Shown piece by piece: positions 1-64,000 of a DNA stretch of 64,000 bases. A program made the position numbers and the translations under genes. The stretch is from Acidobacteriota bacterium (GTDB taxonomy: Bacteria > Acidobacteriota > UBA6911). The stretch covers positions 1 to 64,000 of the forward strand of contig JAFGIY010000258.1 in NCBI GenBank assembly GCA_016929335.1, given 5' to 3'. Every line of letters begins with the position of its first letter. Within the stretch, counting starts at the first letter, position 1. Below the pieces are notes generated by a model. That model saw nothing but the letters and a program-made list of their open reading frames with translations, was not told the DNA's origin and made no database searches.

Positions 1-21
1 CCAACCCTGGGCTTCGTTTCG

Positions 22-107
22 CAGCCGCTTCGCGGCTGTTTGCCGGGTCCTCCATTATCATTCCAGTCTCAAATGTATAAACTCCATCGCTGCCCCTTCA
101 GGGCAGC
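22..107. repeat. two short GC-rich palindromes
   Basis: Two hairpin-forming palindromes lie in the gene-free first 154 bases: 22-38 (CAGCCGCTTCGCGGCTG) and 89-107 (GCTGCCCCTTCAGGGCAGC). They lie downstream of the minus-strand MFS gene and could end its transcript, but no clear U-tract follows either one. They resemble in style the REP-like palindromes near 4.15 kb. Their function is unknown. Confidence 0.4.
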
Positions 108-154
108 CATAATTATCGATTAACCTAATTTGGACAAGCTTGGCTCTCTCTGCT

Positions 155-1444
155 CTAACCCGCATGAACCGCAGAGCCGGCAGCCCTCATTTTCTGAAGA
201 ATCGTCCGGCGCATCCTGAATAGAAATAGAACCAGGAACGCTGTCAGGGCGGTCAGCGCAATCAGCATTTCAAATACCGGCAAATAGCTTTTAAACGCTT
301 CCTGCATCCTGGCAATGACCGTAATGGCTATGCCGCCGGCGCCGACATCCACCATGGTCAATATCCCGAGTATTTTTCCGTAAGACTGGCCGGAATAAAA
401 CTCGGCAATTACCAGCTGTATCATGGTAAAGGTGCCGCTATAGCCGATGCCGAAGACGGCGGCATAGCAATACAATCCGAAAAGGTTCTCTGCGCTGGAG
501 AACCTCAATAGAACCAATCCGCCAATCAGCGCAAGAACCACGGTGAACATGATGAGGACCTTGTCGAAATGATCGCTCAGATATCCGATCAGCAGTTTCC
601 CGATGATGGCAAACCAGAAAATGGCGCTGACTATTACGGGCAGAGTATCCATCGTAATCCCCAGTTCTTCACTCAGGAAGATTGTCTGATGCTGAACAAT
701 GCCGTTCATGCAGAACCAGAGCGAGCCGGTAGCAAAGGCGAGGATGTAAAACGCCGGCATGCGCATCGCCTGCTTCAGTGTCATTCCTGCATGCGAAGGC
801 CGTTGTACCGTCAGATCGGGCGATTCCGGCTTCAGATGATCTTCGTCGGGTTGCAGCCCTTTATCCTCTGGCCGGCTGCGAATCAGGAATATCAACGGTA
901 TAAGCGTCATTATTCCGGTAATAGGTGTGAGAACGAGCAGGGCATCGCGCCAGCTTCCCCATGTCAATACCTGTTTCACGACAAGCGGGAAAATGGCGCC
1001 GCCAATATCAGGTCCCATCAGGGTAATGCCGACCGCGATGCCCCGATAGCGTTTGAACCATCGCGTGATCACCAGCATGGTCGGCACCTGTCCTGCGCAT
1101 ACCTGCGACAGTGAAAATACCATGTAGATGAGCGCCATCTGTGTAAGTGTGTGAAGCGTGCTGTAACTGTAAAGTGCCAGGGTAGCGGCAGCAGCTCCAA
1201 CGATCATAAACAGCCGTGCCGAAAAACGGTCGAAGAACGAGCTGACAAAGGGAGTGAGGATGGCGCCGGTCAGATAAAATATTGTTGCAGCCCGCGTGAC
1301 TTTCTCGGTGGACCAACTGAATTCCCTCATCAGTTCGGGATAAAACAGCGGCAGAGTGTATATCTCAATCCCGCACAGGGCTGTATAGCTTGCAAAAATC
1401 CCAAACAGAACCCACCATCCGTAGAAGAAGCGCTTCCCGGCCAT
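155..1444 (-). CDS. MFS transporter, OFA/monocarboxylate-type
   Basis: This is a predicted 12-helix inner-membrane carrier of the major facilitator superfamily, 429 residues, a normal full length. The N-terminus (FYGWWVL, residues 7-13) is typical of the OFA/MCT-like branch, which moves oxalate, formate or other small carboxylates. Loop motifs DRFSARL (about residue 72) and SDHFDK (about 290) match the repeated motif A between helices 2-3 and 8-9 of MFS proteins. A hydrophilic central loop (about 190-220, SRPEDKGLQPDEDH) separates the two six-helix halves. The substrate cannot be read from the sequence. It stands alone downstream of the cytochrome gene on the same strand, about 215 bp away with an inverted repeat between them, so it is probably a separate transcript. 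Confidence 0.8.
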   Translation of the reverse strand: MAGKRFFYGWWVLFGIFASYTALCGIEIYTLPLFYPELMREFSWSTEKVTRAATIFYLTGAILTPFVSSFFDRFSARLFMIVGAAAATLALYSYSTLHTLTQMALIYMVFSLSQVCAGQVPTMLVITRWFKRYRGIAVGITLMGPDIGGAIFPLVVKQVLTWGSWRDALLVLTPITGIMTLIPLIFLIRSRPEDKGLQPDEDHLKPESPDLTVQRPSHAGMTLKQAMRMPAFYILAFATGSLWFCMNGIVQHQTIFLSEELGITMDTLPVIVSAIFWFAIIGKLLIGYLSDHFDKVLIMFTVVLALIGGLVLLRFSSAENLFGLYCYAAVFGIGYSGTFTMIQLVIAEFYSGQSYGKILGILTMVDVGAGGIAITVIARMQEAFKSYLPVFEMLIALTALTAFLVLFLFRMRRTILQKMRAAGSAVHAG

Positions 1445-1598
1445 AAATCCCCTTCGGCTGAACTAAATGAGTCCGCTAAAACAGGCGCCCATTATAATCA
1501 CACTACGGTCTGCAAACTAACAAGTAATCGACCGCGCCTGGATGGAGTGGTGATATATCGGAGTTGGGGTCGGTATTGGTATCGAGAAAAAAGCAAGC

Positions 1599-1644
1599 CA
1601 CGAATCTCACGAATATATTGCAGCTTGGTTCGTGAAATCCGTGG
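1599..1644. repeat. imperfect inverted repeat, 16-nt arms
   Basis: The arms at 1599-1614 and 1629-1644 are complementary with two mismatches (CCACGRATYTCACGAA) around a 14-nt loop. The hairpin starts 15 bp beyond the cytochrome stop codon and could act as a transcript end or mRNA stabiliser. It may equally be a dispersed intergenic repeat; copy number in the genome would tell. Confidence 0.45.
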
Positions 1645-1658
1645 CTGAAGGCGGATAT

Positions 1659-3029
1659 TTAATTTTTCGTCCAGTGCTTGATCAATTCCATCTTCTTTGC
1701 ATCCAGATCGAATCCGGGACAACGGTCGTCAGTATGGCACTTGATACACAAAGCCATTACCGGTTTCGTTGCCGGTTTCTTGCTCATGTCGCTCAGATGC
1801 TCCCTGGCAGATCCATGACAGGACTCGCACTGCACATTCACTAATTCCATCTGTTGCTGTTTCATGCTGAATCCGTCAGGCTGCTCAAACAGTGTCGTAT
1901 GGCATGCGAGACATTTGGGATCGAACTGCTTTGTTTTTCCGACCAGAGTGCTGTAAGCCTTGGCGTGGTCCGTGCCCTTCCATTGTTTTACCTGTTCGGA
2001 ATGGCAAGGCTCGCAGGTGCTGAGTCTCAGCTCGATGCTGGCAGCCGCCGGTCTGCTTTCGCCGGCGCCGCCGTACATGTCGGCTATCTTGTCGTTATAG
2101 GCGGTGATCATTTCCTTAACTTTCGGATCGTTTGGGATATCGTCATTAAAAGGAACCAGCTTGTTGGTGGCAGTTTTGGTTCCGTCCATGGCGACCTCGA
2201 GAATACCCTGGTACTGCCCCTTCTCGCCGGCTTGAACGATAAGGGTTTTCTCCGCCTCGAACGGCTCCTTGGTTTTCTGCTTATCATGTCCACCTACGAC
2301 CAGATCGATTCCCTTAATCCTTCGTGCAATCACCCAGTCGCGGTTGGTCCCCTGATGTGTCAAAGCGATTATGTAATCAACTTTCCCCGCAAGTTCTTTC
2401 ACAATTGCTTCGGCAGCCTCCAAAGGATCCAGAACGTAGGCAGCATCTTTGGTGATTTCACTCACCTTGCTGACCATATCTGACGTATCTCCGATGACTC
2501 CGAAAATCCCCACGTTCTTGTCCCCCACCTTCTTAATGATATAACGCTTGAAAATCGGGGTATCTTTGTCGTCAACAAGATTGGCCGAGACGAAGGGGAA
2601 GTCATACTTCTTCTCGAGTTCTTTGAGATAATCGATTCCCAGCACCAGATCGAGTTCTCCCACACCGACTGCGTCGATGCCGATATGTTTGTAGATCTGA
2701 GCAATGACGTCGGCCTTCAGTTTTGCCGATTGCTGTATGCTTTCCGGGATTTCCTCGTCTTCGTTTAAAAGATCGCCGGAATCGACGATGATCAATGGGG
2801 TTTGGCTTTTTCGGATTTGATCAAAATATGAAGCTTTCTTATACAGCCCTCCGAGCTGTTCTCCGGTTTCCATTCAACCACATGGCTCGAGATATCCCAC
2901 CATGCATCCGCTGTAAGCTATGGCGATCTTGGAGACGTCCGCAGCACGGGAACTGTCGATCGACAGGCTTGTCGAAAGAAGGATAGCGGCGCCCAAAAAC
3001 AACAGCGCAATGTAAAAAACTCTCTTCAT
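1659..3029 (-). CDS. predicted selenoprotein: metallophosphatase-like domain fused to tetrahaem cytochrome c
   Basis: Read from ATG 3029 with one in-frame TGA (2874-2876) as selenocysteine, the product is 456 residues. Residues 1-30 form a Sec signal peptide (MKRVFYIALLFLGAAILLS then SRA-AD). Residues 32-320 resemble the 5'-nucleotidase/UshA metallophosphatase fold (VDSGDLL near 82, GVGELDL near 122, LTHQG near 223, VVGGHDK near 244). Four CxxCH haem sites follow at about 339, 373, 401 and 428, of cytochrome c554 type. The TGA is codon 52, in YLEPCG-U-METGEQLGGL. From memory, relatives read EPCGC followed by LGGLARR, so Sec replaces a Cys two residues after C50. The start is firm: AGGAGG (3039-3044) lies 9 nt upstream. 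The ATG just after the TGA has no Shine-Dalgarno and would give a haem protein without an export signal. It probably acts in the periplasm. The reaction is unknown. The alternative is a nonsense mutation. Confidence 0.8.
2843..2859 (-). promoter_or_regulatory. putative bacterial SECIS hairpin
   Basis: On the mRNA strand the bases right after the TGA fold into a perfect 7-bp stem (ACAGCUC with GGGCUGU, one U-G pair) closed by a GGA loop at 2850-2852. The loop starts 21 nt after the TGA. Known bacterial SECIS elements have a small apical loop with G among its first two bases, 16-37 nt from the UGA. All three criteria are met. It lies within the coding sequence, as bacterial SECIS elements do. 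Paired bases and distance are read directly; binding by SelB is inferred. Confidence 0.7.
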
Positions 3030-3275
3030 TATTATCTACCTCCTGATGTACGCACGCAGACAACCGTTTCCTGTCCTCTGCATTCAATAAAGTTTTAGGC
3101 CGCTTTTATGATAGCATTTCGTCCTGCCGCCTCACCAGCAATACATTAGACCGGACATCCTGCCGGTCAGATACATATACGATGGCAACGGATGCATGTT
3201 TTACTCACTTATCTATCGGTATCGGAGTCGGCTTCTGGTACATGAGCTTCCTTTCCGACTTCCGGACACGCCTGT

Positions 3276-3698
3276 TTAATGCTGGACTTCAAGCAGCTGG
3301 ACCTCAAAATCAAGAGTGGAATTGGGCGGTATAGTCGGCGGTGCGCCGACTTCTCCATAGGCGAGATTTGGGGGGATGATCAGTTCTCTTTTCCCTCCGA
3401 CTCTCATTCCTTCAATGCCGCGGTCCCATCCTTCGATAACCTCGCCGGCACCGAGCTTAAAGGTAAACGGCTGTGAAGCATCCAGAGAGCTGTCAAACTT
3501 CTTCCCCCGGCGCCCGTTTTTATAAATCCATCCCGTATAGTGAACGGTAACAGTCGATCCTTTGGCCGCCTGCGCTCCGGTTCCAACGACGATGTCAGTA
3601 GTTTTCAATTCCGACAAGGAATTGCCGGAACAGGAAGCGAGAAAAAAGGCAAGAGCCAGAACTATTACAGCAGCAGATAGGGACTTAATTGTCATCAA
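3276..3698 (-). CDS. FKBP-type peptidyl-prolyl isomerase lipoprotein
   Basis: A 140-residue FKBP that catalyses cis-trans isomerisation at proline bonds and acts outside the cytoplasm. Residues 1-22 are a lipoprotein signal ending in the lipobox LASC (lipidated Cys23). A single FKBP domain (about 33-138) carries the expected pocket motifs VHYTGW, KKFDSS, VIEGWD, GGKRELIIP, LAYGE and a DFEVQLLEV end. It has no dimerisation domain, so it is shorter than Mip or FkpA. It is on the same strand as the cytochrome gene but 246 bp upstream of it, and is likely monocistronic. Confidence 0.9.
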   Translation of the reverse strand: MMTIKSLSAAVIVLALAFFLASCSGNSLSELKTTDIVVGTGAQAAKGSTVTVHYTGWIYKNGRRGKKFDSSLDASQPFTFKLGAGEVIEGWDRGIEGMRVGGKRELIIPPNLAYGEVGAPPTIPPNSTLDFEVQLLEVQH

Positions 3699-3786
3699 AT
3701 CGTTCTTCCCCCCCTCAATTATTATTAAACTGATCCCCAGGTTACATCCGGCGGGATTTTACTACGATATTGCCGCATGAAGATGA

Positions 3787-3981
3787 GAAATCACGTTCGC
3801 CTCGCATCGGCATACGCCCGATGGCAAATATGAAGCTTACTCCTATCTTTTTGCCTATGAGTTCGAACTGCCGGCAAATACCGAGATATTTTCCTTGCCG
3901 AGAAACGAGAAGATCTGTGTATTGGCAGTTACCGTATCTGACGGAGACGGCAAGACCCGCCCGGCTTTTCCACTCCAGTAG
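3787..3981 (+). pseudogene. C-terminal remnant of an alpha-mannosidase-like glycosidase (GH38 type)
   Basis: One frame reads about 62 coherent residues to a TAG at 3979-3981: SHRHTPDGKYEAYSYLFA, then YEFELPAN, FSLPRNEKI and LAVTVSDGDGKT. This resembles, from memory, the C-terminal beta-domain of GH38 alpha-mannosidases (SHRHtpdG...YlFaY...LPdnekirilAvtv). Two TGA codons (3778, 3784) interrupt the frame immediately upstream and no start or catalytic part is present. It is therefore a relic of a gene whose 5' part was deleted or rearranged. The family assignment rests on a short piece and is tentative. Confidence 0.5.
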
Positions 3982-4461
3982 GGGGCTGCACCGGCGCGTA
4001 CAATCCGGCCAAGCTTTTGCCGAAGGCTGGTGCAAAGAAAGGGAACAATCCTAGTGTCTCAAGCTATCGAGCCGATGCGATAGAGGCCAAAAGCTCATTG
4101 AACAAATTGAAATGAGGTCCCGATGCAAATACGCACGCACTGAGTCATGTGGGTCGCGGCTTCAGCCGCGACATGTTGGTGCAAACAGAAGATCAGGCAT
4201 ATCTTACACATGGGATTTATTGCGCGTCGCGGCTGAAGCCACGACCCACATGTGGGAAAAGACACCCACAATGTCAACTGCGTCCTACAGCGAGGGCTCT
4301 GCCGGAGTGATGTTGGCCCGCGGATGGTTTATTGCCCTGTCGGGTTTTCCTTCTCCTTCCCATATTACGGAATGGCCTTAGCGCAGATTTCAAAGATTGC
4401 GCCCGGCTGGTAGGTATGCTATTTTTTCCGCTTATCATAGCTCAGGAATAAGGAAGGGACC
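3982..4461. other. gene-poor stretch with REP-like elements
   Basis: No convincing gene is present. A short reading frame ending with TGA 4113-4115 has no start and no recognisable product. The stretch holds a pair of inverted REP-like palindromes and, just before the next gene, a weak sigma-70-like promoter (TTGCGC 4397, 17-nt spacer, TATTTT 4420). It looks like decayed DNA between the accessory genes and the core genes. Confidence 0.4.
4147..4251. repeat. inverted pair of REP-like palindromic elements
   Basis: Copy 1 (4147-4172) contains the near-perfect palindrome GTCGCGGCTTCAGCCGCGAC. Copy 2 (4226-4251) is the same 26-nt unit in the opposite orientation with one mismatch. Each can form its own hairpin, and the two can also pair with each other around a 53-nt spacer, as in a BIME. 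Such units are usually dispersed intergenic repeats mobilised by RAYT (TnpA-REP) proteins. No such protein is encoded in this window. Confidence 0.65.
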
Positions 4462-5241
4462 GTGGGAACAACAAAACTTACCCGCAAGGAAATTCTTGCC
4501 GAAGATCCGGTGCACGAAGGGATTATTCGAATAATCGAATTCTTTCGGGCAAACGGCAAAATGGTCGGCATAGGGGTTGCGATTATTCTGGTTTTGGCTC
4601 TGGGAATCTATGGCGGAATTCAATATCTCGATCGCCTGGAATTGAAGGCTCAGGAGACTCTGGGGAAGGGCATGGACCTTTTTCATGCTGAAGTTTCCGC
4701 CGATGCCACCGACGACCCCTATAGCAAGGGGGCGACTCCCACGTTTCGCAGCGATTCGGACAAATACAAGGCTGCTACCAGAGAATTTTCCTCCGTTGTC
4801 GAAGGACACAAATTCGGGAAGGTAACGGTTATAGCCCGATACTATCTGGGGCTTTCACAGCTCCAGATGGGCCAAAAACAGGAAGCGATCCGCAATCTGG
4901 AGCAGGTTTCGAGCAATTCCAAGGAACGAACCATCGGCTTTCTGGCAAAGAGAGTACTGGCAACCGAATATATGAATTCGGGCAATTTTAAGGGAGCCGG
5001 GGATATCCTCGAAAGCATGATACGAGACTCGCAGTACCAGCTTCCCAAAGAGGATCTGAGCCTGCAGCTGTCCAAAGTTCTGGTTGCCCAGGGGAAACGC
5101 GACGAAGCCATCAAAGTTTTGCGTGATGCCAGTTCCCAGGCTGCGGCTTTCAGTTCTTACCAGCAACAGGTGGCAACAGAATTGGCTAAGCTGGAAAAGG
5201 CGCCTGCGGCCGCTTCCAATCCACAGCAGGCTCGTCCCTAG
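4462..5241 (+). CDS. membrane-anchored TPR protein, YfgM-like
   Basis: A 259-residue protein with a cytoplasmic N-terminus, one transmembrane segment at about 34-54 (MVGIGVAIILVLALGIYGG) and a long helical region. The helical part (about 60-245) carries TPR-like repeats, for example ARYYLGLSQLQMGQKQEAIR and LATEYMNSGNFKGAGDI. The layout matches the YfgM/TPR_21 group, which in E. coli works beside the Sec translocon and periplasmic chaperones. The start is GTG at 4462 behind AGGAAGGG. It is followed after 144 bp by a promoter and yceD, so it is probably its own transcript. The exact role is inferred from fold only. Confidence 0.65.
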   Translation: MGTTKLTRKEILAEDPVHEGIIRIIEFFRANGKMVGIGVAIILVLALGIYGGIQYLDRLELKAQETLGKGMDLFHAEVSADATDDPYSKGATPTFRSDSDKYKAATREFSSVVEGHKFGKVTVIARYYLGLSQLQMGQKQEAIRNLEQVSSNSKERTIGFLAKRVLATEYMNSGNFKGAGDILESMIRDSQYQLPKEDLSLQLSKVLVAQGKRDEAIKVLRDASSQAAAFSSYQQQVATELAKLEKAPAAASNPQQARP

Positions 5242-5326
5242 GGGGCGGGCATGATTTAAATCCGGGGGATGGATTCTCCTACAGATGTGCCGTGCCCTAA
5301 GTCCTTGTATTACACAGGCTTTATCC

Positions 5327-5354
5327 TTGACAAAGATTCTCCCGTTAATATAAT
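5327..5354 (+). promoter_or_regulatory. consensus sigma-70 promoter for yceD-rpmF-plsX
   Basis: TTGACA (5327-5332), a 16-bp spacer and TATAAT (5349-5354) match the sigma-70 consensus at all twelve positions. The predicted start near 5362 is about 25 nt before the GTG of the yceD-like gene. This suggests strong constitutive expression, as expected for a ribosomal-protein operon. Confidence 0.8.
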
Positions 5355-5385
5355 TTCCCCCTCGCTGTAAGGCAGGAGTTTTGCT

Positions 5386-5919
5386 GTGTTCATTGAAGTT
5401 CAGGATTTAAAGCAGGAACCATTTTATGTCCGGCATGTATTCCCGATTGGAGAGATAAAGTATTCACATGAGGATGCAGGCTTAAGCGAGCCGGTAGTTG
5501 CCGATTTTGTCCTTACGCATAGAGACCGGGATCTTCATGTAAACGGCACCGTCGAAACGGCTATTCGCTATCGATGTTCCAGGTGCACGAAGGAATTCTC
5601 CAAAGCATTTAATGTCGGCTTCGATTTGACGTATTTGCCGCAGCCCAAATGGACCAATGAGGATGCGGAGATTGCACTTAAATATGATGAAATGAATATC
5701 GCATACTATGACGGGATTGCTCTTGATGTGAACCTTATGGTTCTTGAGCAAATCGAGCTTGCGATGCCAATGAGGTTTGTTTGTCGTGAGGATTGTAAAG
5801 GCCTCTGTTACAAATGCGGCGCCGATTTGAATGAGGGTCTGTGTTCCTGCAAAGACGAGGAAACGGATTTTCGCTTATCTGTCTTGCTGGAATTCCGGCA
5901 GAAGAAGATGGAGAAATAG
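5386..5919 (+). CDS. yceD: YceD/DUF177 family protein
   Basis: A 177-residue protein of the DUF177 (YceD) family, almost always encoded directly upstream of rpmF. In E. coli and plants the family is linked to 23S rRNA accumulation and 50S assembly. Two cysteine clusters are visible: YRCSRCTKEF (about 62-71) and CREDCKGLCYKCGADL with a later CSC (about 131-156). They suggest metal binding. The start is GTG 5386, preceded by GGCAGGAG. The position between a consensus promoter and rpmF supports the assignment. The molecular function is not established by this sequence. Confidence 0.85.
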   Translation: MFIEVQDLKQEPFYVRHVFPIGEIKYSHEDAGLSEPVVADFVLTHRDRDLHVNGTVETAIRYRCSRCTKEFSKAFNVGFDLTYLPQPKWTNEDAEIALKYDEMNIAYYDGIALDVNLMVLEQIELAMPMRFVCREDCKGLCYKCGADLNEGLCSCKDEETDFRLSVLLEFRQKKMEK

Positions 5920-5982
5920 GCGGACGGGTCCTTATAATTTTCACAAGAGAGTATAATTTCCCCACGATGGAGAACAGTACTA

Positions 5983-6168
5983 ATGCCTAATCCAAAAAGG
6001 AGACATTCCAAGTCGCGCCGCGGGAAGCGCCGTGCGCATGACTTTTTGCAGACTGTTAATCCCAGCATCTGTCCCCAATGCCTCGAGCCCAAGGCTCCGC
6101 ATCAGGCTTGCCCGAAATGCGGCTTTTACAAAGGGCGGCAGGTGATGGAAGGTGAAGAAGAGATTTAG
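5983..6168 (+). CDS. rpmF: 50S ribosomal protein L32
   Basis: A 61-residue L32. The basic N-terminus (MPNPKRRHSKSRRGKRRAHD) is diagnostic, and four cysteines in CPQC and CPKC form the zinc ribbon, so this is the zinc-binding (C+) form. It follows yceD by 63 bp. A second -10-like TATAAT (5952-5957) lies in this gap without a good -35. The base run around it (TATAATTTCCCC) is the same as at the yceD promoter, so rpmF may also have its own start. Confidence 0.95.
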   Translation: MPNPKRRHSKSRRGKRRAHDFLQTVNPSICPQCLEPKAPHQACPKCGFYKGRQVMEGEEEI

Positions 6169-6211
6169 TCCAGTTGCATAAAGCTCAGCATAGAAGCATT
6201 TGCCGGCTTAC

Positions 6212-7240
6212 ATGATCAAGATTGCCGTGGATAGCATGGGGAGCGATAACTCCCCAATCAGCGAAGTTGAAGGAGCCGTTCAGGCTGCAAGAGCCTATGA
6301 CATCAACGTGATCCTTGTGGGCAAGGAGTCTTTGCTGGCGCCTCTGCTGAAGGAGTCTGGCGGTGACGGATTGCCTGTCGAGATTCGAAATGCGACTCAG
6401 GTCATCGCGATGGATGAGCCGCCCACAGCGGCGCTCCGGAGGAAAAAAGACTCTTCTATCCGTGTGGCTGCGGAGCTTGTTCGGGAAAAGGTCGCGAGCG
6501 GACTGGTGAGCGCCGGTAATACCGGCGCCGTCATGGCGATTTCCAAGATGGTATTTGGTTCCGTCCCCGGCGTCGATCGGCCGGCCCTGGCTGCAATTCT
6601 GCCGACATTGGCAGGCCACGCCGTTCTGCTGGACGTCGGCGCCAATGTTGCCTGCAAACCGCATCACCTCGTGCAGTTTGCCGTCATGGGGCACCTGTTC
6701 AGCAAGAAGATCGTGAATGTTGCCACGCCTCGCGTCGGTCTGATGTCGGTTGGCGAGGAAGAGTCCAAAGGCAACGAACTCACCAAAGAAGTGCACAAAG
6801 CCCTGAAACAGCTTCATTTGAATTTTATCGGCAATGTCGAGGGTCGAGACATCTATAACGGCCGTGCGGATGTTATTGTATGTGACGGCTTTACCGGGAA
6901 TGTTGCGCTGAAGACGAGTGAGGGCCTCATTGAGGCAGTCCTGAAGCTTCTTAAGGATGAGCTGTCTAGAAACCTGCAGGCCAAGCTGGGCGCCCTGCTG
7001 AGCCAGCAATCCTTTAAGCGCCTGAAAAAACGGCTCGATTATTCAGAGTACGGCGGCGCTCCTCTTCTCGGGCTGCGCGGTGTTTCGATCATCTGCCACG
7101 GAAGGTCCAGCAGCAACGCGATCAAAAACGCAATCCGTGTTGCGAAGGAGTTCGCGGAAAATCAGATGAACGCCAAACTTGAGGTCGAGCTTAGCCAGAT
7201 AGAAAACACATCAAAAAGAACCGTTTCGGTCAGCGGGTAA
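6212..7240 (+). CDS. plsX: phosphate acyltransferase PlsX
   Basis: PlsX converts acyl-ACP and phosphate to acyl-phosphate, the donor for PlsY in phosphatidic-acid synthesis at the inner membrane. The product is 342 residues from ATG 6212 (MIKIAVDSMGSDNSP). A TTG four codons upstream (6200) is possible, but neither start has a strong Shine-Dalgarno. Family marks are AVDSMGSD at the start, SAGNTGAVM (about 105), DVGANVACKP (about 145), VEGRDIYNGRADVIVCDGF (about 212) and GGAPLLGLRG (about 280). It completes the common yceD-rpmF-plsX operon. The usual downstream fabH-fabD-fabG genes are missing here. Confidence 0.95.
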   Translation: MIKIAVDSMGSDNSPISEVEGAVQAARAYDINVILVGKESLLAPLLKESGGDGLPVEIRNATQVIAMDEPPTAALRRKKDSSIRVAAELVREKVASGLVSAGNTGAVMAISKMVFGSVPGVDRPALAAILPTLAGHAVLLDVGANVACKPHHLVQFAVMGHLFSKKIVNVATPRVGLMSVGEEESKGNELTKEVHKALKQLHLNFIGNVEGRDIYNGRADVIVCDGFTGNVALKTSEGLIEAVLKLLKDELSRNLQAKLGALLSQQSFKRLKKRLDYSEYGGAPLLGLRGVSIICHGRSSSNAIKNAIRVAKEFAENQMNAKLEVELSQIENTSKRTVSVSG

Positions 7241-7382
7241 GGGAGGAAACTGGGCGGAAAACAGCTGTCGAAATTTGGCGGGTTTCCACAGAATAGAAAT
7301 GGGATCCGGCTGCATTTATTCCTGCTTTATCCGTGTGCCCGCAAATTGGATAGTGAGGCCGAAGTTCCAGGCACCGAAGCGC

Positions 7383-7410
7383 TTGCTTCCCCTGTCTGCG
7401 GTGCTACAAT
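7383..7410 (+). promoter_or_regulatory. sigma-70-like promoter for acpP
   Basis: TTGCTT (7383-7388), a 16-bp spacer and TACAAT (7405-7410) lie about 64 bp before the acpP start in a 233-bp gap that has no other gene. A separate promoter here would let acpP be expressed more strongly than plsX. The match is good but not perfect. Confidence 0.5.
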
Positions 7411-7473
7411 GTGAGGCTTTCCGCCGCGGCTTTTGGGCTCGCTGGTGACCGATATGAAAGAGGAGGAACTGGG

Positions 7474-7710
7474 ATGGCATCGGTAGAAGAAAAGGTCAAA
7501 TCGATTATTGTGGATCAGCTGGGCGTCAACGAGGCCGAAGTAACGGGCAGCGCATCATTTGTTGACGACCTGGGTGCGGATTCTCTGGATACGATCGAGC
7601 TTGTCATGGCTTTTGAAGAAGCCTTCGGCATTGAAATCCCGGACGAGGATGCCGAAAAGATAAAAACTGTGCAGCACGCAATCGAGTATATTGAGGCTCA
7701 TGTAAACTGA
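7474..7710 (+). CDS. acpP: acyl carrier protein
   Basis: A 78-residue acidic carrier that holds growing fatty acyl chains on phosphopantetheine. The attachment site is Ser37 in [16 protein letters not shown], the classic DSL motif. ATG 7474 is chosen because AGGAGG (7461-7466) precedes it at good spacing; longer readings lack homology. It sits directly after plsX without fabHDG and before etfBA, an unusual neighbourhood for the housekeeping ACP. The sequence itself is a typical FAS-II ACP. Confidence 0.95.
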
Positions 7711-7817
7711 AACGAGCCAAATTGTGAAGCGGCCTATTGCCGTAAAAGTCGTGGAATTCACTCCACGCGAGGAACTGACGCCTTGCGAATCAGATCACAG
7801 GAAATGAGGAATTCAAT

Positions 7818-8594
7818 ATGAAAATAGTCGTTTGCGTCAAATTTGTCCCGGATACCGCTACTAAAATTAAAATCGCTTCAAGCGGAAACGAGATCGACTT
7901 CGCGGACGTTACATTCGTTGTGAATCCCTACGATGAGTTTGCGGTGGAAGAAGCTCTTAAGATCAAAGAGAAGCTCGGCGGCGAAGTTGTTATTGTTGGC
8001 GCCGGAGCCGAACAGGCAACTACAGGCCTTCGGACATGCCTGGCAATGGGAGCGGATTCCGCTGTTTTGATCGGGGATCCATCGCTGGAAAAGGCGGATT
8101 CTTTCGTGATCGGCTCCGTTCTGGCCAAGGTATGCGGCAATCTCAATCCAGATCTGATCCTTTTTGGAAAGCATGCGATCGGAGTCGATAACGGCCAGGT
8201 CCCTGCGGTAGTGGCCGATCAGCTGAACCTTCCCCAGGCTACGGTGGTAACGAAGCTCGACATACAGGATAAGAGCTTCAGGGCGGAAAGAGATATCGAG
8301 GGCGCAGTCGAAATTGTCGAGGGCAGCCTGCCGGCGGTTGTTACCGCTCAAAAGGGCTTGAATATCCCGCGCTATGCATCTTTAAAGGGAATCATGGCCG
8401 CCAAGAAAAAACAGATTGCCGTCCAGACCGTAGCCTCACTCGGATTGTCTGCGGAAGATCTGAAGCCGCGCATTTCTATCGAGCAAATCACTCTGCCTCC
8501 CTCGCGTCCTCCGGGAAAGATCCTGAAAGGAGACGTTGCCGAGGTCGTGCCTCAGCTGGTGAAGTTGCTGCATGAAGAAGCGAAAGTCATATAA
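7818..8594 (+). CDS. etfB: electron transfer flavoprotein, beta subunit
   Basis: The 258-residue small subunit of the EtfAB heterodimer, which accepts electrons from acyl-CoA or other dehydrogenases and passes them to the quinone pool. The start KIVVCVKFVPDT, the nucleotide-site region NPYDEFAVEEAL (about 37-48), GADSAVLIGD and the ETF signature ending KGLNIPRYASLKGIMAAKKK (about 180-200) are typical. ATG 7818 follows a weak GAGGA. It is paired with etfA 52 bp downstream. No acyl-CoA dehydrogenase is adjacent, so the electron donor is encoded elsewhere. Confidence 0.93.
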   Translation: MKIVVCVKFVPDTATKIKIASSGNEIDFADVTFVVNPYDEFAVEEALKIKEKLGGEVVIVGAGAEQATTGLRTCLAMGADSAVLIGDPSLEKADSFVIGSVLAKVCGNLNPDLILFGKHAIGVDNGQVPAVVADQLNLPQATVVTKLDIQDKSFRAERDIEGAVEIVEGSLPAVVTAQKGLNIPRYASLKGIMAAKKKQIAVQTVASLGLSAEDLKPRISIEQITLPPSRPPGKILKGDVAEVVPQLVKLLHEEAKVI

Positions 8595-8646
8595 AACGGC
8601 AAACGCGCCATTGATTTTGCGCCATTAGTCTTTTCAAGGAGGAAAG

Positions 8647-9630
8647 ATGGCTCAAGGAATCCTGGTTTTTATAGAAGAACGGGAAGGCAAGGTCAAAAAG
8701 ACCTCTCTGGAAGCTTTATATGCAGCGAGAAAATTGGCAGACACGCTTCAGGAATCCGTATGCGCGCTGCGACTGGCGGCAGGGGAGCCTTCCGTCAGTC
8801 TTGCTCAATATGGGGCGGATAAGGTTATTGCCGCGCAGAGCGATCTGCTGGGGGCTTACTCATCGGAAGCCTATTGCTCCGTGGTAGCTCAAGTTGCGCA
8901 GAAGATTCAGCCTCGTTTCATCTTGGGATCTGCAAGCGCTATGGGAAGAGACCTTTTGCCGCGCGTTGCCGCAAGGCTGGGAGTCGGCCTTGCTCAGGAT
9001 TGCATTGAGGCGCGTGTCATAGACGGCCGGCAGCTGGAATGTTTGCGCCCGATTTATGCGGGCAAGGCTTACGCCCGAGTCCGGCTGTTGATGGTTCCAT
9101 CCATAGCTACTCTCCGTCCCAACGTTTTTTCGCTGGGAGCTCCCGATCCCGCACGCAACGCCGAGACGGAAGCATTTGCGCCCGAATTAAAGGCCGATCA
9201 AATCCATGCGTCGGTAAAAGAAACGAAAGCTTCCGCCGGACAGAAAATTGAGCTCACGGAAGCCAATATCATCGTTTCAGGCGGACGAGGGATGAAGGGG
9301 CCGGAGAATTTTCCGATGATCGAGCAACTGGCCGATGCTCTTGGCGGCGCAATGGGAGCTTCCCGTTCCGCGGTGGATGCCGGTTGGATCGACCATCAGC
9401 ACCAGGTTGGACAGACGGGCAAAACGGTGTCCCCTACGCTCTATATCGCCTGCGGAATCAGCGGAGCTATTCAGCACCTGGCGGGCATGTCGTCATCGAA
9501 ATATATTGTTGCGATCAATAAGGATCCGGAAGCTCCATTATTTAATGTGGCCGATTACGGCATCGTAGGCGACTTGTTCGATGTTGTCCCTGCGCTGACC
9601 CAGGCGGTCAAGAATCTGAAATCTTCATAA
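8647..9630 (+). CDS. etfA: electron transfer flavoprotein, alpha subunit
   Basis: The 327-residue FAD-binding subunit of EtfAB. The C-terminal FAD domain is complete: SGGRGMKGPENFP (about 217), GASRSAVDAGW (about 238), QVGQTGKTVSPTLYIACGIS (about 258) and HLAGMSSSKYIVAINKDPEAP (about 279). ATG 8647 follows AAGGAGG closely. The N-terminal half (about 1-190) is the lower-conservation domain that pairs with EtfB. It has no ferredoxin domain, so it is the ordinary or the bifurcating-neutral form; the sequence alone does not decide which. Confidence 0.93.
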   Translation: MAQGILVFIEEREGKVKKTSLEALYAARKLADTLQESVCALRLAAGEPSVSLAQYGADKVIAAQSDLLGAYSSEAYCSVVAQVAQKIQPRFILGSASAMGRDLLPRVAARLGVGLAQDCIEARVIDGRQLECLRPIYAGKAYARVRLLMVPSIATLRPNVFSLGAPDPARNAETEAFAPELKADQIHASVKETKASAGQKIELTEANIIVSGGRGMKGPENFPMIEQLADALGGAMGASRSAVDAGWIDHQHQVGQTGKTVSPTLYIACGISGAIQHLAGMSSSKYIVAINKDPEAPLFNVADYGIVGDLFDVVPALTQAVKNLKSS

Positions 9631-9742
9631 AGCAGAAGCATCCGCCGCCGCATTAGAGGCTTTATGAAGAATGCGGGCTAGGGTTTCCGCCATTGCATGG
9701 TGTATCCTGAACCGGTAACCTTGAAAGGTCGTGATAGCCTAA

Positions 9743-12091
9743 ATGGCTACTTTTAAGAAATCCGGGAGATCGTTGATTCGGCCGCGGCAGCGGTGGCTCT
9801 TGTATCTGCTGGAAAACCTGCGCAGCGGGCTGACGTGGATTGATTTTTGCGTCGGGCTTTGCGCGACCATTCTTATTTCCATCATACTAATCGGATTCCG
9901 TTCCCCTGTCATTCCGGCCTATAAGGTGGGCCAGATCGCCGACCGTGATGTGAGGGCAACACAGGACGTTGCCTATGAAGATCATGCTGCAACGAATCTG
10001 AAGCGTGACGAGGCCGAGTCCAGCGTCCCGGCGTTATACCAGATAGAATCGGATCTAATTTCCGAGCGCGAAAAAGCCATTACCTCTGCTTTTTCCATCG
10101 CTCGCGACATTCTGACGAAAAATGAATTCACCCTCGATTCTGAGCTGACACGGCCACTGGAACAGAAACTTTTGGAGGAAATCCGGAACAAGATCAACCA
10201 ACGGCTGCCTGATGAATCGCTCCCGGTCTTGTTGCGCCATCATTTCAGTTCTGCTCTTGAAAACAGGATTATAAAGATCCTCGATACGGTATTGAGAGAC
10301 GGAATCATTTCGAACCGCGAACAATTCCTCAAAGACCAGCGGAGAGGGATTGTGACCCGCAGTGGCACGCGATCCCTGGAGCGTCCTCTGGCTGACGGAT
10401 ATCTGGCCCGAGATCTGCCTTCGGCCAAAGAATATGTGCGGCAATATCGATCGGATTTTTCAACGCTGTCTCAGCGGGACCAGGCAGAAATCATTCAATT
10501 CCTGGAAAACTCTCTGTTTCCCACACTTCTATACAACCGGGAAGAAACGGAAATGAGGCGCGTCGAGGCAGCATCCCGCGTGACACCGGTAATTTTACAG
10601 ATCCGGCAGGGCCAGGCGATCCTCCGCAGCGGCGAGCAGGTGACGCCCGCCATCATCATGCAGCTCGATGCTCTCAGAAACCTGCGGCGACCGCGTTCGC
10701 TGATAGGACAGTTGGGCGGGTATTGTCTTATTACCGCGATCCTTATGTATTCCATATGGCGTTATCTGGTTTTCTATCAGAGCCGTCCCAGCAAGATAAG
10801 AAAACACATGACGCTCATCCTCGTGGTAATTGCCCTCGAATTATTGACGATTCGTTTGGCGACGGCTCTTGCGGATATTCTTGGGGATCGTTTCCAGCAA
10901 TTCCATGATTCCGCAGTTTTGTATTACGGCATTCCATTCGCGTTCGGGGTGCTTCTGACAACTCTGCTCGTCGATGTTAATCTCGGGATTGTGTCGACGG
11001 TCCTTCTTTCTGTTCTGACGGGCCTTTTTTATGGCGACGTCGATCTTGCCGCTTACCTTGTGGTCGGAAGTCTGGCGGGCATATACAGCATCCGGCAGTA
11101 TAAGGACAGGGCCGCTATCCTCAAGGCAGGTGTAACGATAGGGACCGTCAATATTATCTGTCTGGCGGCGTTGGCGATCCTTCGGCATGCACGGCCCATG
11201 TTTACGGACATCCTGAACCAGATCGTTCTGGCGCTGTTGAGCGGTGTACTTTCCTCGACTCTGGCTTCCATGCTGCTGCCGGCTCTTGAGTCGCTGTTTA
11301 AAATCGTTACGGACATCCGGCTTCTGGAATTGTCGAATTTGAATGCGCCTCTGTTGCGGCGGCTGGCGGTTGAGGCGCCCGGCACCTATCATCATAGCTT
11401 GATGGTCGCCGCTCTGGCCGAAGGCGGTGCAGAATCCATCGGGGCGAATCCTCTGCTCGCCCGCGTTGGCGCCTATTACCATGACGTGGGGAAAGCGAAA
11501 AAGCCGGAATTCTTCGTGGAGAATCAATCCTATGAATACAACAAGCATGAAGAGCTTGCTCCCAGCATCAGCTGTCACATCATCGCCGGCCATGTCAAGG
11601 AGGGCCTGCAGCTTGCGGCGGAAGCCGGACTGCCGCAGCGCATCAGCGACATGATCCCCGAGCATCACGGAACGCGGGTAATGACATATTTTTATGAAAA
11701 GGCCAAAGACAGCGCCGGTGCAAATGAGGGGGATCCCGTCGAAGCGGATTTCCGATATCCGGGCCCGAAGCCTCAAAGCAAAGAAGCGGCGATTATTATG
11801 ATGGCGGATGCCGTTGAGGCCGCGTCCAGAACCCTCTCTTCGCCCACAAAATCGCAGATTCAGAGAATGATTGACCGTCTGATTGATGCCATCATACGTG
11901 ACGATCAGTTTGTGGAATGCGATATCACGCTCAAAGATGTTCAGCTGGTTAAGGAGAGCTTCTTTAAGATCCTGACCGGGACCTTTCACCATCGCATCGA
12001 TTATCCGGGATATGACTTCAGAGAAACAGAGGACGAGTCCAAGCGAACTGCTCCGCAGAATTCAGGCTCTGAACAGACAACGACAATATAA
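9743..12091 (+). CDS. 7TM-HD phosphodiesterase (PgpH/YqfF family)
   Basis: A 782-residue inner-membrane protein with the 7TMR-HDED architecture. It has an N-terminal anchor (about 34-54), an extracytoplasmic domain (about 60-325), seven hydrophobic segments (about 330-530) and a cytoplasmic HD domain (about 545-740). Metal-site motifs are GTYHHSLMVAALAE, GAYYHDVGKAKKPEFF, a later ISCHIIAGHVKEG and IPEHHGTRVM. Characterised PgpH proteins hydrolyse the second messenger c-di-AMP, and that role is inferred here. It overlaps ybeY by 80 bp, reproducing the frequent pgpH-ybeY pairing. No c-di-AMP cyclase is in the window. Confidence 0.88.
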   Translation: MATFKKSGRSLIRPRQRWLLYLLENLRSGLTWIDFCVGLCATILISIILIGFRSPVIPAYKVGQIADRDVRATQDVAYEDHAATNLKRDEAESSVPALYQIESDLISEREKAITSAFSIARDILTKNEFTLDSELTRPLEQKLLEEIRNKINQRLPDESLPVLLRHHFSSALENRIIKILDTVLRDGIISNREQFLKDQRRGIVTRSGTRSLERPLADGYLARDLPSAKEYVRQYRSDFSTLSQRDQAEIIQFLENSLFPTLLYNREETEMRRVEAASRVTPVILQIRQGQAILRSGEQVTPAIIMQLDALRNLRRPRSLIGQLGGYCLITAILMYSIWRYLVFYQSRPSKIRKHMTLILVVIALELLTIRLATALADILGDRFQQFHDSAVLYYGIPFAFGVLLTTLLVDVNLGIVSTVLLSVLTGLFYGDVDLAAYLVVGSLAGIYSIRQYKDRAAILKAGVTIGTVNIICLAALAILRHARPMFTDILNQIVLALLSGVLSSTLASMLLPALESLFKIVTDIRLLELSNLNAPLLRRLAVEAPGTYHHSLMVAALAEGGAESIGANPLLARVGAYYHDVGKAKKPEFFVENQSYEYNKHEELAPSISCHIIAGHVKEGLQLAAEAGLPQRISDMIPEHHGTRVMTYFYEKAKDSAGANEGDPVEADFRYPGPKPQSKEAAIIMMADAVEAASRTLSSPTKSQIQRMIDRLIDAIIRDDQFVECDITLKDVQLVKESFFKILTGTFHHRIDYPGYDFRETEDESKRTAPQNSGSEQTTTI

Positions 12092-12515
12092 AATCTGCCG
12101 GGGAGCTGTTTCTTTGTTCTGCGCGAACGTGCTTTGTATTCTGGACCGTGAAAATGCGGCGCTGTCGGTTGCTTTCTTAAGCCCGAGGGAAATGCGCGCG
12201 TTGAACAGCCGATATCTCCGGCGCAACTACGCTACGGATGTGCTGAGCTTTTCGTATGATGAAGTGAGGATGGAAGGAAGGCCGTTTCTCGGAGAAATCG
12301 TTATTGCTCCGCAGGTCGCCGTTCTTCATGCGTCGCGCTATGGAGTGCCGCCTGAAAAGGAGATGCGAAAACTGCTTGTACACGGAATCCTCCACCTGCT
12401 GGGATACAACCACGAAACGGACAGAGGAGAGATGAATCGGCTTCAGGCAAGGCTATTGCGTAAAAAATTGTTGACGGCTTCACCTGCCATAATGAATGGA
12501 AAGGAAGTGCGATGA
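12012..12515 (+). CDS. ybeY: endoribonuclease YbeY
   Basis: A single-domain zinc RNase for 16S rRNA 3'-end maturation and ribosome quality control. The product is 167 residues. The signature HGILHLLGYNHETD supplies the three zinc ligands H124, H128 and H134, and NYATDVLSFSYDE (about 72) precedes it as in the family. The only ATG is 12012, which makes an 80-bp overlap with the upstream gene. The conserved core starts near residue 20 (LNRQRQYKI), so a later non-ATG start would reduce the overlap. It also overlaps the next gene by 4 bp, indicating translational coupling. Confidence 0.92.
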   Translation: MTSEKQRTSPSELLRRIQALNRQRQYKICRGAVSLFCANVLCILDRENAALSVAFLSPREMRALNSRYLRRNYATDVLSFSYDEVRMEGRPFLGEIVIAPQVAVLHASRYGVPPEKEMRKLLVHGILHLLGYNHETDRGEMNRLQARLLRKKLLTASPAIMNGKEVR

Positions 12516-13810
12516 TAGCCCTTAACATGGAGTTAGCGGTCATTGTTCTCTCGCTTCTGCTGCTTTTCTTCCTGTCGCTGATCGAGAACGCAATCACGCA
12601 ATCGAGCACGCTGATTCTTCGCATGATGATGGAACGTCCGGATAAACCGAATCTGCCGCTTTTCCCCGTCGTACTGGAAGATAAGATGCAAATCCTCGTC
12701 CCACTGCATTTCGGAACTCAGGTTTTTGCAGTTACGGCTGCCATTCTGATTACTCATCGCAGCATTCTGATATGGTCCACTCACGGATTGATCCATTCGT
12801 TTATCCTCATCGTTCTGCTTGTGGCCGTCTTCAACCTGTTGCTTCCGCGGCTTCTTACTCTGAATGAACCGGAAAAGAAACTGGCAATATTGTTGCGGAT
12901 TTTTAGCCCGTTCTATGCCTTTCTGCGCTCGGTCACGATGCCGTTATCGAAGGTTTTGAGCCTTTTTGAGCGTCTGCATGAAGAGATTGATGAAAAGAGC
13001 AAATCCGATAATGAGGAAGCGAGCGGCGAAGAAATACAGGCCTATCTCGAGATCGGCGAAAACGAAGGCATTCTGCAGGAGGAAGATACAAAGCTCATTC
13101 AGTCGGTTGTTGAGTTCGGAAACACCTTGGTGCGGGAGGTGATGACCCCGCGGACCAAAATCATAGCCTGCGATGAAACGGCCACGATAGCGGAGCTGCG
13201 CGAAACCATGATACGGTACCGACATTCCCGAATCCCGATTTATCGCGGTGACATGGATCACATCATCGGAATCGCCTACATCCGTCAGCTTATGGCGGAA
13301 TATGCCAAGGGGAGAGAATCCGATTCCATAGCGGGTCTGGTAAATCCGGCCTTGTTTGTTCCGGAAACCAAACCTGTTTCCAAGCTGCTCAAGGAGCTTC
13401 AGGAACGCGGAGACCATGCTGCAATTGTGATCGACGAATACGGCGGCGTTGCAGGACTGGTAACGATAGAAGACCTCGTGGAGGAAATCGTCGGAGAAAT
13501 CCGGGACGAGGACGAAGCCAAGGTAAGCAAAATCATAGAAGAGGGGGGCAGAAGCTATGTTTTGCGAGGCAGCACCGAACTTTCGCGTCTTGAAGATATA
13601 GCAACCCGCAAATTCGAAAACCTGAGCTGCGCTACAGTCGCCGGATTGGTGATGGCATACCTGGGGCGCGTGCCTGCGCGCGGCGAATCCTTTGATTTGA
13701 ACGGGCTAAAGATTCAGATCCTTGACGCTGATCGCAAGCGGGTGCACTGGGTCCGCATCCAGTTGCCTGAAATTCCAGGCGACGAAGCTCAGGAGAAAAA
13801 AGGGGACTGA
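12512..13810 (+). CDS. CorC/HlyC-type CBS-domain membrane protein
   Basis: A 432-residue protein of the haemolysin C/CorC (CNNM-like) family, associated with magnesium or cobalt efflux. Residues 1-140 hold about four membrane segments (DUF21-like). Two CBS domains follow at about 207-325 (EVMTPRTKIIAC, HSRIPIYRGDMDHIIGIAYI, AIVIDEYGGVAGLVTIEDL). A C-terminal CorC_HlyC domain (about 345-425) ends near HWVRIQLPE. It starts 4 bp inside ybeY and is followed after 15 bp by ribD. The ybeY-corC order is widely conserved. The transported ion is not evident. Confidence 0.88.
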   Translation: MIALNMELAVIVLSLLLLFFLSLIENAITQSSTLILRMMMERPDKPNLPLFPVVLEDKMQILVPLHFGTQVFAVTAAILITHRSILIWSTHGLIHSFILIVLLVAVFNLLLPRLLTLNEPEKKLAILLRIFSPFYAFLRSVTMPLSKVLSLFERLHEEIDEKSKSDNEEASGEEIQAYLEIGENEGILQEEDTKLIQSVVEFGNTLVREVMTPRTKIIACDETATIAELRETMIRYRHSRIPIYRGDMDHIIGIAYIRQLMAEYAKGRESDSIAGLVNPALFVPETKPVSKLLKELQERGDHAAIVIDEYGGVAGLVTIEDLVEEIVGEIRDEDEAKVSKIIEEGGRSYVLRGSTELSRLEDIATRKFENLSCATVAGLVMAYLGRVPARGESFDLNGLKIQILDADRKRVHWVRIQLPEIPGDEAQEKKGD

Positions 13811-13825
13811 CTGTTCGGAGTATTC

Positions 13826-15016
13826 ATGTTTAGTGACATGGATCGCAGGTTCATGAAGAAGGCTCTGGCTTTGGCGGAGAAAGCGATAGGACTGGCCAGC
13901 CCGAATCCCAGCGTGGGCTGTGTCATCGTTCGGAACGGCCGGATCGTGGGGCGAGGCTGGCACGAATACTCCCTTATGGATCATGCGGAAGTAAAAGCAC
14001 TCGAAATGGCCGGAGAATTTTCGCGGAATGCCACAGCCTATGTAACGCTCGAGCCTTGCTGCCATCAGGGAAGAACTCCGCCTTGTGTGAATCGCTTGAT
14101 CCATTCGGGCATCCGCCGCGTCGTTGTCGCCGGAATCGATCCAAATCCCCGGGTATCGGGACAGGGCCTCAAACGCCTGGCCGCTTCCGGTATCCGGGTG
14201 GACGTCGGATTGATGTCTGAGGAAGCCGCGAAAATCATCGAGCCGTTTGCATGCCATGTTGCCACGGGCACTCCTCTCGTTATCGGCAAAGTGGGGATGT
14301 CGCTGGATGGGAAGATCGGTACCGGATTCCCGAAGGGACGCGGGATTACATCGCCGGAGGGCAGGGGATTCGGACATCGCTTGAGGCTGAGTGCGGATGC
14401 ATTGCTGGTGGGAGTCGGCACTGTTCTTGCCGATGATCCTGAATTGACCTACCGGGGGACTGCGCCCAAAGCCCGTCCCCTGATCCGCGTAATTCTCGAT
14501 TCGCGATTGCGTACGCCTTATGAAGCCCGCCTGTTCCGAACGCGCCCGCGCGCTCCCATACTCATTTTCTGCGGAAGGGAAGCGCCCGAAGCCCGCAGAA
14601 GGAAATTGGAAAAAAATGGAGCCGAAATTATAAGAGTCTCTTCTTCAAAGAGCGGGCTGGACCTGAAGGCGGTTCTCAAAGAACTGGGAAAGAGGAAGGT
14701 GCTCGGTTTGCTGGTGGAAGGGGGAAGCCGTGTGCATTGGTCCTTTCTTTCCAAACAGCTGGTGGATCTCTTCTACTTCATTATCGCTCCCGTTGTGCTG
14801 GGGGGAGAGCGGTCCATTCCTTCGGTAGGCGGGACGGGCTATAGGGCTATCGCGGATTCACCGAGGTTTAAAATCCGAAAATCCTATCCGGTCGGGCCGG
14901 ATTTTGTTCTTGAGACGTATCCATCCTACTCGAAATCTATTTTGTCCCCCTGGCTGCCTTCAGAAACCGGTTCATCTGGCGCGCGATATCCTTTGCCGTC
15001 ATCAAGGCGGATATGA
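13826..15016 (+). CDS. ribD: bifunctional riboflavin biosynthesis protein RibD
   Basis: RibD deaminates the pyrimidine intermediate of riboflavin synthesis and then reduces its ribosyl chain. Residues 8-145 are the zinc deaminase with HAE (H53, E55) and PCCHQGRTPPC (C78, C87). Residues 150-370 are the NADPH-dependent reductase, with GKVGMSLDGKIG, ADALLVGVGTVLADDPELTYR and VEGGSRVHWSF. The total is 396 residues. The expected family end is near DFVLETYP, and about 27 further residues run through the 3' end of the oppositely oriented thiE. ATG 13838 (MDRRFM) is an alternative start. No ribE, ribA or ribH is adjacent. Confidence 0.92.
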   Translation: MFSDMDRRFMKKALALAEKAIGLASPNPSVGCVIVRNGRIVGRGWHEYSLMDHAEVKALEMAGEFSRNATAYVTLEPCCHQGRTPPCVNRLIHSGIRRVVVAGIDPNPRVSGQGLKRLAASGIRVDVGLMSEEAAKIIEPFACHVATGTPLVIGKVGMSLDGKIGTGFPKGRGITSPEGRGFGHRLRLSADALLVGVGTVLADDPELTYRGTAPKARPLIRVILDSRLRTPYEARLFRTRPRAPILIFCGREAPEARRRKLEKNGAEIIRVSSSKSGLDLKAVLKELGKRKVLGLLVEGGSRVHWSFLSKQLVDLFYFIIAPVVLGGERSIPSVGGTGYRAIADSPRFKIRKSYPVGPDFVLETYPSYSKSILSPWLPSETGSSGARYPLPSSRRI

Positions 15017-15590
15017 CGGCCGCACTGTCCGCTCCTGCATCCAGTACTTCACGAACCTGATCCAATCCGATTCCACCGATTGCCGCCACCGGAATAGGGG
15101 AGATCCCGCAGGCTGCCTTCAGGCGCCTCAAACCGACGGCCGGCGCCGCATCTCTTTTTGTCCGAGTCGGATAAATGGGACCGAATCCGAAGTACTGAAG
15201 GGGCAGATAAGAGCTCTTGCGGATCTGCTCAACCGTATGTGTGGAAAAGCCGATGATTTTATTGCGCCCAAGTATGATGCGGGCCGCTTCCGGCGGCAGG
15301 TCCGTTTGGCCCAAATGAACTCCTGCAGCCCCACTGCTCAGCACCAGGTCACAGCGGTCGTTGACGATAAGCGTAACGCCTTTTAACGAAGCGAACTCCA
15401 CACATTCCATGAGATCGCGCACCAATTCCCTTATAGGAGTGGATGTGTCCCGTATCTGCACAATCTCGGCTCCGCCGCGCACGAGCTCCTTCAGGATGGC
15501 AAGATGGCTGGTTTTGTGTGCCAGCTCCTTATCGGTGATCGGATAAATCGGAGGGAGATAGAACCGCATGCGTTTTAGAGCCCTCGTCAC
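14937..15590 (-). CDS. thiE: thiamine-phosphate synthase
   Basis: ThiE couples the thiazole and pyrimidine moieties to thiamine phosphate. It is a 217-residue TIM barrel with the usual motifs: YPITDKEL (about 16), GGAEIVQIRD (about 39), LIVNDRCDL (about 73), GVHLGQTDLP (about 89), GFGPIYPTRTKRDAAP (about 134) and IPVAAIGGI (about 164). It starts 1 bp after the accC stop and so is the last gene of an accB-accC-thiE transcript. No other thiamine gene is nearby. Its last 80 bp overlap the end of ribD on the other strand. Confidence 0.92.
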   Translation of the reverse strand: MTRALKRMRFYLPPIYPITDKELAHKTSHLAILKELVRGGAEIVQIRDTSTPIRELVRDLMECVEFASLKGVTLIVNDRCDLVLSSGAAGVHLGQTDLPPEAARIILGRNKIIGFSTHTVEQIRKSSYLPLQYFGFGPIYPTRTKRDAAPAVGLRRLKAACGISPIPVAAIGGIGLDQVREVLDAGADSAAVISALMTAKDIARQMNRFLKAARGTK

Positions 15591-15591
15591 G

Positions 15592-16944
15592 TTATCCCGG
15601 AGCGGAGTTTTGATTCATCTGTTCCAGAAAGTGTGTATGGATGCGGCCGGCGCGGAAATCCTCATTACTCAAAATTCGCTGGTGCAATGGAATGGTAGTA
15701 TGTACTCCTTCCACAACCGTCATTTCCAGCGCGCGTTTCATGCGGCGAATGGATTCCTGCCGGTTTCTGCCGAAGGCAATAATCTTGGCAATTAGAGAGT
15801 CATAGTATGGCGTAATGACATATTCGTTGTAAGCAGCCGAGTCTACCCGGATGCCGATTCCGACGGGCGGGTGAAATGTTTTTAATTTCCCGGGAGAGGG
15901 GAGGAACGTATCGGGGCACTCTGCGTTGATACGGCATTCCAGAGCGTTGCCGCGGAACACGATATCCTTTTGCGTGTATCCCAACGGTTCCCGGCCGGCA
16001 AGCCGGATCTGTTCCTTTACCAGATCGAGCCCTGTTACGAATTCGGTAACGGGGTGTTCGACCTGAATCCGAGTATTCATTTCGATGAAGTAATAATGGC
16101 CCCGGTCGTCAAAGACGAATTCCATGGTGCCCGCATTCGCGTAATGGACTGTGCGCGCCGCCTGCACCGCAAGGCGTCCGACCTCAGCTCTCAATTCCGG
16201 TGTCAGATAGGGAGAGGGGGATTCCTCGATCAGTTTCTGATGGCGTCGCTGGATGGAGCATTCTCTTTCTCCCAGGTGAACGACGCTTCCGTGATGATCC
16301 GCCAGAATCTGAAATTCAATATGCCGTGCAACGGGTATGTACTTTTCCAGATATACGCCTCCGATTCCGAAGGCAGAGATCGCTTCATTTTGCGCGATTT
16401 CGAGGGCATTCGGAAGATCCTCGGCTGAATGGACGATCCGCATTCCCTTGCCGCCGCCGCCGGCTGCGGCTTTGATAATTACCGGATAGCCTATTTCATC
16501 GGCGGCGTTCAGGGCGGAAGAAATGGATCCCTGAATCTTGTCGGTGCCGGGAACAACAGGCAAACCGGCTTCCTTCATTGCCTTCCGGGCAACGTCCTTG
16601 TCGCCCATCATTCTGATTACTTCCGGCGACGGGCCGATGAAAGTGATTCCACACGCTTCGCAGACTTCCGCAAAATAGGAGCTTTCAGCCAGAAATCCAT
16701 AGCCCGGGTGAATCGCATCGGTATTCGTAATTTCGGCTGCGCTGATTACGGCCGGTATGTTCAGGTAGCTTTCGCTGCTGGGCGCAGGGCCGATGCAGAC
16801 GGCTTCATCCGCGAAGCGCACGTGCAATGAATGCTGGTCGGCCTGGGAATAAACAGCGACCGTGGGTATTCCGAGTTCTTTGCAGGCGCAAATGATGCGG
16901 AGCGCGATCTCACCCCGGTTGGCTATTAGAATTTTTCGAAACAT
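15592..16944 (-). CDS. accC: acetyl-CoA carboxylase, biotin carboxylase subunit
   Basis: AccC carboxylates biotin on AccB using ATP and bicarbonate, the first step of malonyl-CoA formation. It is 450 residues, full length. The N-terminal Rossmann-like domain begins [16 protein letters not shown]. The ATP-grasp part contains [13 protein letters not shown] (about 160), [20 protein letters not shown] (about 227), [16 protein letters not shown] (about 285) and the C-terminal HFLEQ end. It lies 5 bp downstream of accB and just upstream of thiE. accA and accD are not in the window. Confidence 0.95.
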
Positions 16945-16949
16945 CGCGG

Positions 16950-17441
16950 TTATCCGCCTTGCTTTTCGGGACGGATGCCGAAAAGCTTTTGACCGAATTC
17001 CACGGGATGAGCGTTTTCAATGTAAATGCGAGCAATTTCTCCATCGATGTCCGACGGGATTTCGTTCATCAGCTTCATCGCTTCGACCAGGCATAAGATG
17101 GAGCCTGCGTGAACTTTATCCCCCGGCTTCACATAGGGCTCGGATTCGGGATTCGGGGCTCTATAAACGGTTCCAACAATGGGAGACGTCACGATGTGAA
17201 GCGACGCTTCTTCCGGATCTCCGGCAGTATCCGTTTGCGGTGATCCCGGTTCGGAGGTCGCGGGATGGACGGGAGCATAGCTCAAGCTTACCGTCCGAGC
17301 ATGCGCCGGAGAAGGGAGCGCTGAATCCGGGCCATATCCCCGTCTCAGGCGAATTTTTGTGCCGGTATGCTGCAATTCAAATTCGCTGATGTCGCTCTGG
17401 AGAATCTCCTGAATCAGGTCCTTAACTTCTTTGATATTCAT
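16950..17441 (-). CDS. accB: biotin carboxyl carrier protein of acetyl-CoA carboxylase
   Basis: The 163-residue BCCP carries the biotin that shuttles CO2 between AccC and the carboxyltransferase. The N-terminal 35 residues form the interaction helix. A Pro/Ala/Ser linker follows (about 36-78). The biotinyl domain (about 80-157) has the attachment site Lys123 in EAMKLMNEI and the expected [11 protein letters not shown] strand. It is co-transcribed with accC. Confidence 0.95.
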
Positions 17442-17690
17442 TTAAACTTCCCTGGCGCCTTGACGTGGAAAAATACAGCCGTCTCTTATAAGCCCCAAAT
17501 AGGTTTTAAGCATACAGCCGTGCTCTCATTGCGGATGCCGCCCTGCTCCGGCCCGACGCCATTCCTTTCGGCGAAGACAGGGATCATAGCACCAAATGAT
17601 TTGGGTTGTCAAAACGGGCGGACGAACGCAACCTTGGCTCCGAAATAAATCATTAATGGGCGCGCCGTGTGGATAATTCTTGGAAGGAGA
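17442..17690. other. intergenic region between accB and the pilQ terminator
   Basis: About 250 bp between the accB start and the end of the pil operon, both on the minus strand. It should hold the accB promoter, but I see no clear consensus elements. No gene is supported. Confidence 0.4.
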
Positions 17691-17730
17691 ATAAAAAAAC
17701 CGGCGCGGAGCCAGGTCCCGCGCCGGTTTT
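17691..17730 (-). terminator. rho-independent terminator of the pil operon
   Basis: An inverted repeat with arms CCGGCGCGG and CCGCGCCGG, loop of about 9 nt, is followed on the minus strand by a run of seven T. It lies 23 bp beyond the pilQ stop, the ideal place to end the pilMNOPQ transcript. The + strand also has a short T run, so it may work in both directions. Confidence 0.85.
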
Positions 17731-17752
17731 CAGGTTTCCTGCATTTGCGAAC

Positions 17753-20155
17753 TTACTTTACTATGCGAGGAGTAACGAAAAATAACACTTCTTGGGTGCT
17801 TCTCGTAACGGCTGTGCGCCGGAACAGGTTGCCGACGACGGGCAGGGATCCCAGTCCGGGCACTTTATCTTCCGAATTTGATTCGCTGTCGATAAGGATT
17901 CCGCCGATAACCGTCGTCCCTCCATCGCTGACCAGAATGCGGGTGCTTGACTCGCTTGTCCGGATGGATGGTATGCCGTCGACGTTATTAGCCCAGTCCG
18001 GAGTGTTGTTCTCGACTTTCAGGTCCAGGACAATATTTCCTTCATAGGTAATTTGCGGCGTAACCGTAAGGGTCAGGGCTGCATTCTGGAATTGCACGGT
18101 AACGGTGTTGTTGGCGACAATCTGAACGGGGAAGCGAACGCCCTGAGTGATAACAGCCGAGCTATTGTTCTGCGCCGTTACCTTGGGTTGGGAAATGAGC
18201 TTCGCCAGACCCTTGCTCTCTCCTGCGGTGATGGCAGCATCCAGCAGGAACGTGTCGAAAATATTGCCGATGGATATTCCCAGGCCGCCGAATGCCTTTG
18301 TGGCCGGCAGGTTCACATTATAGTTGCCTTTATCCTGGCTTGATCCGGTGCTGACTGCGGCACTGTTGGACGCCTTGGATTCGGAAGCGCCTCTCCCGGT
18401 TACCGGATTCCCCGCGACATATGTTGAGTTGGGGGTCGCGCTCGGGCGAGTGCCGCCTATCGTTCCAAAGGTGTTGGGTCCGCCGACTGTGACACGTTCG
18501 AGATTGCCTTGAACGAATCCGAACTGGATACCGATTGCCCGGGCAAAATCGCGTGTTGCCGACACAATGCGTGCTTCAATCTCCACTTGAGGCTGAGGAA
18601 TGTCAAGCGCCTCGATGAGTTTTACCAGCTTATCCAATGAGCTCGGCAGGTCCGTCAGAATCAGTGAGTTTGTGCGTTCATCGAGCACAATAGTGCCTCT
18701 CACGGTTTTTTGATCGGCAAGAGCTTTAACAAGGTCAACCGCTTTGGCATAGTTCAGGCGCTTAACGCGGGTTTCGACATCGGATGCCAGAAGGGTAGCC
18801 TTCTTAAGAGCTTCTTTCTGCTTCGCTTCTTCCTGTAGAGTAGCCTTTCTGGTGATCCGGACCAGATTGCCTTCCACTTGTTTATCCAGAGCCCGAGTGG
18901 CCAGGGCCATATCAAAGACCTGATCCCAGGGAATTTTTTCTCCCTTGATGGAAATGGTGCCTTTGACATCCGGATCCACCACAACATTGATCCCGCCTTC
19001 TTCGGCCATCAGCCGGAAAAAGTCAACCAAGGGCATGTCGATGAGATCCAATGTCAGCGGTTGCCCGGTATACCGGGTATTCACACTGGGAGCCACTCTC
19101 GGCGGAGCAGGCATTGCCGCAGGCATTAATGCTGCTACCAGCGGCGCGGTATCCACCTTGTTTCTGGCGGCCTGCGATGTGGCCGGACGCGGCTTGGATT
19201 CCGCAGCGGCAACAGGAGAGTCTTTCGGTTTATCCGATTTCTGGGGCGTTGCTTCCGCCTGAACCGCGGCGGGCTTTGCCTGCGAAGAGGGCTTCTTCAC
19301 AGTTGGTTCGGCCGGCGCCGGTTTTGGTTCAGCCTTGGCAACCGCAGGTTGCGGAGATTCCGGTTTCACCTGAGCTTTTTCCGGTTTGGTTGCAGGCGGT
19401 GGGGTCGGAGCAGCAGGGGGCTTCGCGGCTGATTCCGCTTGAGGCATCCTGGTTTCCTTCACCTCAACCTTGGGAGTCTCCGACGCCAGAGGCTTGTAGG
19501 GTTTCGTTACCATTTTCGGCTCTGAAACATCCTGTGCCCGGCTGGGCGCTGCCTTTACGGTCGGAGCGGCGGTGACTGCAAGAGGATTGGGCGGCTCGGT
19601 GCGAAAAACAATGAGGACTTGCGACTCGTCCTGATTGAGTTCATGAGCTCCATACCCTTTTTCCAGATCACACACGACCCGGGCAATGGGTGTCGGCGAA
19701 CTCTGGAATTGCTGCACCCTTACCTGTTTCAATGAAGATGAGTTCACCGGTAGTTTTGCAAACTGGACCTTGTTTCTTGTGTTCGGAAAATCAAGAACAA
19801 GCCGGGGAGGATTATCCAGAATGATCTCCGTCGGGTTGATGGACCGGTCTGCTATCACGGTGACAGTTAGTTTGCCGTCCTCGGGAGCAACCTTAATATC
19901 GGTGATGGCGCTTGCCTGATACGGCACGGTGGCCATCTTTCCGGCAGCTTCCTTTGCCAAAGCTCCGGAATCGGCGGGAGCCGCCGAATTGGGCTGCATT
20001 TGAGGCGGTTTAGAGCTGACGGGCTTATCTTGAGCATAATCCAATCTAGGAACAACAAACGCCAGCAATAGGAGAAGGATCGCGCATACGGTCCCGCTCA
20101 CGTTACTTGACGCAAGATTTCTGATTATGGTGCTTCGAATTTTCATACCAGCCAT
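17753..20155 (-). CDS. pilQ: type IV pilus secretin PilQ
   Basis: The outer-membrane secretin through which the type IV pilus passes. The product is about 800 residues; ATG 20146 (MKIRST) may be the true start. It has a signal peptide (about 15-40) and an AMIN peptidoglycan-binding domain (about 80-190, VLDFPNTRNKVQF). A Pro/Ala/Lys-rich linker follows (about 210-345), then an STN domain (LIDMPLVDFFRLMAEEGGIN, about 385) and one secretin N domain (about 470-540, LDERTNSLILTDLP). The secretin domain (about 650-800) ends FFVTPRIVK. Only one N-domain of this class precedes the secretin. It is the last gene of pilMNOPQ, 1 bp after pilP. Confidence 0.93.
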   Translation of the reverse strand: MAGMKIRSTIIRNLASSNVSGTVCAILLLLLAFVVPRLDYAQDKPVSSKPPQMQPNSAAPADSGALAKEAAGKMATVPYQASAITDIKVAPEDGKLTVTVIADRSINPTEIILDNPPRLVLDFPNTRNKVQFAKLPVNSSSLKQVRVQQFQSSPTPIARVVCDLEKGYGAHELNQDESQVLIVFRTEPPNPLAVTAAPTVKAAPSRAQDVSEPKMVTKPYKPLASETPKVEVKETRMPQAESAAKPPAAPTPPPATKPEKAQVKPESPQPAVAKAEPKPAPAEPTVKKPSSQAKPAAVQAEATPQKSDKPKDSPVAAAESKPRPATSQAARNKVDTAPLVAALMPAAMPAPPRVAPSVNTRYTGQPLTLDLIDMPLVDFFRLMAEEGGINVVVDPDVKGTISIKGEKIPWDQVFDMALATRALDKQVEGNLVRITRKATLQEEAKQKEALKKATLLASDVETRVKRLNYAKAVDLVKALADQKTVRGTIVLDERTNSLILTDLPSSLDKLVKLIEALDIPQPQVEIEARIVSATRDFARAIGIQFGFVQGNLERVTVGGPNTFGTIGGTRPSATPNSTYVAGNPVTGRGASESKASNSAAVSTGSSQDKGNYNVNLPATKAFGGLGISIGNIFDTFLLDAAITAGESKGLAKLISQPKVTAQNNSSAVITQGVRFPVQIVANNTVTVQFQNAALTLTVTPQITYEGNIVLDLKVENNTPDWANNVDGIPSIRTSESSTRILVSDGGTTVIGGILIDSESNSEDKVPGLGSLPVVGNLFRRTAVTRSTQEVLFFVTPRIVK

Positions 20156-20156
20156 C

Positions 20157-20717
20157 CTATTGTGTCCTTAGCCGCTTAGTAACATCCTGGGTCAGTGTTT
20201 TTCCGGATTTCAGTTTAGTTTCTCGGACAAAAGTTATGGAATCGTCTTGAATTGCTTTTACATATCCATCGAAAAGCCTATCGCCTTCTCTAATAAAATA
20301 GGCACGAGAGTCCGCAGCTCGGAGTATTGCTGTGTTTCCGGCTTCGCGGATAGTGACGCCCTGGAGTTTTGCCTGTGCAATGTATGTGCCGGCTATCCCC
20401 GGAGGAGGGAGTCCGCGATCTACCTCTTCGTCGGCCTGCTGCGTTGCCTTTTTCTTCAAAAAGAGCGGATTTAAAAATGGATCCCGTCGGCTTCCGGATT
20501 GATAGCGGACCCCGGAATATTTGATGGGATTTTCTGCAGGATTTGTGGTGCTCTCTGCTGCTTCCTGTGCAATCAAGGGCAAACAAAGGAGCATCGGAAG
20601 GAACGTCCACAAAAGGCCTTTTCGCCCGTACGAGCTGAACGGACTGTGATTCATATCGTTCAACGGGCGCCATATTGCGAGCCGTGTGATTGCTATTGAG
20701 AAAATGCTGACCATCAC
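20157..20717 (-). CDS. pilP: type IV pilus assembly lipoprotein-like PilP
   Basis: PilP links the inner-membrane PilN/PilO complex to the PilQ secretin. It is 186 residues with a hydrophobic N-terminal segment (about 34-52). The conserved stretch YQSGSRRDPFLNPLF (about 72-86) is the PilP-type RDPF motif. The C-terminal beta domain follows (LQGVTIREAGNTAIL, then EGDRLFDGYVKAI). There is no clear lipobox Cys, unlike classical PilP. It overlaps pilO by 4 bp. A later start (ATG 20657) would give a more usual signal sequence. Confidence 0.85.
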   Translation of the reverse strand: MMVSIFSIAITRLAIWRPLNDMNHSPFSSYGRKGLLWTFLPMLLCLPLIAQEAAESTTNPAENPIKYSGVRYQSGSRRDPFLNPLFLKKKATQQADEEVDRGLPPPGIAGTYIAQAKLQGVTIREAGNTAILRAADSRAYFIREGDRLFDGYVKAIQDDSITFVRETKLKSGKTLTQDVTKRLRTQ

Positions 20718-21337
20718 CGCTTTTTCTCCTTCTTTCTATCATCAACCTGGGGTGAGACAACCTGATCTTCCCTGAAAACGAAGGTTGTTGCCGTGCAGCT
20801 GGCAGTGAGCGTCCGAGACGGATCGGTCGCTTGCGCATTCGAACCTGAAATGGAGATGGATCCCACGTCTATGATTCGGGTTGCGCGGCTGACCTTTTCA
20901 AAGAATGAGCCCAGCCCGTCATAGTTGCCTTCGACCTCAATCTGTATGGGCCAGTCGGAATGAAAGGCACGAGGAACTACCGGTTGCGGCGTGAACCGGT
21001 TGATCTTGAGACTGCTGGATGCCGCCATCTGCTGCACGCTTCTCAGAACGGACGGGGTTTCCTTCTGGGCAGGCAGAATGCTCTGCAACACCGCGAGCCG
21101 CTGTTCCAGCTGGGACAACTCCTGTTTGAAACGCTTAAGCTGATTTTCGATTGCTGTGCCCTGTGCGACGCTTTTTTCCAGTTTGACAACCTCAGCCTGG
21201 ACCTTCTTTTGCTCTTTGATGATGTCCTTCAGGTAGTAGAAATAAAACACGAAGGCCAGGCAGAACACGATTACGGTGAAGATGGAAATTTGAGCTGAGC
21301 GGGGCAGGTTCTCAAAACGATAGTCACTGATAGCCAT
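20714..21337 (-). CDS. pilO: type IV pilus inner-membrane protein PilO
   Basis: A 207-residue bitopic protein with a transmembrane helix at about 18-36 (IFTVIVFCLAFVFYFYYL), a coiled coil (about 40-88) and a ferredoxin-like periplasmic domain (about 95-190). The latter contains RFTPQPVVPRAFHSDWPIQIEVEG and YDGLGSFFEKVSR, the most conserved part of PilO. It forms the alignment subcomplex with PilN. It lies 4 bp after pilN and overlaps pilP. Confidence 0.9.
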   Translation of the reverse strand: MAISDYRFENLPRSAQISIFTVIVFCLAFVFYFYYLKDIIKEQKKVQAEVVKLEKSVAQGTAIENQLKRFKQELSQLEQRLAVLQSILPAQKETPSVLRSVQQMAASSSLKINRFTPQPVVPRAFHSDWPIQIEVEGNYDGLGSFFEKVSRATRIIDVGSISISGSNAQATDPSRTLTASCTATTFVFREDQVVSPQVDDRKKEKKR

Positions 21338-21341
21338 ATCT

Positions 21342-21905
21342 TCACTCCGCCTGTGATTTCGTTAAGCTCATGCAGATGAGCGAGAATTTTGAGGCTTCTT
21401 TTTGGCTTTCGATGGATTCAAGGTCCACGCTCGCAAAAATCCCGCTAGCCGTAAGATTGCTCATAAAGTCGGGGATCACCTCGGTATGTTCGGTGTATCC
21501 GACGATCTTTATCCGATCTGCTTTCTGGGTAAGTGATGTAAGCCAAAGGACTCCGTCTCGCGGAATACTTTGAAGTACGCTGTTCATCAGAAGAACGGGA
21601 CCGGTTTGGTTTTCCTTCAGCTTTTCGATGACATCGATTCGGCTTTGGCGAAGCTGTTTCAGCTTCTCGTATTTTTCGATCTCTCTTTTCAATGTCTGAA
21701 GGCGTGCTTCTTCGATGCGAAGCTTGTCCCGTTTTTCGACAGATGCACGGAGTTGATGCTGGACATAGAAGTACCAGGTTGCCGTCGCTCCCGCGACCAA
21801 CAAAAAAATCACAAGATATATCAAACCTGTCCGCGATACGGCCGGTGCAGTAAATGTCTTGCGTACCGGGGCTGTTTGATCTTTTAGCAAATTCACTTTG
21901 ATCAT
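21342..21905 (-). CDS. pilN: type IV pilus inner-membrane protein PilN
   Basis: PilN docks on PilM in the cytoplasm and pairs with PilO in the periplasm. It is 187 residues from ATG 21905, which begins MIKVNLLKDQ. That is the conserved cytoplasmic IN(V)LLP-like motif that inserts into PilM, so the longer in-frame start at 21968 is rejected. A transmembrane helix spans about 24-46, then a coiled coil and the ferredoxin-like domain with QSIPRDGVLWLTSLTQKADR. It follows pilM by 7 bp. Confidence 0.9.
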   Translation of the reverse strand: MIKVNLLKDQTAPVRKTFTAPAVSRTGLIYLVIFLLVAGATATWYFYVQHQLRASVEKRDKLRIEEARLQTLKREIEKYEKLKQLRQSRIDVIEKLKENQTGPVLLMNSVLQSIPRDGVLWLTSLTQKADRIKIVGYTEHTEVIPDFMSNLTASGIFASVDLESIESQKEASKFSLICMSLTKSQAE

Positions 21906-21912
21906 AGCCGCT

Positions 21913-22974
21913 CTATCCCTCGACACTCCGGAGTGCCAACCCGATCGCGATCGCGAGATCCGGAGCACGATCGGCGATCATTGAGGATGAGAATCGCTTT
22001 GGATCGAATGTAATCTTTTTGAAGCTGTTGAACTTCTCAGTCGGAATTTCGAATTTCCGCTCGAGGGTTTCTATCAAACCGGGCGTGTGTGCGGCTCCGC
22101 CGCTCACAATCATTCGATCGATGTGGTCAACAGTCGTGGTGGATTTGAAGAAATCATATGTCTTTTGAATTTCAAGACAGATGATTTCCGTTACAGATTC
22201 GATGACATGGGTGGCTTCCTTGGGATCAATATTCTCGACCGCTTCGCCGTGCTTTAAAGCCTGGGCCTGGCTATAGCCGAGATTGAATTCCTTCTGGATA
22301 AATTCCGTGTACTGATGGCCGCCAACTCCGACATCGCGAGTGAACAGAAAATCGGTGCCGGAGACAATATTAATAGTCATCGTACTGGCCCCGATGTCCA
22401 ACAGCGCTACGGTATTTTGGCTGGTCGGCGCATAGTTGGCTTCATAGGCGTTCTGAAGAGCAAATGCATCGACATCCATGAGTACGGGGGTTTTGCCGGC
22501 CATCTTAATGACGCTTGTATAGTCCGTGATTTTGTCTTTTTTCACGGCTACAAGCAGAATGTCCAGGTTCCCCGTTCCGACATTCTCTCCCAGAACTTGA
22601 TAGTCCATGTTGACATCCGCGATATCGAAGGGAATGTATTGTTCTGCTTCCCATCGAATAGACTCGGCCAAGTCTTCATCGCTTTGAACGGGGAGAGAGA
22701 TCTTTTTGACTATTACCGAATGGCCGGAAATCGAAGTGGTTATACGCCCGTTCTTAATGTTCTGATGGGTGAAAATTTTGCCGATCGCATCGGATACCGG
22801 TATTTTGGAAATAATGACTCCATCCACAATACAGTCGGGCTGGAGTTCCTCGATACCCAGGCTGACCAGTTCATATTCCCCTTTTCGAGTCGGGCGGAGT
22901 TCCGCAGCTTTGAGAACTCTCGAGCCGATGTCGAGACCAACTGCCTGTTTGTTGCGATTAAGGAGACTTGCCAT
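21913..22974 (-). CDS. pilM: type IV pilus assembly ATPase-like protein PilM
   Basis: A 353-residue cytoplasmic actin/FtsA-like protein that binds ATP and the PilN N-terminus. Its actin-fold signatures are AVGLDIGSRVLKAAEL (about 11-26), VALLDIGASTMTINIV (about 189-204) and VSGGAAHTPGLIETL (about 290-304). It is the first gene of pilMNOPQ. A 785-bp gap lies upstream, in which I find no clear sigma-54 or sigma-70 promoter on this strand. Confidence 0.93.
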   Translation of the reverse strand: MASLLNRNKQAVGLDIGSRVLKAAELRPTRKGEYELVSLGIEELQPDCIVDGVIISKIPVSDAIGKIFTHQNIKNGRITTSISGHSVIVKKISLPVQSDEDLAESIRWEAEQYIPFDIADVNMDYQVLGENVGTGNLDILLVAVKKDKITDYTSVIKMAGKTPVLMDVDAFALQNAYEANYAPTSQNTVALLDIGASTMTINIVSGTDFLFTRDVGVGGHQYTEFIQKEFNLGYSQAQALKHGEAVENIDPKEATHVIESVTEIICLEIQKTYDFFKSTTTVDHIDRMIVSGGAAHTPGLIETLERKFEIPTEKFNSFKKITFDPKRFSSSMIADRAPDLAIAIGLALRSVEG

Positions 22975-23689
22975 AGTTTGTTTGCCGAGTTATTCCTGTT
23001 TCCAGTTGAGACCGTTTTTAAAAAAACAATTTTTTCGATACAAACGATTCATTGGATTTCCTCAGAATTGCCATGCCGGAGCAGGCAACCTGCTACTCTT
23101 ATCGTTCTCTGTGGCTAACATGTTGCGTTTTTTCTGAAAAGCGCTGGTGATGAAAATCACGAATGCCGCAAATTTTTCAAAACGCTCCGATCGTTAAGAA
23201 TTTGCAGATCTCTTCGCCTTGCATTGCATTCCCTGTCCGGCGACAGGCTCCAAAGCGGCTCCCAATGCGGTTAAGACGATGCATCAGCCGAGATGAAATC
23301 CGCATTTTGGGCCGACTGCACCTGAAAGGAGTTCCCGTATTTATCGGAGGGGTATTGCAGGATTCATTCGAACTGCTCTCAGGTTTTTACATAGGGCCCG
23401 CCTTTTTTTCTCAAAGAGCGTGGTGCTGTCGGTCTGTCCTGTAGCGCATCTTTATATATAAGCCGGATATTTTGTCCCGACAGTATTCCAATCCATCTCT
23501 GCGCGGAGGAAGCAAAATCGGCTATGGAATTGCCGGTCCTCCGTCCCGAATCCTGACCTCGACCTGAGGATCCATGCAGAAATATTTCGGCGAGGGCTTG
23601 GCGATTTCAAAAAATAATGGGATATTTTAAATTTTGGGATGGAAAACCTTCGGAAATCGAGGAAGATGATATTGAAGCGGCAATTCCTC
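22975..23689. other. long divergent intergenic region between pilM and rplM
   Basis: About 715 bp without a supported gene. A 93-codon open frame (23163-23444, +) shows neither a good ribosome site nor recognisable content. The region must contain the pilM promoter on the minus strand. A run of A/T bases near 23015-23040 lies in the right place but has no consensus hexamers. I recognise no RNA gene. Confidence 0.4.
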
Positions 23690-23718
23690 TTGACACATGC
23701 ATTTCACTTGGATAGCCT
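23690..23718 (+). promoter_or_regulatory. sigma-70 promoter of the rplM-rpsI block
   Basis: TTGACA (23690-23695), a 17-bp spacer and TAGCCT (23713-23718) lie about 42 bp before the rplM ATG. The -35 is perfect and the -10 shares T1, A2 and T6 with the consensus. It is placed to drive rplM-rpsI and possibly rpsB. Confidence 0.65.
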
Positions 23719-23759
23719 AAAGGATTATTCTGCTAAGTAGTTAACTGAGGGAGACTGTA

Positions 23760-24188
23760 ATGAAGAGCTTTATCCCCCGTGATAGGGATATTCAGAAACA
23801 TTGGCACGTTATTGATGCGGAGGGGCAAATCCTTGGACGGTTAGCCACCAAAGCCGCCAGACTGCTCACTGGAAAAGACAAACCGATTTATACTCCTTTT
23901 CTCGATACCGGAGATCACGTCATCATTATTAATGCAGAAAAGGTTAAGCTGACAGGTAAGAAGCTTTCGGAAAAGCTTTATCGCCATCATACGGGTTACC
24001 CTGGAGGATTGCGAGAAACCACGGCCGGTATGCTGTTGGCGAAGGATCCCGGAAAATTGGTGCGAGAGGCCGTGATCGGCATGCTTCCTAAAACGAAACT
24101 TGGACGGGCTATGCGAAGAAAGCTTAAGGTTTATCAAGGACCCCAGCATCCGCATCAGGCTCAACAACCGAAACCGTTGGCTTTATAG
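23760..24188 (+). CDS. rplM: 50S ribosomal protein L13
   Basis: A 142-residue L13, complete. The conserved parts are HWHVIDAEGQILGRLATKAA (about 14-33), GDHVIIINAEKVKLTGKK (about 53-70), YRHHTGYPGG (about 75) and AVIGMLPKTKLGRAM (about 103). GAGGGAG precedes ATG 23760. It is paired with rpsI as in almost all bacteria. Confidence 0.97.
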   Translation: MKSFIPRDRDIQKHWHVIDAEGQILGRLATKAARLLTGKDKPIYTPFLDTGDHVIIINAEKVKLTGKKLSEKLYRHHTGYPGGLRETTAGMLLAKDPGKLVREAVIGMLPKTKLGRAMRRKLKVYQGPQHPHQAQQPKPLAL

Positions 24189-24233
24189 CCCTATCCAATA
24201 TTAAGCGAGCTTTATATCGAACTGAGGAATTGA

Positions 24234-24626
24234 ATGGCAATAGTCAAATACTACGGTACAGGGAAGAGAAAGAGTTCTACGGCTCGTGTACATCTTTTGC
24301 CCGGGGCCGGTCAGGTGACCGTCAACAAGCACGATCTGAGCGAATACTTCAAGAGCGAAACGCAGCGAACGGTGATCCGCTATCCATTGGCGGTTACGGA
24401 CAACCTCGGCAAATTTGATATTCGAGCCATCGTAAGCGGAGGGGGCACCTCCGGACAAGCGGGTGCTATCCGGCTTGGAATTGCCAATGCGCTGTTGCAG
24501 TTCAATGCCGAACTGCGTCCACGATTGAAACGAGCGGGGCTGCTCAGCCGAGACTCCCGCATCAAGGAACGAAAGAAATACGGTCAGAAGGGAGCTCGCA
24601 AGAGATTCCAATTCTCGAAGCGATAG
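24234..24626 (+). CDS. rpsI: 30S ribosomal protein S9
   Basis: A 130-residue S9 whose extended C-terminal tail reaches the P-site tRNA anticodon. It shows [20 protein letters not shown] at the start, [19 protein letters not shown] in the core, [20 protein letters not shown] and the basic end FSKR. The terminal Lys-Arg is conserved. It is 45 bp downstream of rplM. Confidence 0.97.
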
Positions 24627-24642
24627 TCTGAGGAGGTTCTAT

Positions 24643-25668
24643 TTGGTTTCGATAACCATGAAGCAGTTGTTGGAGGCGGGAGTTCATTTCGGACACCAAA
24701 CGAAGCGATGGAATCCGAAGATGAAGGAGTATATCTTCGGTCAACGGAATGGCATTTACATTATTGATTTGCAAAAAAGCCTCAAGTTGTTCAAGAACGC
24801 AATTCAATTCGTTTATGAATTGGGTGCTCAGGGGAAGACAATTCTGTTTTTAGGGACCAAGCGCCAGGCGCAGGAAGCCATACAGGAAGCCGCGCAGCGG
24901 ACAGGGACGTATTATGTCAACCAGAGATGGCTGGGAGGGTTCCTGACCAACTTTGTGACCATTCAGAAAAGCATCAAACGATTCCGCGAAATAGAGAGCA
25001 TGCGGAGCAACGGGCAGTATGATCTTTTCTCCAAGAAAGAAGTTGCCCGATACGAGCGTGAGCGAAAAAAACTCGAGAAGAACCTCTCCGGTATCAAAGA
25101 GATGTCCGGATTGCCAAACGCTCTGTTTGTAATCGACACAAAGCTCGAAGCGATTGCCATCAAAGAGGCTGCGAAACTGGGCATCCCGATTATCGGTGTA
25201 GCGGATACAAATTGCGATCCGGACGAAGTCAACTACATCATTCCGGGCAATGACGATGCGCTTCGTGCGATCCGCCTGATAACGGAAACAATCGCGGAAG
25301 CCTATCTGGACGGCAAGGCCGTATTCGAGGCGCAGCAGAAGGAACTGGCCGAACAGATGGAAAAACAGCGGCAGATCCAGGCGCAGCAAGCTTCTGCTGC
25401 TGCGGAAGCGGCAGCCCGCAGGAATGCTGAGAGCAAGGATCTGACCGAAGCCGGAGCCCTTGCCGGCGAAGCAACGCATCCGGGCGAATCTGCGGCAAAA
25501 CCAAAGACTACGGTACGCAAGGCGCTCCAGCGAAAAGCCAAGCCGAAAAAGCCTGAACCCGCGGCTCCAGCGGAAATTACCGCTGCTCCGAATGCCGCAA
25601 ACGAAGCTGCAAGTCTTCCCGAAGCGGAGGGGGAGCGATCGGAAGAGCAGAGTCCTTCCGGCAATTAG
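24643..25668 (+). CDS. rpsB: 30S ribosomal protein S2 with long C-terminal tail
   Basis: The S2 domain (residues 1-225) is ordinary: [29 protein letters not shown]-like [14 protein letters not shown], and [20 protein letters not shown]. The start is TTG 24643 behind a strong AGGAGGT. At 341 residues it is about 85-100 longer than usual. The surplus (about 230-341) is a Gln/Ala/Glu-rich helix ([20 protein letters not shown]) followed by an Ala/Pro/Lys tract, probably disordered. It is followed by tsf, the usual partner. Confidence 0.96.
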
Positions 25669-25766
25669 CAGGCATTTCGCTACGTTATCATTCCATCTCA
25701 CAATTCTCCGATAATTCGGACAGCCGGGGGCGACGGGTTTTTCTGAGAGTGTGTGTTGTTTCATAC

Positions 25767-25784
25767 GCACCGATCTGGGTGCGA
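25767..25784. other. hairpin in the tsf leader
   Basis: CGCACC and GGGTGCG pair around a 5-nt loop about 27 bp upstream of tsf. There is no T run, so it is unlikely to be a full terminator. It may reduce or regulate read-through from rpsB into tsf. Confidence 0.3.
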
Positions 25785-25810
25785 AGAATAGGAAGCACAG
25801 GAGGCTATTG

Positions 25811-26407
25811 ATGGCTATTTCTGCAGAACTGGTGAAGGAACTCAGGGAGAAGACCGGCGTAGGTTTCATGGAATGTAAAAGCGCGCTGCAGGAGTCCAAT
25901 GGAGATATGGAGGCGGCGATAACAATTCTGCGCAAGAGGGGACTGGCTTCTCTGGCTAAGAAGTCCGGCCGGGAAACCAAGGACGGATTGATCGGCGCCT
26001 ATATTCATAACGGCAGCAAAATCGGCGTTATGCTGGAAGTGAACTGTGAGACGGATTTTGTAGCCAGAAATCCCGATTTTCAAACGCTTGTCAAAGATCT
26101 GGCTATGCATATCGCGGCCAGCGAGCCGCAGTTCATACGCAAAGAAGATGTTACCGAAGATGTTTTGGCGAGGGAATGCGAAATATACACCGAGCAGGCC
26201 CGTGCCACAGGGAAGCCTGAAAACGTATTGGCCAAAATGGTCGAAGGGCGGATGTCCAAGTTTTATGCTGAAGTATGCTTGCTGGAACAGCCGTTTGTGA
26301 AAGATCCGGCCATCAGTGTGCGCGATCATATTGCAGCGCATATCCAGAAAATCGGAGAAAACATTCAGGTCCGCCGTTTTGTGCGGTATAAATTGGGCAG
26401 CGAATAA
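25811..26407 (+). CDS. tsf: elongation factor Ts
   Basis: EF-Ts is the guanine-nucleotide exchange factor for EF-Tu. It is 199 residues from ATG 25811, placed after AGGAGG. It starts with [20 protein letters not shown], the UBA-like domain carrying the family signature. [28 protein letters not shown] (about 59-86) is the second signature. The length matches the short, single-dimerisation-domain class of EF-Ts (compare about 283 residues in E. coli). Confidence 0.96.
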
Positions 26408-26424
26408 GCGCCGGAGGAGGATGC

Positions 26425-27159
26425 ATGCGGGAGAATCAGCCGGATCCGAAGCCCCGATTCCAGAGAGTATTGCTTAAATTAAGCGGCGAAGCTCTGATGG
26501 GAGACCAGGGCTACGGCGTTGATCCGGCCATGGCGTCCCGGATCGCGGAAGAGATTTCGGAGCTTCATGCACTTGGAGTCCAGGTCGCCGCAACGGTTGG
26601 CGGCGGAAATATAGTCCGTGGCATTTCTGTAAGCGCGGCAGGCATGGATCGGGTCAGCGGCGATTACATGGGGATGCTGGCGACGGTCATCAACGCGCTG
26701 GCGCTGCAGAACGCTCTGGAAAAGAGGGGCGTGTTCACACGGGTCCAGTCGGCGATTGAAATGAAGGAAGTAGCAGAGCCTTTCATCCGCCGCCGGGCTA
26801 TCCGCCATCTCGAAAAAGGGCGAGTCGTTATTTTCGCAGCGGGAACGGGCAACCCATATTTTTCGACCGATACAGCCGCAGCTCTCCGGGCCATGGAGAT
26901 CGGCGCGGAAGTGATTCTAAAAGCCACCAAAGTGGATGGCATCTATGATTCGGATCCCCTCCTCAATCCCTCCGCAAAGCTTTTTAAAGAACTCACCTAT
27001 CTCGAGGTCCTCGAAAAAGGTTTGCGCGTCATGGATACGACCGCCGTATCGCTTTGCATGGAAAACAAACTGCCCATAGTGGTCTTTAATCTTCTTCACC
27101 GAGGCAACATCAAGAGCGTTGTATTGGGTTCGAATGTAGGTTCCATTGTGCGGGCATAG
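26425..27159 (+). CDS. pyrH: uridylate kinase
   Basis: PyrH phosphorylates UMP to UDP. It is 244 residues with [13 protein letters not shown] (about 14-26), [10 protein letters not shown] (about 54), [19 protein letters not shown] (about 133) and [15 protein letters not shown] (about 160). It belongs to the amino-acid-kinase fold. It lies 17 bp after tsf in the conserved rpsB-tsf-pyrH-frr order, behind GGAGGAGG. Confidence 0.96.
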
Positions 27160-27210
27160 GCAGGTCAAGCTGTGCCCCGCCTTTGCTTATCCAAAGGAGG
27201 TTATATCCTG

Positions 27211-27768
27211 ATGATCCGACAGATATTGGATGGCGCGAAAAAAGGGATGGAAAAATGCGTTGAGGATATGCGACAGAATCTTGCCACAATTCGAACGGGA
27301 CGCGCATCGGTCAGTATCCTCGATCATATTCAGGCAAATTACTACGGCACTCCTACGCCTCTGAACCAGATGGCGTCTCTGTCGACTCCGGATCCGACTT
27401 TGATCGTGATTCAGCCGTGGGACCCTTCGACAATTTCGGCGATTGAAAAGGCTATCCTTGGATCTGATCTGGGATTGAATCCGACTAACGACGGGAAAGT
27501 GATCCGGTTGCCGATACCTCCGCTGACGCAGGAAAGGCGCAAGCAGCTGGCGAAAACCGTGGGACATGTTGCGGAACAACACCGGGTTGCGGTGCGGCAG
27601 GTCCGGCACGATGCCAACGACCAGGTTAAGTCCGGCCTGAAGGACAAGAAGATTTCGGAAGACGAAGAGAAGGATGCACTCAAGAAGATACAGGATATGA
27701 CCAACACCTACATCGAGAAGGTGGATGAGCTTCAGAAGAAAAAGGAATCCGAGATTCTCGAGATGTAA
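27211..27768 (+). CDS. frr: ribosome recycling factor
   Basis: RRF splits post-termination ribosomes together with EF-G. It is 185 residues from ATG 27211, behind AAAGGAGG. The upstream in-frame extension is rejected. The three-helix bundle signature LATIRTGRASVSILDHI (about 25-41), the hinge YYGTPTPLNQMASLSTPDP (about 45-63) and RKQLAKTVGHVAEQHRVAVR are present. Confidence 0.96.
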   Translation: MIRQILDGAKKGMEKCVEDMRQNLATIRTGRASVSILDHIQANYYGTPTPLNQMASLSTPDPTLIVIQPWDPSTISAIEKAILGSDLGLNPTNDGKVIRLPIPPLTQERRKQLAKTVGHVAEQHRVAVRQVRHDANDQVKSGLKDKKISEDEEKDALKKIQDMTNTYIEKVDELQKKKESEILEM

Positions 27769-27854
27769 TCCGGCTCGGCGGGACTTCGACTGATGGAATG
27801 GGCCGGTCTGAGTTCGCGTCATCGCAAGAATCCAGTCGTAGTGGAGCTATTATA

Positions 27855-28418
27855 ATGATTGCTGCAACACAGATAAAAAAAGGAATGACCATTAAGCTTA
27901 ATGGAGAGCTTTATCGTGTCTTTTCATCCCAGCACATCACCCCCGGCAATTGGCGGGGAATGGTTCAAACAAAGCTGAAGTCCATCAAAAGCGGTTCCAT
28001 TATCGAGCACCGGTTCCGATCCGAGGATCGGGTAGAACAGGCTTATCTGGAAACGCACGAAATGGAGTATTTGTATTCGGACGGCTCGGATTACTATTTC
28101 ATGAACACCGAAACTTACGAACAACTCCACCTGCCGGCCGAGCTGCTCGAGGATGCCATTCCTTTTATGACACCGAACATCAAATTGGAGATTGAATTCC
28201 ATGAAGGGAAGATTATCGGTGTGGAAATGCCTCCGTCCGTTGAGCTCCGCATCGTTTCAACCGAGCCGGCGCTGAAAGGAGCCACAGTCAGCAACGTCAA
28301 CAAGCCGGCAACGATGGAAACGGGTCTTGTCATTCAAGTGCCGCCATTTATTAATGAAGGCGAGCTGATACGAGTCGATACGACTGAAGGAAAATATCTG
28401 GAAAGAGTAAAGGAGTAA
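27855..28418 (+). CDS. efp: elongation factor P with non-lysine tip
   Basis: EF-P relieves ribosome stalling at polyproline. The 187-residue product is three beta-barrel domains starting MIAATQIKKGMTIKLNGELY. The tip loop reads TPGNWRGMVQ, so Asn32 occupies the position of the modified Lys34 of E. coli. This excludes EpmA-type lysylation and also EarP-type Arg rhamnosylation at that position. Tip variants of this kind occur in Acidobacteriota-like lineages as far as I recall. ATG 27855 is chosen by homology because no strong Shine-Dalgarno is visible. It ends the rplM-efp block. Confidence 0.93.
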   Translation: MIAATQIKKGMTIKLNGELYRVFSSQHITPGNWRGMVQTKLKSIKSGSIIEHRFRSEDRVEQAYLETHEMEYLYSDGSDYYFMNTETYEQLHLPAELLEDAIPFMTPNIKLEIEFHEGKIIGVEMPPSVELRIVSTEPALKGATVSNVNKPATMETGLVIQVPPFINEGELIRVDTTEGKYLERVKE

Positions 28419-28563
28419 TCGTTCTATTGAAAGCCGGCTCGATTGCTTCCAATAATGCTTTCTCTGCCCCAGCTTCGTAAAATTCCGATACTCAAATATT
28501 GCTTTCAGAGTCCGTGTCTGGTACGTTTGATTTCCTTATCTACAGAAGAGGTATCCCAAGCCA

Positions 28564-30480
28564 ATGAAGGAACTCACACAAAGCCTCCGCCTGTCTCCAA
28601 GCGAAATTCCAAACCGCATTTATGGAGTCGAGAACTGGGCTGGAGGTTATTTTGGCGTCAGCGAGCAGGGCTGCCTTACGGTACATCCAACGCGGAATCC
28701 TCTTATGGGCGTTGAAGTCGTTTCGTTGATTCAGACGCTTCTCCAGCGGAAAGTGAAGCCCCCCTTTTTATTGCGCTTCCCTCAGATACTGGATACGCAG
28801 ATCAAAGAGCTGCACGAGGCATTCCGAAGTTCCATAGCGGAATACAACTATGGCGCGCGCCATCGGGGCGTTTTCCCGATGAAGGTTAACCAGAAGCGGA
28901 GCGTCGTGGAGCGCCTTATGGCCGCGGGGCATCGCTACGAATACGGACTCGAGGTAGGCACCAAAGCCGAACTGGCGGCAGCCCTCCCTCTTTCCCTTCA
29001 TCCAAATGCGCTGCTTATCTGCAATGGGGTCAAGGATCGGCGGTATCTGGAATGGGCAATGCTTTCGGCGAAGATCGGAAAGAATCCTATTCTGGTTTTA
29101 GAGGAGGTTTCAGATCTCAAGAAGATTTCTGAAGTCTCTACGGCGCTCCGCATGCAGCCTACTCTGGGTATCCGCGTCCGGGTCTTTTCTCGAGGCGCCG
29201 GGAAATGGGAAGAATCGGGAGGAGAAACCTCAAAATTCGGCATCAATACCATTCAGCTGCTGGATTGCCTCAAGGTGGCTTCGGATCAGGAAATGATGCG
29301 GCATCTTAAAATGCTGCATTTCCATATCGGATCGCAGATTACCGACATCCGGCGGATTAAAAACGCAATCAAGGAAGCGGCTCGAGTTTATGCCAAGGTG
29401 CATAAAATGGGTTTCCCTATCGAGTATCTGAATGTCGGGGGCGGATTGGGTGTCGATTATGACGGCAGCCGGACCGCATCAGACTGCAGCGTGAATTATT
29501 CGATGCAGGAATTTGCCAACGATATCGTTTACACGATCAACGAAATCTGCCTTTCGGAGAACGTGCCGCCCCCCACCATCGTGACGGAGAGCGGACGCGC
29601 TGTCGCGGCCCATCATGCGCTTTTCATTATGAACGTCATCCGAACGTTGAATCCCGGACTGGGCGGTTCCGAAATCGACCCTTCCAAGGTTGATTCCGAA
29701 GTCGTCCGGGAAATGATGGATTTGTACAAAGACGTCAATCCCAAGAATTTCCGAGAGTATTATCACGATGCTCTCCAGCATCGCGAAGAGCTTCAATCCC
29801 TCTTCAATCTCGGATACCTGAACCTGCAGAACCGGGCGCACGGCGAGTGGCTTTTCTGGCAGATCTGCCGCAAGGCGATCAAATACTCCCGGTCGTTGAA
29901 AGAAAGGCCCGAAGAATTCATCGATCTGGAGAACATACTGGCCAGCAAATACCTATGCAACTTTTCGGTCTTCCAGTCGGCGCCGGACAGCTGGGCGCTG
30001 GATCAGCTCTTTCCCATCGTACCGATTACACGTCTTACGGAGGAGCCGACCGAACGAGCCACTCTATGCGACATAACCTGTGATTCCGACGGACAGATCG
30101 ATAAGTTTGTCGATCTTCGGGATGTGAAGCAGGCATTGGAACTGCATGGAGTCAATTCGGAACCTTATTACCTGGCCATCTTTCTGACCGGCGCCTATCA
30201 GGAATCACTCGGCATGAATCACAATCTGCTCGGAGCCGTCAATGAAGCCCATTTCCTGGTAGATGATGCGGGCAGGCCCCATATTGACAAGGTGATCCGA
30301 GGCGAATCGCTGGGCCAGGTCCTTGCGACGGCAGGATATTCCTCACAGGATTTTATGGAAAGGCTGACCGGAATGGCTCAGAACGCGGAAACGCAGTCCA
30401 AGATCACGGCTGAAGAACGGGAATCCCTAATCGAATCCTTCCAGTCCGCCCTGGATAGCTACACCTATCTTGAAGACTAG
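28564..30480 (+). CDS. speA: biosynthetic arginine decarboxylase
   Basis: SpeA converts arginine to agmatine, the first step of polyamine synthesis. It is 638 residues, normal for this PLP fold-III enzyme. The PLP lysine lies in GVFPMKVNQKRSVVE (about 100). MLHFHIGSQITDIRRIKNA (about 255), YLNVGGGLGVDYDGS (about 289) and TIVTESGRAVAAHHA (about 339) line the barrel. Near the C-terminus LTGAYQESLGMNHNLLGAV is the dimer active-site region. It is convergent with argH, whose product supplies the arginine. No speB is in the window. Confidence 0.95.
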   Translation: MKELTQSLRLSPSEIPNRIYGVENWAGGYFGVSEQGCLTVHPTRNPLMGVEVVSLIQTLLQRKVKPPFLLRFPQILDTQIKELHEAFRSSIAEYNYGARHRGVFPMKVNQKRSVVERLMAAGHRYEYGLEVGTKAELAAALPLSLHPNALLICNGVKDRRYLEWAMLSAKIGKNPILVLEEVSDLKKISEVSTALRMQPTLGIRVRVFSRGAGKWEESGGETSKFGINTIQLLDCLKVASDQEMMRHLKMLHFHIGSQITDIRRIKNAIKEAARVYAKVHKMGFPIEYLNVGGGLGVDYDGSRTASDCSVNYSMQEFANDIVYTINEICLSENVPPPTIVTESGRAVAAHHALFIMNVIRTLNPGLGGSEIDPSKVDSEVVREMMDLYKDVNPKNFREYYHDALQHREELQSLFNLGYLNLQNRAHGEWLFWQICRKAIKYSRSLKERPEEFIDLENILASKYLCNFSVFQSAPDSWALDQLFPIVPITRLTEEPTERATLCDITCDSDGQIDKFVDLRDVKQALELHGVNSEPYYLAIFLTGAYQESLGMNHNLLGAVNEAHFLVDDAGRPHIDKVIRGESLGQVLATAGYSSQDFMERLTGMAQNAETQSKITAEERESLIESFQSALDSYTYLED

Positions 30481-30511
30481 AAGAAAGCAGGCGGCTGTCA
30501 AAATGCCTCTC

Positions 30512-31900
30512 CTATCGACTCCGGATCTGTTTCCGGAATAAACGGATGGATCGGCGTACGCTGGAGGAGGCGGTCCCCCCACGCTCTCTGCGCCGTGAAA
30601 TGGCCTTTTTGAGGCTCAAACACTGAAACAAATCGCTCTCAAAAAGCGGGGAGAAACTCTGGAATTCTTTCAGCGGAAGGTCTTCAAGCGCCACTCCAAG
30701 CTCCGACGCACGCATCACAATCTTTCCGATCAGGCCGTGCGCTTCCCGAAAGGGCATCTTTTTGCCCACAAGATAATCAGCCAGTTCGGTTGCATTCAAA
30801 TATCCCTTTGCAGATGCATCGCGCATCCGCTCGGGATTTATTTGGATCCTTTCGAGGACTCTCCGGATCATTCCCATGCAACCACGGACCGTTGTGACCG
30901 CATCGAAGAGGCCTTCCTTGTCCTCCTGCAGATCTTTGTTATAGGTCATCGGCAGGCCCTTCAAGACCGTCAAAAGAGAAACCAAATGGCCGTAAATCCG
31001 TCCCGCCTTGCCTCGAATAAGCTCCAGTGCATCCGGATTTTTTTTCTGCGGCATGAGACTGCTGCCGGAAGAGACACTGTCATGCATCTGCACGAAGGAG
31101 AATTCCGCAGAGTTGTATAGGATAAGATCTTCCGAAAACCTGCTCAGGTGCATAAGAAGCGTGCAGGCAAAATACAGGAAATCCAGCACAAAATCGCGGT
31201 CGGAAACCGCATCCATGCTGTTTTGCGAGGCTGATGAAAAGCCCATATCTCGAGCAAGAGCATCCCGGTCGATAGAATACACCGTGCCCGAGATCGCTCC
31301 GGATCCCAGAGGACAAATATTCGCGCGTGAAGCTGCTTCCCTCAATCTCTGACGATCGCGCAGAAGCATCTCACCGTATGCGAGAAGATAATGTGCGAAA
31401 AGAACCGGCTGAGCCCGCTGCATATGCGTATAGCCGGGAAGAATCACCTCCGAATGCTTTTCCGCAAGACCTGCAATCACGTCCAACAGGTCATTGATGT
31501 CTGCTTCAATCTCCTGTTCCTTTTGCCTCAGAAAAATGCGCAGGTCCGTTGAAACCTGGTCGTTTCTGCTTCTGCCCGTATGCAGCTTCAGCGCAAGGAT
31601 TCCCACCTTTTCTTTGAGCGCCTGCTCCACAAAGGTATGAACATCCTCGGCCTGTCCGCGGGTGATCATTTCCGGATCGCGCCGATTATCCTCCAGCACC
31701 TGACGCAGGCCTCTTTCCACGGCAAGTCTCTCCCTGCCTGTAAATATGCCGGCTCTTTCGAGCGCCCGGGCATAGGCGAGACTTCCTATAATATCCGCTT
31801 CCAACAGCCGGCGGTCAAAGGCGAGAGAATCCTGGAATTGTGCGAAGTAAGGATCTTCATCCGAAGCAAATCGTCCGCCCCACAGCTTATTCCTGGACAA
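30512..31900 (-). CDS. argH: argininosuccinate lyase
   Basis: ArgH splits argininosuccinate into arginine and fumarate, the last step of arginine synthesis. It is 462 residues with LWGGRFASDEDPYFAQFQDS at the N-terminus, HTGRSRNDQVSTDLRIF (about 108), PGYTHMQRAQPVLFAHYLLA (about 155) and the superfamily signature GSSLMPQKKNPDALELIRGK (about 280). The start is taken as TTG 31900, 5 nt after AAGGAGG. The GTG two codons upstream (31906) would overlap the Shine-Dalgarno. It converges on speA with 31 bp between stops. Confidence 0.94.
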   Translation of the reverse strand: MSRNKLWGGRFASDEDPYFAQFQDSLAFDRRLLEADIIGSLAYARALERAGIFTGRERLAVERGLRQVLEDNRRDPEMITRGQAEDVHTFVEQALKEKVGILALKLHTGRSRNDQVSTDLRIFLRQKEQEIEADINDLLDVIAGLAEKHSEVILPGYTHMQRAQPVLFAHYLLAYGEMLLRDRQRLREAASRANICPLGSGAISGTVYSIDRDALARDMGFSSASQNSMDAVSDRDFVLDFLYFACTLLMHLSRFSEDLILYNSAEFSFVQMHDSVSSGSSLMPQKKNPDALELIRGKAGRIYGHLVSLLTVLKGLPMTYNKDLQEDKEGLFDAVTTVRGCMGMIRRVLERIQINPERMRDASAKGYLNATELADYLVGKKMPFREAHGLIGKIVMRASELGVALEDLPLKEFQSFSPLFESDLFQCLSLKKAISRRRERGGTASSSVRRSIRLFRKQIRSR

Positions 31901-32145
31901 GCACACCTCCTTGAATTGGAGAATATTCGCAGATTATGGGGAATCGGACAATCTTATTCGTGTCCGATTCATTGGGAATGAGGCGGATTTCCCGGATAGA
32001 TCTTTCTAGGTCATGGATAGAAAAAGAGGACTATTAAAGAATAAGAGCTTTCAAGAACCTATAAGCGGCACAGCCTTATACGGGTTTGCTTGCAGACGGT
32101 CCAACTGAAAATATGCGCAGAAAGAAAAAAACCGGGCTTGAGGTC

Positions 32146-33570
32146 CTATGCTTCCGCAAGATCCAAATCGGAATCCGATTCAGAAGCCTCCATGCCCATT
32201 CGTCTGAGTTTCTCAACAAATGTCGTACGCTTGAGATGGAGGAGCGACGCCGCTCTCTTTTTGTTGCCCTTTGCGACCTGGAGGCTCTGGAGAATAAGCC
32301 GCCTTTCCAGCTCAGAGACCATATTGTTGAAGTGAACGCCGTCATCCGGGATATCGATGCTGGGGAAGGCCTCATCACTTGTGGACACTCTGGCAACAAC
32401 CGGAAAGTCATCGGCATCCAGTAAAGGCCGGTCTCCGGATAGCGCTACTGCCATTTCCACAGCATTTTCAAGCTGGCGAACATTTCCGGGCCATTCATAC
32501 GCCATCAGGTTTTTCATGGCGGTGTGGGAGACATGCTTGAGCGCAAGACTCTGTTCTGCACAATACTTCCGGGTAAAGTGAGCGACCAGAACCGGAATAT
32601 CATCCCGCCGCTGCTTCAGTGGAGGGACCCGAATCGGTATAACATTCAACCGGTAATAGAGGTCGCCCCGGAACTCTCCCTTCTCGACCGCCTCCAGCAG
32701 GTCTCCATTCGTTGCAGCCAAAATGCGGACGTCCACCTTGATGGTTGTCGCACTGCCGACTCTCTGGAACTCACGCTCCTGGAGCACACGCAGCAGCTTG
32801 ACCTGCAAATCCATCGGCATGTTGGAGACCTCGTCCAAAAAAAGCGTTCCGTGATTTGCCTGCTCAAACCTGCCGATTCTATGCTGGTGCGCGTTGGTGA
32901 AGGCGCCCTTCACATGGCCAAAAAGCTCATCTTCCAAAAGGTTGGAGGGGATTGCACCACAGTTGACCGAAACCAGAGGCTGGTCTTTTCGCGGGCCGCT
33001 GTAATGGATGGCTCGCGCAATCAGTTCCTTGCCTGTTCCTGTTTCACCCTCGATCAAGACCGTGCTGGTTTTTTGTGCGACTACGCCAATCAGACGGTAA
33101 ATGTTCTGCATTGCCGCACTGGATCCCACCAGGTTTGAAAAATGGTATTTGTCTTGAAGTTCGTCGCGCAACAGCCGATTTTCGGACTTTAGCTGCTGTT
33201 CTTCGATTCCTTTTTCTACCCGCATCACCAGTTCAGCAAGCTGGAATGGTTTCGGCAGGTAGTCGTAGGCTCCCCTGCGAATGGCTTCAACAGCAGACTG
33301 AATATTTCCGAATCCCGTCATTACTATGACGATTGTTTCAGGGAAGAGCGAAAGGGCTTCATCCACAATCGCCTCTCCGGTCAGCCCCGGCATTCTAAGA
33401 TCAGTGATAATGACGTTGTATGGATATTTTCGAAGCATCTCGAGAGCCGTTTTCCCGTCCGCTGCTTCATCAACTTCGAAGTTAACATTTTCAAGTGCCC
33501 GTCGAACGACCTCCCGCATGTAATCTTCATCATCAACCACGAGGATTTTGGTGTCCCTTTTTTGTTCCAT
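32146..33570 (-). CDS. NtrC-family sigma-54 activator (variant GAFTNA)
   Basis: A three-domain response regulator of 474 residues. The receiver (about 7-120) has DD15-16, phosphorylation site D57 in ITDLRMPG and K108. The AAA+ domain (about 146-380) has Walker A GETGTGKE, Walker B GTLFLDEV and the NVRQLENAVE arm. A Fis-type helix-turn-helix (about 425-465) ends it. The sigma-54 contact loop reads GAFTNA instead of GAFTGA. It is divergent from a receiver-only gene across 198 bp. Its target is not shown; flagellar or pilus genes are plausible from position. No cognate kinase lies on its own strand. Confidence 0.9.
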   Translation of the reverse strand: MEQKRDTKILVVDDEDYMREVVRRALENVNFEVDEAADGKTALEMLRKYPYNVIITDLRMPGLTGEAIVDEALSLFPETIVIVMTGFGNIQSAVEAIRRGAYDYLPKPFQLAELVMRVEKGIEEQQLKSENRLLRDELQDKYHFSNLVGSSAAMQNIYRLIGVVAQKTSTVLIEGETGTGKELIARAIHYSGPRKDQPLVSVNCGAIPSNLLEDELFGHVKGAFTNAHQHRIGRFEQANHGTLFLDEVSNMPMDLQVKLLRVLQEREFQRVGSATTIKVDVRILAATNGDLLEAVEKGEFRGDLYYRLNVIPIRVPPLKQRRDDIPVLVAHFTRKYCAEQSLALKHVSHTAMKNLMAYEWPGNVRQLENAVEMAVALSGDRPLLDADDFPVVARVSTSDEAFPSIDIPDDGVHFNNMVSELERRLILQSLQVAKGNKKRAASLLHLKRTTFVEKLRRMGMEASESDSDLDLAEA

Positions 33571-33623
33571 ATTTCTCTCAAAGGATGAATTTGAAAAAAC
33601 TACAATTGGTTTTAATGGAATAC

Positions 33624-33635
33624 GCCGAATTCGGC
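33624..33635. promoter_or_regulatory. 12-bp perfect palindrome in a divergent promoter region
   Basis: GCCGAATTCGGC is a perfect 12-bp dyad lying between the divergent NtrC-type activator and receiver-only genes. Its position suits an operator for a dimeric regulator, but no protein can be assigned and the small size permits chance. The surrounding 198 bp are AT-rich and have no clear sigma-54 element. Confidence 0.35.
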
Positions 33636-33768
33636 TAATTCTTATATCTCACAGTATTCATATATGTCAATACTAAATTAATAAAAATGCGCAAAAAACT
33701 CATTTTTAGAAACAAAGCCACCAGTAGAGCCTATTTCTATCAAATCTTTTTGCCGATAGATGTGAATT

Positions 33769-34365
33769 ATGGGGCAATCCAATATCTGTGCACTCATTGT
33801 GGATGATGATGTTGATTTGCGATCTGCGCTTATGGAATACATCCGTCAGATGGGCATAAGTGTGAGAACAGCGGGCAGCGTTTCCGAAGCGGTCCAGATA
33901 ATCAATTCCGAAGTAATCCCGTTTGAGCTGATTCTGACGGATCTTAAACTTCCGGGCGGCAGCGGACTGGATGTTCTCAATGCCGCTCATTCCGTAGATC
34001 CCAGTACGCTTGTGACCATAATTACCGGCTATGCGACCATGGAAAATGCAATCGAGGCGATTCGGCAAGGGGCTCATAACTATATTGCCAAGCCATTTTC
34101 TATGAATGAGATAGGCGTACAGGTCCGCAACATGGTTGAGAGAGTAACGCTTTCCAAAGAGAATGCGCGCCTTTCAGTGCGTTTGCAGGAGCTTTATCAG
34201 CAAATCAATCAAATGCAGAGCGAACGCATTGAGTTTGTCCGTTTGCATGAGGATCTTGTAAGGCAACTGCAGGATAACACCCGTAAATTAGATCAGCTGC
34301 TCGCCATAAGCACGGGAAGGCCCGTGGGTTCATACCAACAATTCCTCATACACGAAAACCGCTGA
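33769..34365 (+). CDS. receiver-only response regulator with coiled-coil tail
   Basis: A 198-residue protein with an intact receiver domain (about 5-122). Acidic pocket DDD12-14, phosphorylation site D58 in LTDLKLPGGSG, T86 and K108 are present. The tail (about 125-185: SKENARLSVRLQELYQQINQ, then RIEFVRLHEDLVRQLQDNTR) is a coiled coil without a DNA-binding or enzymatic domain. It probably signals by protein contact or acts as a phosphate sink for the neighbouring kinase. It lies 383 bp upstream of that kinase. The partner is not identifiable from sequence. Confidence 0.85.
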   Translation: MGQSNICALIVDDDVDLRSALMEYIRQMGISVRTAGSVSEAVQIINSEVIPFELILTDLKLPGGSGLDVLNAAHSVDPSTLVTIITGYATMENAIEAIRQGAHNYIAKPFSMNEIGVQVRNMVERVTLSKENARLSVRLQELYQQINQMQSERIEFVRLHEDLVRQLQDNTRKLDQLLAISTGRPVGSYQQFLIHENR

Positions 34366-34748
34366 TAGGCGGTGCTTTAAAATTCGAATTTGGATCTTAA
34401 AAATGCTCCACGTTTCTCCCGTCTTGCCTGCTGCCGGCTTTTTTTAAAGACTTGATCGGGGAAAAGAGTGGCGTATGAGGATGAGGAAATCAGAGAACTC
34501 AGACGTCAAACCTTTAGTGGCGCATATGTCAACAAATTGACTGCCATGCCTTCCGAGAGCTGCATTTCTAGCCCAAATTATCAGGCTGAATTATTATAAA
34601 GGTCCGCAAACAAATCGCTTAGCAGACAAAATGGTACGACTCTGGTCAAATGGCATGGGGATTGCCTGTTCTGTAGCTTGGAATCCCATAGCCGGGATTT
34701 CGCAGACCATACTCTGGATGCTTTGGCAGCGATTCACTGGAGAGAATA
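34366..34748. other. intergenic region upstream of the kinase gene
   Basis: A 383-bp region without a supported gene. Its last 100 bp carry a sigma-54 element (34651-34665). The part between 34380 and 34640 has room for upstream activator sites, but I could not define a dyad. Confidence 0.45.
34651..34665 (+). promoter_or_regulatory. sigma-54 promoter before the kinase/regulator pair
   Basis: TGGCAT-N5-TTGC with the invariant GG and GC ten bases apart. It lies about 85 bp before the kinase ATG at 34749. It implies that the kinase and the following NtrC-type activator are themselves sigma-54 dependent, as flrBC and fleSR are in Vibrio and Pseudomonas. Confidence 0.75.
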
Positions 34749-36044
34749 ATGCCGGAAACGGATACTTTGGACGGTAAAACATTCGTGCCGTCGATCAGTC
34801 AATCCTTGTCGCAGGAAAAAGCGGAATCCGTAGAAACAGGACTGCTTCTCCAGGCATTCCAGATGTTTACGAGTGCATCCAATTCTCTTGAGACTGCCTT
34901 CAGCCAGCTCCAGATCCGCGCGCAAAGACTTACGGAGGAATTAGAGGCTAAAAACATAGAATTGGAAAAAAGCCTTCGTGAGAAGGAAGAAGCGCAAAGC
35001 TACCTCAGAAATATACTGGAGAGGCTCCCATGCGGTGTTTTTGTTCTGGACGCAAAAGGAGAAATCAGTCTCTGCAATCCCATGGCTTCGGAAGTGCTCG
35101 AGCAATCGCATTGCATTTCATCCGGCAATCATAGTCAACCTTTATTAAGCTCTGAAATGAGAGACTATCTTACTGCATCTGGTCTTGGCGGAAACAAAGA
35201 AGAAGTTGAGATACCTGTTGTAAATGTCGATAAAAAAAGATTTCTTTCGACATCCTGGGCTCCGCTGGCCGATGCCGCAGGATCGCCAATTGGAACGCTC
35301 CATATAATTCGGGACATAACTGAAGTAAAGGCTCTTCAGGAACAGGGAAAGCGTATTGAGCGGCTATCCGCGATGGGAGAGATGGCTGTCGAATTGGCGC
35401 ATGAGATCAGGAATCCTCTTGGCAGTATCGAGCTATTTTCTTCCCTCTTAGTTGAAGATCTGTCCGGCAACTTGAAACAGTGGGCAGAGAACATCCGGAT
35501 CGGCACTCGATCCCTGAACACGATCGTTTCAAATATGCTTCACTTCGCGAATCCGATTTCTCCGGCATTTTCCTGGGTGGACATCCACGAGATAATCGAA
35601 GAAATTCTGGGCTTCCTGAATCCCATAATGAAGCAGCGTGAAGTGAACGTGAATGTGAAGCTGAATGCACAGAATCATGTGATTCTTGCAGATCCGGAAT
35701 TAATCAAGCAAATGATGCTTAATCTTATATTTAACGCAATGAAAGCCATGCCGGCGCAGGGATCTCTGACGATCGGCACCCGCACGATCGAAAAACCGGG
35801 TGAACTCCGGCCTGCTTGTGATCTGGAACTAAAAATACAGGATACGGGAGTGGGAATACCTCCTGAAAATCTGAAGCGGATATTCGATCCGTTTTTTACC
35901 ACAAAGAGAAACGGGACCGGCCTTGGGCTTTCGGTCGTTCACCAGATTGTGGAGAAGCATTCCGGATATATCCGGGTGTCCAGCAAAGTAGATCAGGGTA
36001 CAACCTTCACAATCGTATTCGGGAGCAGACCCGAGAAGGAATGA
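34749..36044 (+). CDS. PAS-domain sensor histidine kinase (FlrB/FleS/AtoS type)
   Basis: A soluble kinase of 431 residues. A coiled coil (about 50-88) leads into a PAS domain (about 85-195, ILERLPCGVFVLDAKGEISL). HisKA follows with H218 in AVELAHEIRNPLGS. The HATPase domain (about 305-430) has N-box LNLIFNAMKAMPAQG, G1 DTGVGIPPENLKRIFDPFFTTK and G2 GTGLGLSVVHQIVEKHSG. No membrane segment is visible, so it senses a cytoplasmic signal, as FlrB/FleS do. It lies 3 bp upstream of its likely partner regulator and just before the flagellar cluster. Confidence 0.9.
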   Translation: MPETDTLDGKTFVPSISQSLSQEKAESVETGLLLQAFQMFTSASNSLETAFSQLQIRAQRLTEELEAKNIELEKSLREKEEAQSYLRNILERLPCGVFVLDAKGEISLCNPMASEVLEQSHCISSGNHSQPLLSSEMRDYLTASGLGGNKEEVEIPVVNVDKKRFLSTSWAPLADAAGSPIGTLHIIRDITEVKALQEQGKRIERLSAMGEMAVELAHEIRNPLGSIELFSSLLVEDLSGNLKQWAENIRIGTRSLNTIVSNMLHFANPISPAFSWVDIHEIIEEILGFLNPIMKQREVNVNVKLNAQNHVILADPELIKQMMLNLIFNAMKAMPAQGSLTIGTRTIEKPGELRPACDLELKIQDTGVGIPPENLKRIFDPFFTTKRNGTGLGLSVVHQIVEKHSGYIRVSSKVDQGTTFTIVFGSRPEKE

Positions 36045-36047
36045 TGC

Positions 36048-37442
36048 ATGGGAGAAGAGCTTCTGGTTGTGGATGATGAACCGCAGATGCTTATCGCCAT
36101 CAATGAAACCCTCCGGCGCAGTGGATATTCCATTACAACTGCGGGGAGTGGCATGGAGGCGATTCGAAGGCTGAAAGAGAAGTACTATCAGCTTGTTATC
36201 ACGGATATGCGGATGCCGGAGATAAGCGGCCTTGATCTCCTCAGGAAAGTTAAGAACCTGGCGCCGCAGACTCCAGTCATTCTTCTGACGGCATATGGCA
36301 CGATTCAGAACGCCGTCGATGCCATGAGGGATGGAGCCTATGATTATCTTCTGAAGCCCTTTTCTTCTGATGCCCTTGAACATATTGTCCGCAGAGCCCT
36401 GGATTCCGTGCCCCGGAAGCTGGAAAAAGTATCCCATGAGATTATTACTCAGGATCCCAGATTTTCCCGCACTCTTGAGCAGGCCGGCCAGGCTGCATTA
36501 AGCACGGCCACTATCCTGATTGAGGCGGAAAGCGGAACGGGGAAAGAGCTGCTCGCGCGGATGATCCATATGAAAAGCCCTCGCAATGCAGGCCCGTTTG
36601 TGGCGGTAAATTGCGCGGCTCTTCCGGAGAATCTGCTCGAAAGCGAATTATTTGGGTTTGAAAAAGGAGCTTTTACCGGAGCGAACGTCTCCAAGCCCGG
36701 AAAGTTCGAACTGGCAAGCCGGGGAACCCTGTTGCTGGATGAAATCGGTGAGATGGCACCGATTCTTCAAGCCAAATTGCTGCGCGTGCTGCAGGAAAAA
36801 GAAATAGACCGTATCGGGGGAAAGGATCCGATCGACATTGATGTGCGCGTCATTGCCACAACGAACAGGGATCTCCAGGCACTGGTTAAAAATGAGGGTT
36901 TTCGAGAAGATCTTTATTACCGTCTGAATGTGGTTCGTCTGACCATTCCGCCGCTTCGTGAGAGGAGCTTGGATATTCCGTTGCTCGCGGACCTTTTCTG
37001 CAAGCGCTACGCCAAAAGCTTTGGGAAGCAGGGTATAGACATAAGTGCCGAAGCATTGGAACAACTCAGCCGGCATGACTGGCCTGGGAATGTCCGGGAG
37101 CTCGAGAATATGATCCAGCGCGCTGTTACCCTCTGCGCCGGTTCGACAATAAGACCCGAGGATCTTCATTTGTCGGCGTCCCATGCCATTCCTGCTGCCA
37201 GACCAGAGCAATCCAAACCTGCCGAATTGGGATATTCGGCCGGAGTCACAATGCGGGAAATGGAGCGTCAACTGATCTGCAGGACTCTGGAGGACATGCA
37301 GGGAAACAGAACGAGAGCGGCCAAATGCCTCGGCATCAGCCTGCGAACGCTGCGAAATAAACTGAATGAGTTCGGATTGCAGGACAGGCAAAATCTGCCC
37401 ACTCTCCAGCTACAGTCTAAGGAGGGCAATTGCGCCGGCTGA
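36048..37442 (+). CDS. NtrC-family flagellar regulator (FlrC/FleR-like)
   Basis: A 464-residue response regulator. The receiver (about 3-120) has D53 in ITDMRMPE. The AAA+ sigma-54 activation domain (about 140-365) has Walker A AESGTGKE, an intact GAFTGA loop (FGFEKGAFTGANVSKPG), Walker B GTLLLDEIGEM and the NVRELENMIQ arm. The C-terminal Fis helix-turn-helix (about 405-450) has RTRAAKCLGISLRTLRNKL. It is co-transcribed with the kinase, and the flgB sigma-54 promoter begins about 110 bp downstream. It is the best candidate for activator of the six sigma-54 promoters in this window. Confidence 0.92.
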   Translation: MGEELLVVDDEPQMLIAINETLRRSGYSITTAGSGMEAIRRLKEKYYQLVITDMRMPEISGLDLLRKVKNLAPQTPVILLTAYGTIQNAVDAMRDGAYDYLLKPFSSDALEHIVRRALDSVPRKLEKVSHEIITQDPRFSRTLEQAGQAALSTATILIEAESGTGKELLARMIHMKSPRNAGPFVAVNCAALPENLLESELFGFEKGAFTGANVSKPGKFELASRGTLLLDEIGEMAPILQAKLLRVLQEKEIDRIGGKDPIDIDVRVIATTNRDLQALVKNEGFREDLYYRLNVVRLTIPPLRERSLDIPLLADLFCKRYAKSFGKQGIDISAEALEQLSRHDWPGNVRELENMIQRAVTLCAGSTIRPEDLHLSASHAIPAARPEQSKPAELGYSAGVTMREMERQLICRTLEDMQGNRTRAAKCLGISLRTLRNKLNEFGLQDRQNLPTLQLQSKEGNCAG

Positions 37443-37555
37443 ATCTGTCCCGGGCGCAGCCAATCTGATATTGGCCTGAAAAGACAAGCCATTCCGCTGC
37501 TCCGGACCGGCTAAAGACTATGCCGAACGGAGGATGTTCCATTGGAGATAAATGC

Positions 37556-37570
37556 TGGCACAATATTTGC
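37556..37570 (+). promoter_or_regulatory. sigma-54 promoter of the flgB operon
   Basis: TGGCAC-AATAT-TTGC is a full match to the sigma-54 consensus. The predicted start near 37581 lies about 35 bp before the flgB ATG at 37616. It probably drives flgB through fliK, as the genes that follow are tightly packed. Confidence 0.88.
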
Positions 37571-37615
37571 TTTTATTTGGGGCCCGCTCGATCTGAGAGG
37601 CTAAGGAAGAATCGA

Positions 37616-38026
37616 ATGAAACTGGATTTCTTTCAAAATCAAACAATTGACGCGATGGAAGCCTTCATGACACGACTTTCGCAGCGTCAGCAAATTGTCG
37701 TTTCAAACCTTTCCAACATCGATACTCCCGGATTTAAAACAAAAGACATAACTTTTCACGCCACGATGCAGGAACTGCTTTCGCAAAAACCGATTGGCCT
37801 TCACACCGAACGCCCGGAGCATGCTTCCGGCGCGATGCATTTTTTCCCCCAACCTCAAGCTTTTGAAGTTCAGGGCCTGCCTTCTCGCGAGGATCAGAAC
37901 AATGTGGATCTTGACCGGGAGTTGTTGAAACTGAGTCAGACATCTTTTTCTTACTCCTTAATAACCGAATTGTTGCGGGGAAAGTTCCGCACCATAGCAA
38001 GCAGCATCAAAGAAGGGAATGCCTAA
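37616..38026 (+). CDS. flgB: flagellar proximal rod protein FlgB
   Basis: A 136-residue proximal rod subunit. It has the rod/hook N-terminal motif RQQIVVSNLSNIDTPGFKTKD (about 22-42) and C-terminal helix LLKLSQTSFSYSLITELLRG. ATG 37616 follows AAGGAAG. The in-frame extension upstream to 37520 would run through the sigma-54 promoter and is rejected. The stop overlaps the flgC start by one base. Confidence 0.94.
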   Translation: MKLDFFQNQTIDAMEAFMTRLSQRQQIVVSNLSNIDTPGFKTKDITFHATMQELLSQKPIGLHTERPEHASGAMHFFPQPQAFEVQGLPSREDQNNVDLDRELLKLSQTSFSYSLITELLRGKFRTIASSIKEGNA

Positions 38027-38451
38027 TGAGTCTACTAACCGCTATTGAGGTAGGGGCATCCGGACTTACCGCTCAACGCAGAAGGTTGGAGGTTTTGGTC
38101 AGCAATCTGGTCAATGCCAATACGACCCATCCCGCAGGCACAGAGCCCTATCGCCGGAAAGATGTGGTTTTTACGGCGACAAATCCGGAAGTGCCGTTTG
38201 GGGTTGCCCTGGATGATGCGGTGCAGGGAGTCGAATTGTCCGGCATCGTAACGGATCAAAGCGATCCGATCAAGAAGCATGATCCGAGTCACCCGCATGC
38301 AGACAAAGAAGGATACGTATACTATCCGAACATAAATGCCATGGAAGAAATGGTTAACGTGTTGTCGGCCACACGATCGTATGAGGCAAACCTTCAAGCG
38401 GTAAATATGGCTAAGGAAATGCAGCAAAGGACATTGGAAATACTCCGATAG
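38026..38451 (+). CDS. flgC: flagellar proximal rod protein FlgC
   Basis: A 141-residue rod protein with AIEVGASGLTAQRRRLEVLVSNLVNANTTH at the N-terminus. The FlgC C-terminal motif YYPNINAMEEMVNVLSATRSYEANLQAVN is present. It is coupled to flgB by a TAATG junction and followed by fliE after 10 bp. Confidence 0.95.
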   Translation: MSLLTAIEVGASGLTAQRRRLEVLVSNLVNANTTHPAGTEPYRRKDVVFTATNPEVPFGVALDDAVQGVELSGIVTDQSDPIKKHDPSHPHADKEGYVYYPNINAMEEMVNVLSATRSYEANLQAVNMAKEMQQRTLEILR

Positions 38452-38461
38452 AGGAAGCCAG

Positions 38462-38770
38462 ATGGAACAAATCATGATTGGTCCGCTCAATCCAAATCTG
38501 CAGGTACCGGAAGTCCGCGTTCCGCAAAAGGGCGGAAACGATAAAAGCGGGACGGGTTTTGGGGAAATATTAAAGGATGCAATTTCCACGGCAAATGAGC
38601 TTCAGAAACAGTCGGATCAGGAAATACAGAAGCTCATGACCGGTGAATCACAGGATCTGCATACCACCGTGATCGCAATGCAAAAGGCCGATCTCTCATT
38701 TCAAATGATGATGCAGGTCCGAAACAAGATCGTGCAGGCTTATCAAGAAATCATGCGTATGCAGATCTGA
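38462..38770 (+). CDS. fliE: flagellar hook-basal body protein FliE
   Basis: The 102-residue junction protein between the MS ring and the rod. FGEILKDAISTANELQKQS (about 31-49) and the C-terminal signature LHTTVIAMQKADLSFQMMMQVRNK (about 65-88) are diagnostic. It sits between flgC and fliF as usual. Confidence 0.93.
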   Translation: MEQIMIGPLNPNLQVPEVRVPQKGGNDKSGTGFGEILKDAISTANELQKQSDQEIQKLMTGESQDLHTTVIAMQKADLSFQMMMQVRNKIVQAYQEIMRMQI

Positions 38771-38823
38771 TCAACTGTTAAAGCGATACAGCATTCAATC
38801 CGCGACTGTATGGAGTATCGAAA

Positions 38824-40590
38824 ATGCCCGGCAACCGGCCCAACTTTGTAAATCAGCTTCTCGAAATGTGGTCGCGGCTTCTTTGGCCGCAACGGCTTAG
38901 CATCCTGTTCTTCGGACTTCTCGGCATCGTGTTGATCGGTTCTGTTGTTTACTTCATGAACCGGGTTGAATACGAGCCTCTCTACCGGGATTTGGATCCG
39001 GAGGACGCCAAGGCGATCGCCGATAAACTGGATTCGGAAAAGAGGAAATATATTGTCCGCGGAACTTCCATCCTTGTTGCCGGCTCCGAAAATGAAATCA
39101 ACAAGCTGCGCATGGATATTTCCGGCTCCGGCCTCGGGCGAAGCGGCAAAATCGGATATGAGATCTTCGACAAAAACCAGTTCGGCATGACCGATTTTAC
39201 CGAACAGGTAAATCTCCAGCGTGCTCTGGAAGGAGAACTGGCGCGAACAATTTGCAGCCTGACCGAAATTCATAAGGCAAGGGTTCATATTGTTCTCCCA
39301 AAGGATTCTCTTTTCGAAGAGAAGGCGGAAGCGGCAAAGGCAAGCGTTGTCCTTACCCTCAAACAGAGCGCTGAGCTTTCCAAATCCAGTGTTGCCGGCA
39401 TCAAGGGTGTTGTTGCCGGCGCCGTGCCCGGATTGCGTACGCACAATGTCTCGATTGTGGATGACGAGGGACATTTCCTTTCGCAGTCGGTGGAATCGGG
39501 CGATGCCGCCCGGGCGGAAATGGAATCCGGAATCCGGGAACAGCTTGAAAGAGAAATGGCGGGCAAAGTTGTCTCGATTCTTGAGCCGCTGGTAGGAAAA
39601 GGGAATGTTCATGCCAATGCTTCGATTGCGCTGGACTTCAATACAACCGAACAGACGGAAGAGACTATCAATCCGAATTCACCCGTAATCCTCAGCCAGC
39701 AGAAGAGTGAAGAGCGCGCCGGGAACTCCGGCGGTCCCTCCGGCATACCGGGCACGCAGTCCAATCTTGGGATGAATGTCCCTCAAAGCTCGGGTTCCGC
39801 GATGGAGCGTGTGCGCCAGAGTGAGGTGACCAATTATGAAGTAAGCAAAACGGTGCGGCACACAATTCAGCCGAAGGGGACGGTGCAAAGATTATCAGTC
39901 GCCGTAATTCTGGACCACAAAACCATCTATCAGAAAGCAAAGGACGGGAAGGTTTCCTCCAGGCTTGAGCCGCGCTCGCAGAAAGATCTCGACGCGTATC
40001 GCGAACTCGTGTTGGCTGCGGTAGGATATGATGCGCAGCGCGGAGATCTGGTTACCATCGAAAATGTGCCTTTTTATTCGGAATCAAGGCCGGAGGAACC
40101 TCAACCCGCCACCCCGTGGTATGTCAAGCGTCAGGTTTATCTCATGCCTGCGATGAAGTACGGATCCCTCCTTATCCTGTTTTTACTGGTCTACTTCATA
40201 ATCTTCCGCCCGATTCGCAAGAGAGCATTCCAGGCCATATCCTATGCCGCGCTCGGTCCGGGCGTATCCGGTGAAACTCTGCTGGCCGGATCCGAAGGCG
40301 CCGCAAAGGCTCTCCCTGGAGCGACGCATCCCGAGGAGATAGCAGCCGCAGGCGCCGGAGGCGTGGCCGGAAGTCTGCCTGCCGGCGAAGGCGGCCTGGG
40401 CGAAGAAGAGGGATCTATTGAGGCGGTAAGCGATGAACAGATTGAACGCGAATTGATGAAAGAAGCGAGTGCCATTGATACAGGCGGCCGAAAGTTCGCC
40501 GCTATGAAGAAAAAGCTGGTGGATAAAGCAAAAAAGGACCCTGAAATGGTTTCGCAGCTGATTCGATCCTTGCTTCGAGAGAGGGTATAA
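38824..40590 (+). CDS. fliF: flagellar M-ring protein FliF
   Basis: The MS-ring protein, 588 residues. A transmembrane helix is at about 25-45 (LSILFFGLLGIVLIGSVVYF). Two ring-building modules follow (about 50-235), including LYRDLDPEDAKAIADKLDS and GMTDFTEQVNLQRALEGELARTI. The collar region is at about 245-350. A second helix is at about 450-468 (YGSLLILFLLVYFIIF), and a cytoplasmic FliG-binding tail ends AKKDPEMVSQLIRSLLRER. A Gly/Ala/Glu-rich linker (about 480-530) precedes the tail. Confidence 0.95.
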   Translation: MPGNRPNFVNQLLEMWSRLLWPQRLSILFFGLLGIVLIGSVVYFMNRVEYEPLYRDLDPEDAKAIADKLDSEKRKYIVRGTSILVAGSENEINKLRMDISGSGLGRSGKIGYEIFDKNQFGMTDFTEQVNLQRALEGELARTICSLTEIHKARVHIVLPKDSLFEEKAEAAKASVVLTLKQSAELSKSSVAGIKGVVAGAVPGLRTHNVSIVDDEGHFLSQSVESGDAARAEMESGIREQLEREMAGKVVSILEPLVGKGNVHANASIALDFNTTEQTEETINPNSPVILSQQKSEERAGNSGGPSGIPGTQSNLGMNVPQSSGSAMERVRQSEVTNYEVSKTVRHTIQPKGTVQRLSVAVILDHKTIYQKAKDGKVSSRLEPRSQKDLDAYRELVLAAVGYDAQRGDLVTIENVPFYSESRPEEPQPATPWYVKRQVYLMPAMKYGSLLILFLLVYFIIFRPIRKRAFQAISYAALGPGVSGETLLAGSEGAAKALPGATHPEEIAAAGAGGVAGSLPAGEGGLGEEEGSIEAVSDEQIERELMKEASAIDTGGRKFAAMKKKLVDKAKKDPEMVSQLIRSLLRERV

Positions 40591-40592
40591 GC

Positions 40593-41612
40593 GTGCCTCA
40601 TCCAAATACACATATAGCAGGTGCAAGAAGAGCGGCGATTCTGATGGTCCTGTTGGGCGATGAGGCCAGTGCCGGGGTTTTCCGCTTCATGCAGGAAGAT
40701 GAGATACAGGAAATCAGCAGAGAAATTTCGCGACTCGGAGAAATAAATCCGGAAGTCGCTGAGGCTATTATGGAGGATTTCTACCGCCTGACTCTGGCAC
40801 AGACCTTTCTGGCTCGAGGCGGTCCCGACTTTGCAAAGAAGCTTCTGGTCAAAGCCTTCGGAATGGAAGCATCCAAGAAGCTTTTGGACTATCTCAATAT
40901 TTCGCTCCAGAGTACCCTGGTCGGATTTGACAATCTTCAGAAAGCGGATCCGGTTCAATTATCCAAATTCATCCAGTCTGAACAGCCTCAGACCATTGCC
41001 CTAGTCCTGGCACATCTGAATTCTTCGCAGGCCGCAGCGCTTTTGAGCTCATTGCCCGCGGCTCTTAGGGCGGACGTCGTTATGCGTATGGCCAACCTCG
41101 AGCAGATCTCTCCGGATGTCATCAGCAAAATAACCTCCATCCTGGAGCAGAAACTTCGTTCCCTCGGGGATTTCAGCCGTGAATCCTATGGCGGAATCCG
41201 GGCTGTTGCGGAGCTGATCAATCGCATGGAGACCAAATCGGCTGCAGCCATTCTGGAAAAGGTGGAGAGTGAAAATCCTGCACTGGCGCTTAGTATTCGA
41301 AATCTGATGTTCGTTTTTGATGACGTGCTTCTCATCGATGATCAGGGAATGCGCGAGATCCTGCAACGCGTGGATAAGAAGGCGCTTACTATCGCTCTGA
41401 AGGGAACAAGCGAAGAGCTTCGAAATCAGTTCTTCCGGAATATGTCAAGCCGTGCAGTGGAGATGATGCGGGAAGATATGGATGTCCTGGGCCCGGTGAA
41501 GGTACGGGACGTTGAAACCGCGCAGCAGCAGATTGTCAGCGTTATCCGCAAGCTCGATGAGAGCGGCGTTATCAGCCTCAAGGGCGGCGGCGGTGATGAA
41601 TACATCAACTAA
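40593..41612 (+). CDS. fliG: flagellar motor switch protein FliG
   Basis: A 339-residue switch protein that receives torque from the stator. The N-terminal domain binds FliF (RRAAILMVLLGDEASAGVFR). The middle has the EHPQ-like motif, here SEQPQTIALVLAHL. The C-terminal domain carries the charged torque helix (about 275-305: DDQGMREILQRVDKKALTIALKGTSEEL). The start is GTG 40593 with GAGAGGG upstream. It lies 2 bp after fliF. Confidence 0.95.
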   Translation: MPHPNTHIAGARRAAILMVLLGDEASAGVFRFMQEDEIQEISREISRLGEINPEVAEAIMEDFYRLTLAQTFLARGGPDFAKKLLVKAFGMEASKKLLDYLNISLQSTLVGFDNLQKADPVQLSKFIQSEQPQTIALVLAHLNSSQAAALLSSLPAALRADVVMRMANLEQISPDVISKITSILEQKLRSLGDFSRESYGGIRAVAELINRMETKSAAAILEKVESENPALALSIRNLMFVFDDVLLIDDQGMREILQRVDKKALTIALKGTSEELRNQFFRNMSSRAVEMMREDMDVLGPVKVRDVETAQQQIVSVIRKLDESGVISLKGGGGDEYIN

Positions 41613-41731
41613 TCTGAGATTTTCGATTGAACTCCAAAACACCGATCCGATAGGTTTGCCGTCCAACCGGTCGTCGGATTCAGTTCGTCACTTCAATCGT
41701 CAATCTTAAATCATCAATCGAAAATGCCAAA

Positions 41732-42421
41732 ATGTCGCCGAAAGTCATAAAGCAGGGTACCGAACGGGCCTTAGCCGTTCAGCAAGTTTCCTTTTCTGAG
41801 AACTTTTCAGATCTCGCGCTGCCTGCAGAGCAGCCATCCTGGCCGGACCTTGCAGCAAATCCGGCAACCGCAGTCGCCGAGCTTGCACCTGACGCCGAAC
41901 CGGCTGCGCCTTCCATAGACCTGGCACAACTTGAAAAAACAGCCTATGAAAACGGTTTCCGTCAGGGCGAGAAGGCCGGCATGGAGATTGCCGAGCGCAA
42001 GATGGAATCGGTCATGAAACGATATTCAGAGTCCATTCTTGATATCAGAAAGCTTCGGGTTTCTCTCTATAGCCAGATTGAGCTTGAAGTGGTGAAGCTG
42101 GCCATTGCCGTGGCAAAAAAGATCGTGCACAGAGAAATACAGGTTGATCGGGATATCATTCAGACCCTGGTGCGTGTGGCACTCAGTCATGTCGCCGAAA
42201 AATCTGCCGTCACCATTCACCTTAATCCTGTGGACTACGGCTACCTCATGGAATGCCGCGGGGAACTGTCGCAATCCGAAGGGCGCGACATTGCTCTGCT
42301 GGCTGACAAATCCGTGGAACGAGGAGGCTGTCTCATCCAAACGGAATGCGGTGACATCGATGCGAGGATCGAAGAGGAATTCCGTGAAGTGGAGCACGCA
42401 TTCTTTGAGGGTTTGAAATAA
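41732..42421 (+). CDS. fliH: flagellar assembly protein FliH
   Basis: A 229-residue negative regulator and stator of the FliI export ATPase. After a variable Pro/Ala-rich N-terminus (1-70) it shows YENGFRQGEKAGMEIAERKME (about 70-90), a heptad-like GxxxG-type segment, and a C-terminal domain EVVKLAIAVAKKIVHREIQV. This domain resembles the V/F-ATPase delta/E subunits. A gap of 119 bp separates it from fliG; it overlaps fliI closely (1 bp between). Confidence 0.85.
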   Translation: MSPKVIKQGTERALAVQQVSFSENFSDLALPAEQPSWPDLAANPATAVAELAPDAEPAAPSIDLAQLEKTAYENGFRQGEKAGMEIAERKMESVMKRYSESILDIRKLRVSLYSQIELEVVKLAIAVAKKIVHREIQVDRDIIQTLVRVALSHVAEKSAVTIHLNPVDYGYLMECRGELSQSEGRDIALLADKSVERGGCLIQTECGDIDARIEEEFREVEHAFFEGLK

Positions 42422-42422
42422 G

Positions 42423-43754
42423 ATGAGCGGCTCGGAATTAAATCTCAGCAGCTATTTCCATAAACTGAATGAACTGGATCCGATCAAAGCCATTGGTTCC
42501 GTTAAAAGGGCCGTCGGTCTGGTTGTGGAATCGCTCGGCCCGCCGGTATCGGTGGGCGAGCTTTGCGAGGTGGGCGGCAGCGATCGTGAGGGCGGAAGCA
42601 TTCCGGCTGAAGTCGTAGGATTCAAAGACAACTATGTTATTTCGATGCCCTTATACAAAGTCCATGGTGTGAAGCTTGGCGACAGAGTGGTATGCCGAAA
42701 AAAGAAGGCTGCCGTTTCAGTCGGACCGTCTCTTCTGGGCCGCGTCGTGAATGCTCTCGGAGACCCTATCGATGATAAAGGTCCCATTGATGCACGCCTG
42801 GAATATCCCATACAACCTTCTGAAACCAATCCGCTGGCACGCAAGAATATTGATGAAAGACTCGGCACCGGAATCCGGGCGATTGATGGCGCCCTGACTT
42901 GCGGCAAAGGCCAGCGTATCGGCATCTTCGGCGGCAGCGGAGTCGGGAAAAGCACTCTGCTTGGAATGATGGCCCGGTATACATCCGCGGATATTAATGT
43001 AATCAGTCTCGTGGGTGAACGCGGCCGTGAGGTGCGGGGATTTATCGAAAAGGATCTGGGGGAAGAAGGGCTGAAGCGATCCGTTGTCGTCGTTTCGACA
43101 TCCGACCAGCCTCCTCTGCTGCGCATTCGGGCCGCTCTCGTTGCCACGACAATGGCCGAATATTTCCGTGATCTGGGCAAAGATGTGCTCCTGGTAATGG
43201 ATTCCGTGACCCGTTTTGCCATGGCTCAGCGCGAAGTGGGCCTTGCTGCAGGAGAACCCCCATCGTCCAAAGGCTATACACCTTCCGTGTTCGCTTTGCT
43301 GCCGCGCCTGCTGGAAAGAGCGGGCAATTACATGTCCGGAGGGAGCATAACGGGTTTCTACACTGTCCTGGTGGAAGGCGACGATATGACCGAGCCCATC
43401 GCGGATGCGGTTCGATCGCTGCTGGATGGACACATCGTCCTGAGCCGGGAACTTGCCTGGCGGAATCACTATCCCTGCATCGACATCCTTTCCAGCATCA
43501 GCCGTCTCATGCCCGAACTCGTAAAACAGAGCTATTTGCAGAAAGCAGGAAAAATCAGAGAACTGCTTTCCACATATCGGAAAGCCGAGGACATGCTCAA
43601 CATTGGCGCATATGCCAAAGGGAGCAATCCCAAAATAGATCTTGCCTTGAGAAAAATGGATGCAATCAATTCCTTTTTGATCCAGCGAAGCGATGAACGG
43701 GTCAGCCTGGACCAGGCATTTGCCGGAATCGAAGAAATTACCAAGGATTGTTGA
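42423..43754 (+). CDS. fliI: flagellum-specific ATP synthase FliI
   Basis: The 443-residue hexameric ATPase of the flagellar type III export apparatus. Walker A is GIFGGSGVGKSTLLGMMAR (about 168). Other motifs are VISLVGERGREVRGFIEKDL, LLVMDSVTRFAMAQREVGLA (Walker B, about 257) and SKGYTPSVFALLPRLLERAG. These match the F1-beta-like family and separate it from true ATP synthase beta. It lies between fliH and fliJ. Confidence 0.96.
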   Translation: MSGSELNLSSYFHKLNELDPIKAIGSVKRAVGLVVESLGPPVSVGELCEVGGSDREGGSIPAEVVGFKDNYVISMPLYKVHGVKLGDRVVCRKKKAAVSVGPSLLGRVVNALGDPIDDKGPIDARLEYPIQPSETNPLARKNIDERLGTGIRAIDGALTCGKGQRIGIFGGSGVGKSTLLGMMARYTSADINVISLVGERGREVRGFIEKDLGEEGLKRSVVVVSTSDQPPLLRIRAALVATTMAEYFRDLGKDVLLVMDSVTRFAMAQREVGLAAGEPPSSKGYTPSVFALLPRLLERAGNYMSGGSITGFYTVLVEGDDMTEPIADAVRSLLDGHIVLSRELAWRNHYPCIDILSSISRLMPELVKQSYLQKAGKIRELLSTYRKAEDMLNIGAYAKGSNPKIDLALRKMDAINSFLIQRSDERVSLDQAFAGIEEITKDC

Positions 43755-43755
43755 T

Positions 43756-44259
43756 TTGCCTAAATTTACCTTTACTCTTGAAACCTTGTTGCGGCACCGG
43801 GAGGATATCGAGCAGCGGGAACGTGATGAACTGTTCCGAATTACCTACAAATATCAAGTAGAACTCGATCACCGAAACGGCCTCACGGCAAGCTTCCACG
43901 AAACAATGCAGGAGATCGCACTCAAGTACGAAAACAACACCATTGATCCGGAATTGGCATGGTCCTACCGCTATCTCAATCGTTTGACCTATGAAATCGG
44001 TGAATCTGACAAACGACTGGCGCAGCTGCAGTCTGAGATTCAGGCGCAAAAAGTAATTGTGATTGAGGCTTCAAAGAAGCGAAAGACGCTCTCTTCCATG
44101 AAAGCAAAAAAGGAAAAAGAATTCATTTTGGCGGTGGAAAAACAGGAACAAAAGGAAATAGATGAAATTGTCGTCACACGTTATGCAGTGCCCGGATCCA
44201 GGCAGGAGGGCTCTGCGCTGATTCTCCAATCTGGACAGACGGAAAAACATGAGCGGTAA
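43756..44259 (+). CDS. fliJ: flagellar export protein FliJ
   Basis: A 167-residue coiled-coil stalk of the export ATPase, the equivalent of the F1 gamma subunit. It begins PKFTFTLETLLRHREDIEQRE, the usual FliJ N-terminus, and is helical throughout. The start is TTG 43756, one base after the fliI stop, with AAGGA upstream. An ATG at 43693 in the same frame would overlap fliI by 62 bp and is less likely. Confidence 0.88.
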   Translation: MPKFTFTLETLLRHREDIEQRERDELFRITYKYQVELDHRNGLTASFHETMQEIALKYENNTIDPELAWSYRYLNRLTYEIGESDKRLAQLQSEIQAQKVIVIEASKKRKTLSSMKAKKEKEFILAVEKQEQKEIDEIVVTRYAVPGSRQEGSALILQSGQTEKHER

Positions 44260-44283
44260 CCATTAGTGACGGGCGGGAGCATT

Positions 44284-46275
44284 ATGCAAATAAATATTGT
44301 CAGCAATCTGCCTTGTTCTTCAGGCGAGGCATCCGTAAAAACAACCGAAAAGGACGAAGCCGGATCCGCGAGCTCGTTCTTTGCGCAAATAGGGCAGCTT
44401 TGGAATGAGGATAATGAAAATGGCGAATCTCAAGCCGCGGAGAAATCGGAAGCACCAAATTCGGCCCGGATCGGCATTGATCCCGTAGGCGTATTGCTTG
44501 GAGCCACAATGCTGTCTCTCAATCCGATAAAAGCCGAACCGATCCCCGATTCCGGTCTGTCCGGCTTTTCTCTTCAGGTATTAGCCGACAATAGCGGCGC
44601 CGGTGAGGATGCCAAAGCGACGTCCCCTGAGGCGATGGCGGATAATAACTTGCATAATTCCGTGAAGACGTCTGCCGATGAGCTGCGTTCTGTCAGCGTG
44701 GGAAAGGAAGCCCTGGAGATCTCGATCTCCCCTAATGCCGATGGCGAATCCCTTGAAATCTCAATCTCTGCTAATGCTGAAGGGGAACCGCTGGAGGTCT
44801 CGGTCCCTCCTAATGCTCCTGAAACTGCTCAATTATTGAAGACGTGGACCTATTCGCCGCCTGACGAGATGATCCAACCTCCGGCGACCGCTTCAAAAAC
44901 CCTCACTGCTGCGGATGATGCTCAACCGGCATTATCGGAAATGCAGGCCTCCGCAGCCGGAATTCCAGGCGCCCATGCAGTCGAAGAGAGCATGATGCCC
45001 GATTCCGCTTCTGCTGCTCCTGAATCATTCACGGATTTGCAAACAGGCTTTTCGGAATCATTGAAGAAGAGCGATACGGTTCCTCCTGCGCCCCAGGACC
45101 AGAGGGATGCAGCCCATCCGGCATTTCAGAAGCTCGGTCCGGGTTTGGAAACCATGTCGGAGCAGTCCGGAAGCACTTCGGATTCACCCATTTCCCGAAC
45201 ATCGAATCAACAGAATGAAATTGATCTTCCGTCACGAGCCGATAGTCCGGAAGAAACGCCGTCGGTTTCAACACAACAATCGGATCAGGCGCTGCGGGAT
45301 GAAAGCCGGAGCATACCGGAAGCTCGATATATTCGATCCGTCCTGCAAAAGATCGCGCAGAGCGACACGGGAATGGAAGCCAAAAGCTTCAGCCCTGCAC
45401 CTGCAGCACATGCGGAATCGCGCCATAATACCGTCTCCATGCCGGATTTAAGGACCACAACTTATGATACAGGCTCCCGGGAACCTCTCCCACCACCGCC
45501 GGATTTAAAAACAGAGACAAATCTTCCTAACCAAGCAAATCCCAAAGGACTCGAGAACAGCGTGCAGGCCTCCCCTGAAGGTGCGGACGCGGGAGGATCC
45601 AATCCAAACCTTGACCATGCTCATAGCGAGCCGGATGCCCGGCAGATCGTGAAGGGAAAATCAGAGGAGGGGCAAATCGGGGTTTCGCAAAAATTCCAAC
45701 TGCCTCTTTCGGATCGTCCACAGGAAACACATTCGACATTTGCATCCAATCCGGCAAAAATTGCCGAACCGAATAACTTCTCTGAAGCATTTCCCCCATC
45801 GGCTCCGGCAACACAATCCCGCGAACTGGTCTTCCAGCTGGCGGACCATATTCGAGTCCAGCTGCGTGAAGGCAAAGGGGAGATACGTATTCAATTGAAA
45901 CCGGACCTTTTGGGAAGAATAGAGATAAAGGCTGAAACCACTGGTAGCGGGGTTACGGCGCGGATCGCCACGGAATCGGAAAGTGTAAAATCCTATTTGG
46001 AAAACAATCTGCAGCTCTTGCAGCAGACCCTCAACGATCAGGGCCTCCGGGTGGACCGAATCCATATTATTGTTCAGGACGCCCTGGATAGCCGATCCTC
46101 TTCGGGGTTCGGCGCTCAGTTGGGGCATTCCGGATCGGGCCGCAACAGCCATAACCCGGACGTATCCTCCAATGTATCCGAATCTGGCATACGGGCGCCG
46201 ATGGATGAAATAACGCTGGATCCGCAGTCCTGGCTTGCGCTGAATCCCGGCAACAGATTCTACACGGTTGCATAA
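44284..46275 (+). CDS. fliK: flagellar hook-length control protein FliK
   Basis: A 663-residue molecular ruler that switches export from hook to filament. The long N-terminal part (1-510) is low-complexity and rich in Ser, Pro, Glu and Ala, with three 13-residue repeats at 44713-44829. The conserved Flg_hook C-terminal domain (about 525-610) contains LADHIRVQLREGKGEIRIQL, KPDLLGRIEIKAET and LRVDRIHIIVQ. ATG 44284 with GGGAG upstream is preferred to GTG 44266. It lies 24 bp after fliJ. Confidence 0.9.
   Translation: MQINIVSNLPCSSGEASVKTTEKDEAGSASSFFAQIGQLWNEDNENGESQAAEKSEAPNSARIGIDPVGVLLGATMLSLNPIKAEPIPDSGLSGFSLQVLADNSGAGEDAKATSPEAMADNNLHNSVKTSADELRSVSVGKEALEISISPNADGESLEISISANAEGEPLEVSVPPNAPETAQLLKTWTYSPPDEMIQPPATASKTLTAADDAQPALSEMQASAAGIPGAHAVEESMMPDSASAAPESFTDLQTGFSESLKKSDTVPPAPQDQRDAAHPAFQKLGPGLETMSEQSGSTSDSPISRTSNQQNEIDLPSRADSPEETPSVSTQQSDQALRDESRSIPEARYIRSVLQKIAQSDTGMEAKSFSPAPAAHAESRHNTVSMPDLRTTTYDTGSREPLPPPPDLKTETNLPNQANPKGLENSVQASPEGADAGGSNPNLDHAHSEPDARQIVKGKSEEGQIGVSQKFQLPLSDRPQETHSTFASNPAKIAEPNNFSEAFPPSAPATQSRELVFQLADHIRVQLREGKGEIRIQLKPDLLGRIEIKAETTGSGVTARIATESESVKSYLENNLQLLQQTLNDQGLRVDRIHIIVQDALDSRSSSGFGAQLGHSGSGRNSHNPDVSSNVSESGIRAPMDEITLDPQSWLALNPGNRFYTVA
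44713..44829 (+). repeat. three tandem 39-bp units within fliK
   Basis: Three consecutive coding repeats read LEISISPNADGES, LEISISANAEGEP and LEVSVPPNAPETA. The DNA copies have diverged at third positions, so the duplication is not recent. Repeats in the ruler segment would change FliK length and thus potentially hook length. Confidence 0.75.
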
Positions 46276-46389
46276 ATTGCCCATGGGCAAATTTTGCACA
46301 TAAGGTTTTCTAAACAGCAGATACCAGAAAAACCGGCAAATGACTGATATTTCAAGGGATAGATCGAGTTTATAGACTTCGACAGAAAC

Positions 46390-46405
46390 TGGCACACTTT
46401 GTGCA
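46390..46405 (+). promoter_or_regulatory. sigma-54 promoter before flgD
   Basis: TGGCAC-ACTTT-GTGCA keeps GG and GC exactly ten bases apart. It lies about 108 bp before the flgD ATG, in the 237-bp gap after fliK. It marks a second flagellar transcript (flgD-flgE). Confidence 0.75.
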
Positions 46406-46512
46406 AGAGATTTAAGGGCAGTAAAGAAATTTGATTTGGATTGCGCGGCAATGAGCATCTCAGAAGAAATGAAGGCTAAAGCAATAAAGCTCGATCAAGG
46501 AGGCCGGAGTAT

Positions 46513-46770
46513 ATGAGCGCCGTAAATAGTGTAAGCTCGCCATTTGGAAATCAAACCGTTGCGGATACCTCGAAGACCAATACATCCTCCTCTGAGCAGA
46601 TCGGCAAGAGCGAATTCCTCGAACTGCTCGTTGCCCAGCTCAAAAACCAGGATCCGATGAATCCAATCAGTAATGAGCAGTTTATTACGCAGCTTGCAAC
46701 ATTCAGTTCGCTGGAACAGCTCATGTCGATCAACGCAGCCGTTACCAAGCTCGCAGAGGGTTCGGAGTAG
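46513..46770 (+). CDS. flgD: short flagellar hook-capping protein FlgD
   Basis: FlgD caps the growing hook. Here it is only 85 residues. It contains the conserved N-terminal FlgD domain: SEQIGKSEFLELLVAQLKNQ, DPMNPISNEQFITQLATFSS and EQL-MSINAAV. It lacks the tudor-like and FnIII-like domains that make up the rest of the usual 220-residue protein. It ends at a TAG, and no frame in the next 200 bp restores the missing part. GGAGG precedes the ATG. It is either a naturally minimal cap or a truncation. Confidence 0.85.
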   Translation: MSAVNSVSSPFGNQTVADTSKTNTSSSEQIGKSEFLELLVAQLKNQDPMNPISNEQFITQLATFSSLEQLMSINAAVTKLAEGSE

Positions 46771-46973
46771 ACGGAAACAGCTGATGAAATCGGATCCGCT
46801 GGATCGAGTTCTGCAGTTTGCACATATGCCCATTAAGAGCGTTTGCAAAAATCTTGGGAATTTCGACAGGACCTGTTGCTTTCCTAAATGCATTTAGTTC
46901 GAAAAGCTTTTTTCAAGTTTGGAATCGAAAAAAACTTAAACGCATCCGGCCTGGCCGGATCAGGAGAAATCAG

Positions 46974-48221
46974 ATGCCTTTAACTTCTTATTACACAGCA
47001 CTGACCGGACTGAACAACAACAGCTATGCCATTAACGTCATAGGCGACAACCTGGCCAACATGAATACCACGGCCTTCAAGTCCGGCCAGGCAACGTTTG
47101 CGGAGTTGCTGGCCGGCATCTCGGGTACAGATGCGAGCGGCAATCCGATCTCAGCCGGACTCGGCAGTTCGGTCAATGGCATTAGCCATAATTACACGCA
47201 GGGAACCATCACCAATACCGGGAGCACGACAGATGCGGCCGTTAATGGAAACGGATTCTTTGTCGTATCCGCAAATGGTGAAATGGGATTCACGCGATCG
47301 GGGGCCTTTAAATTCGACAGCGACGGCAATCTGATCAGCTCAGACGGATTCCAGGTAATGGGATATATGGGCGCCAACGGAGTGATCGATGCGAGCGGAG
47401 CAATCGTGCCTATTGAAATCAGGAAGGGACAGATCATTCCAGCCGGTGCTACCACGAACATGAGCATTAATGCAAATCTGGATGCCCAGGCCGCAGACGA
47501 CGACACATTCTCCACCGCAGTCCAAATCTATGATTCACTCGGACAGGCGCATACAGTGACGGTGACTTACACAAAGACAGGAGCAGGAGCATGGGATTGG
47601 TCCGCAGCCATTCCCGCTATTGACGTTGGCGGTTCAGCGGACGATCCTCCGGTAGAGGTCGGAAGCGGCAGCATGGTATTCGATGGTGATGGGATTATGA
47701 CGGATCCTACGGTTAATCCTGCCTTGACCATTTCTGGTTTTTCCAACAACGCCACGGATATGGAGGTTACCTTTGCCCTGCTGGATGCCGAGGGGAATCC
47801 AACCATTACCAATTATGCACGGGATTCTGCAGTATCCAGTACGGCTCAGGACGGCTACAGCGCCAGCGCGCTCAGCACTATCAGCATCGATCGGTCGGGC
47901 GTCATTATCGGCCTGACGGAAACGGGCCGGGCTGTATCACTTGCTCAGATGGTTCTGGCTGATTTCCCGAATCTGGAAGGATTGCAGAAATACAAGGGCA
48001 GCACGTACGTGGCTTTTACCAGCTCGGGCGAACCGTCGATTGGCACTGCCGGCACGGGTGGACGGGGCATCATTGTCGGTTCTTCTCTGGAACAGTCCAA
48101 CGTCGACATGGCTCAGGAGTTTGTCAATCTCATCAAGTCGCAGCGGGCCTACCAGGCCAATTCGCGGATCATTGTGACCACGGATGAGCTCTATCAGGAC
48201 ACGATAAGTCTGAAGAGATAA
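46974..48221 (+). CDS. flgE: flagellar hook protein FlgE
   Basis: A 415-residue hook subunit. The N-terminal motif is YYTALTGLNNNSYAINVIGD with NLANMNTTAFKS. The middle is a variable D-domain region with AVNGNGFFVVSANGEMGFTR. The C-terminal motif is GSSLEQSNVDMAQEFVNLI with AYQANSRIIVTTDEL. ATG 46974 follows AGGAG. An inverted repeat (ATCCGGCCTGGCCGGAT, 46943-46959) lies just upstream. It is separated from flgD by 203 bp with no gene. Confidence 0.93.
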   Translation: MPLTSYYTALTGLNNNSYAINVIGDNLANMNTTAFKSGQATFAELLAGISGTDASGNPISAGLGSSVNGISHNYTQGTITNTGSTTDAAVNGNGFFVVSANGEMGFTRSGAFKFDSDGNLISSDGFQVMGYMGANGVIDASGAIVPIEIRKGQIIPAGATTNMSINANLDAQAADDDTFSTAVQIYDSLGQAHTVTVTYTKTGAGAWDWSAAIPAIDVGGSADDPPVEVGSGSMVFDGDGIMTDPTVNPALTISGFSNNATDMEVTFALLDAEGNPTITNYARDSAVSSTAQDGYSASALSTISIDRSGVIIGLTETGRAVSLAQMVLADFPNLEGLQKYKGSTYVAFTSSGEPSIGTAGTGGRGIIVGSSLEQSNVDMAQEFVNLIKSQRAYQANSRIIVTTDELYQDTISLKR

Positions 48222-48312
48222 GGACGGAATAGAAACAACCGCATTGAAGAAATGAAATGATTGTGCACCCACGGCAATTTGGCAAATTTCTCAAGTAGAT
48301 AAAGGATTCAGT

Positions 48313-49515
48313 ATGGCTATCGCGGCAACGCCAATTCCTCGCACAAGTGATCTTCTCGATCTGCTGCGGCAGATCGTCCCCCCACAGGAGAGGGCGGTAG
48401 AGCTCTACCGCCGCCTCCTGGCTATTAACGAGCTTTCAGGCTCCATGAATTCCGCCAGGAATATCGATGGATTGCAGCGTCTGTTGGCGGGCTATTTCAA
48501 TGAGTGTCTTCCCGGTGATTCGATTCGACTTTGTATTGTGGACGGGGCAAAATACAGGAATGTGCATCTTTCGGGACCCGAAGTAACGTTTGGAGAGCCC
48601 CCGGCTTCGTTGAACCAGGGTATTGCGGGAAGCGTGTTGAAATCGAAAAGTCCGATGTGGATTCCGGACATGCACGCATCTCGAAGAATCCGGAAATTTC
48701 CCGGCAACGGAGAAAGAAGCTATGCACGTTCCATTATGGTACTTCCGGTTTCGGCAATGAAGAGAGTGGTAGGCTGTCTGGAAATGCTATCCTCCTATCC
48801 CAATCGGTTTGACGAGATTGAATACCACCTGGGATCGCTTGTTGCCGCTCACCTTTCTTCCGCTCTGGACAATATCCTCACCAGACAGGAATTGGCAAAT
48901 GCCAATGCGCGGCTGCGGGACCACGATCTTCGCCTGACTCAGCTGAATGAAAAACTTCAGCAATTAGCCCATACGGATGAAGCCACGGGTCTCTTCAACA
49001 AGCGTCGGCTGTTCGAACGACTGGACATGGAAATCGCTCGTGCAAAACGATACGGGGAGATTCTAAGCTGTCTGATGATTGATATCGATGATTTCAAGCA
49101 AATCAACGATATATACGGGCACCAGGCCGGCGACCAGATCCTGAAACAGATTGGCGCTCTCCTCCGGCGCTCGCTGCGGATTACTGATTTCATTGCCAGG
49201 TATGGCGGAGAGGAATTTACCATACTGCTGCCCCGTACGAATAGCGCCGGAGCTTATCGTGTCGCAGAGAACCTGAGGTCGACTTTCATGTCACACGATT
49301 TTGCTCTTCCAACAGCAACCATTCATCTGACTATCAGCATCGGGGTTGCCTGCTGCTCCACTTTTAATCATTTGAACGCCCAGCAGATAATCTTTCTTGC
49401 CGACAGCGCTTTATACCGAGCCAAACGGAGCGGCAAGAACCAGGCCTGTTTTGCTGACGAGACGGAAGGCAAGACTGAGAGTCAGGATTTTGTCAAATCG
49501 ATGAGCCAGGTTTGA
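48313..49515 (+). CDS. GAF-GGDEF diguanylate cyclase
   Basis: A 400-residue cytoplasmic protein. A GAF-like domain (about 35-195) is followed by a coiled coil (AHTDEATGLFNKRR linker) and a GGDEF domain (about 215-380). The active-site loop reads RYGGEEFTILLPR, a catalytically competent GGEEF. RITD, five residues before it, is the RxxD inhibitory site for c-di-GMP. It therefore should make c-di-GMP from two GTP with product feedback. It lies between flgE and fliL on the same strand, so a link with motility control is likely. What the GAF domain binds is unknown. Confidence 0.9.
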   Translation: MAIAATPIPRTSDLLDLLRQIVPPQERAVELYRRLLAINELSGSMNSARNIDGLQRLLAGYFNECLPGDSIRLCIVDGAKYRNVHLSGPEVTFGEPPASLNQGIAGSVLKSKSPMWIPDMHASRRIRKFPGNGERSYARSIMVLPVSAMKRVVGCLEMLSSYPNRFDEIEYHLGSLVAAHLSSALDNILTRQELANANARLRDHDLRLTQLNEKLQQLAHTDEATGLFNKRRLFERLDMEIARAKRYGEILSCLMIDIDDFKQINDIYGHQAGDQILKQIGALLRRSLRITDFIARYGGEEFTILLPRTNSAGAYRVAENLRSTFMSHDFALPTATIHLTISIGVACCSTFNHLNAQQIIFLADSALYRAKRSGKNQACFADETEGKTESQDFVKSMSQV

Positions 49516-49854
49516 CACAGGGCGCCTGCGAATTCTTAAGCGAATAGCATCATCTTCCTGCTTCCCTGATCCGGCATCTGTTGCCCACAGTCGAACCGGC
49601 TTTGATCCGAGATTGCATGTCATGCCCCAAAAGTCGGATGTATTGTATAGCTCCGCAGTTTGAAACTCTCGATAACCCCTTCCACCATAATAAGTTATAG
49701 GATCACTCCCGCCGGTTTCCAGACGTTCGCTGCAGTCGCTTTTTGGGCATAATCCATGCATTTGTGGAATGCACCCCATACCCCGATTTAAATAAGTCCC
49801 TCTCCCAATCCATATTCCGCGCTCTCTCTACCCGGAGTTTTGGCCGGATATTGT
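49516..49854. other. gene-free region between the GGDEF gene and fliL
   Basis: About 340 bp. No open frame with homology is seen and no c-di-GMP riboswitch core is recognisable. Its downstream end leads into a sigma-54 promoter, so activator sites may lie here. Confidence 0.4.
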
Positions 49855-49870
49855 TGGCATGTGAGTTGCA
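49855..49870 (+). promoter_or_regulatory. sigma-54 promoter before fliL
   Basis: TGGCAT-GTGAG-TTGCA matches the sigma-54 consensus with GG and GC ten bases apart. It is about 50 bp upstream of the fliL ATG at 49919. It probably transcribes fliL through flhB. Confidence 0.82.
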
Positions 49871-49918
49871 TCCGTACAATCCCTGTGAGTGACCTATGTA
49901 CTGGAGGACCCGTCGATA

Positions 49919-50464
49919 ATGGCACAGGACACGCAAACAAAAGCAAGGGCGGATGCCAAGCAGAAAATCGAGAGTAAGCCGATTGTTGAAAACAAGGCGG
50001 ATGCCGAGTACCCGAAAAAATCATCCAAGCTCTGGATTCTTATGGGATCCATCGCGCTGATAATCGTTATTGGCGGCGTAGGATTCCTGGCTTACCCGCG
50101 ATTCATGGCCGCGCGAAATTCCGGCTTGAAACCAGGACATACCTCCAAGCTGGAACAGGTAAAGGCTACATTTCCGCTTGAGCCTTTTCTGGTCAATCTG
50201 GCCGATACAGACGCATCTCGTTTTGTCAAAACCACATTTCAGCTGGGCCTCGCCGAAGAGATGGAAGAAAAGGATGACTCCGTCTCCATTCCGGCAATGC
50301 GCGATTCAATTATTACTCTGCTCAGTTCCAAGACTGCCGAGCAAATCTTGACTACAGCGGGAAAAGACAAACTCCGCGAGGAGGTACGGTCGCGCGTAAA
50401 TGCGCTATCTCCAAAAATGAAAGTCGTGGAAGTTTATATTGTCGATTTTGTCGTACAACTCTAA
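49919..50464 (+). CDS. fliL: flagellar basal body-associated protein FliL
   Basis: A 181-residue stator-associated membrane protein. A transmembrane helix is at about 37-57 (LWILMGSIALIIVIGGVGFLA). The periplasmic domain has FPLEPFLVNLADTDASRFVK and the end VVEVYIVDFVVQL. ATG 49919 follows GGAGGA; a GTG at 49889 in frame is less well placed. It is followed by fliN instead of the usual fliM. Confidence 0.9.
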   Translation: MAQDTQTKARADAKQKIESKPIVENKADAEYPKKSSKLWILMGSIALIIVIGGVGFLAYPRFMAARNSGLKPGHTSKLEQVKATFPLEPFLVNLADTDASRFVKTTFQLGLAEEMEEKDDSVSIPAMRDSIITLLSSKTAEQILTTAGKDKLREEVRSRVNALSPKMKVVEVYIVDFVVQL

Positions 50465-50471
50465 AACGCGA

Positions 50472-50771
50472 ATGGTTGCCAATATGTCTGAAGCTGAAAC
50501 TCCAAGTGAATTATCCTCTTATGAAAAGATAATGGGTGAATTGCATCATTTTCTCGACGTGCCGATGAAGATTTCCGTTCAACTTGCCAGGCGCAATATG
50601 AAGGTGCGCGATATCCTTCAGCTGCAGCCAAGTTCTGTCGTTGATCTTCCCAAATCAGCCGGTGAAAACGTAGATATCCTCATTAATGAGCGGATTATAG
50701 GATTCGGTGAAGTTATGGAATTGGAAGGCTGCACGGGAATTCGCCTTACCGATCTCAACACATTAGGTTAA
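50472..50771 (+). CDS. fliN: flagellar switch protein FliN (first copy)
   Basis: A 99-residue SpoA-domain C-ring protein. HHFLDVPMKISVQLARRNMKVRDILQL and NVDILINERIIGFGEVMEL are the FliN signature; GIRLTDL ends it. The start could be ATG 50472 or 50484, and neither has a strong Shine-Dalgarno. It sits between fliL and fliO where many genomes have fliM-fliN. A second fliN lies at 60958 next to fliM. Confidence 0.88.
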   Translation: MVANMSEAETPSELSSYEKIMGELHHFLDVPMKISVQLARRNMKVRDILQLQPSSVVDLPKSAGENVDILINERIIGFGEVMELEGCTGIRLTDLNTLG

Positions 50772-50781
50772 GGGAGGGGTG

Positions 50782-51402
50782 ATGAAGCTCTTTTTGCGCA
50801 GCCTGATACTGATCGCGTTTTTTATGGTACCTGCCTATGGGCAAGAGGCTTCGGCTCCCGTTGCGACAGAAGCCGCGAATGCAGAGGCGCCCAACGGTCC
50901 GATACTGCTCGATACGCAGACTCCTCCTGCACCGGATGCTCAAACACAGACGGCCGATCCGGGTTTTCCTGTAGCGCGAACGGTCGGCGGACTGGGTTTG
51001 GTGCTTTGTCTGATTGCCGGGGGATATTTTGCTGCAAGAAAATTCGCGCCCCGCTATTTCAGCAAAAGCACAGCTGAAAGAAATCTCAAATTGATCGAAA
51101 CTCTCTCGATGGGAGACAAGCGTTCCATATCAATGATCGAAGTGGGCAACAGCCGCTTTTTGATAGGGAATACGCCTCAGCAGATCAATCTTCTTGCAGC
51201 TTTGCCGGAGCCTTTTTCCATGGTTTCCGAGCCGGAGGCATTACCGGTCACTTCCAGAAGAGCGGCTATGAACGAAACAATGACGCCGTTCCGGAATCTC
51301 TTTGAAGTGGAAAAAAAGCGCCCCACACAGTATGCCGGAAATCCATTGCCCGAAGATATCCGCGCGAAGATGCGTCAGCTGCGGGAATCTCTGGAACGGT
51401 GA
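50782..51402 (+). CDS. fliO: flagellar biosynthetic protein FliO
   Basis: A 206-residue scaffold for assembly of the FliPQR export gate. It has a signal-like N-terminus (LFLRSLILIAFFMVPAYGQ), a Pro/Ala-rich spacer and one transmembrane helix (about 72-92: TVGGLGLVLCLIAGGYFAARKF). A cytoplasmic domain follows with LIETLSMGDKRSISMIEVGN and FLIGNTPQQINLL. ATG 50782 follows GGGAGGGG. Its stop overlaps the fliP start. Confidence 0.88.
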   Translation: MKLFLRSLILIAFFMVPAYGQEASAPVATEAANAEAPNGPILLDTQTPPAPDAQTQTADPGFPVARTVGGLGLVLCLIAGGYFAARKFAPRYFSKSTAERNLKLIETLSMGDKRSISMIEVGNSRFLIGNTPQQINLLAALPEPFSMVSEPEALPVTSRRAAMNETMTPFRNLFEVEKKRPTQYAGNPLPEDIRAKMRQLRESLER

Positions 51403-52223
51403 AACATTCCATGGACTCTGAGAACTGGAATGATTGGCGTATTGTGAAAAAACAAGGGTTATGGACGGTTTCCGCAAAATGGCTGCTTCTCCTGACCGTA
51501 ATCCTCATGATGGCAGCGGCTTGCCCGGTGACGGCAGCGGATAAGGATTTTTCAGGAATCGAGATCCGGATCGGAGGGGGAGCGAACAAAGACGGACTTA
51601 CAACGCCATTGAAGATCCTGCTGCTGCTGACCATCCTCTCGGTCATTCCTGCGATACTTGTTTCGGTTACCTCATTTACCCGTTTGATTATCGTTTCTCA
51701 TTTTCTGCGGCAGGCTTTAGGGACGCAGACAATGCCGCCCAACCAGGTACTCATCGGGCTTTCCCTCTTCCTCACCTTTTTTATCATGCAGCCGGTGGCC
51801 GATCGCATCAATCAGGAAGCTCTGCAACCGATGCTGAAAGGGAATATTACGGAGATGCAGGCGCTGGATCAGGCCTGTATTCCGCTCCGGCAATTCATGC
51901 TGCGCTACACTCGCGAGAAAGATCTTGCCCTTTTTCTTAATATTGCAAAGGAGCCAAGGCCGCGGGATCTGCGGGATCTTTCCATGCGCATTGTCATTCC
52001 CAGCTTCATGATTTCCGAGCTGAAGACGGCATTTCAGATCGGTTTTGTCCTCTTTATCCCGTTTTTGGTAATCGACATGGTTATTGCCGCTATTCTTTTA
52101 TCCATGGGGATGATGCAGCTGCCTCCAATCATCATATCCACTCCCTTCAAAATACTTCTATTTGTCATGGTGGATGGTTGGAATCTGGTCATAGGTTCGC
52201 TTGTAAGGAGCTTCAATTATTAG
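51399..52223 (+). CDS. fliP: flagellar export gate protein FliP
   Basis: The 274-residue core subunit of the export gate. It has an N-terminal signal segment (about 26-46), then LLLLTILSVIPAILVSVTSF, FTRLIIVSHFLRQALGTQTM-PPNQ (family signature) and SFMISELKTAFQIGFVLFIP. GTG 51399 overlaps the fliO stop by 4 bp. It is followed by fliQ after 16 bp. Confidence 0.95.
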   Translation: MKHSMDSENWNDWRIVKKQGLWTVSAKWLLLLTVILMMAAACPVTAADKDFSGIEIRIGGGANKDGLTTPLKILLLLTILSVIPAILVSVTSFTRLIIVSHFLRQALGTQTMPPNQVLIGLSLFLTFFIMQPVADRINQEALQPMLKGNITEMQALDQACIPLRQFMLRYTREKDLALFLNIAKEPRPRDLRDLSMRIVIPSFMISELKTAFQIGFVLFIPFLVIDMVIAAILLSMGMMQLPPIIISTPFKILLFVMVDGWNLVIGSLVRSFNY

Positions 52224-52239
52224 TCTGGAGATTTTCGGA

Positions 52240-52509
52240 ATGAATCAGGACATGATCCTTAAGCTTGCCAAAGATACGCTGGAAGTTACGTTGATGGTCA
52301 GCGGCCCCATGCTCATTGTATCGCTGGTTGTCGGCATCGCGGTCAGTATTGCTCAGGTAGTGACTTCCATTCAGGACATGACGCTTTCTTTTGTCCCGAG
52401 GGTGATCGCCGTTTTCCTGGCTTTTCTCTTTGCATTCCCCTGGGTCATGAAAATCATGATGGCTTTTACCTCGCAGCTTTACGGCCATCTGGAACGGTTC
52501 GCCCGATAG
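52240..52509 (+). CDS. fliQ: flagellar export gate protein FliQ
   Basis: An 89-residue protein with two transmembrane helices. AKDTLEVTLMVSGPMLIVSL and VGIAVSIAQVVTSIQDMTLSF, followed by PRVIAVFLAFLF, are the FliQ family signatures. It forms the gate with FliP and FliR. Confidence 0.95.
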   Translation: MNQDMILKLAKDTLEVTLMVSGPMLIVSLVVGIAVSIAQVVTSIQDMTLSFVPRVIAVFLAFLFAFPWVMKIMMAFTSQLYGHLERFAR

Positions 52510-52645
52510 AGATGACTGCTTCAAGCATAATCCCGGAACGATGAGGCGCCCATGGGAGGGCAACCGCGGGTAGAGAGGATTCCCGCAGAGTTAGCAAACG
52601 GGCGCCTTTCGATACGCTGTGAATATTTGCGGATCGATGTGAACA

Positions 52646-53425
52646 ATGGCGCCACTTATTTTCTCAAATGCGGAAGTCGTTCGCTTTATCATTGTACTGC
52701 TGCGCCTTTCCGGGATAATGATTTTCGCCCCATTCTTTAGCAACCACTCCATTCCGTTTCAGATCCGAGCCGCATTCGCTCTCATGGTTGCCTTTATTTT
52801 GGCTCCTTCCTTGCCTCTGACGGCAATACCCCCCGAATTAGGCTTGAGCAGCATTACCGGCATTGCTGCAGGCGAGATTCTTTCGGGCGCATTGCTCGGG
52901 CTTGCCGCATCGTGTATTTTCGGAGGTTTTCAGTTTGCGGGGCAGATCATATCCTTCCAGCTCGGATTCTCTTTGATTAATCAGATCGATCCCCAGACGA
53001 ATGTGGAGGCTCCGGTTTTCTCTTTTATCCAGAACTATATCGGCCTTCTTTTTTTCCTGTTGATCAACGGGCATCACTGGTTTCTGCTTGCTATTAATGA
53101 CAGTTTTGGAGCTCTGCCGGTGGGAGGCATGAGGATTCAAGGTCCTGTAATCGAATGGCTCCTGTATTTGTCGGCCCAGCTTTTTGTCATCGGACTAAGA
53201 ATCGCGGGGCCCGTCATCGCCGTAACGATAATTACAGATGTTGTTCTGGGAATCATCGGGCGCGCCGCTCCGCAAATCCACATCATCATAGTCGGCCTGC
53301 CGCTGAAGGCTCTTGTCGGATTCAGCTGTTTGAGTTTTTCCTTTTATTTTCTACCGCGCTATCTGGAAAGTATTTACTCCATGCTTTTCAGGAGCCTGTT
53401 TTCGCTTGTGAAGGCTATGAGTTAG
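52646..53425 (+). CDS. fliR: flagellar export gate protein FliR
   Basis: The 259-residue gate subunit with about six membrane segments. LRLSGIMIFAPFFSNHSIPF near the start, GFSLINQIDPQTNVEAPVFS and the end RSLFSLVKA fit FliR. A 136-bp gap without a gene separates it from fliQ. Its ribosome site is weak. It is followed by flhB after 9 bp. Confidence 0.92.
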   Translation: MAPLIFSNAEVVRFIIVLLRLSGIMIFAPFFSNHSIPFQIRAAFALMVAFILAPSLPLTAIPPELGLSSITGIAAGEILSGALLGLAASCIFGGFQFAGQIISFQLGFSLINQIDPQTNVEAPVFSFIQNYIGLLFFLLINGHHWFLLAINDSFGALPVGGMRIQGPVIEWLLYLSAQLFVIGLRIAGPVIAVTIITDVVLGIIGRAAPQIHIIIVGLPLKALVGFSCLSFSFYFLPRYLESIYSMLFRSLFSLVKAMS

Positions 53426-53434
53426 GAGTGATCA

Positions 53435-54505
53435 ATGGCCGGCGGCGGAAAAGACAATAGGTCCGAACACCCTACACCAAGAAAGCTGCGGAAAGCGCGT
53501 GAAAAAGGGCAAGTCGCGCGCAGCAAAGAGGTTTCCTCAGCTGCCGTGCTCCTGGGCGGATTGCTGATACTGGCGTTTTTCGGCCAAAATGTCCTTCAAA
53601 CACTCCAGGTTGAGACGAAACACCTGCTTAATTACCGGGTCCCCATAGAAATAACAATCCCTTATCTTGCCGACATTGCAAAGGGCGCAGGAACGCGGAT
53701 TGCGGTCGTGCTGATTCCGGTTCTCCTCGGCATAATGACGTTTTCGATATTCTCCAATATGGTGCAGGGCGGACTTGTATTTTCCACGGAAAAACTCGGA
53801 TTCCATTTTGAGAAGCTGAGCCCCCAGCAGGGATTAAGCAAAATTTTCTCAAAAAACGGCCTTGTTGAACTGCTCAAAAGCCTTCTATTGCTTATAGCCA
53901 TTGCCATTATCAGTTACCAGGTCATTTCTGCGAATGTGGCTCTCTATCCCAGATTGGTTTTGATGGATGTCAGAAAGCTTTTCTATTGGACGGTTTCTCT
54001 CAGCTACCAGGTGTTTATAAGAGTATCGGTTCTGTTAATCATTCTGGCGCTGGCAGACTATTTCTTCCAGAAATACCGCTTTATCGAACAACTGAAGATG
54101 ACCAAGCAGGAAGTTAAAGAGGAATTTAAGGAGACGGAAGGCGATCCCATTATCAAGGGACGCATCCGCAGAATTCAGAGGGAGATGGCACGAAAGCGCA
54201 TGATGGCCGATGTGCCCACTGCCGATGTGGTGATCACAAACCCAACTCATTATTCGGTGGCGCTGTCGTACAAAATGGAAACCATGGATGCTCCCAAGGT
54301 TGTCGCAAAGGGTGTCGGATTTTTGGCGCTCAAGATACGGGAGTTGGCACAAGAACATGGCATTCCCCTTGTCGAGAATAAGCCTCTGGCTCAAACTCTG
54401 TATAAATCCGTCGAGATCGGGGAGTCGATTCCCGGCAATTTATACAAGGCTGTTGCTGAAATTCTCGCCTATATCTATAAGGCTAAAAACGCTTTATATC
54501 GATAA
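53435..54505 (+). CDS. flhB: flagellar export switch protein FlhB
   Basis: A 356-residue protein with four transmembrane helices (about 25-215) and a cytoplasmic autoprotease domain. It starts EHPTPRKLRKAREKGQVARSKE, the conserved N-terminus. The cleavage motif NPTH lies in DVVITNPTHYSVALSY (about 270). Cleavage there switches substrate specificity from hook to filament, working with FliK. Confidence 0.95.
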   Translation: MAGGGKDNRSEHPTPRKLRKAREKGQVARSKEVSSAAVLLGGLLILAFFGQNVLQTLQVETKHLLNYRVPIEITIPYLADIAKGAGTRIAVVLIPVLLGIMTFSIFSNMVQGGLVFSTEKLGFHFEKLSPQQGLSKIFSKNGLVELLKSLLLLIAIAIISYQVISANVALYPRLVLMDVRKLFYWTVSLSYQVFIRVSVLLIILALADYFFQKYRFIEQLKMTKQEVKEEFKETEGDPIIKGRIRRIQREMARKRMMADVPTADVVITNPTHYSVALSYKMETMDAPKVVAKGVGFLALKIRELAQEHGIPLVENKPLAQTLYKSVEIGESIPGNLYKAVAEILAYIYKAKNALYR

Positions 54506-54559
54506 CTGCTTGTCCGGCCCCGCCTCTGTTTTCACATTACATGCTGAATATTCCCAGGA

Positions 54560-54574
54560 TGGAATGCAAATTGC
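54560..54574 (+). promoter_or_regulatory. sigma-54-like promoter before flhA
   Basis: TGGAAT-GCAAA-TTGC has GG and GC ten bases apart but differs from consensus at two -24 positions. It lies about 50 bp before flhA in a 119-bp gap. It could give flhA-flhF-flhG its own start. Confidence 0.6.
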
Positions 54575-54624
54575 GTAATTTCATCGCCGAGCGATAGAAA
54601 CGCGACCAGGAGATCCAGGAAGAA

Positions 54625-56709
54625 ATGAGCGTTGCTGAAAAATCCGCAGTAAACAACCTCTCAGGCATCCTCGGCAGACTTCATTTAGCTATCCCCATAG
54701 GAGTGATGGGAATACTGATCGTCATGGTGCTGCCTATGCCCACCATGATCATGGATCTCTTGATCACCCTGAACATAATGCTTTCTATCGTCATCATGCT
54801 GGTTTCAATGTACATCTTGCAGCCGGTACATTTCTCAGTATTCCCATCACTCCTCCTCATCATTACTCTGTTCCGCCTGGCACTGAATGTTGCCTCAACG
54901 CGGCTGATTCTCCTGCAGGGTTCAACGGGCGAAGATGCAGCGGGAAAGGTCATTCAATCCTTTGGGCAGTTTGTTGTCGGCGGCAACTATTTCGTAGGCA
55001 TCATCGTTTTTCTCGTCCTCATTGCCATTCAATATATTGTTATCAATCATGGCGCCGTTCGCATTTCGGAGGTCACCGCCCGTTTCACATTGGATGCGAT
55101 GCCCGGCAAACAGATGAGCATTGATGCCGATCTCAATGCCGGAATAATCGATGAAGTGGAAGCCCGGGAACGCAGAAATCAGATTTCCAAGGAAGCCGAG
55201 TTCTATGGCGCCATGGATGGAGCGATTCGTTTTACGGCCCGCGATGCAATCGCCAGCATGATCATCCTCTCGATTAACATTATCGGAGGCTTCCTGATCG
55301 GTGTGATTCAGTTCGATATGGAGTTGGTGGAAGCCGCTCAGCGATTTACGATCCTGACAATCGGCGACGGGCTGGTTACCGCGATTCCATCACTCTTGAT
55401 TTCCGTTGCCGGCGGCATCATCACCACGCGCGCCGCTTCCGATTCCAACCTTGGCGAAGATGTGGCTCGCCAGCTCCTGCGCAATCCGATGCCCCTGGCA
55501 ATCGGTTCAGGCTTTCTATTCTTTTTCAGCTTCATTCCCGGACTGCCGTTTTTCCCGTTTTTCGTCCTTGGGTCCATAACAGGCTTGCTGGCGTACCGGA
55601 GGCGCAAAGAAACCCAAATCGAGCAGGCGGCAATAGAACGGATAAAGGAGGAAAAAGCCGAAGCGGAAAAACCTAAAGACAGGATCGAAAGCCTCCTGAA
55701 AGTCGACTTGCTCGGAATCGAAATGGGCTACGGTCTGATCCCGTATGTGGATGCAAGCCAGGGAGGAGATTTCCTGGACCGCATCAAATCGATACGCCGT
55801 CAGATTGCTCTTGAACTGGGTCTTGTGGTTCCTCCCGTACACATTACCGATAATCTGCAATTGAATCCGCGGCAATATTCCATCCTGTTAAAGGGCGTGC
55901 AGATAGCCAAAGGTGAACTGGTTCGGGATCACCTGCTGGCAATCAATCCGGGAACGGCGCATGAAGATATTCCGGGATTGGCAACAGTGGAGCCCGCGTT
56001 CGGCCTGCAGGCTCGATGGATCAAAGCACAGGAGCGGGAAAGAGCCCAATTGGCGGGATATACGCTGGTTGATCCCGCAACCGTTCTGGCGACCCACCTG
56101 ACTGAAATAATCAAAACCCAGGCATACGAGTTTCTCGGCCGGCAGGAAACCAAGAACCTGTTGGATACGGTCGCAAAGACTCATCCCAAGGTGGTGGAAG
56201 ACCTCGTGCCGAAGATCCTGTCGATCGGCGAAGTGCAGAAAGTCCTGCAGAACCTGCTGAAGGAAAGAGTCAGCATACGGGATGCGGTGACAATCCTCGA
56301 AACACTGGCCGACTATGGCTCTTACACGAAGAATGTCTCTACCTTAACAGAATATTGCAGGCAAGCGCTGGGCCGGTCCATCTGCAAAACGTATCAGACA
56401 GACGAGGGAGATCTTCAGGTGTTCACCGTCAGCCCCGAACTGGAGAAAAGCATCGGGGATGGCGTCGTGCATTCGGATCAAGGTTCCTACCTCGCACTGG
56501 AGCCTCGCCAGGCCAAGGATATTATGACTCGCTTCCGGCGAGCGGTCGAGACAACAGGCGGTGCCGGCAATCCCGTGGTTCTTTGTTCTCCCAATACCAG
56601 GATGTATGTGCGGCAGCTTCTGGAACGATTTCTGCCGAATGTGGCAATTCTATCTCATAGCGAAATACCTCCGAGCATTCGCGTCCTTTCTCTAGGGATG
56701 GTGACTTAG
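54625..56709 (+). CDS. flhA: flagellar export protein FlhA
   Basis: The 694-residue export-gate protein that docks substrate-chaperone complexes. Residues 20-310 are membrane-embedded, and VTARFTLDAMPGKQMSIDAD (about 150) is the FHIPEP-type signature region. The cytoplasmic domain (about 350-694) is complete and ends with SHSEIPPSIRVLSLGMV. It lies 1 bp before flhF. Confidence 0.96.
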   Translation: MSVAEKSAVNNLSGILGRLHLAIPIGVMGILIVMVLPMPTMIMDLLITLNIMLSIVIMLVSMYILQPVHFSVFPSLLLIITLFRLALNVASTRLILLQGSTGEDAAGKVIQSFGQFVVGGNYFVGIIVFLVLIAIQYIVINHGAVRISEVTARFTLDAMPGKQMSIDADLNAGIIDEVEARERRNQISKEAEFYGAMDGAIRFTARDAIASMIILSINIIGGFLIGVIQFDMELVEAAQRFTILTIGDGLVTAIPSLLISVAGGIITTRAASDSNLGEDVARQLLRNPMPLAIGSGFLFFFSFIPGLPFFPFFVLGSITGLLAYRRRKETQIEQAAIERIKEEKAEAEKPKDRIESLLKVDLLGIEMGYGLIPYVDASQGGDFLDRIKSIRRQIALELGLVVPPVHITDNLQLNPRQYSILLKGVQIAKGELVRDHLLAINPGTAHEDIPGLATVEPAFGLQARWIKAQERERAQLAGYTLVDPATVLATHLTEIIKTQAYEFLGRQETKNLLDTVAKTHPKVVEDLVPKILSIGEVQKVLQNLLKERVSIRDAVTILETLADYGSYTKNVSTLTEYCRQALGRSICKTYQTDEGDLQVFTVSPELEKSIGDGVVHSDQGSYLALEPRQAKDIMTRFRRAVETTGGAGNPVVLCSPNTRMYVRQLLERFLPNVAILSHSEIPPSIRVLSLGMVT

Positions 56710-56710
56710 G

Positions 56711-57925
56711 ATGAGGATTAAGACCTTCTATACCAAAACAATGGCGGAAGCGCTGCGGGAGATCAAGACTCATCTGGGTCCTGAAGCATTGCTTCTATCC
56801 ACAAAAGAAGTGCCGCGTCGAGGCGGTGTCTGGGGAAAGTCGTCGGGATTCGAGGTCGTTGCAGCCAGCGATCATACGGAAGACATTGATGTTTTTACGC
56901 CGAGCGAAGAGATACGGCTTGGCCATGAGGATGCGCATCCTGTCGAACCGCCTCATCCGGATGTCCCCACCACGGAAACGGCTGTCGGGATTTATACGCC
57001 GGCCGCATTGGCAAAAAAGGCGCCGCGCGCTATAGCGAAAAAGGCAAAAACCAGAAAGAAAAAATCTCCGTCCCGTGTGGCTATTCCGGCGGAAATACTG
57101 CCGGATAAGGATAATCCATTCAAAGGCCGTATCCCGCTCGGGCTCTATCAAGATCTTGTCGGTTGCGGAGTCGATGATTCTCTCGCAAGGGAATTGCTGG
57201 TAAACGCTTTGGATTCTCTTTCCGGCGGGCAGCGCCGCAGCCGGCCGGCCCTGCTGCGATCGCTTGGCCATGCGGCACTCGAGCTGGTGGCCTTGCCTTC
57301 CAATCAGAGTGGAATGCCTGTAAAAAAGGTGGTTGCCTTTGTCGGTCCGACCGGTGTCGGCAAGACCACGTCTATAGCAAAGCTCGCCGCCCGGCTTGCA
57401 TTACAGAAGAAAAAGAAAGTGATTCTGATGACCCTGGACGGATATCGCATTGGCGCCGTCGAACAGCTGCGGTCCTATGCCGGACTGATGGGCATACCGT
57501 TCCGTTTTGTAGACGATGTGTCCGAATTGCCGCTCGCGATTGAAGAGAACAGCCAACGCGATTACATCCTGATTGATACGGCAGGACGCGGACCGAGAGA
57601 CCTGGAAGCTATGCACGGCCTGGCCGTTTTTCTGAAGAAGTCCGATTTTATCGAGCGCCACCTGGTTCTGAGCGCCACGACAAAATCCTCCGATATGCGC
57701 ACGATCATGGATCAGTTTGAAATCTGTAGGCCGGACCACCTGTTGTTTACGAAATTGGATGAAACATCGACCGCCGGCCCGATATTGAACGAACTTGTTC
57801 GCACACAAAAATCCTTCTCTTACTACACCGACGGGCAGAGGGTACCCGATGATCTGCATGCCGTACCGAGAGAAAGGCTCATAGACATCGTCCTCAATCG
57901 AAATGCGTACTCATACAAGGATTAA
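56711..57925 (+). CDS. flhF: flagellar SRP-like GTPase FlhF
   Basis: A 404-residue SRP-family GTPase that sets flagellar placement at the pole. The N-terminal B domain begins MRIKTFYTKTMAEALREIKTHLGPEAL. A basic linker (KKAPRAIAKKAKTRKKKSPS) follows. The NG domain (about 140-400) has GPTGVGKTTSIAKLAARLAL, TLDGYRIGAVEQLRSYA, LIDTAGRGPRD and FTKLDET. Together with flhG it implies polar flagella. Confidence 0.95.
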   Translation: MRIKTFYTKTMAEALREIKTHLGPEALLLSTKEVPRRGGVWGKSSGFEVVAASDHTEDIDVFTPSEEIRLGHEDAHPVEPPHPDVPTTETAVGIYTPAALAKKAPRAIAKKAKTRKKKSPSRVAIPAEILPDKDNPFKGRIPLGLYQDLVGCGVDDSLARELLVNALDSLSGGQRRSRPALLRSLGHAALELVALPSNQSGMPVKKVVAFVGPTGVGKTTSIAKLAARLALQKKKKVILMTLDGYRIGAVEQLRSYAGLMGIPFRFVDDVSELPLAIEENSQRDYILIDTAGRGPRDLEAMHGLAVFLKKSDFIERHLVLSATTKSSDMRTIMDQFEICRPDHLLFTKLDETSTAGPILNELVRTQKSFSYYTDGQRVPDDLHAVPRERLIDIVLNRNAYSYKD

Positions 57926-57928
57926 TTT

Positions 57929-58834
57929 ATGACTTCCTATCGATCCAATAGTGCTTCCGGCAATCCTGAATCAAAAACGCGCGGCTCCAGGCTTTCGGAT
58001 GCCAAGGGATCTCTGTTGCAGGATAAAAGCCAGGGACCCAAGATTGTTGCGGTAACGAGCGGCAAGGGCGGCGTCGGCAAAACAAACGTTGTTGCCAATC
58101 TTTCTGTCTGCCTGTCCGAATTGGGCAAGAAGATCGTCGTTCTGGATGCGGATTTCGGACTTGCCAATCTGGATGTACTTCTCGGCTTGACTCCCCGGTA
58201 TCATCTGGGCCACGTGCTTTTCGGAAACAAAACGCTTACCGAGATCATGGTTCAGGGACCTCAGGGGATTCGAATCATCCCCGCAAGCTCAGGTTTACAG
58301 CGGATGGCGGAACTGACGCTCGCTCAGCGCAACCACTTGATCGAGAGTTTTTCATGTCTGGATGCGGATACGGATTATTTCATCATCGATACCGCAGCAG
58401 GAATTTCGCGCAACGTGATTCATTTTCTCCTATCCGCTCAGGAGATTATTGTCGTCAGCGCTCCCGAGCCTACGGCAATCGTCGATGCCTATGCAGTAAT
58501 CAAAATCATTCTGGCAGAAGATCATAATAAATCGATTCAGGTCCTCATAAACTCGGTTGAAAGAGCGGAGGAGGCGCAGGAAGTATTCTGCCAGATCAAC
58601 TCGGTTGTAAAACGGTTCCTCAATCGAGAAGTCGATTATCTCGGACACATTGAGCGGGATTCTCATGTTCCGCAGGCAGTCCGGAGTCAGATGCTCGTTA
58701 CCCATCGCTTCCCAAACGCCGCGTCAAGCCGCAGTTTCCGCAATCTGGCACGTCGCATCGCCCAGCAGGAGAGTTCCACGCATCCTGTCAATGGCCTGGT
58801 TTGGGAAAAGCTCCTGAATGATTGGGTTAATTAA
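57929..58834 (+). CDS. flhG: MinD-like flagellar number regulator FlhG/FleN
   Basis: A 301-residue ParA/MinD-type ATPase. It has a deviant Walker A SGKGGVGKTNVVANLSVCLS (about 47), LDADFGLANLDVLLGL (about 72) and FIIDTAAGISRNVIHFLLSA (about 150). It usually restrains flagellar number by acting on FlhF and on the master sigma-54 activator. It follows flhF by 3 bp. Confidence 0.94.
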   Translation: MTSYRSNSASGNPESKTRGSRLSDAKGSLLQDKSQGPKIVAVTSGKGGVGKTNVVANLSVCLSELGKKIVVLDADFGLANLDVLLGLTPRYHLGHVLFGNKTLTEIMVQGPQGIRIIPASSGLQRMAELTLAQRNHLIESFSCLDADTDYFIIDTAAGISRNVIHFLLSAQEIIVVSAPEPTAIVDAYAVIKIILAEDHNKSIQVLINSVERAEEAQEVFCQINSVVKRFLNREVDYLGHIERDSHVPQAVRSQMLVTHRFPNAASSRSFRNLARRIAQQESSTHPVNGLVWEKLLNDWVN

Positions 58835-59141
58835 ACAGCTGTTTCATAGCGCTGCTTGGCAAGAATAACAGTGAAAACACTACGGATGGCTTTCATGAGA
58901 TCAGGACGTCTAAAAAGCTTCAGATCCTATACAGAGAGCTTTCCCGAAGCCGTTCAGCAGGGCAGCAAGAAGAACTCTTTCCTTCGGGAAAGATCGCTTT
59001 CAGAGATTCGGACTTGTTTTGGTGCAAACTCGAATAGAAATCGTGTCTCCCGATCCTCTTCAGGGGGACATTTCCCAGCGATTGAATAGCCCGCGAGGCC
59101 GGCCGGTACCTATCGGCTGTCCTTAGCAAGAGGATAAAACG
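58835..59141. other. intergenic region between flhG and fliA
   Basis: A 307-bp region. A 77-codon frame (58856-59089) and a second overlapping frame ending 59038 look partly protein-like (KKLQILYREL). Neither has a convincing start with ribosome site nor known homology. It may hold the fliA promoter; no sigma-54 element was found. Confidence 0.35.
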
Positions 59142-59909
59142 ATGCAGGAATTGTTAAGTCAACATAAAAGCTTTGATCAACCGGCGCCGCCCAATACGGA
59201 AAGGGATGCGCTGATTCTGGAGCATCTGCCCCAAATCAAATACATTGCCCAAAGGATTTCCACCAAACTTCCTTCCCATGTCGAACTGAATGATCTCGTG
59301 AGTGCGGGTATTCTCGGTTTGCTGGATGCAATTGAGAAATTTGATCCGAACCGCGGAGTGAAGTTCAAAACGTATGCGGAGCTTCGCATCAAGGGCGCCA
59401 TTCTGGACAGCCTTCGCAATCTGGATTGGGCGCCAAGGTCTCTTCGCAAAAAGAGCAAGGATCTTGAGCGCGTGTACCGCGAACTGGAACAGCGGCTGGG
59501 CCGGCCGGCTACAGACAAAGAAGTCTGCGAAGTGATGGAGATTACGCTCGAGGAATTTTACGAGCTGGTGGATCAGATAAAAGGATTGAATCTCGGCAGT
59601 TTTCAGGAACTCTCCGGCCAGGATGAAGACAAGAACAGCGAACCTCTCGTAAAGTATGTCCCGGATGCTCCTCAGATGGATCCGTTTTTTGTGTTTCACA
59701 AATCTGAAATCCAGGGCATTTTGAGCACAGCCATCGATACTCTGCCCAAGAAAGAACGCCTTGTGGTGTCGCTCTACTACTTTGATGAGCTTACCATGAA
59801 GGAAATCGGAAAAGTTCTCGGCGTCAACGAGTCCAGGGTATCGCAGCTCCACACCAAGGCAATGCTAAGGCTGCGTACCAAGCTGCGGAAGGTTAACGGA
59901 CAAGACTAA
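59142..59909 (+). CDS. fliA: flagellar sigma factor FliA (sigma-28)
   Basis: A 255-residue sigma-28 for late flagellar and chemotaxis genes. Region 2 is LPQIKYIAQRISTKLPSHVE and NDLVSAGILGLLDAIEKFDP, with GVKFKTYAELRIKGAILDSL RNLDWAPRS. Region 4 is LPKKERLVVSLYYFDELTMK EIGKVLGVNESRVSQLH. Length and layout match FliA/WhiG and not SigF. No FlgM is seen in the window. No sigma-28 promoter could be recognised upstream of genes here. Confidence 0.95.
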   Translation: MQELLSQHKSFDQPAPPNTERDALILEHLPQIKYIAQRISTKLPSHVELNDLVSAGILGLLDAIEKFDPNRGVKFKTYAELRIKGAILDSLRNLDWAPRSLRKKSKDLERVYRELEQRLGRPATDKEVCEVMEITLEEFYELVDQIKGLNLGSFQELSGQDEDKNSEPLVKYVPDAPQMDPFFVFHKSEIQGILSTAIDTLPKKERLVVSLYYFDELTMKEIGKVLGVNESRVSQLHTKAMLRLRTKLRKVNGQD

Positions 59910-59926
59910 AGAATCGTGTGGATGCT

Positions 59927-60901
59927 ATGGAAAAGGTTCTATCACAGGAAGAAATAAACGCGCTATTTTCGGCTATGTCTTCGGAAGACCTGGGATTGGC
60001 AGGGCAACCGGAGAAAACGGCTGTTACGCGAAAGATCGCCAATTACGATTTCCACCGCGCCGATCGCATCTCCCAGGATCAAATGCGGTCGATTCATCTG
60101 CTGCATGAGCATTTCGGCCGGAACTTCGCGTCATCGCTATCGGCCTATCTTCGTTCATTCGTAGACGTAAACCTTGCTTCTCTGGAACAGATCTCTTATT
60201 CATCCTTCATAAAATCGCTTCCGGACCCGACGCTTTTCGCGAGCATTGGAATGCGCCCGATGGACAGCAATATCGCTCTTGAACTCAATCCGACCCTGGC
60301 TTTCCCAATGATCGATATGATTCTGGGCGGGCCCGGGCGGGCCTTGCCGGAGAACCGGAACCTGACCGAGATCGAGCTCAATATCATCGAGGGCGTGATC
60401 AAGCTGGCCATGCGGGATCTTTGCGGTGCATGGCACCCGATTATGGATTTTGAATTCTACCTGGAGGGCAAGGGCACCAAGGCGCAGATGTTTCAGATTG
60501 TCTCCCCTGCAGAGACTGTCATCGCTGTGCAGATGGAGCTGAGAATCGCAGAGACAACCGGAATGATGAATCTCTGCATCCCATCCCGCCTTCTGAAACT
60601 GCTGCGCAACAAATTTGACCAGCAGTGGAATTCCCGCCGGCAGAAGACAACCGGTGGTGAAGCAGAAAGAATATTCGAACTTATCAAGCCTGCCCCGGTC
60701 TCGCTCAGCTGTGAAATCAGGCATTCCAGACTGACCGTGGATGATCTGTTGAAAGTCTCCGACGGCGACGTCGTGGAATTGAGCGAGCGTATCAATGATC
60801 CGGTTTATCTGTGTGTCGGCGGCATCGCCAAATTTTTGGGAAGAATTGTTCAGCGGCGAGGCAAAAGGGCTTTTGAAATAATCGACAGGTATGTCGGCTG
60901 A
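59927..60901 (+). CDS. fliM: flagellar motor switch protein FliM
   Basis: The 324-residue C-ring protein that binds phospho-CheY through its N-terminal LSQEEINALFSAM peptide (about 5-17). The middle CheC-like domain has DRISQDQMRSIHLLHEHFGRN and the GGPG turn MILGGPGRALPENRNLTEIE. The C-terminal SpoA domain is LTVDDLLKVSDGDVVELSER. ATG 59927 is preferred to GTG 59918. It is found after fliA, away from fliL. Confidence 0.95.
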   Translation: MEKVLSQEEINALFSAMSSEDLGLAGQPEKTAVTRKIANYDFHRADRISQDQMRSIHLLHEHFGRNFASSLSAYLRSFVDVNLASLEQISYSSFIKSLPDPTLFASIGMRPMDSNIALELNPTLAFPMIDMILGGPGRALPENRNLTEIELNIIEGVIKLAMRDLCGAWHPIMDFEFYLEGKGTKAQMFQIVSPAETVIAVQMELRIAETTGMMNLCIPSRLLKLLRNKFDQQWNSRRQKTTGGEAERIFELIKPAPVSLSCEIRHSRLTVDDLLKVSDGDVVELSERINDPVYLCVGGIAKFLGRIVQRRGKRAFEIIDRYVG

Positions 60902-60957
60902 TTTCTGGAAACAACACTTCTCGGCCGGATGTCCTGCCGGGAGTTGAAAGGAATACT

Positions 60958-61302
60958 GTGACAAACATCAGTGGATCATCCGAATCGGAACAATCGACAA
61001 TTTCCGGAAATGCCGCAGCTGGAAGCCAGGGTGCAACCGGAAATTGGAATATCGAGCTTCTCCTTGATGTCGAACTCCCCGTCAGCGTTTCATTCGGTCA
61101 TTGTGAAATGCCCCTAAAGGATGTGTTGAAGCTCGGCGCCGGTTCTGTCATCGAATTGGATAAATCCGTTAATGATCCGGTATCCATCATCGTCAATCAC
61201 AAGCCGATCGCCAAAGGGGAAGTGGTTATGGTTGACGGAAATTATGGAGTTCGAATCCTTGAAGTTGAAAGCACCGCAGACCGAATCCGGTCTCTGGGAT
61301 GA
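60958..61302 (+). CDS. fliN: flagellar switch protein FliN (second copy)
   Basis: A 114-residue SpoA-domain protein: LLLDVELPVSVSFGHCEMPL KDVLKLGAGSVIELDKSVND and VMVDGNYGVRILEV, with a short N-terminal extension. This is closer to the canonical FliN sequence than the copy at 50472. The start is GTG 60958 with AAAGGA upstream. It lies directly after fliM, the usual partner. Confidence 0.93.
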   Translation: MTNISGSSESEQSTISGNAAAGSQGATGNWNIELLLDVELPVSVSFGHCEMPLKDVLKLGAGSVIELDKSVNDPVSIIVNHKPIAKGEVVMVDGNYGVRILEVESTADRIRSLG

Positions 61303-61414
61303 TTTGAATTAACTTATCCGGCAATTCGCGCGTCCAGTTCGCCGTCGAATCTGGAAGATGCATTCAACGGCAATACAATCGGAGCGTGATGGCCAGCATG
61401 GAAAGAAAGGAATT

Positions 61415-62278
61415 ATGTCCAGCGCACCCTTAGCACAGGAACCTGTTGTGAACCTCTCCGGTCTCATCGCAAAGGTGAAGGATCTTCCTCCCCTTCCCAC
61501 CATTGTCATGAAAGCCATGGAGATGACCCTGGATCCCAATATCTCGATCCGCAATCTTCAGCAAGTCATATCTCAAGACCAGGCATTGTCTGCCAAGATA
61601 TTGCGCATTGTCAATTCAGCCCTGTATGCACTTCGGCGCGAAGTTTCGACAGTGTCGCATGCGGTGGCGGTGCTGGGACTCGAGACGGTAAAATCCGTTA
61701 TCATGGCCGCCTCGGCGGAGCGCGTTTTTCAGTCTGCCAAGGACCTCGGCACCAAGCTGATGTCCGATCATTCCTGGGGAACCGCACTTGCAGCCCGAGC
61801 GATTGCACGCAGAGTACGGTTTGAAAATCCCGAAGAGGCATTAATCTGCGGCTTGATGCATGATATCGGGAAACCGGTTTTGCTGCAGAATCTCCGGCCG
61901 CAGTACACCGAAATCATCAGCGAAGTCTATGGCGGTTCTTCCAGCTTCCATCAACTGGAGCTTCTGGCCTTCGGCTTTTCTCATGCGCATGTGGGAGCGA
62001 TGCTGGCAAGAAAGTGGAATTTCCCTCCGCAATTGGCGGAAGCCGTCGGATACCATCACAATCCGCTTTCTGCTTCCAACTATCGGCAACTGGCGTGCAT
62101 TGTGAACCTGGCGAATCTGGTCATGATTCATATGGGGATCGGATTCGAAAAGAATAAAGATATCAACCTTGAAAAGCAGCCTTCAGCGGAATTCTTAAAG
62201 CTCAACGGAGCAGCTTTGGTTGCACTGACATCGGAGCTTCGTGTGGCTCTGCAGTCAACGGCGGGCCTTCGGGCTTAA
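61415..62278 (+). CDS. HDOD-domain signalling protein
   Basis: A 287-residue protein almost filled by one HDOD domain (about 12-215). The motifs are LPPLPTIVMKAMEMTLDPNI, QALSAKILRIVNSALYALRR and an intact HD in GLMHDIGKPVLLQNL, followed by GFSHAHVGAMLARKWNFP and AVGYHHNPL. HDOD proteins act in motility and c-di-GMP-linked regulation, usually without proven catalysis. Here the HD pair is retained, so hydrolase activity cannot be excluded. ATG 61415 follows AAAGGAATT. Confidence 0.88.
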   Translation: MSSAPLAQEPVVNLSGLIAKVKDLPPLPTIVMKAMEMTLDPNISIRNLQQVISQDQALSAKILRIVNSALYALRREVSTVSHAVAVLGLETVKSVIMAASAERVFQSAKDLGTKLMSDHSWGTALAARAIARRVRFENPEEALICGLMHDIGKPVLLQNLRPQYTEIISEVYGGSSSFHQLELLAFGFSHAHVGAMLARKWNFPPQLAEAVGYHHNPLSASNYRQLACIVNLANLVMIHMGIGFEKNKDINLEKQPSAEFLKLNGAALVALTSELRVALQSTAGLRA

Positions 62279-62308
62279 TTTTTTCCGGGATGATAGAAGG
62301 AGTGGGGA

Positions 62309-62731
62309 ATGCTGAAAGTCTCTTTGGTATTTGCTCTCGCCGTAATGATCGGATTCTGCCAATGGTTCATCCACAGAAGACTTGCCCGACGCATTCATGG
62401 ATTGGCACGGGATTTGCAGCACTTGTCAGACGTGGTTTCACAAATGGCTGATATGCAGATGAAAACCTTTGACAAGCATGCAGCCAGTTTTGAGGAACTG
62501 GAAGAAAGGATTATGGAACTCAGCATCCCTTCTCACGACTCGAACCTGCCGCTGGAACGCCGCCACCAGGTGCTCACGTTAGCCCGCCAGGGACATGCTC
62601 TGGAAGACATTGTCAAACGCCTGAAAGCTCCGGTTGGAGAAGCCGAATTGATTTTGAATTTGCGCAAGTACATGGGAGGGGAGAGCGCTCGATCCACGAA
62701 GATGAATGAACAGGTGGGGAAGTATGCCTAA
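62309..62731 (+). CDS. DUF6115/DUF2802-like small membrane protein
   Basis: A 140-residue protein with one N-terminal membrane segment (about 3-22, KVSLVFALAVMIGFCQWFIH), a coiled coil (about 35-75) and a C-terminal helix-turn-helix-like stretch. The last reads RHQVLTLARQGHALEDIVKR, then LILNLRKYM. This matches small uncharacterised proteins often found in flagellar clusters. Function is unknown. It overlaps the next gene by 8 bp. Confidence 0.7.
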   Translation: MLKVSLVFALAVMIGFCQWFIHRRLARRIHGLARDLQHLSDVVSQMADMQMKTFDKHAASFEELEERIMELSIPSHDSNLPLERRHQVLTLARQGHALEDIVKRLKAPVGEAELILNLRKYMGGESARSTKMNEQVGKYA

Positions 62732-63608
62732 ATACCAGTGCCATCGCAAAGAATGCAATCGAATCCGCTCTGAATTCAGCATATTCCTGAATCGGCGCCG
62801 TCCGCCCCAATACGAGGGCCATGCTTTTTGCAGCGATTCCTGTCTGCAAATGCATTTTGAAGAAGAATTAAGGGAGAAGTGGCGCCGGCTGCAGAAAGAC
62901 AGCGATCCGAAGATCCCGAGGCCGAAACTGGGAACGATACTGATGCAGACGGCTTTTATTACAAGGGATCAGCTCGACGAGGCAATCAAACTCCAGAACC
63001 AGACACGGGAAGGCCGTATCGGAGAATGGCTGCAGCGGCTCGGATTTGTTGAAGAACATCAGATTACGGAGGCTCTTGCACAACAGTATGGCCTCCCGTT
63101 GATCAATCTCCACAATTCCGATGCCAATGCGGATGCGGTCCGGATGATACCCGGCAAGGTGGCGAAATGCTCTGGCCTCGTTCCGGTAGGTTTTGATGAC
63201 AGTCAAACAGCGCTGCAGATAGCCGTAACGGCTCCGGTCAATTTTCACTCGCAGGAGGCCATCCGGCGAATGGTCCGAAAGGGAATTGTTGCTTATATCG
63301 GAGACGAATCGGCCATAGATAAGCTGCTTCGAAAACTGTATGAGCCGGAAGATCTCGATCTCTCCAATGTTCCGACGTTCCGCTCTCTTGAAGATCTGAC
63401 TGAACTGGGCAACGAAATGATTGCATCGGCAATCAACAATCGGGCTCAGGACATCCGCGCGGAACTGGTGCAGGACTTCTTCTGGATGCGACTCGACTAC
63501 CCGACACAATCGCATCACCACTTCTTCCGCTATCTGCCGACACCCGTGCAAGTGCGGGATCTGGTGGAGGAAAAAGAAAGAACGGTGAGATATGGCGTCG
63601 GAAGCTAA
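62724..63608 (+). CDS. Cys-rich N-terminus plus MshEN (GspE N-terminal) domain protein
   Basis: A 294-residue protein without an ATPase domain. Residues 1-45 carry four Cys and a His (CHRKEC, FCSDSCLQMH), a likely zinc site. Residues 65-210 are a GspE_N/MshEN domain: KLGTILMQTAFITRDQLDEA, QRLGFVEEHQITEALAQQYG, LIPV-like LVPVGFDD and FHSQEAIRRMV. In MshE such domains bind c-di-GMP. The last 80 residues are unassigned. ATG 62724 with GGGGA is chosen. With the GGDEF and HDOD genes nearby it may be a c-di-GMP-responsive flagellar regulator; this is inference. Confidence 0.7.
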   Translation: MPKYQCHRKECNRIRSEFSIFLNRRRPPQYEGHAFCSDSCLQMHFEEELREKWRRLQKDSDPKIPRPKLGTILMQTAFITRDQLDEAIKLQNQTREGRIGEWLQRLGFVEEHQITEALAQQYGLPLINLHNSDANADAVRMIPGKVAKCSGLVPVGFDDSQTALQIAVTAPVNFHSQEAIRRMVRKGIVAYIGDESAIDKLLRKLYEPEDLDLSNVPTFRSLEDLTELGNEMIASAINNRAQDIRAELVQDFFWMRLDYPTQSHHHFFRYLPTPVQVRDLVEEKERTVRYGVGS

Positions 63609-63728
63609 GACGACTTTTTTGCCTATCCAGGTGGGCAAATATTTCCGGCAAGTGCGGAAATTGCACCCGTCAAAGGAATCCCGGAGGCTTAAATGCAGGG
63701 AAAGCAGCCGTTGATGGAAAAATTATTC

Positions 63729-63744
63729 TGGCATGAAAGTTGCT
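63729..63744 (+). promoter_or_regulatory. sigma-54 promoter before the terminal rod gene
   Basis: TGGCAT-GAAAG-TTGCT has GG and GC ten bases apart and lies 56 bp before the ATG at 63800. It implies another sigma-54 transcript continuing out of the window (flgF-flgG type genes). Confidence 0.8.
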
Positions 63745-63799
63745 GCTTAAATTTTTGCGATAACGGTCTGGAATGTAATTCGGGCCGGGGGAACTGATA

Positions 63800-64000
63800 A
63801 TGGACAGCGGAATCTATACGGCATATTCGGGATTACGGGCTCAGTCGGATGCGCTTGAGGTCCTGGCAAACAATCTGGCCAACATCAATACAACTGCATT
63901 CAAAGAGCAGAAGGCGTTCTATACATACCTGAATCAATCTGCCAACAGCTCTCAGCCACAGAATGATTTCAACGCCACCATCAATCAGATGGTGCAGACA
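63800..64000 (+). CDS. flagellar rod protein, FlgF/FlgG family (partial)
   Basis: The first 67 codons of a rod/hook-type protein; the window ends inside the gene. The N-terminus has MDSGIYTAYSGLRAQSDALE and VLANNLANINTTAFKEQKAF, the standard flg_bb_rod motif. The wording fits FlgF better than FlgG, but the two cannot be separated without the C-terminus. GGGGGAA precedes the ATG. Confidence 0.85.
   Translation, partial: MDSGIYTAYSGLRAQSDALEVLANNLANINTTAFKEQKAFYTYLNQSANSSQPQNDFNATINQMVQT

Follow-up and report, generated by a model that had tools for sequence, protein, structure and literature searches.

We identified the minus-strand gene at 1659..3029 of the window, that is, the whole 64,000-nucleotide stretch of Acidobacteriota DNA that was analysed, as almost certainly encoding a selenoprotein of the UshA-like CxU family, judging from its sequence and that of its relatives. 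Its in-frame TGA (2876..2874) is very probably decoded as selenocysteine. With good support, the gene joins a selenoprotein family named earlier; it does not establish a new kind of selenoprotein. Our explanation as a whole, which we hold to be highly probable, is that of an exported UshA-like CxU selenoprotein whose UGA is decoded with the help of a hairpin. The frame begins with the ATG at 3029-3027, nine bases behind an AGGAGG, reads through a single TGA at residue 52 and continues for 404 further residues to a TAA. Its features are as follows.

1659..3029, minus strand: predicted UshA-like CxU selenoprotein gene with a tetrahaem tail, 456 residues plus TAA when TGA is read as U
3039..3044, minus strand: Shine-Dalgarno AGGAGG, seen in the sequence; all 10 genus loci have GGAGG ahead of the start codon
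2940..3029, minus strand: signal peptide, residues 1-30, boundary read by eye
2880..2882, minus strand: Cys50, which opens the C-x-U pair and is conserved as Cys throughout the 28 CG-U/C homologues
2874..2876, minus strand: in-frame TGA, probable selenocysteine 52; the 28 homologues have U (21) or Cys (7) here
2843..2859, minus strand: SECIS-like hairpin whose 7-bp stem carries a 3-nt loop, 22-24 nt past the TGA; such a hairpin is predicted for all 10 genus members
2070..2933, minus strand: 5'-nucleotidase/SoxB-like metallophosphatase-fold domain, approximately residues 33-320, with several metal-ligand columns changed
2001..2015, minus strand: haem motif 1, CEPCH, residues 339-343
1899..1913, minus strand: haem motif 2, CLACH, residues 373-377
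1815..1829, minus strand: haem motif 3, CESCH, residues 401-405
1734..1748, minus strand: haem motif 4, CIKCH, residues 428-432

The initial annotation had given the gene's coordinates and its one TGA correctly, with no strand, and had described a signal peptide behind a strong Shine-Dalgarno, a metallophosphatase-like domain and four haem motifs. These elements were recovered: besides the AGGAGG before the ATG, the N-terminus is hydrophobic in all 7 genus sequences aligned, and Pfam places Metallophos at residues 60-249 (E 4.3e-5) and Cytochrome_C554 at residues 338-406 (E 1.2e-16), alongside the four CxxCH motifs. The C-terminal domain is like Cytochrome c554 (PF13435), here fused behind the nucleotidase-like domain.

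The family assignment rests on the NCBIfam equivalog model NF041198 (UshA_like_PCGU, 'UshA-like (seleno)protein'). In the HMM comparison proposed earlier, the full 456-residue reading scored 368.9 bits, the cut-off being 275. Both halves of the 519-position model were matched (positions 4-271 and 348-517), the second by the haem region. The CGU/CGC motif sits at the same place, at the N-terminus of the nucleotidase-like domain (C50 and U52 here), and we found no family-relevant difference in the window protein. The proposal of a probable new selenoprotein, absent from known families, therefore has to be given up, as NF041198 is matched above its cut-off and excerpts of three papers already list such a protein: an ocean survey from 2008 ('COG0737, UshA-like', motif CxU, 76 selenoproteins; PMC2398784), a review from 2022 (UshA-like protein, CxU, among the selenoproteins; PMC9312934) and a review from 2026 (UshA-like protein, NF041198, CxU; PMC13188914). 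The other named selenoprotein family, NF049981 (UshA_like_Sel_2), is related but matches weakly, with 38 bits against a cut-off of 140; its motif is CxxU, not CxU, according to an excerpt of the 2026 review (PMC13188914), and in the gene's own genome its profile found only this same gene, under the cut-off. The SoxB thiosulfohydrolase model gave 99.3 bits, far below its cut-off of 550. Among the literature matches listed, no paper joins selenoprotein, Acidobacteria and UshA, although the occurrence may still be reported; a search joining selenoprotein, multiheme and metallophosph- found no paper. In the deep-Sep paper (PMC12013277), a term search returned no mention of UshA and one Acidobacteriota table row. 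Our results therefore add to the UshA-like CxU family its occurrence in a genus of Acidobacteriota, and the family is named but, from the portions of the literature available, apparently functionally uncharacterised. Two peptide patterns derived from the genus alignment, able to detect no more than close relatives, were scanned against contigs and hit eight loci, each in an Acidobacteriota assembly. A tblastn search against plasmids returned 98 records, all with less than 60% identity and none covering 80% of the query; the annotated records among the 20 of 98 matches listed are nucleotidases or SoxB.

The source genome (258 contigs) carries all four genes whose presence had been proposed as a check, selA (568.5 bits), selB (384.6 bits, above the cut-off), selD (375.7 bits) and selC, the tRNA-Sec, to which ARAGORN assigns the anticodon TCA. 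A second match above the Rfam tRNA-Sec cut-off in the same genome is a tRNA-Ser according to ARAGORN. The tRNA-Sec gene (L001, G000:C136:5-99) lies at the extreme end of an 8.5-kb contig. By sequence, selD (L018, G000:C4:71092-72027) is itself a selenoprotein gene, with an in-frame TGA in SAAGUAAK.

Conservation of the TGA extends well beyond this genome. We searched 100 related genomes (the gene's own and 99 others) with profiles, and NF041198 was matched above its cut-off in 10 of them, namely the source genome and nine other genus members, with one TGA each. The nine relatives share 57-70% protein identity with the window protein and have the TGA at the identical column. Thirty loci (L021-L050), taken from many more matches, were aligned; at column 52 they carry U in 21 cases, Cys in 7 and Tyr in 2, the Tyr sequences (L048 and L050) looking like ordinary nucleotidases. 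Beyond the genus, 11 more distant genomes have TGA at this column. The expectation that relatives would show Cys or UGA here was thus borne out by all 28 CG-U/C homologues. Between the window gene and its nine genus relatives, dN is approximately 0.2-0.4 both before and after the TGA, with dS above 0.9 or saturated; dN is well below dS on both sides wherever dS is computable, several comparisons being saturated. In the two closest pairs, the region ahead of the TGA, with the signal peptide counted in, has a dN/dS of approximately 0.3, and the region behind it one of 0.1-0.2. When column 52 is left out of tree building, the U label requires 6 changes, at least 3 of which are forced by well-supported branches, and in one family (f34) a U member and a Cys member stand side by side. 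L048 and L050 branch next to the genus at low support (87/59), and the CG-U/C proteins are not recovered as one clade. Counted by hand, selB is found above the cut-off in 21 of 21 U genomes, 6 of 7 Cys genomes and 79 of 100 genomes overall. The association of selB with the U form (21/21 vs 58/79, Fisher test, p 0.0055) is weak, as the 79 include genomes with other TGA-bearing matches. Since six of the seven Cys genomes have selB, the Cys form is not explained by missing machinery. In one of the genomes with further TGA-bearing matches (G031), the best selB match is under the cut-off and contains a TAA.

Decoding of the UGA by SelB and tRNA-Sec would be aided by the hairpin just downstream. In all ten genus genes analysed this hairpin is predicted with at least 7 bp and its 3-nt loop at 22-24 nt. 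Among 60 columns that are invariant in the genus and have at least four codons available, four show no codon variation across the 10 genes; columns 59, 61 and 62, three of the four, fall inside the hairpin. Each of the 11 more distant U members also folds a hairpin, with the loop starting 19-29 nt after the TGA (dot-brackets, read by eye). Between CGU and GG, genus members are two or three residues longer than the more distant homologues, and the hairpin distance is kept despite this; it thus seems that spacing from the TGA is maintained, not position in the protein. The stability of the window hairpin is ordinary (z -0.65 against shuffles and -0.20 against synonymous recodings), and z lies above 0 against synonymous recodings in two distant U members (L035, L037) and two genus members (L028, L030). 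L049, a Cys member, likewise has a hairpin with this spacing from the TGA. The mean z is -0.99 for U members (n=21) vs -0.005 for Cys members (n=7), a weak contrast (p 0.042). No Rfam family matched across the window at gathering scores, nor within 2750-2950 at E up to 10.

UshA 5'-nucleotidases and metallophosphoesterases hold two metals through the ligand motifs DxH, GD, NH, H and GHxH. At eight of the ligand columns (42, 44, 86, 125, 126, 225, 248 and 250) the window protein has C, V, D, E, L, H, H and K, and L048 and L050 have D, H, D, N, H, H, H and H; the two-metal ligand set is therefore incomplete in the window protein. With several catalytic ligand columns changed, the earlier label 'metallophosphatase' fits no more than the fold. 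A role as 5'-nucleotidase was placed second for the same reason. The protein also differs from the UshA/CD73 5'-nucleotidases, several of whose ligand columns are changed here, in that their 5'-nucleotidase C-terminal domain is absent (Pfam up to E 0.001) and a tetrahaem tail stands in its place. Across the 28 homologues Cys50 and Sec/Cys52 are invariant and the nucleotidase metal-site histidines are almost all lost. This combination suggests redox or thiol chemistry beside the haems, not phosphate hydrolysis. The mature protein would reside outside the cytoplasm, and its 5'-nucleotidase-like domain would lack a complete two-metal site for hydrolysis. The conserved Cys-Gly-Sec pair, which follows the position of the first ligand motif by a few residues, would most likely carry out thiol/selenol redox or sulfur chemistry, exchanging electrons with the fused c554-like tetrahaem domain. 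Taken alone, we infer this redox mechanism with slightly less than even confidence. Somewhat more tentatively, the UshA-like CxU lineage may have arisen from a hydrolase fold by loss of the two-metal site and gain of a Cys-Sec redox centre beside it, many members with a fused tetrahaem cytochrome then representing a selenium-dependent extracytoplasmic oxidoreductase on a phosphatase scaffold. From the changed ligand columns a function for the family can be proposed that is open to test: redox or sulfur chemistry, as opposed to the hydrolysis of phosphate. This change at the metal site has possibly been less noticed, and it is the part worth specialist attention.

Alternatively, selenocysteine may stand in for Cys at a metal site, where C50 and U52 together with D86, H225 and H248 would bind a metal and the enzyme would still be a hydrolase, for example on sulfur compounds like SoxB. 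Within the genus D86 and H225 are present in 10 of 10 proteins and H248 in 8 of 10, so a metal could still bind. However, His is kept at columns 44, 126 and 250 in just 1, 0 and 2 of the 28 homologues, and even the columns on which this alternative relies vary among them (Asp at 86 in 11, His at 225 in 12, His at 248 in 9). The fold, moreover, is no closer to SoxB than to nucleotidases: Foldseek and VIA-align put nucleotidases at the top of the list for the nucleotidase-like part. The structure model behind these comparisons has a mean pLDDT of 62 (9 rows); it is fair to good over most of residues 60-290 and poor at residues 47-54 and after 321, the haem domain included. We consider this metal-site alternative rather unlikely.

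Reading the TGA as a true stop, with the haem protein starting at the ATG directly behind it (2873-2871), has very little probability. The window gene does have that ATG, from which a 404-residue open reading frame extends. Nonetheless, just four of the 10 genus genes have a start codon directly after the TGA (ATG in 2, GTG in 2) and the other 6 have none, and no Shine-Dalgarno-like GGAGG precedes 2873-2871, whereas the upstream ATG has one in 10 of 10. A start there would also leave a cytochrome c without an export signal; the initial annotation had rightly pointed out that both this signal and the ribosome site are lost without read-through. We therefore rejected a start after the TGA. A sequencing or assembly error at 2874-2876, conceivable in a fragmented assembly (258 contigs, 6.3% estimated contamination), is the least probable reading of all and was rejected, as it is contradicted by the nine genus relatives and the 11 more distant genomes, all of which have TGA at this column. 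Under the preferred reading of the TGA as selenocysteine, a standard gene caller would probably place the start behind it and so omit both the signal peptide and the Cys-Sec pair.

Coupling to haems is not general among the homologues. Nine of the 28 CG-U/C relatives (L031, L032, L034, L035, L037, L041, L042, L044 and L047) show no haem domain in the alignment and have short frames of 308-371 residues, which points to two architectures. Ten homologues were scanned singly with NF041198 and three came out above the cut-off (L022, L025 and L036). On the whole reading L036 scored 278.1 bits, and L039 (266.6) and L043 (259.8) fell just below 275; the five haem-less homologues scanned reached 130-180 bits. 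The wider set of 28 is thus related, with not all of its members formally in the family.

Regarding the neighbourhood, no conserved operon partner indicating function was found among seven neighbours tested in the loci of 8 relatives. Genes for a TPR protein, DUF177, plsX, acpP and etfB (names assigned by eye) adjoin the gene on the opposite strand in 6 of these 8 loci, as they do in the window (155-8594). On its own strand the gene is flanked by an FKBP-like gene (3276-3698) and an MFS-like gene (155-1444), which are matched in 0 of the 8 loci; in this genome the upstream FKBP-like gene could share a transcript with the selenoprotein gene.
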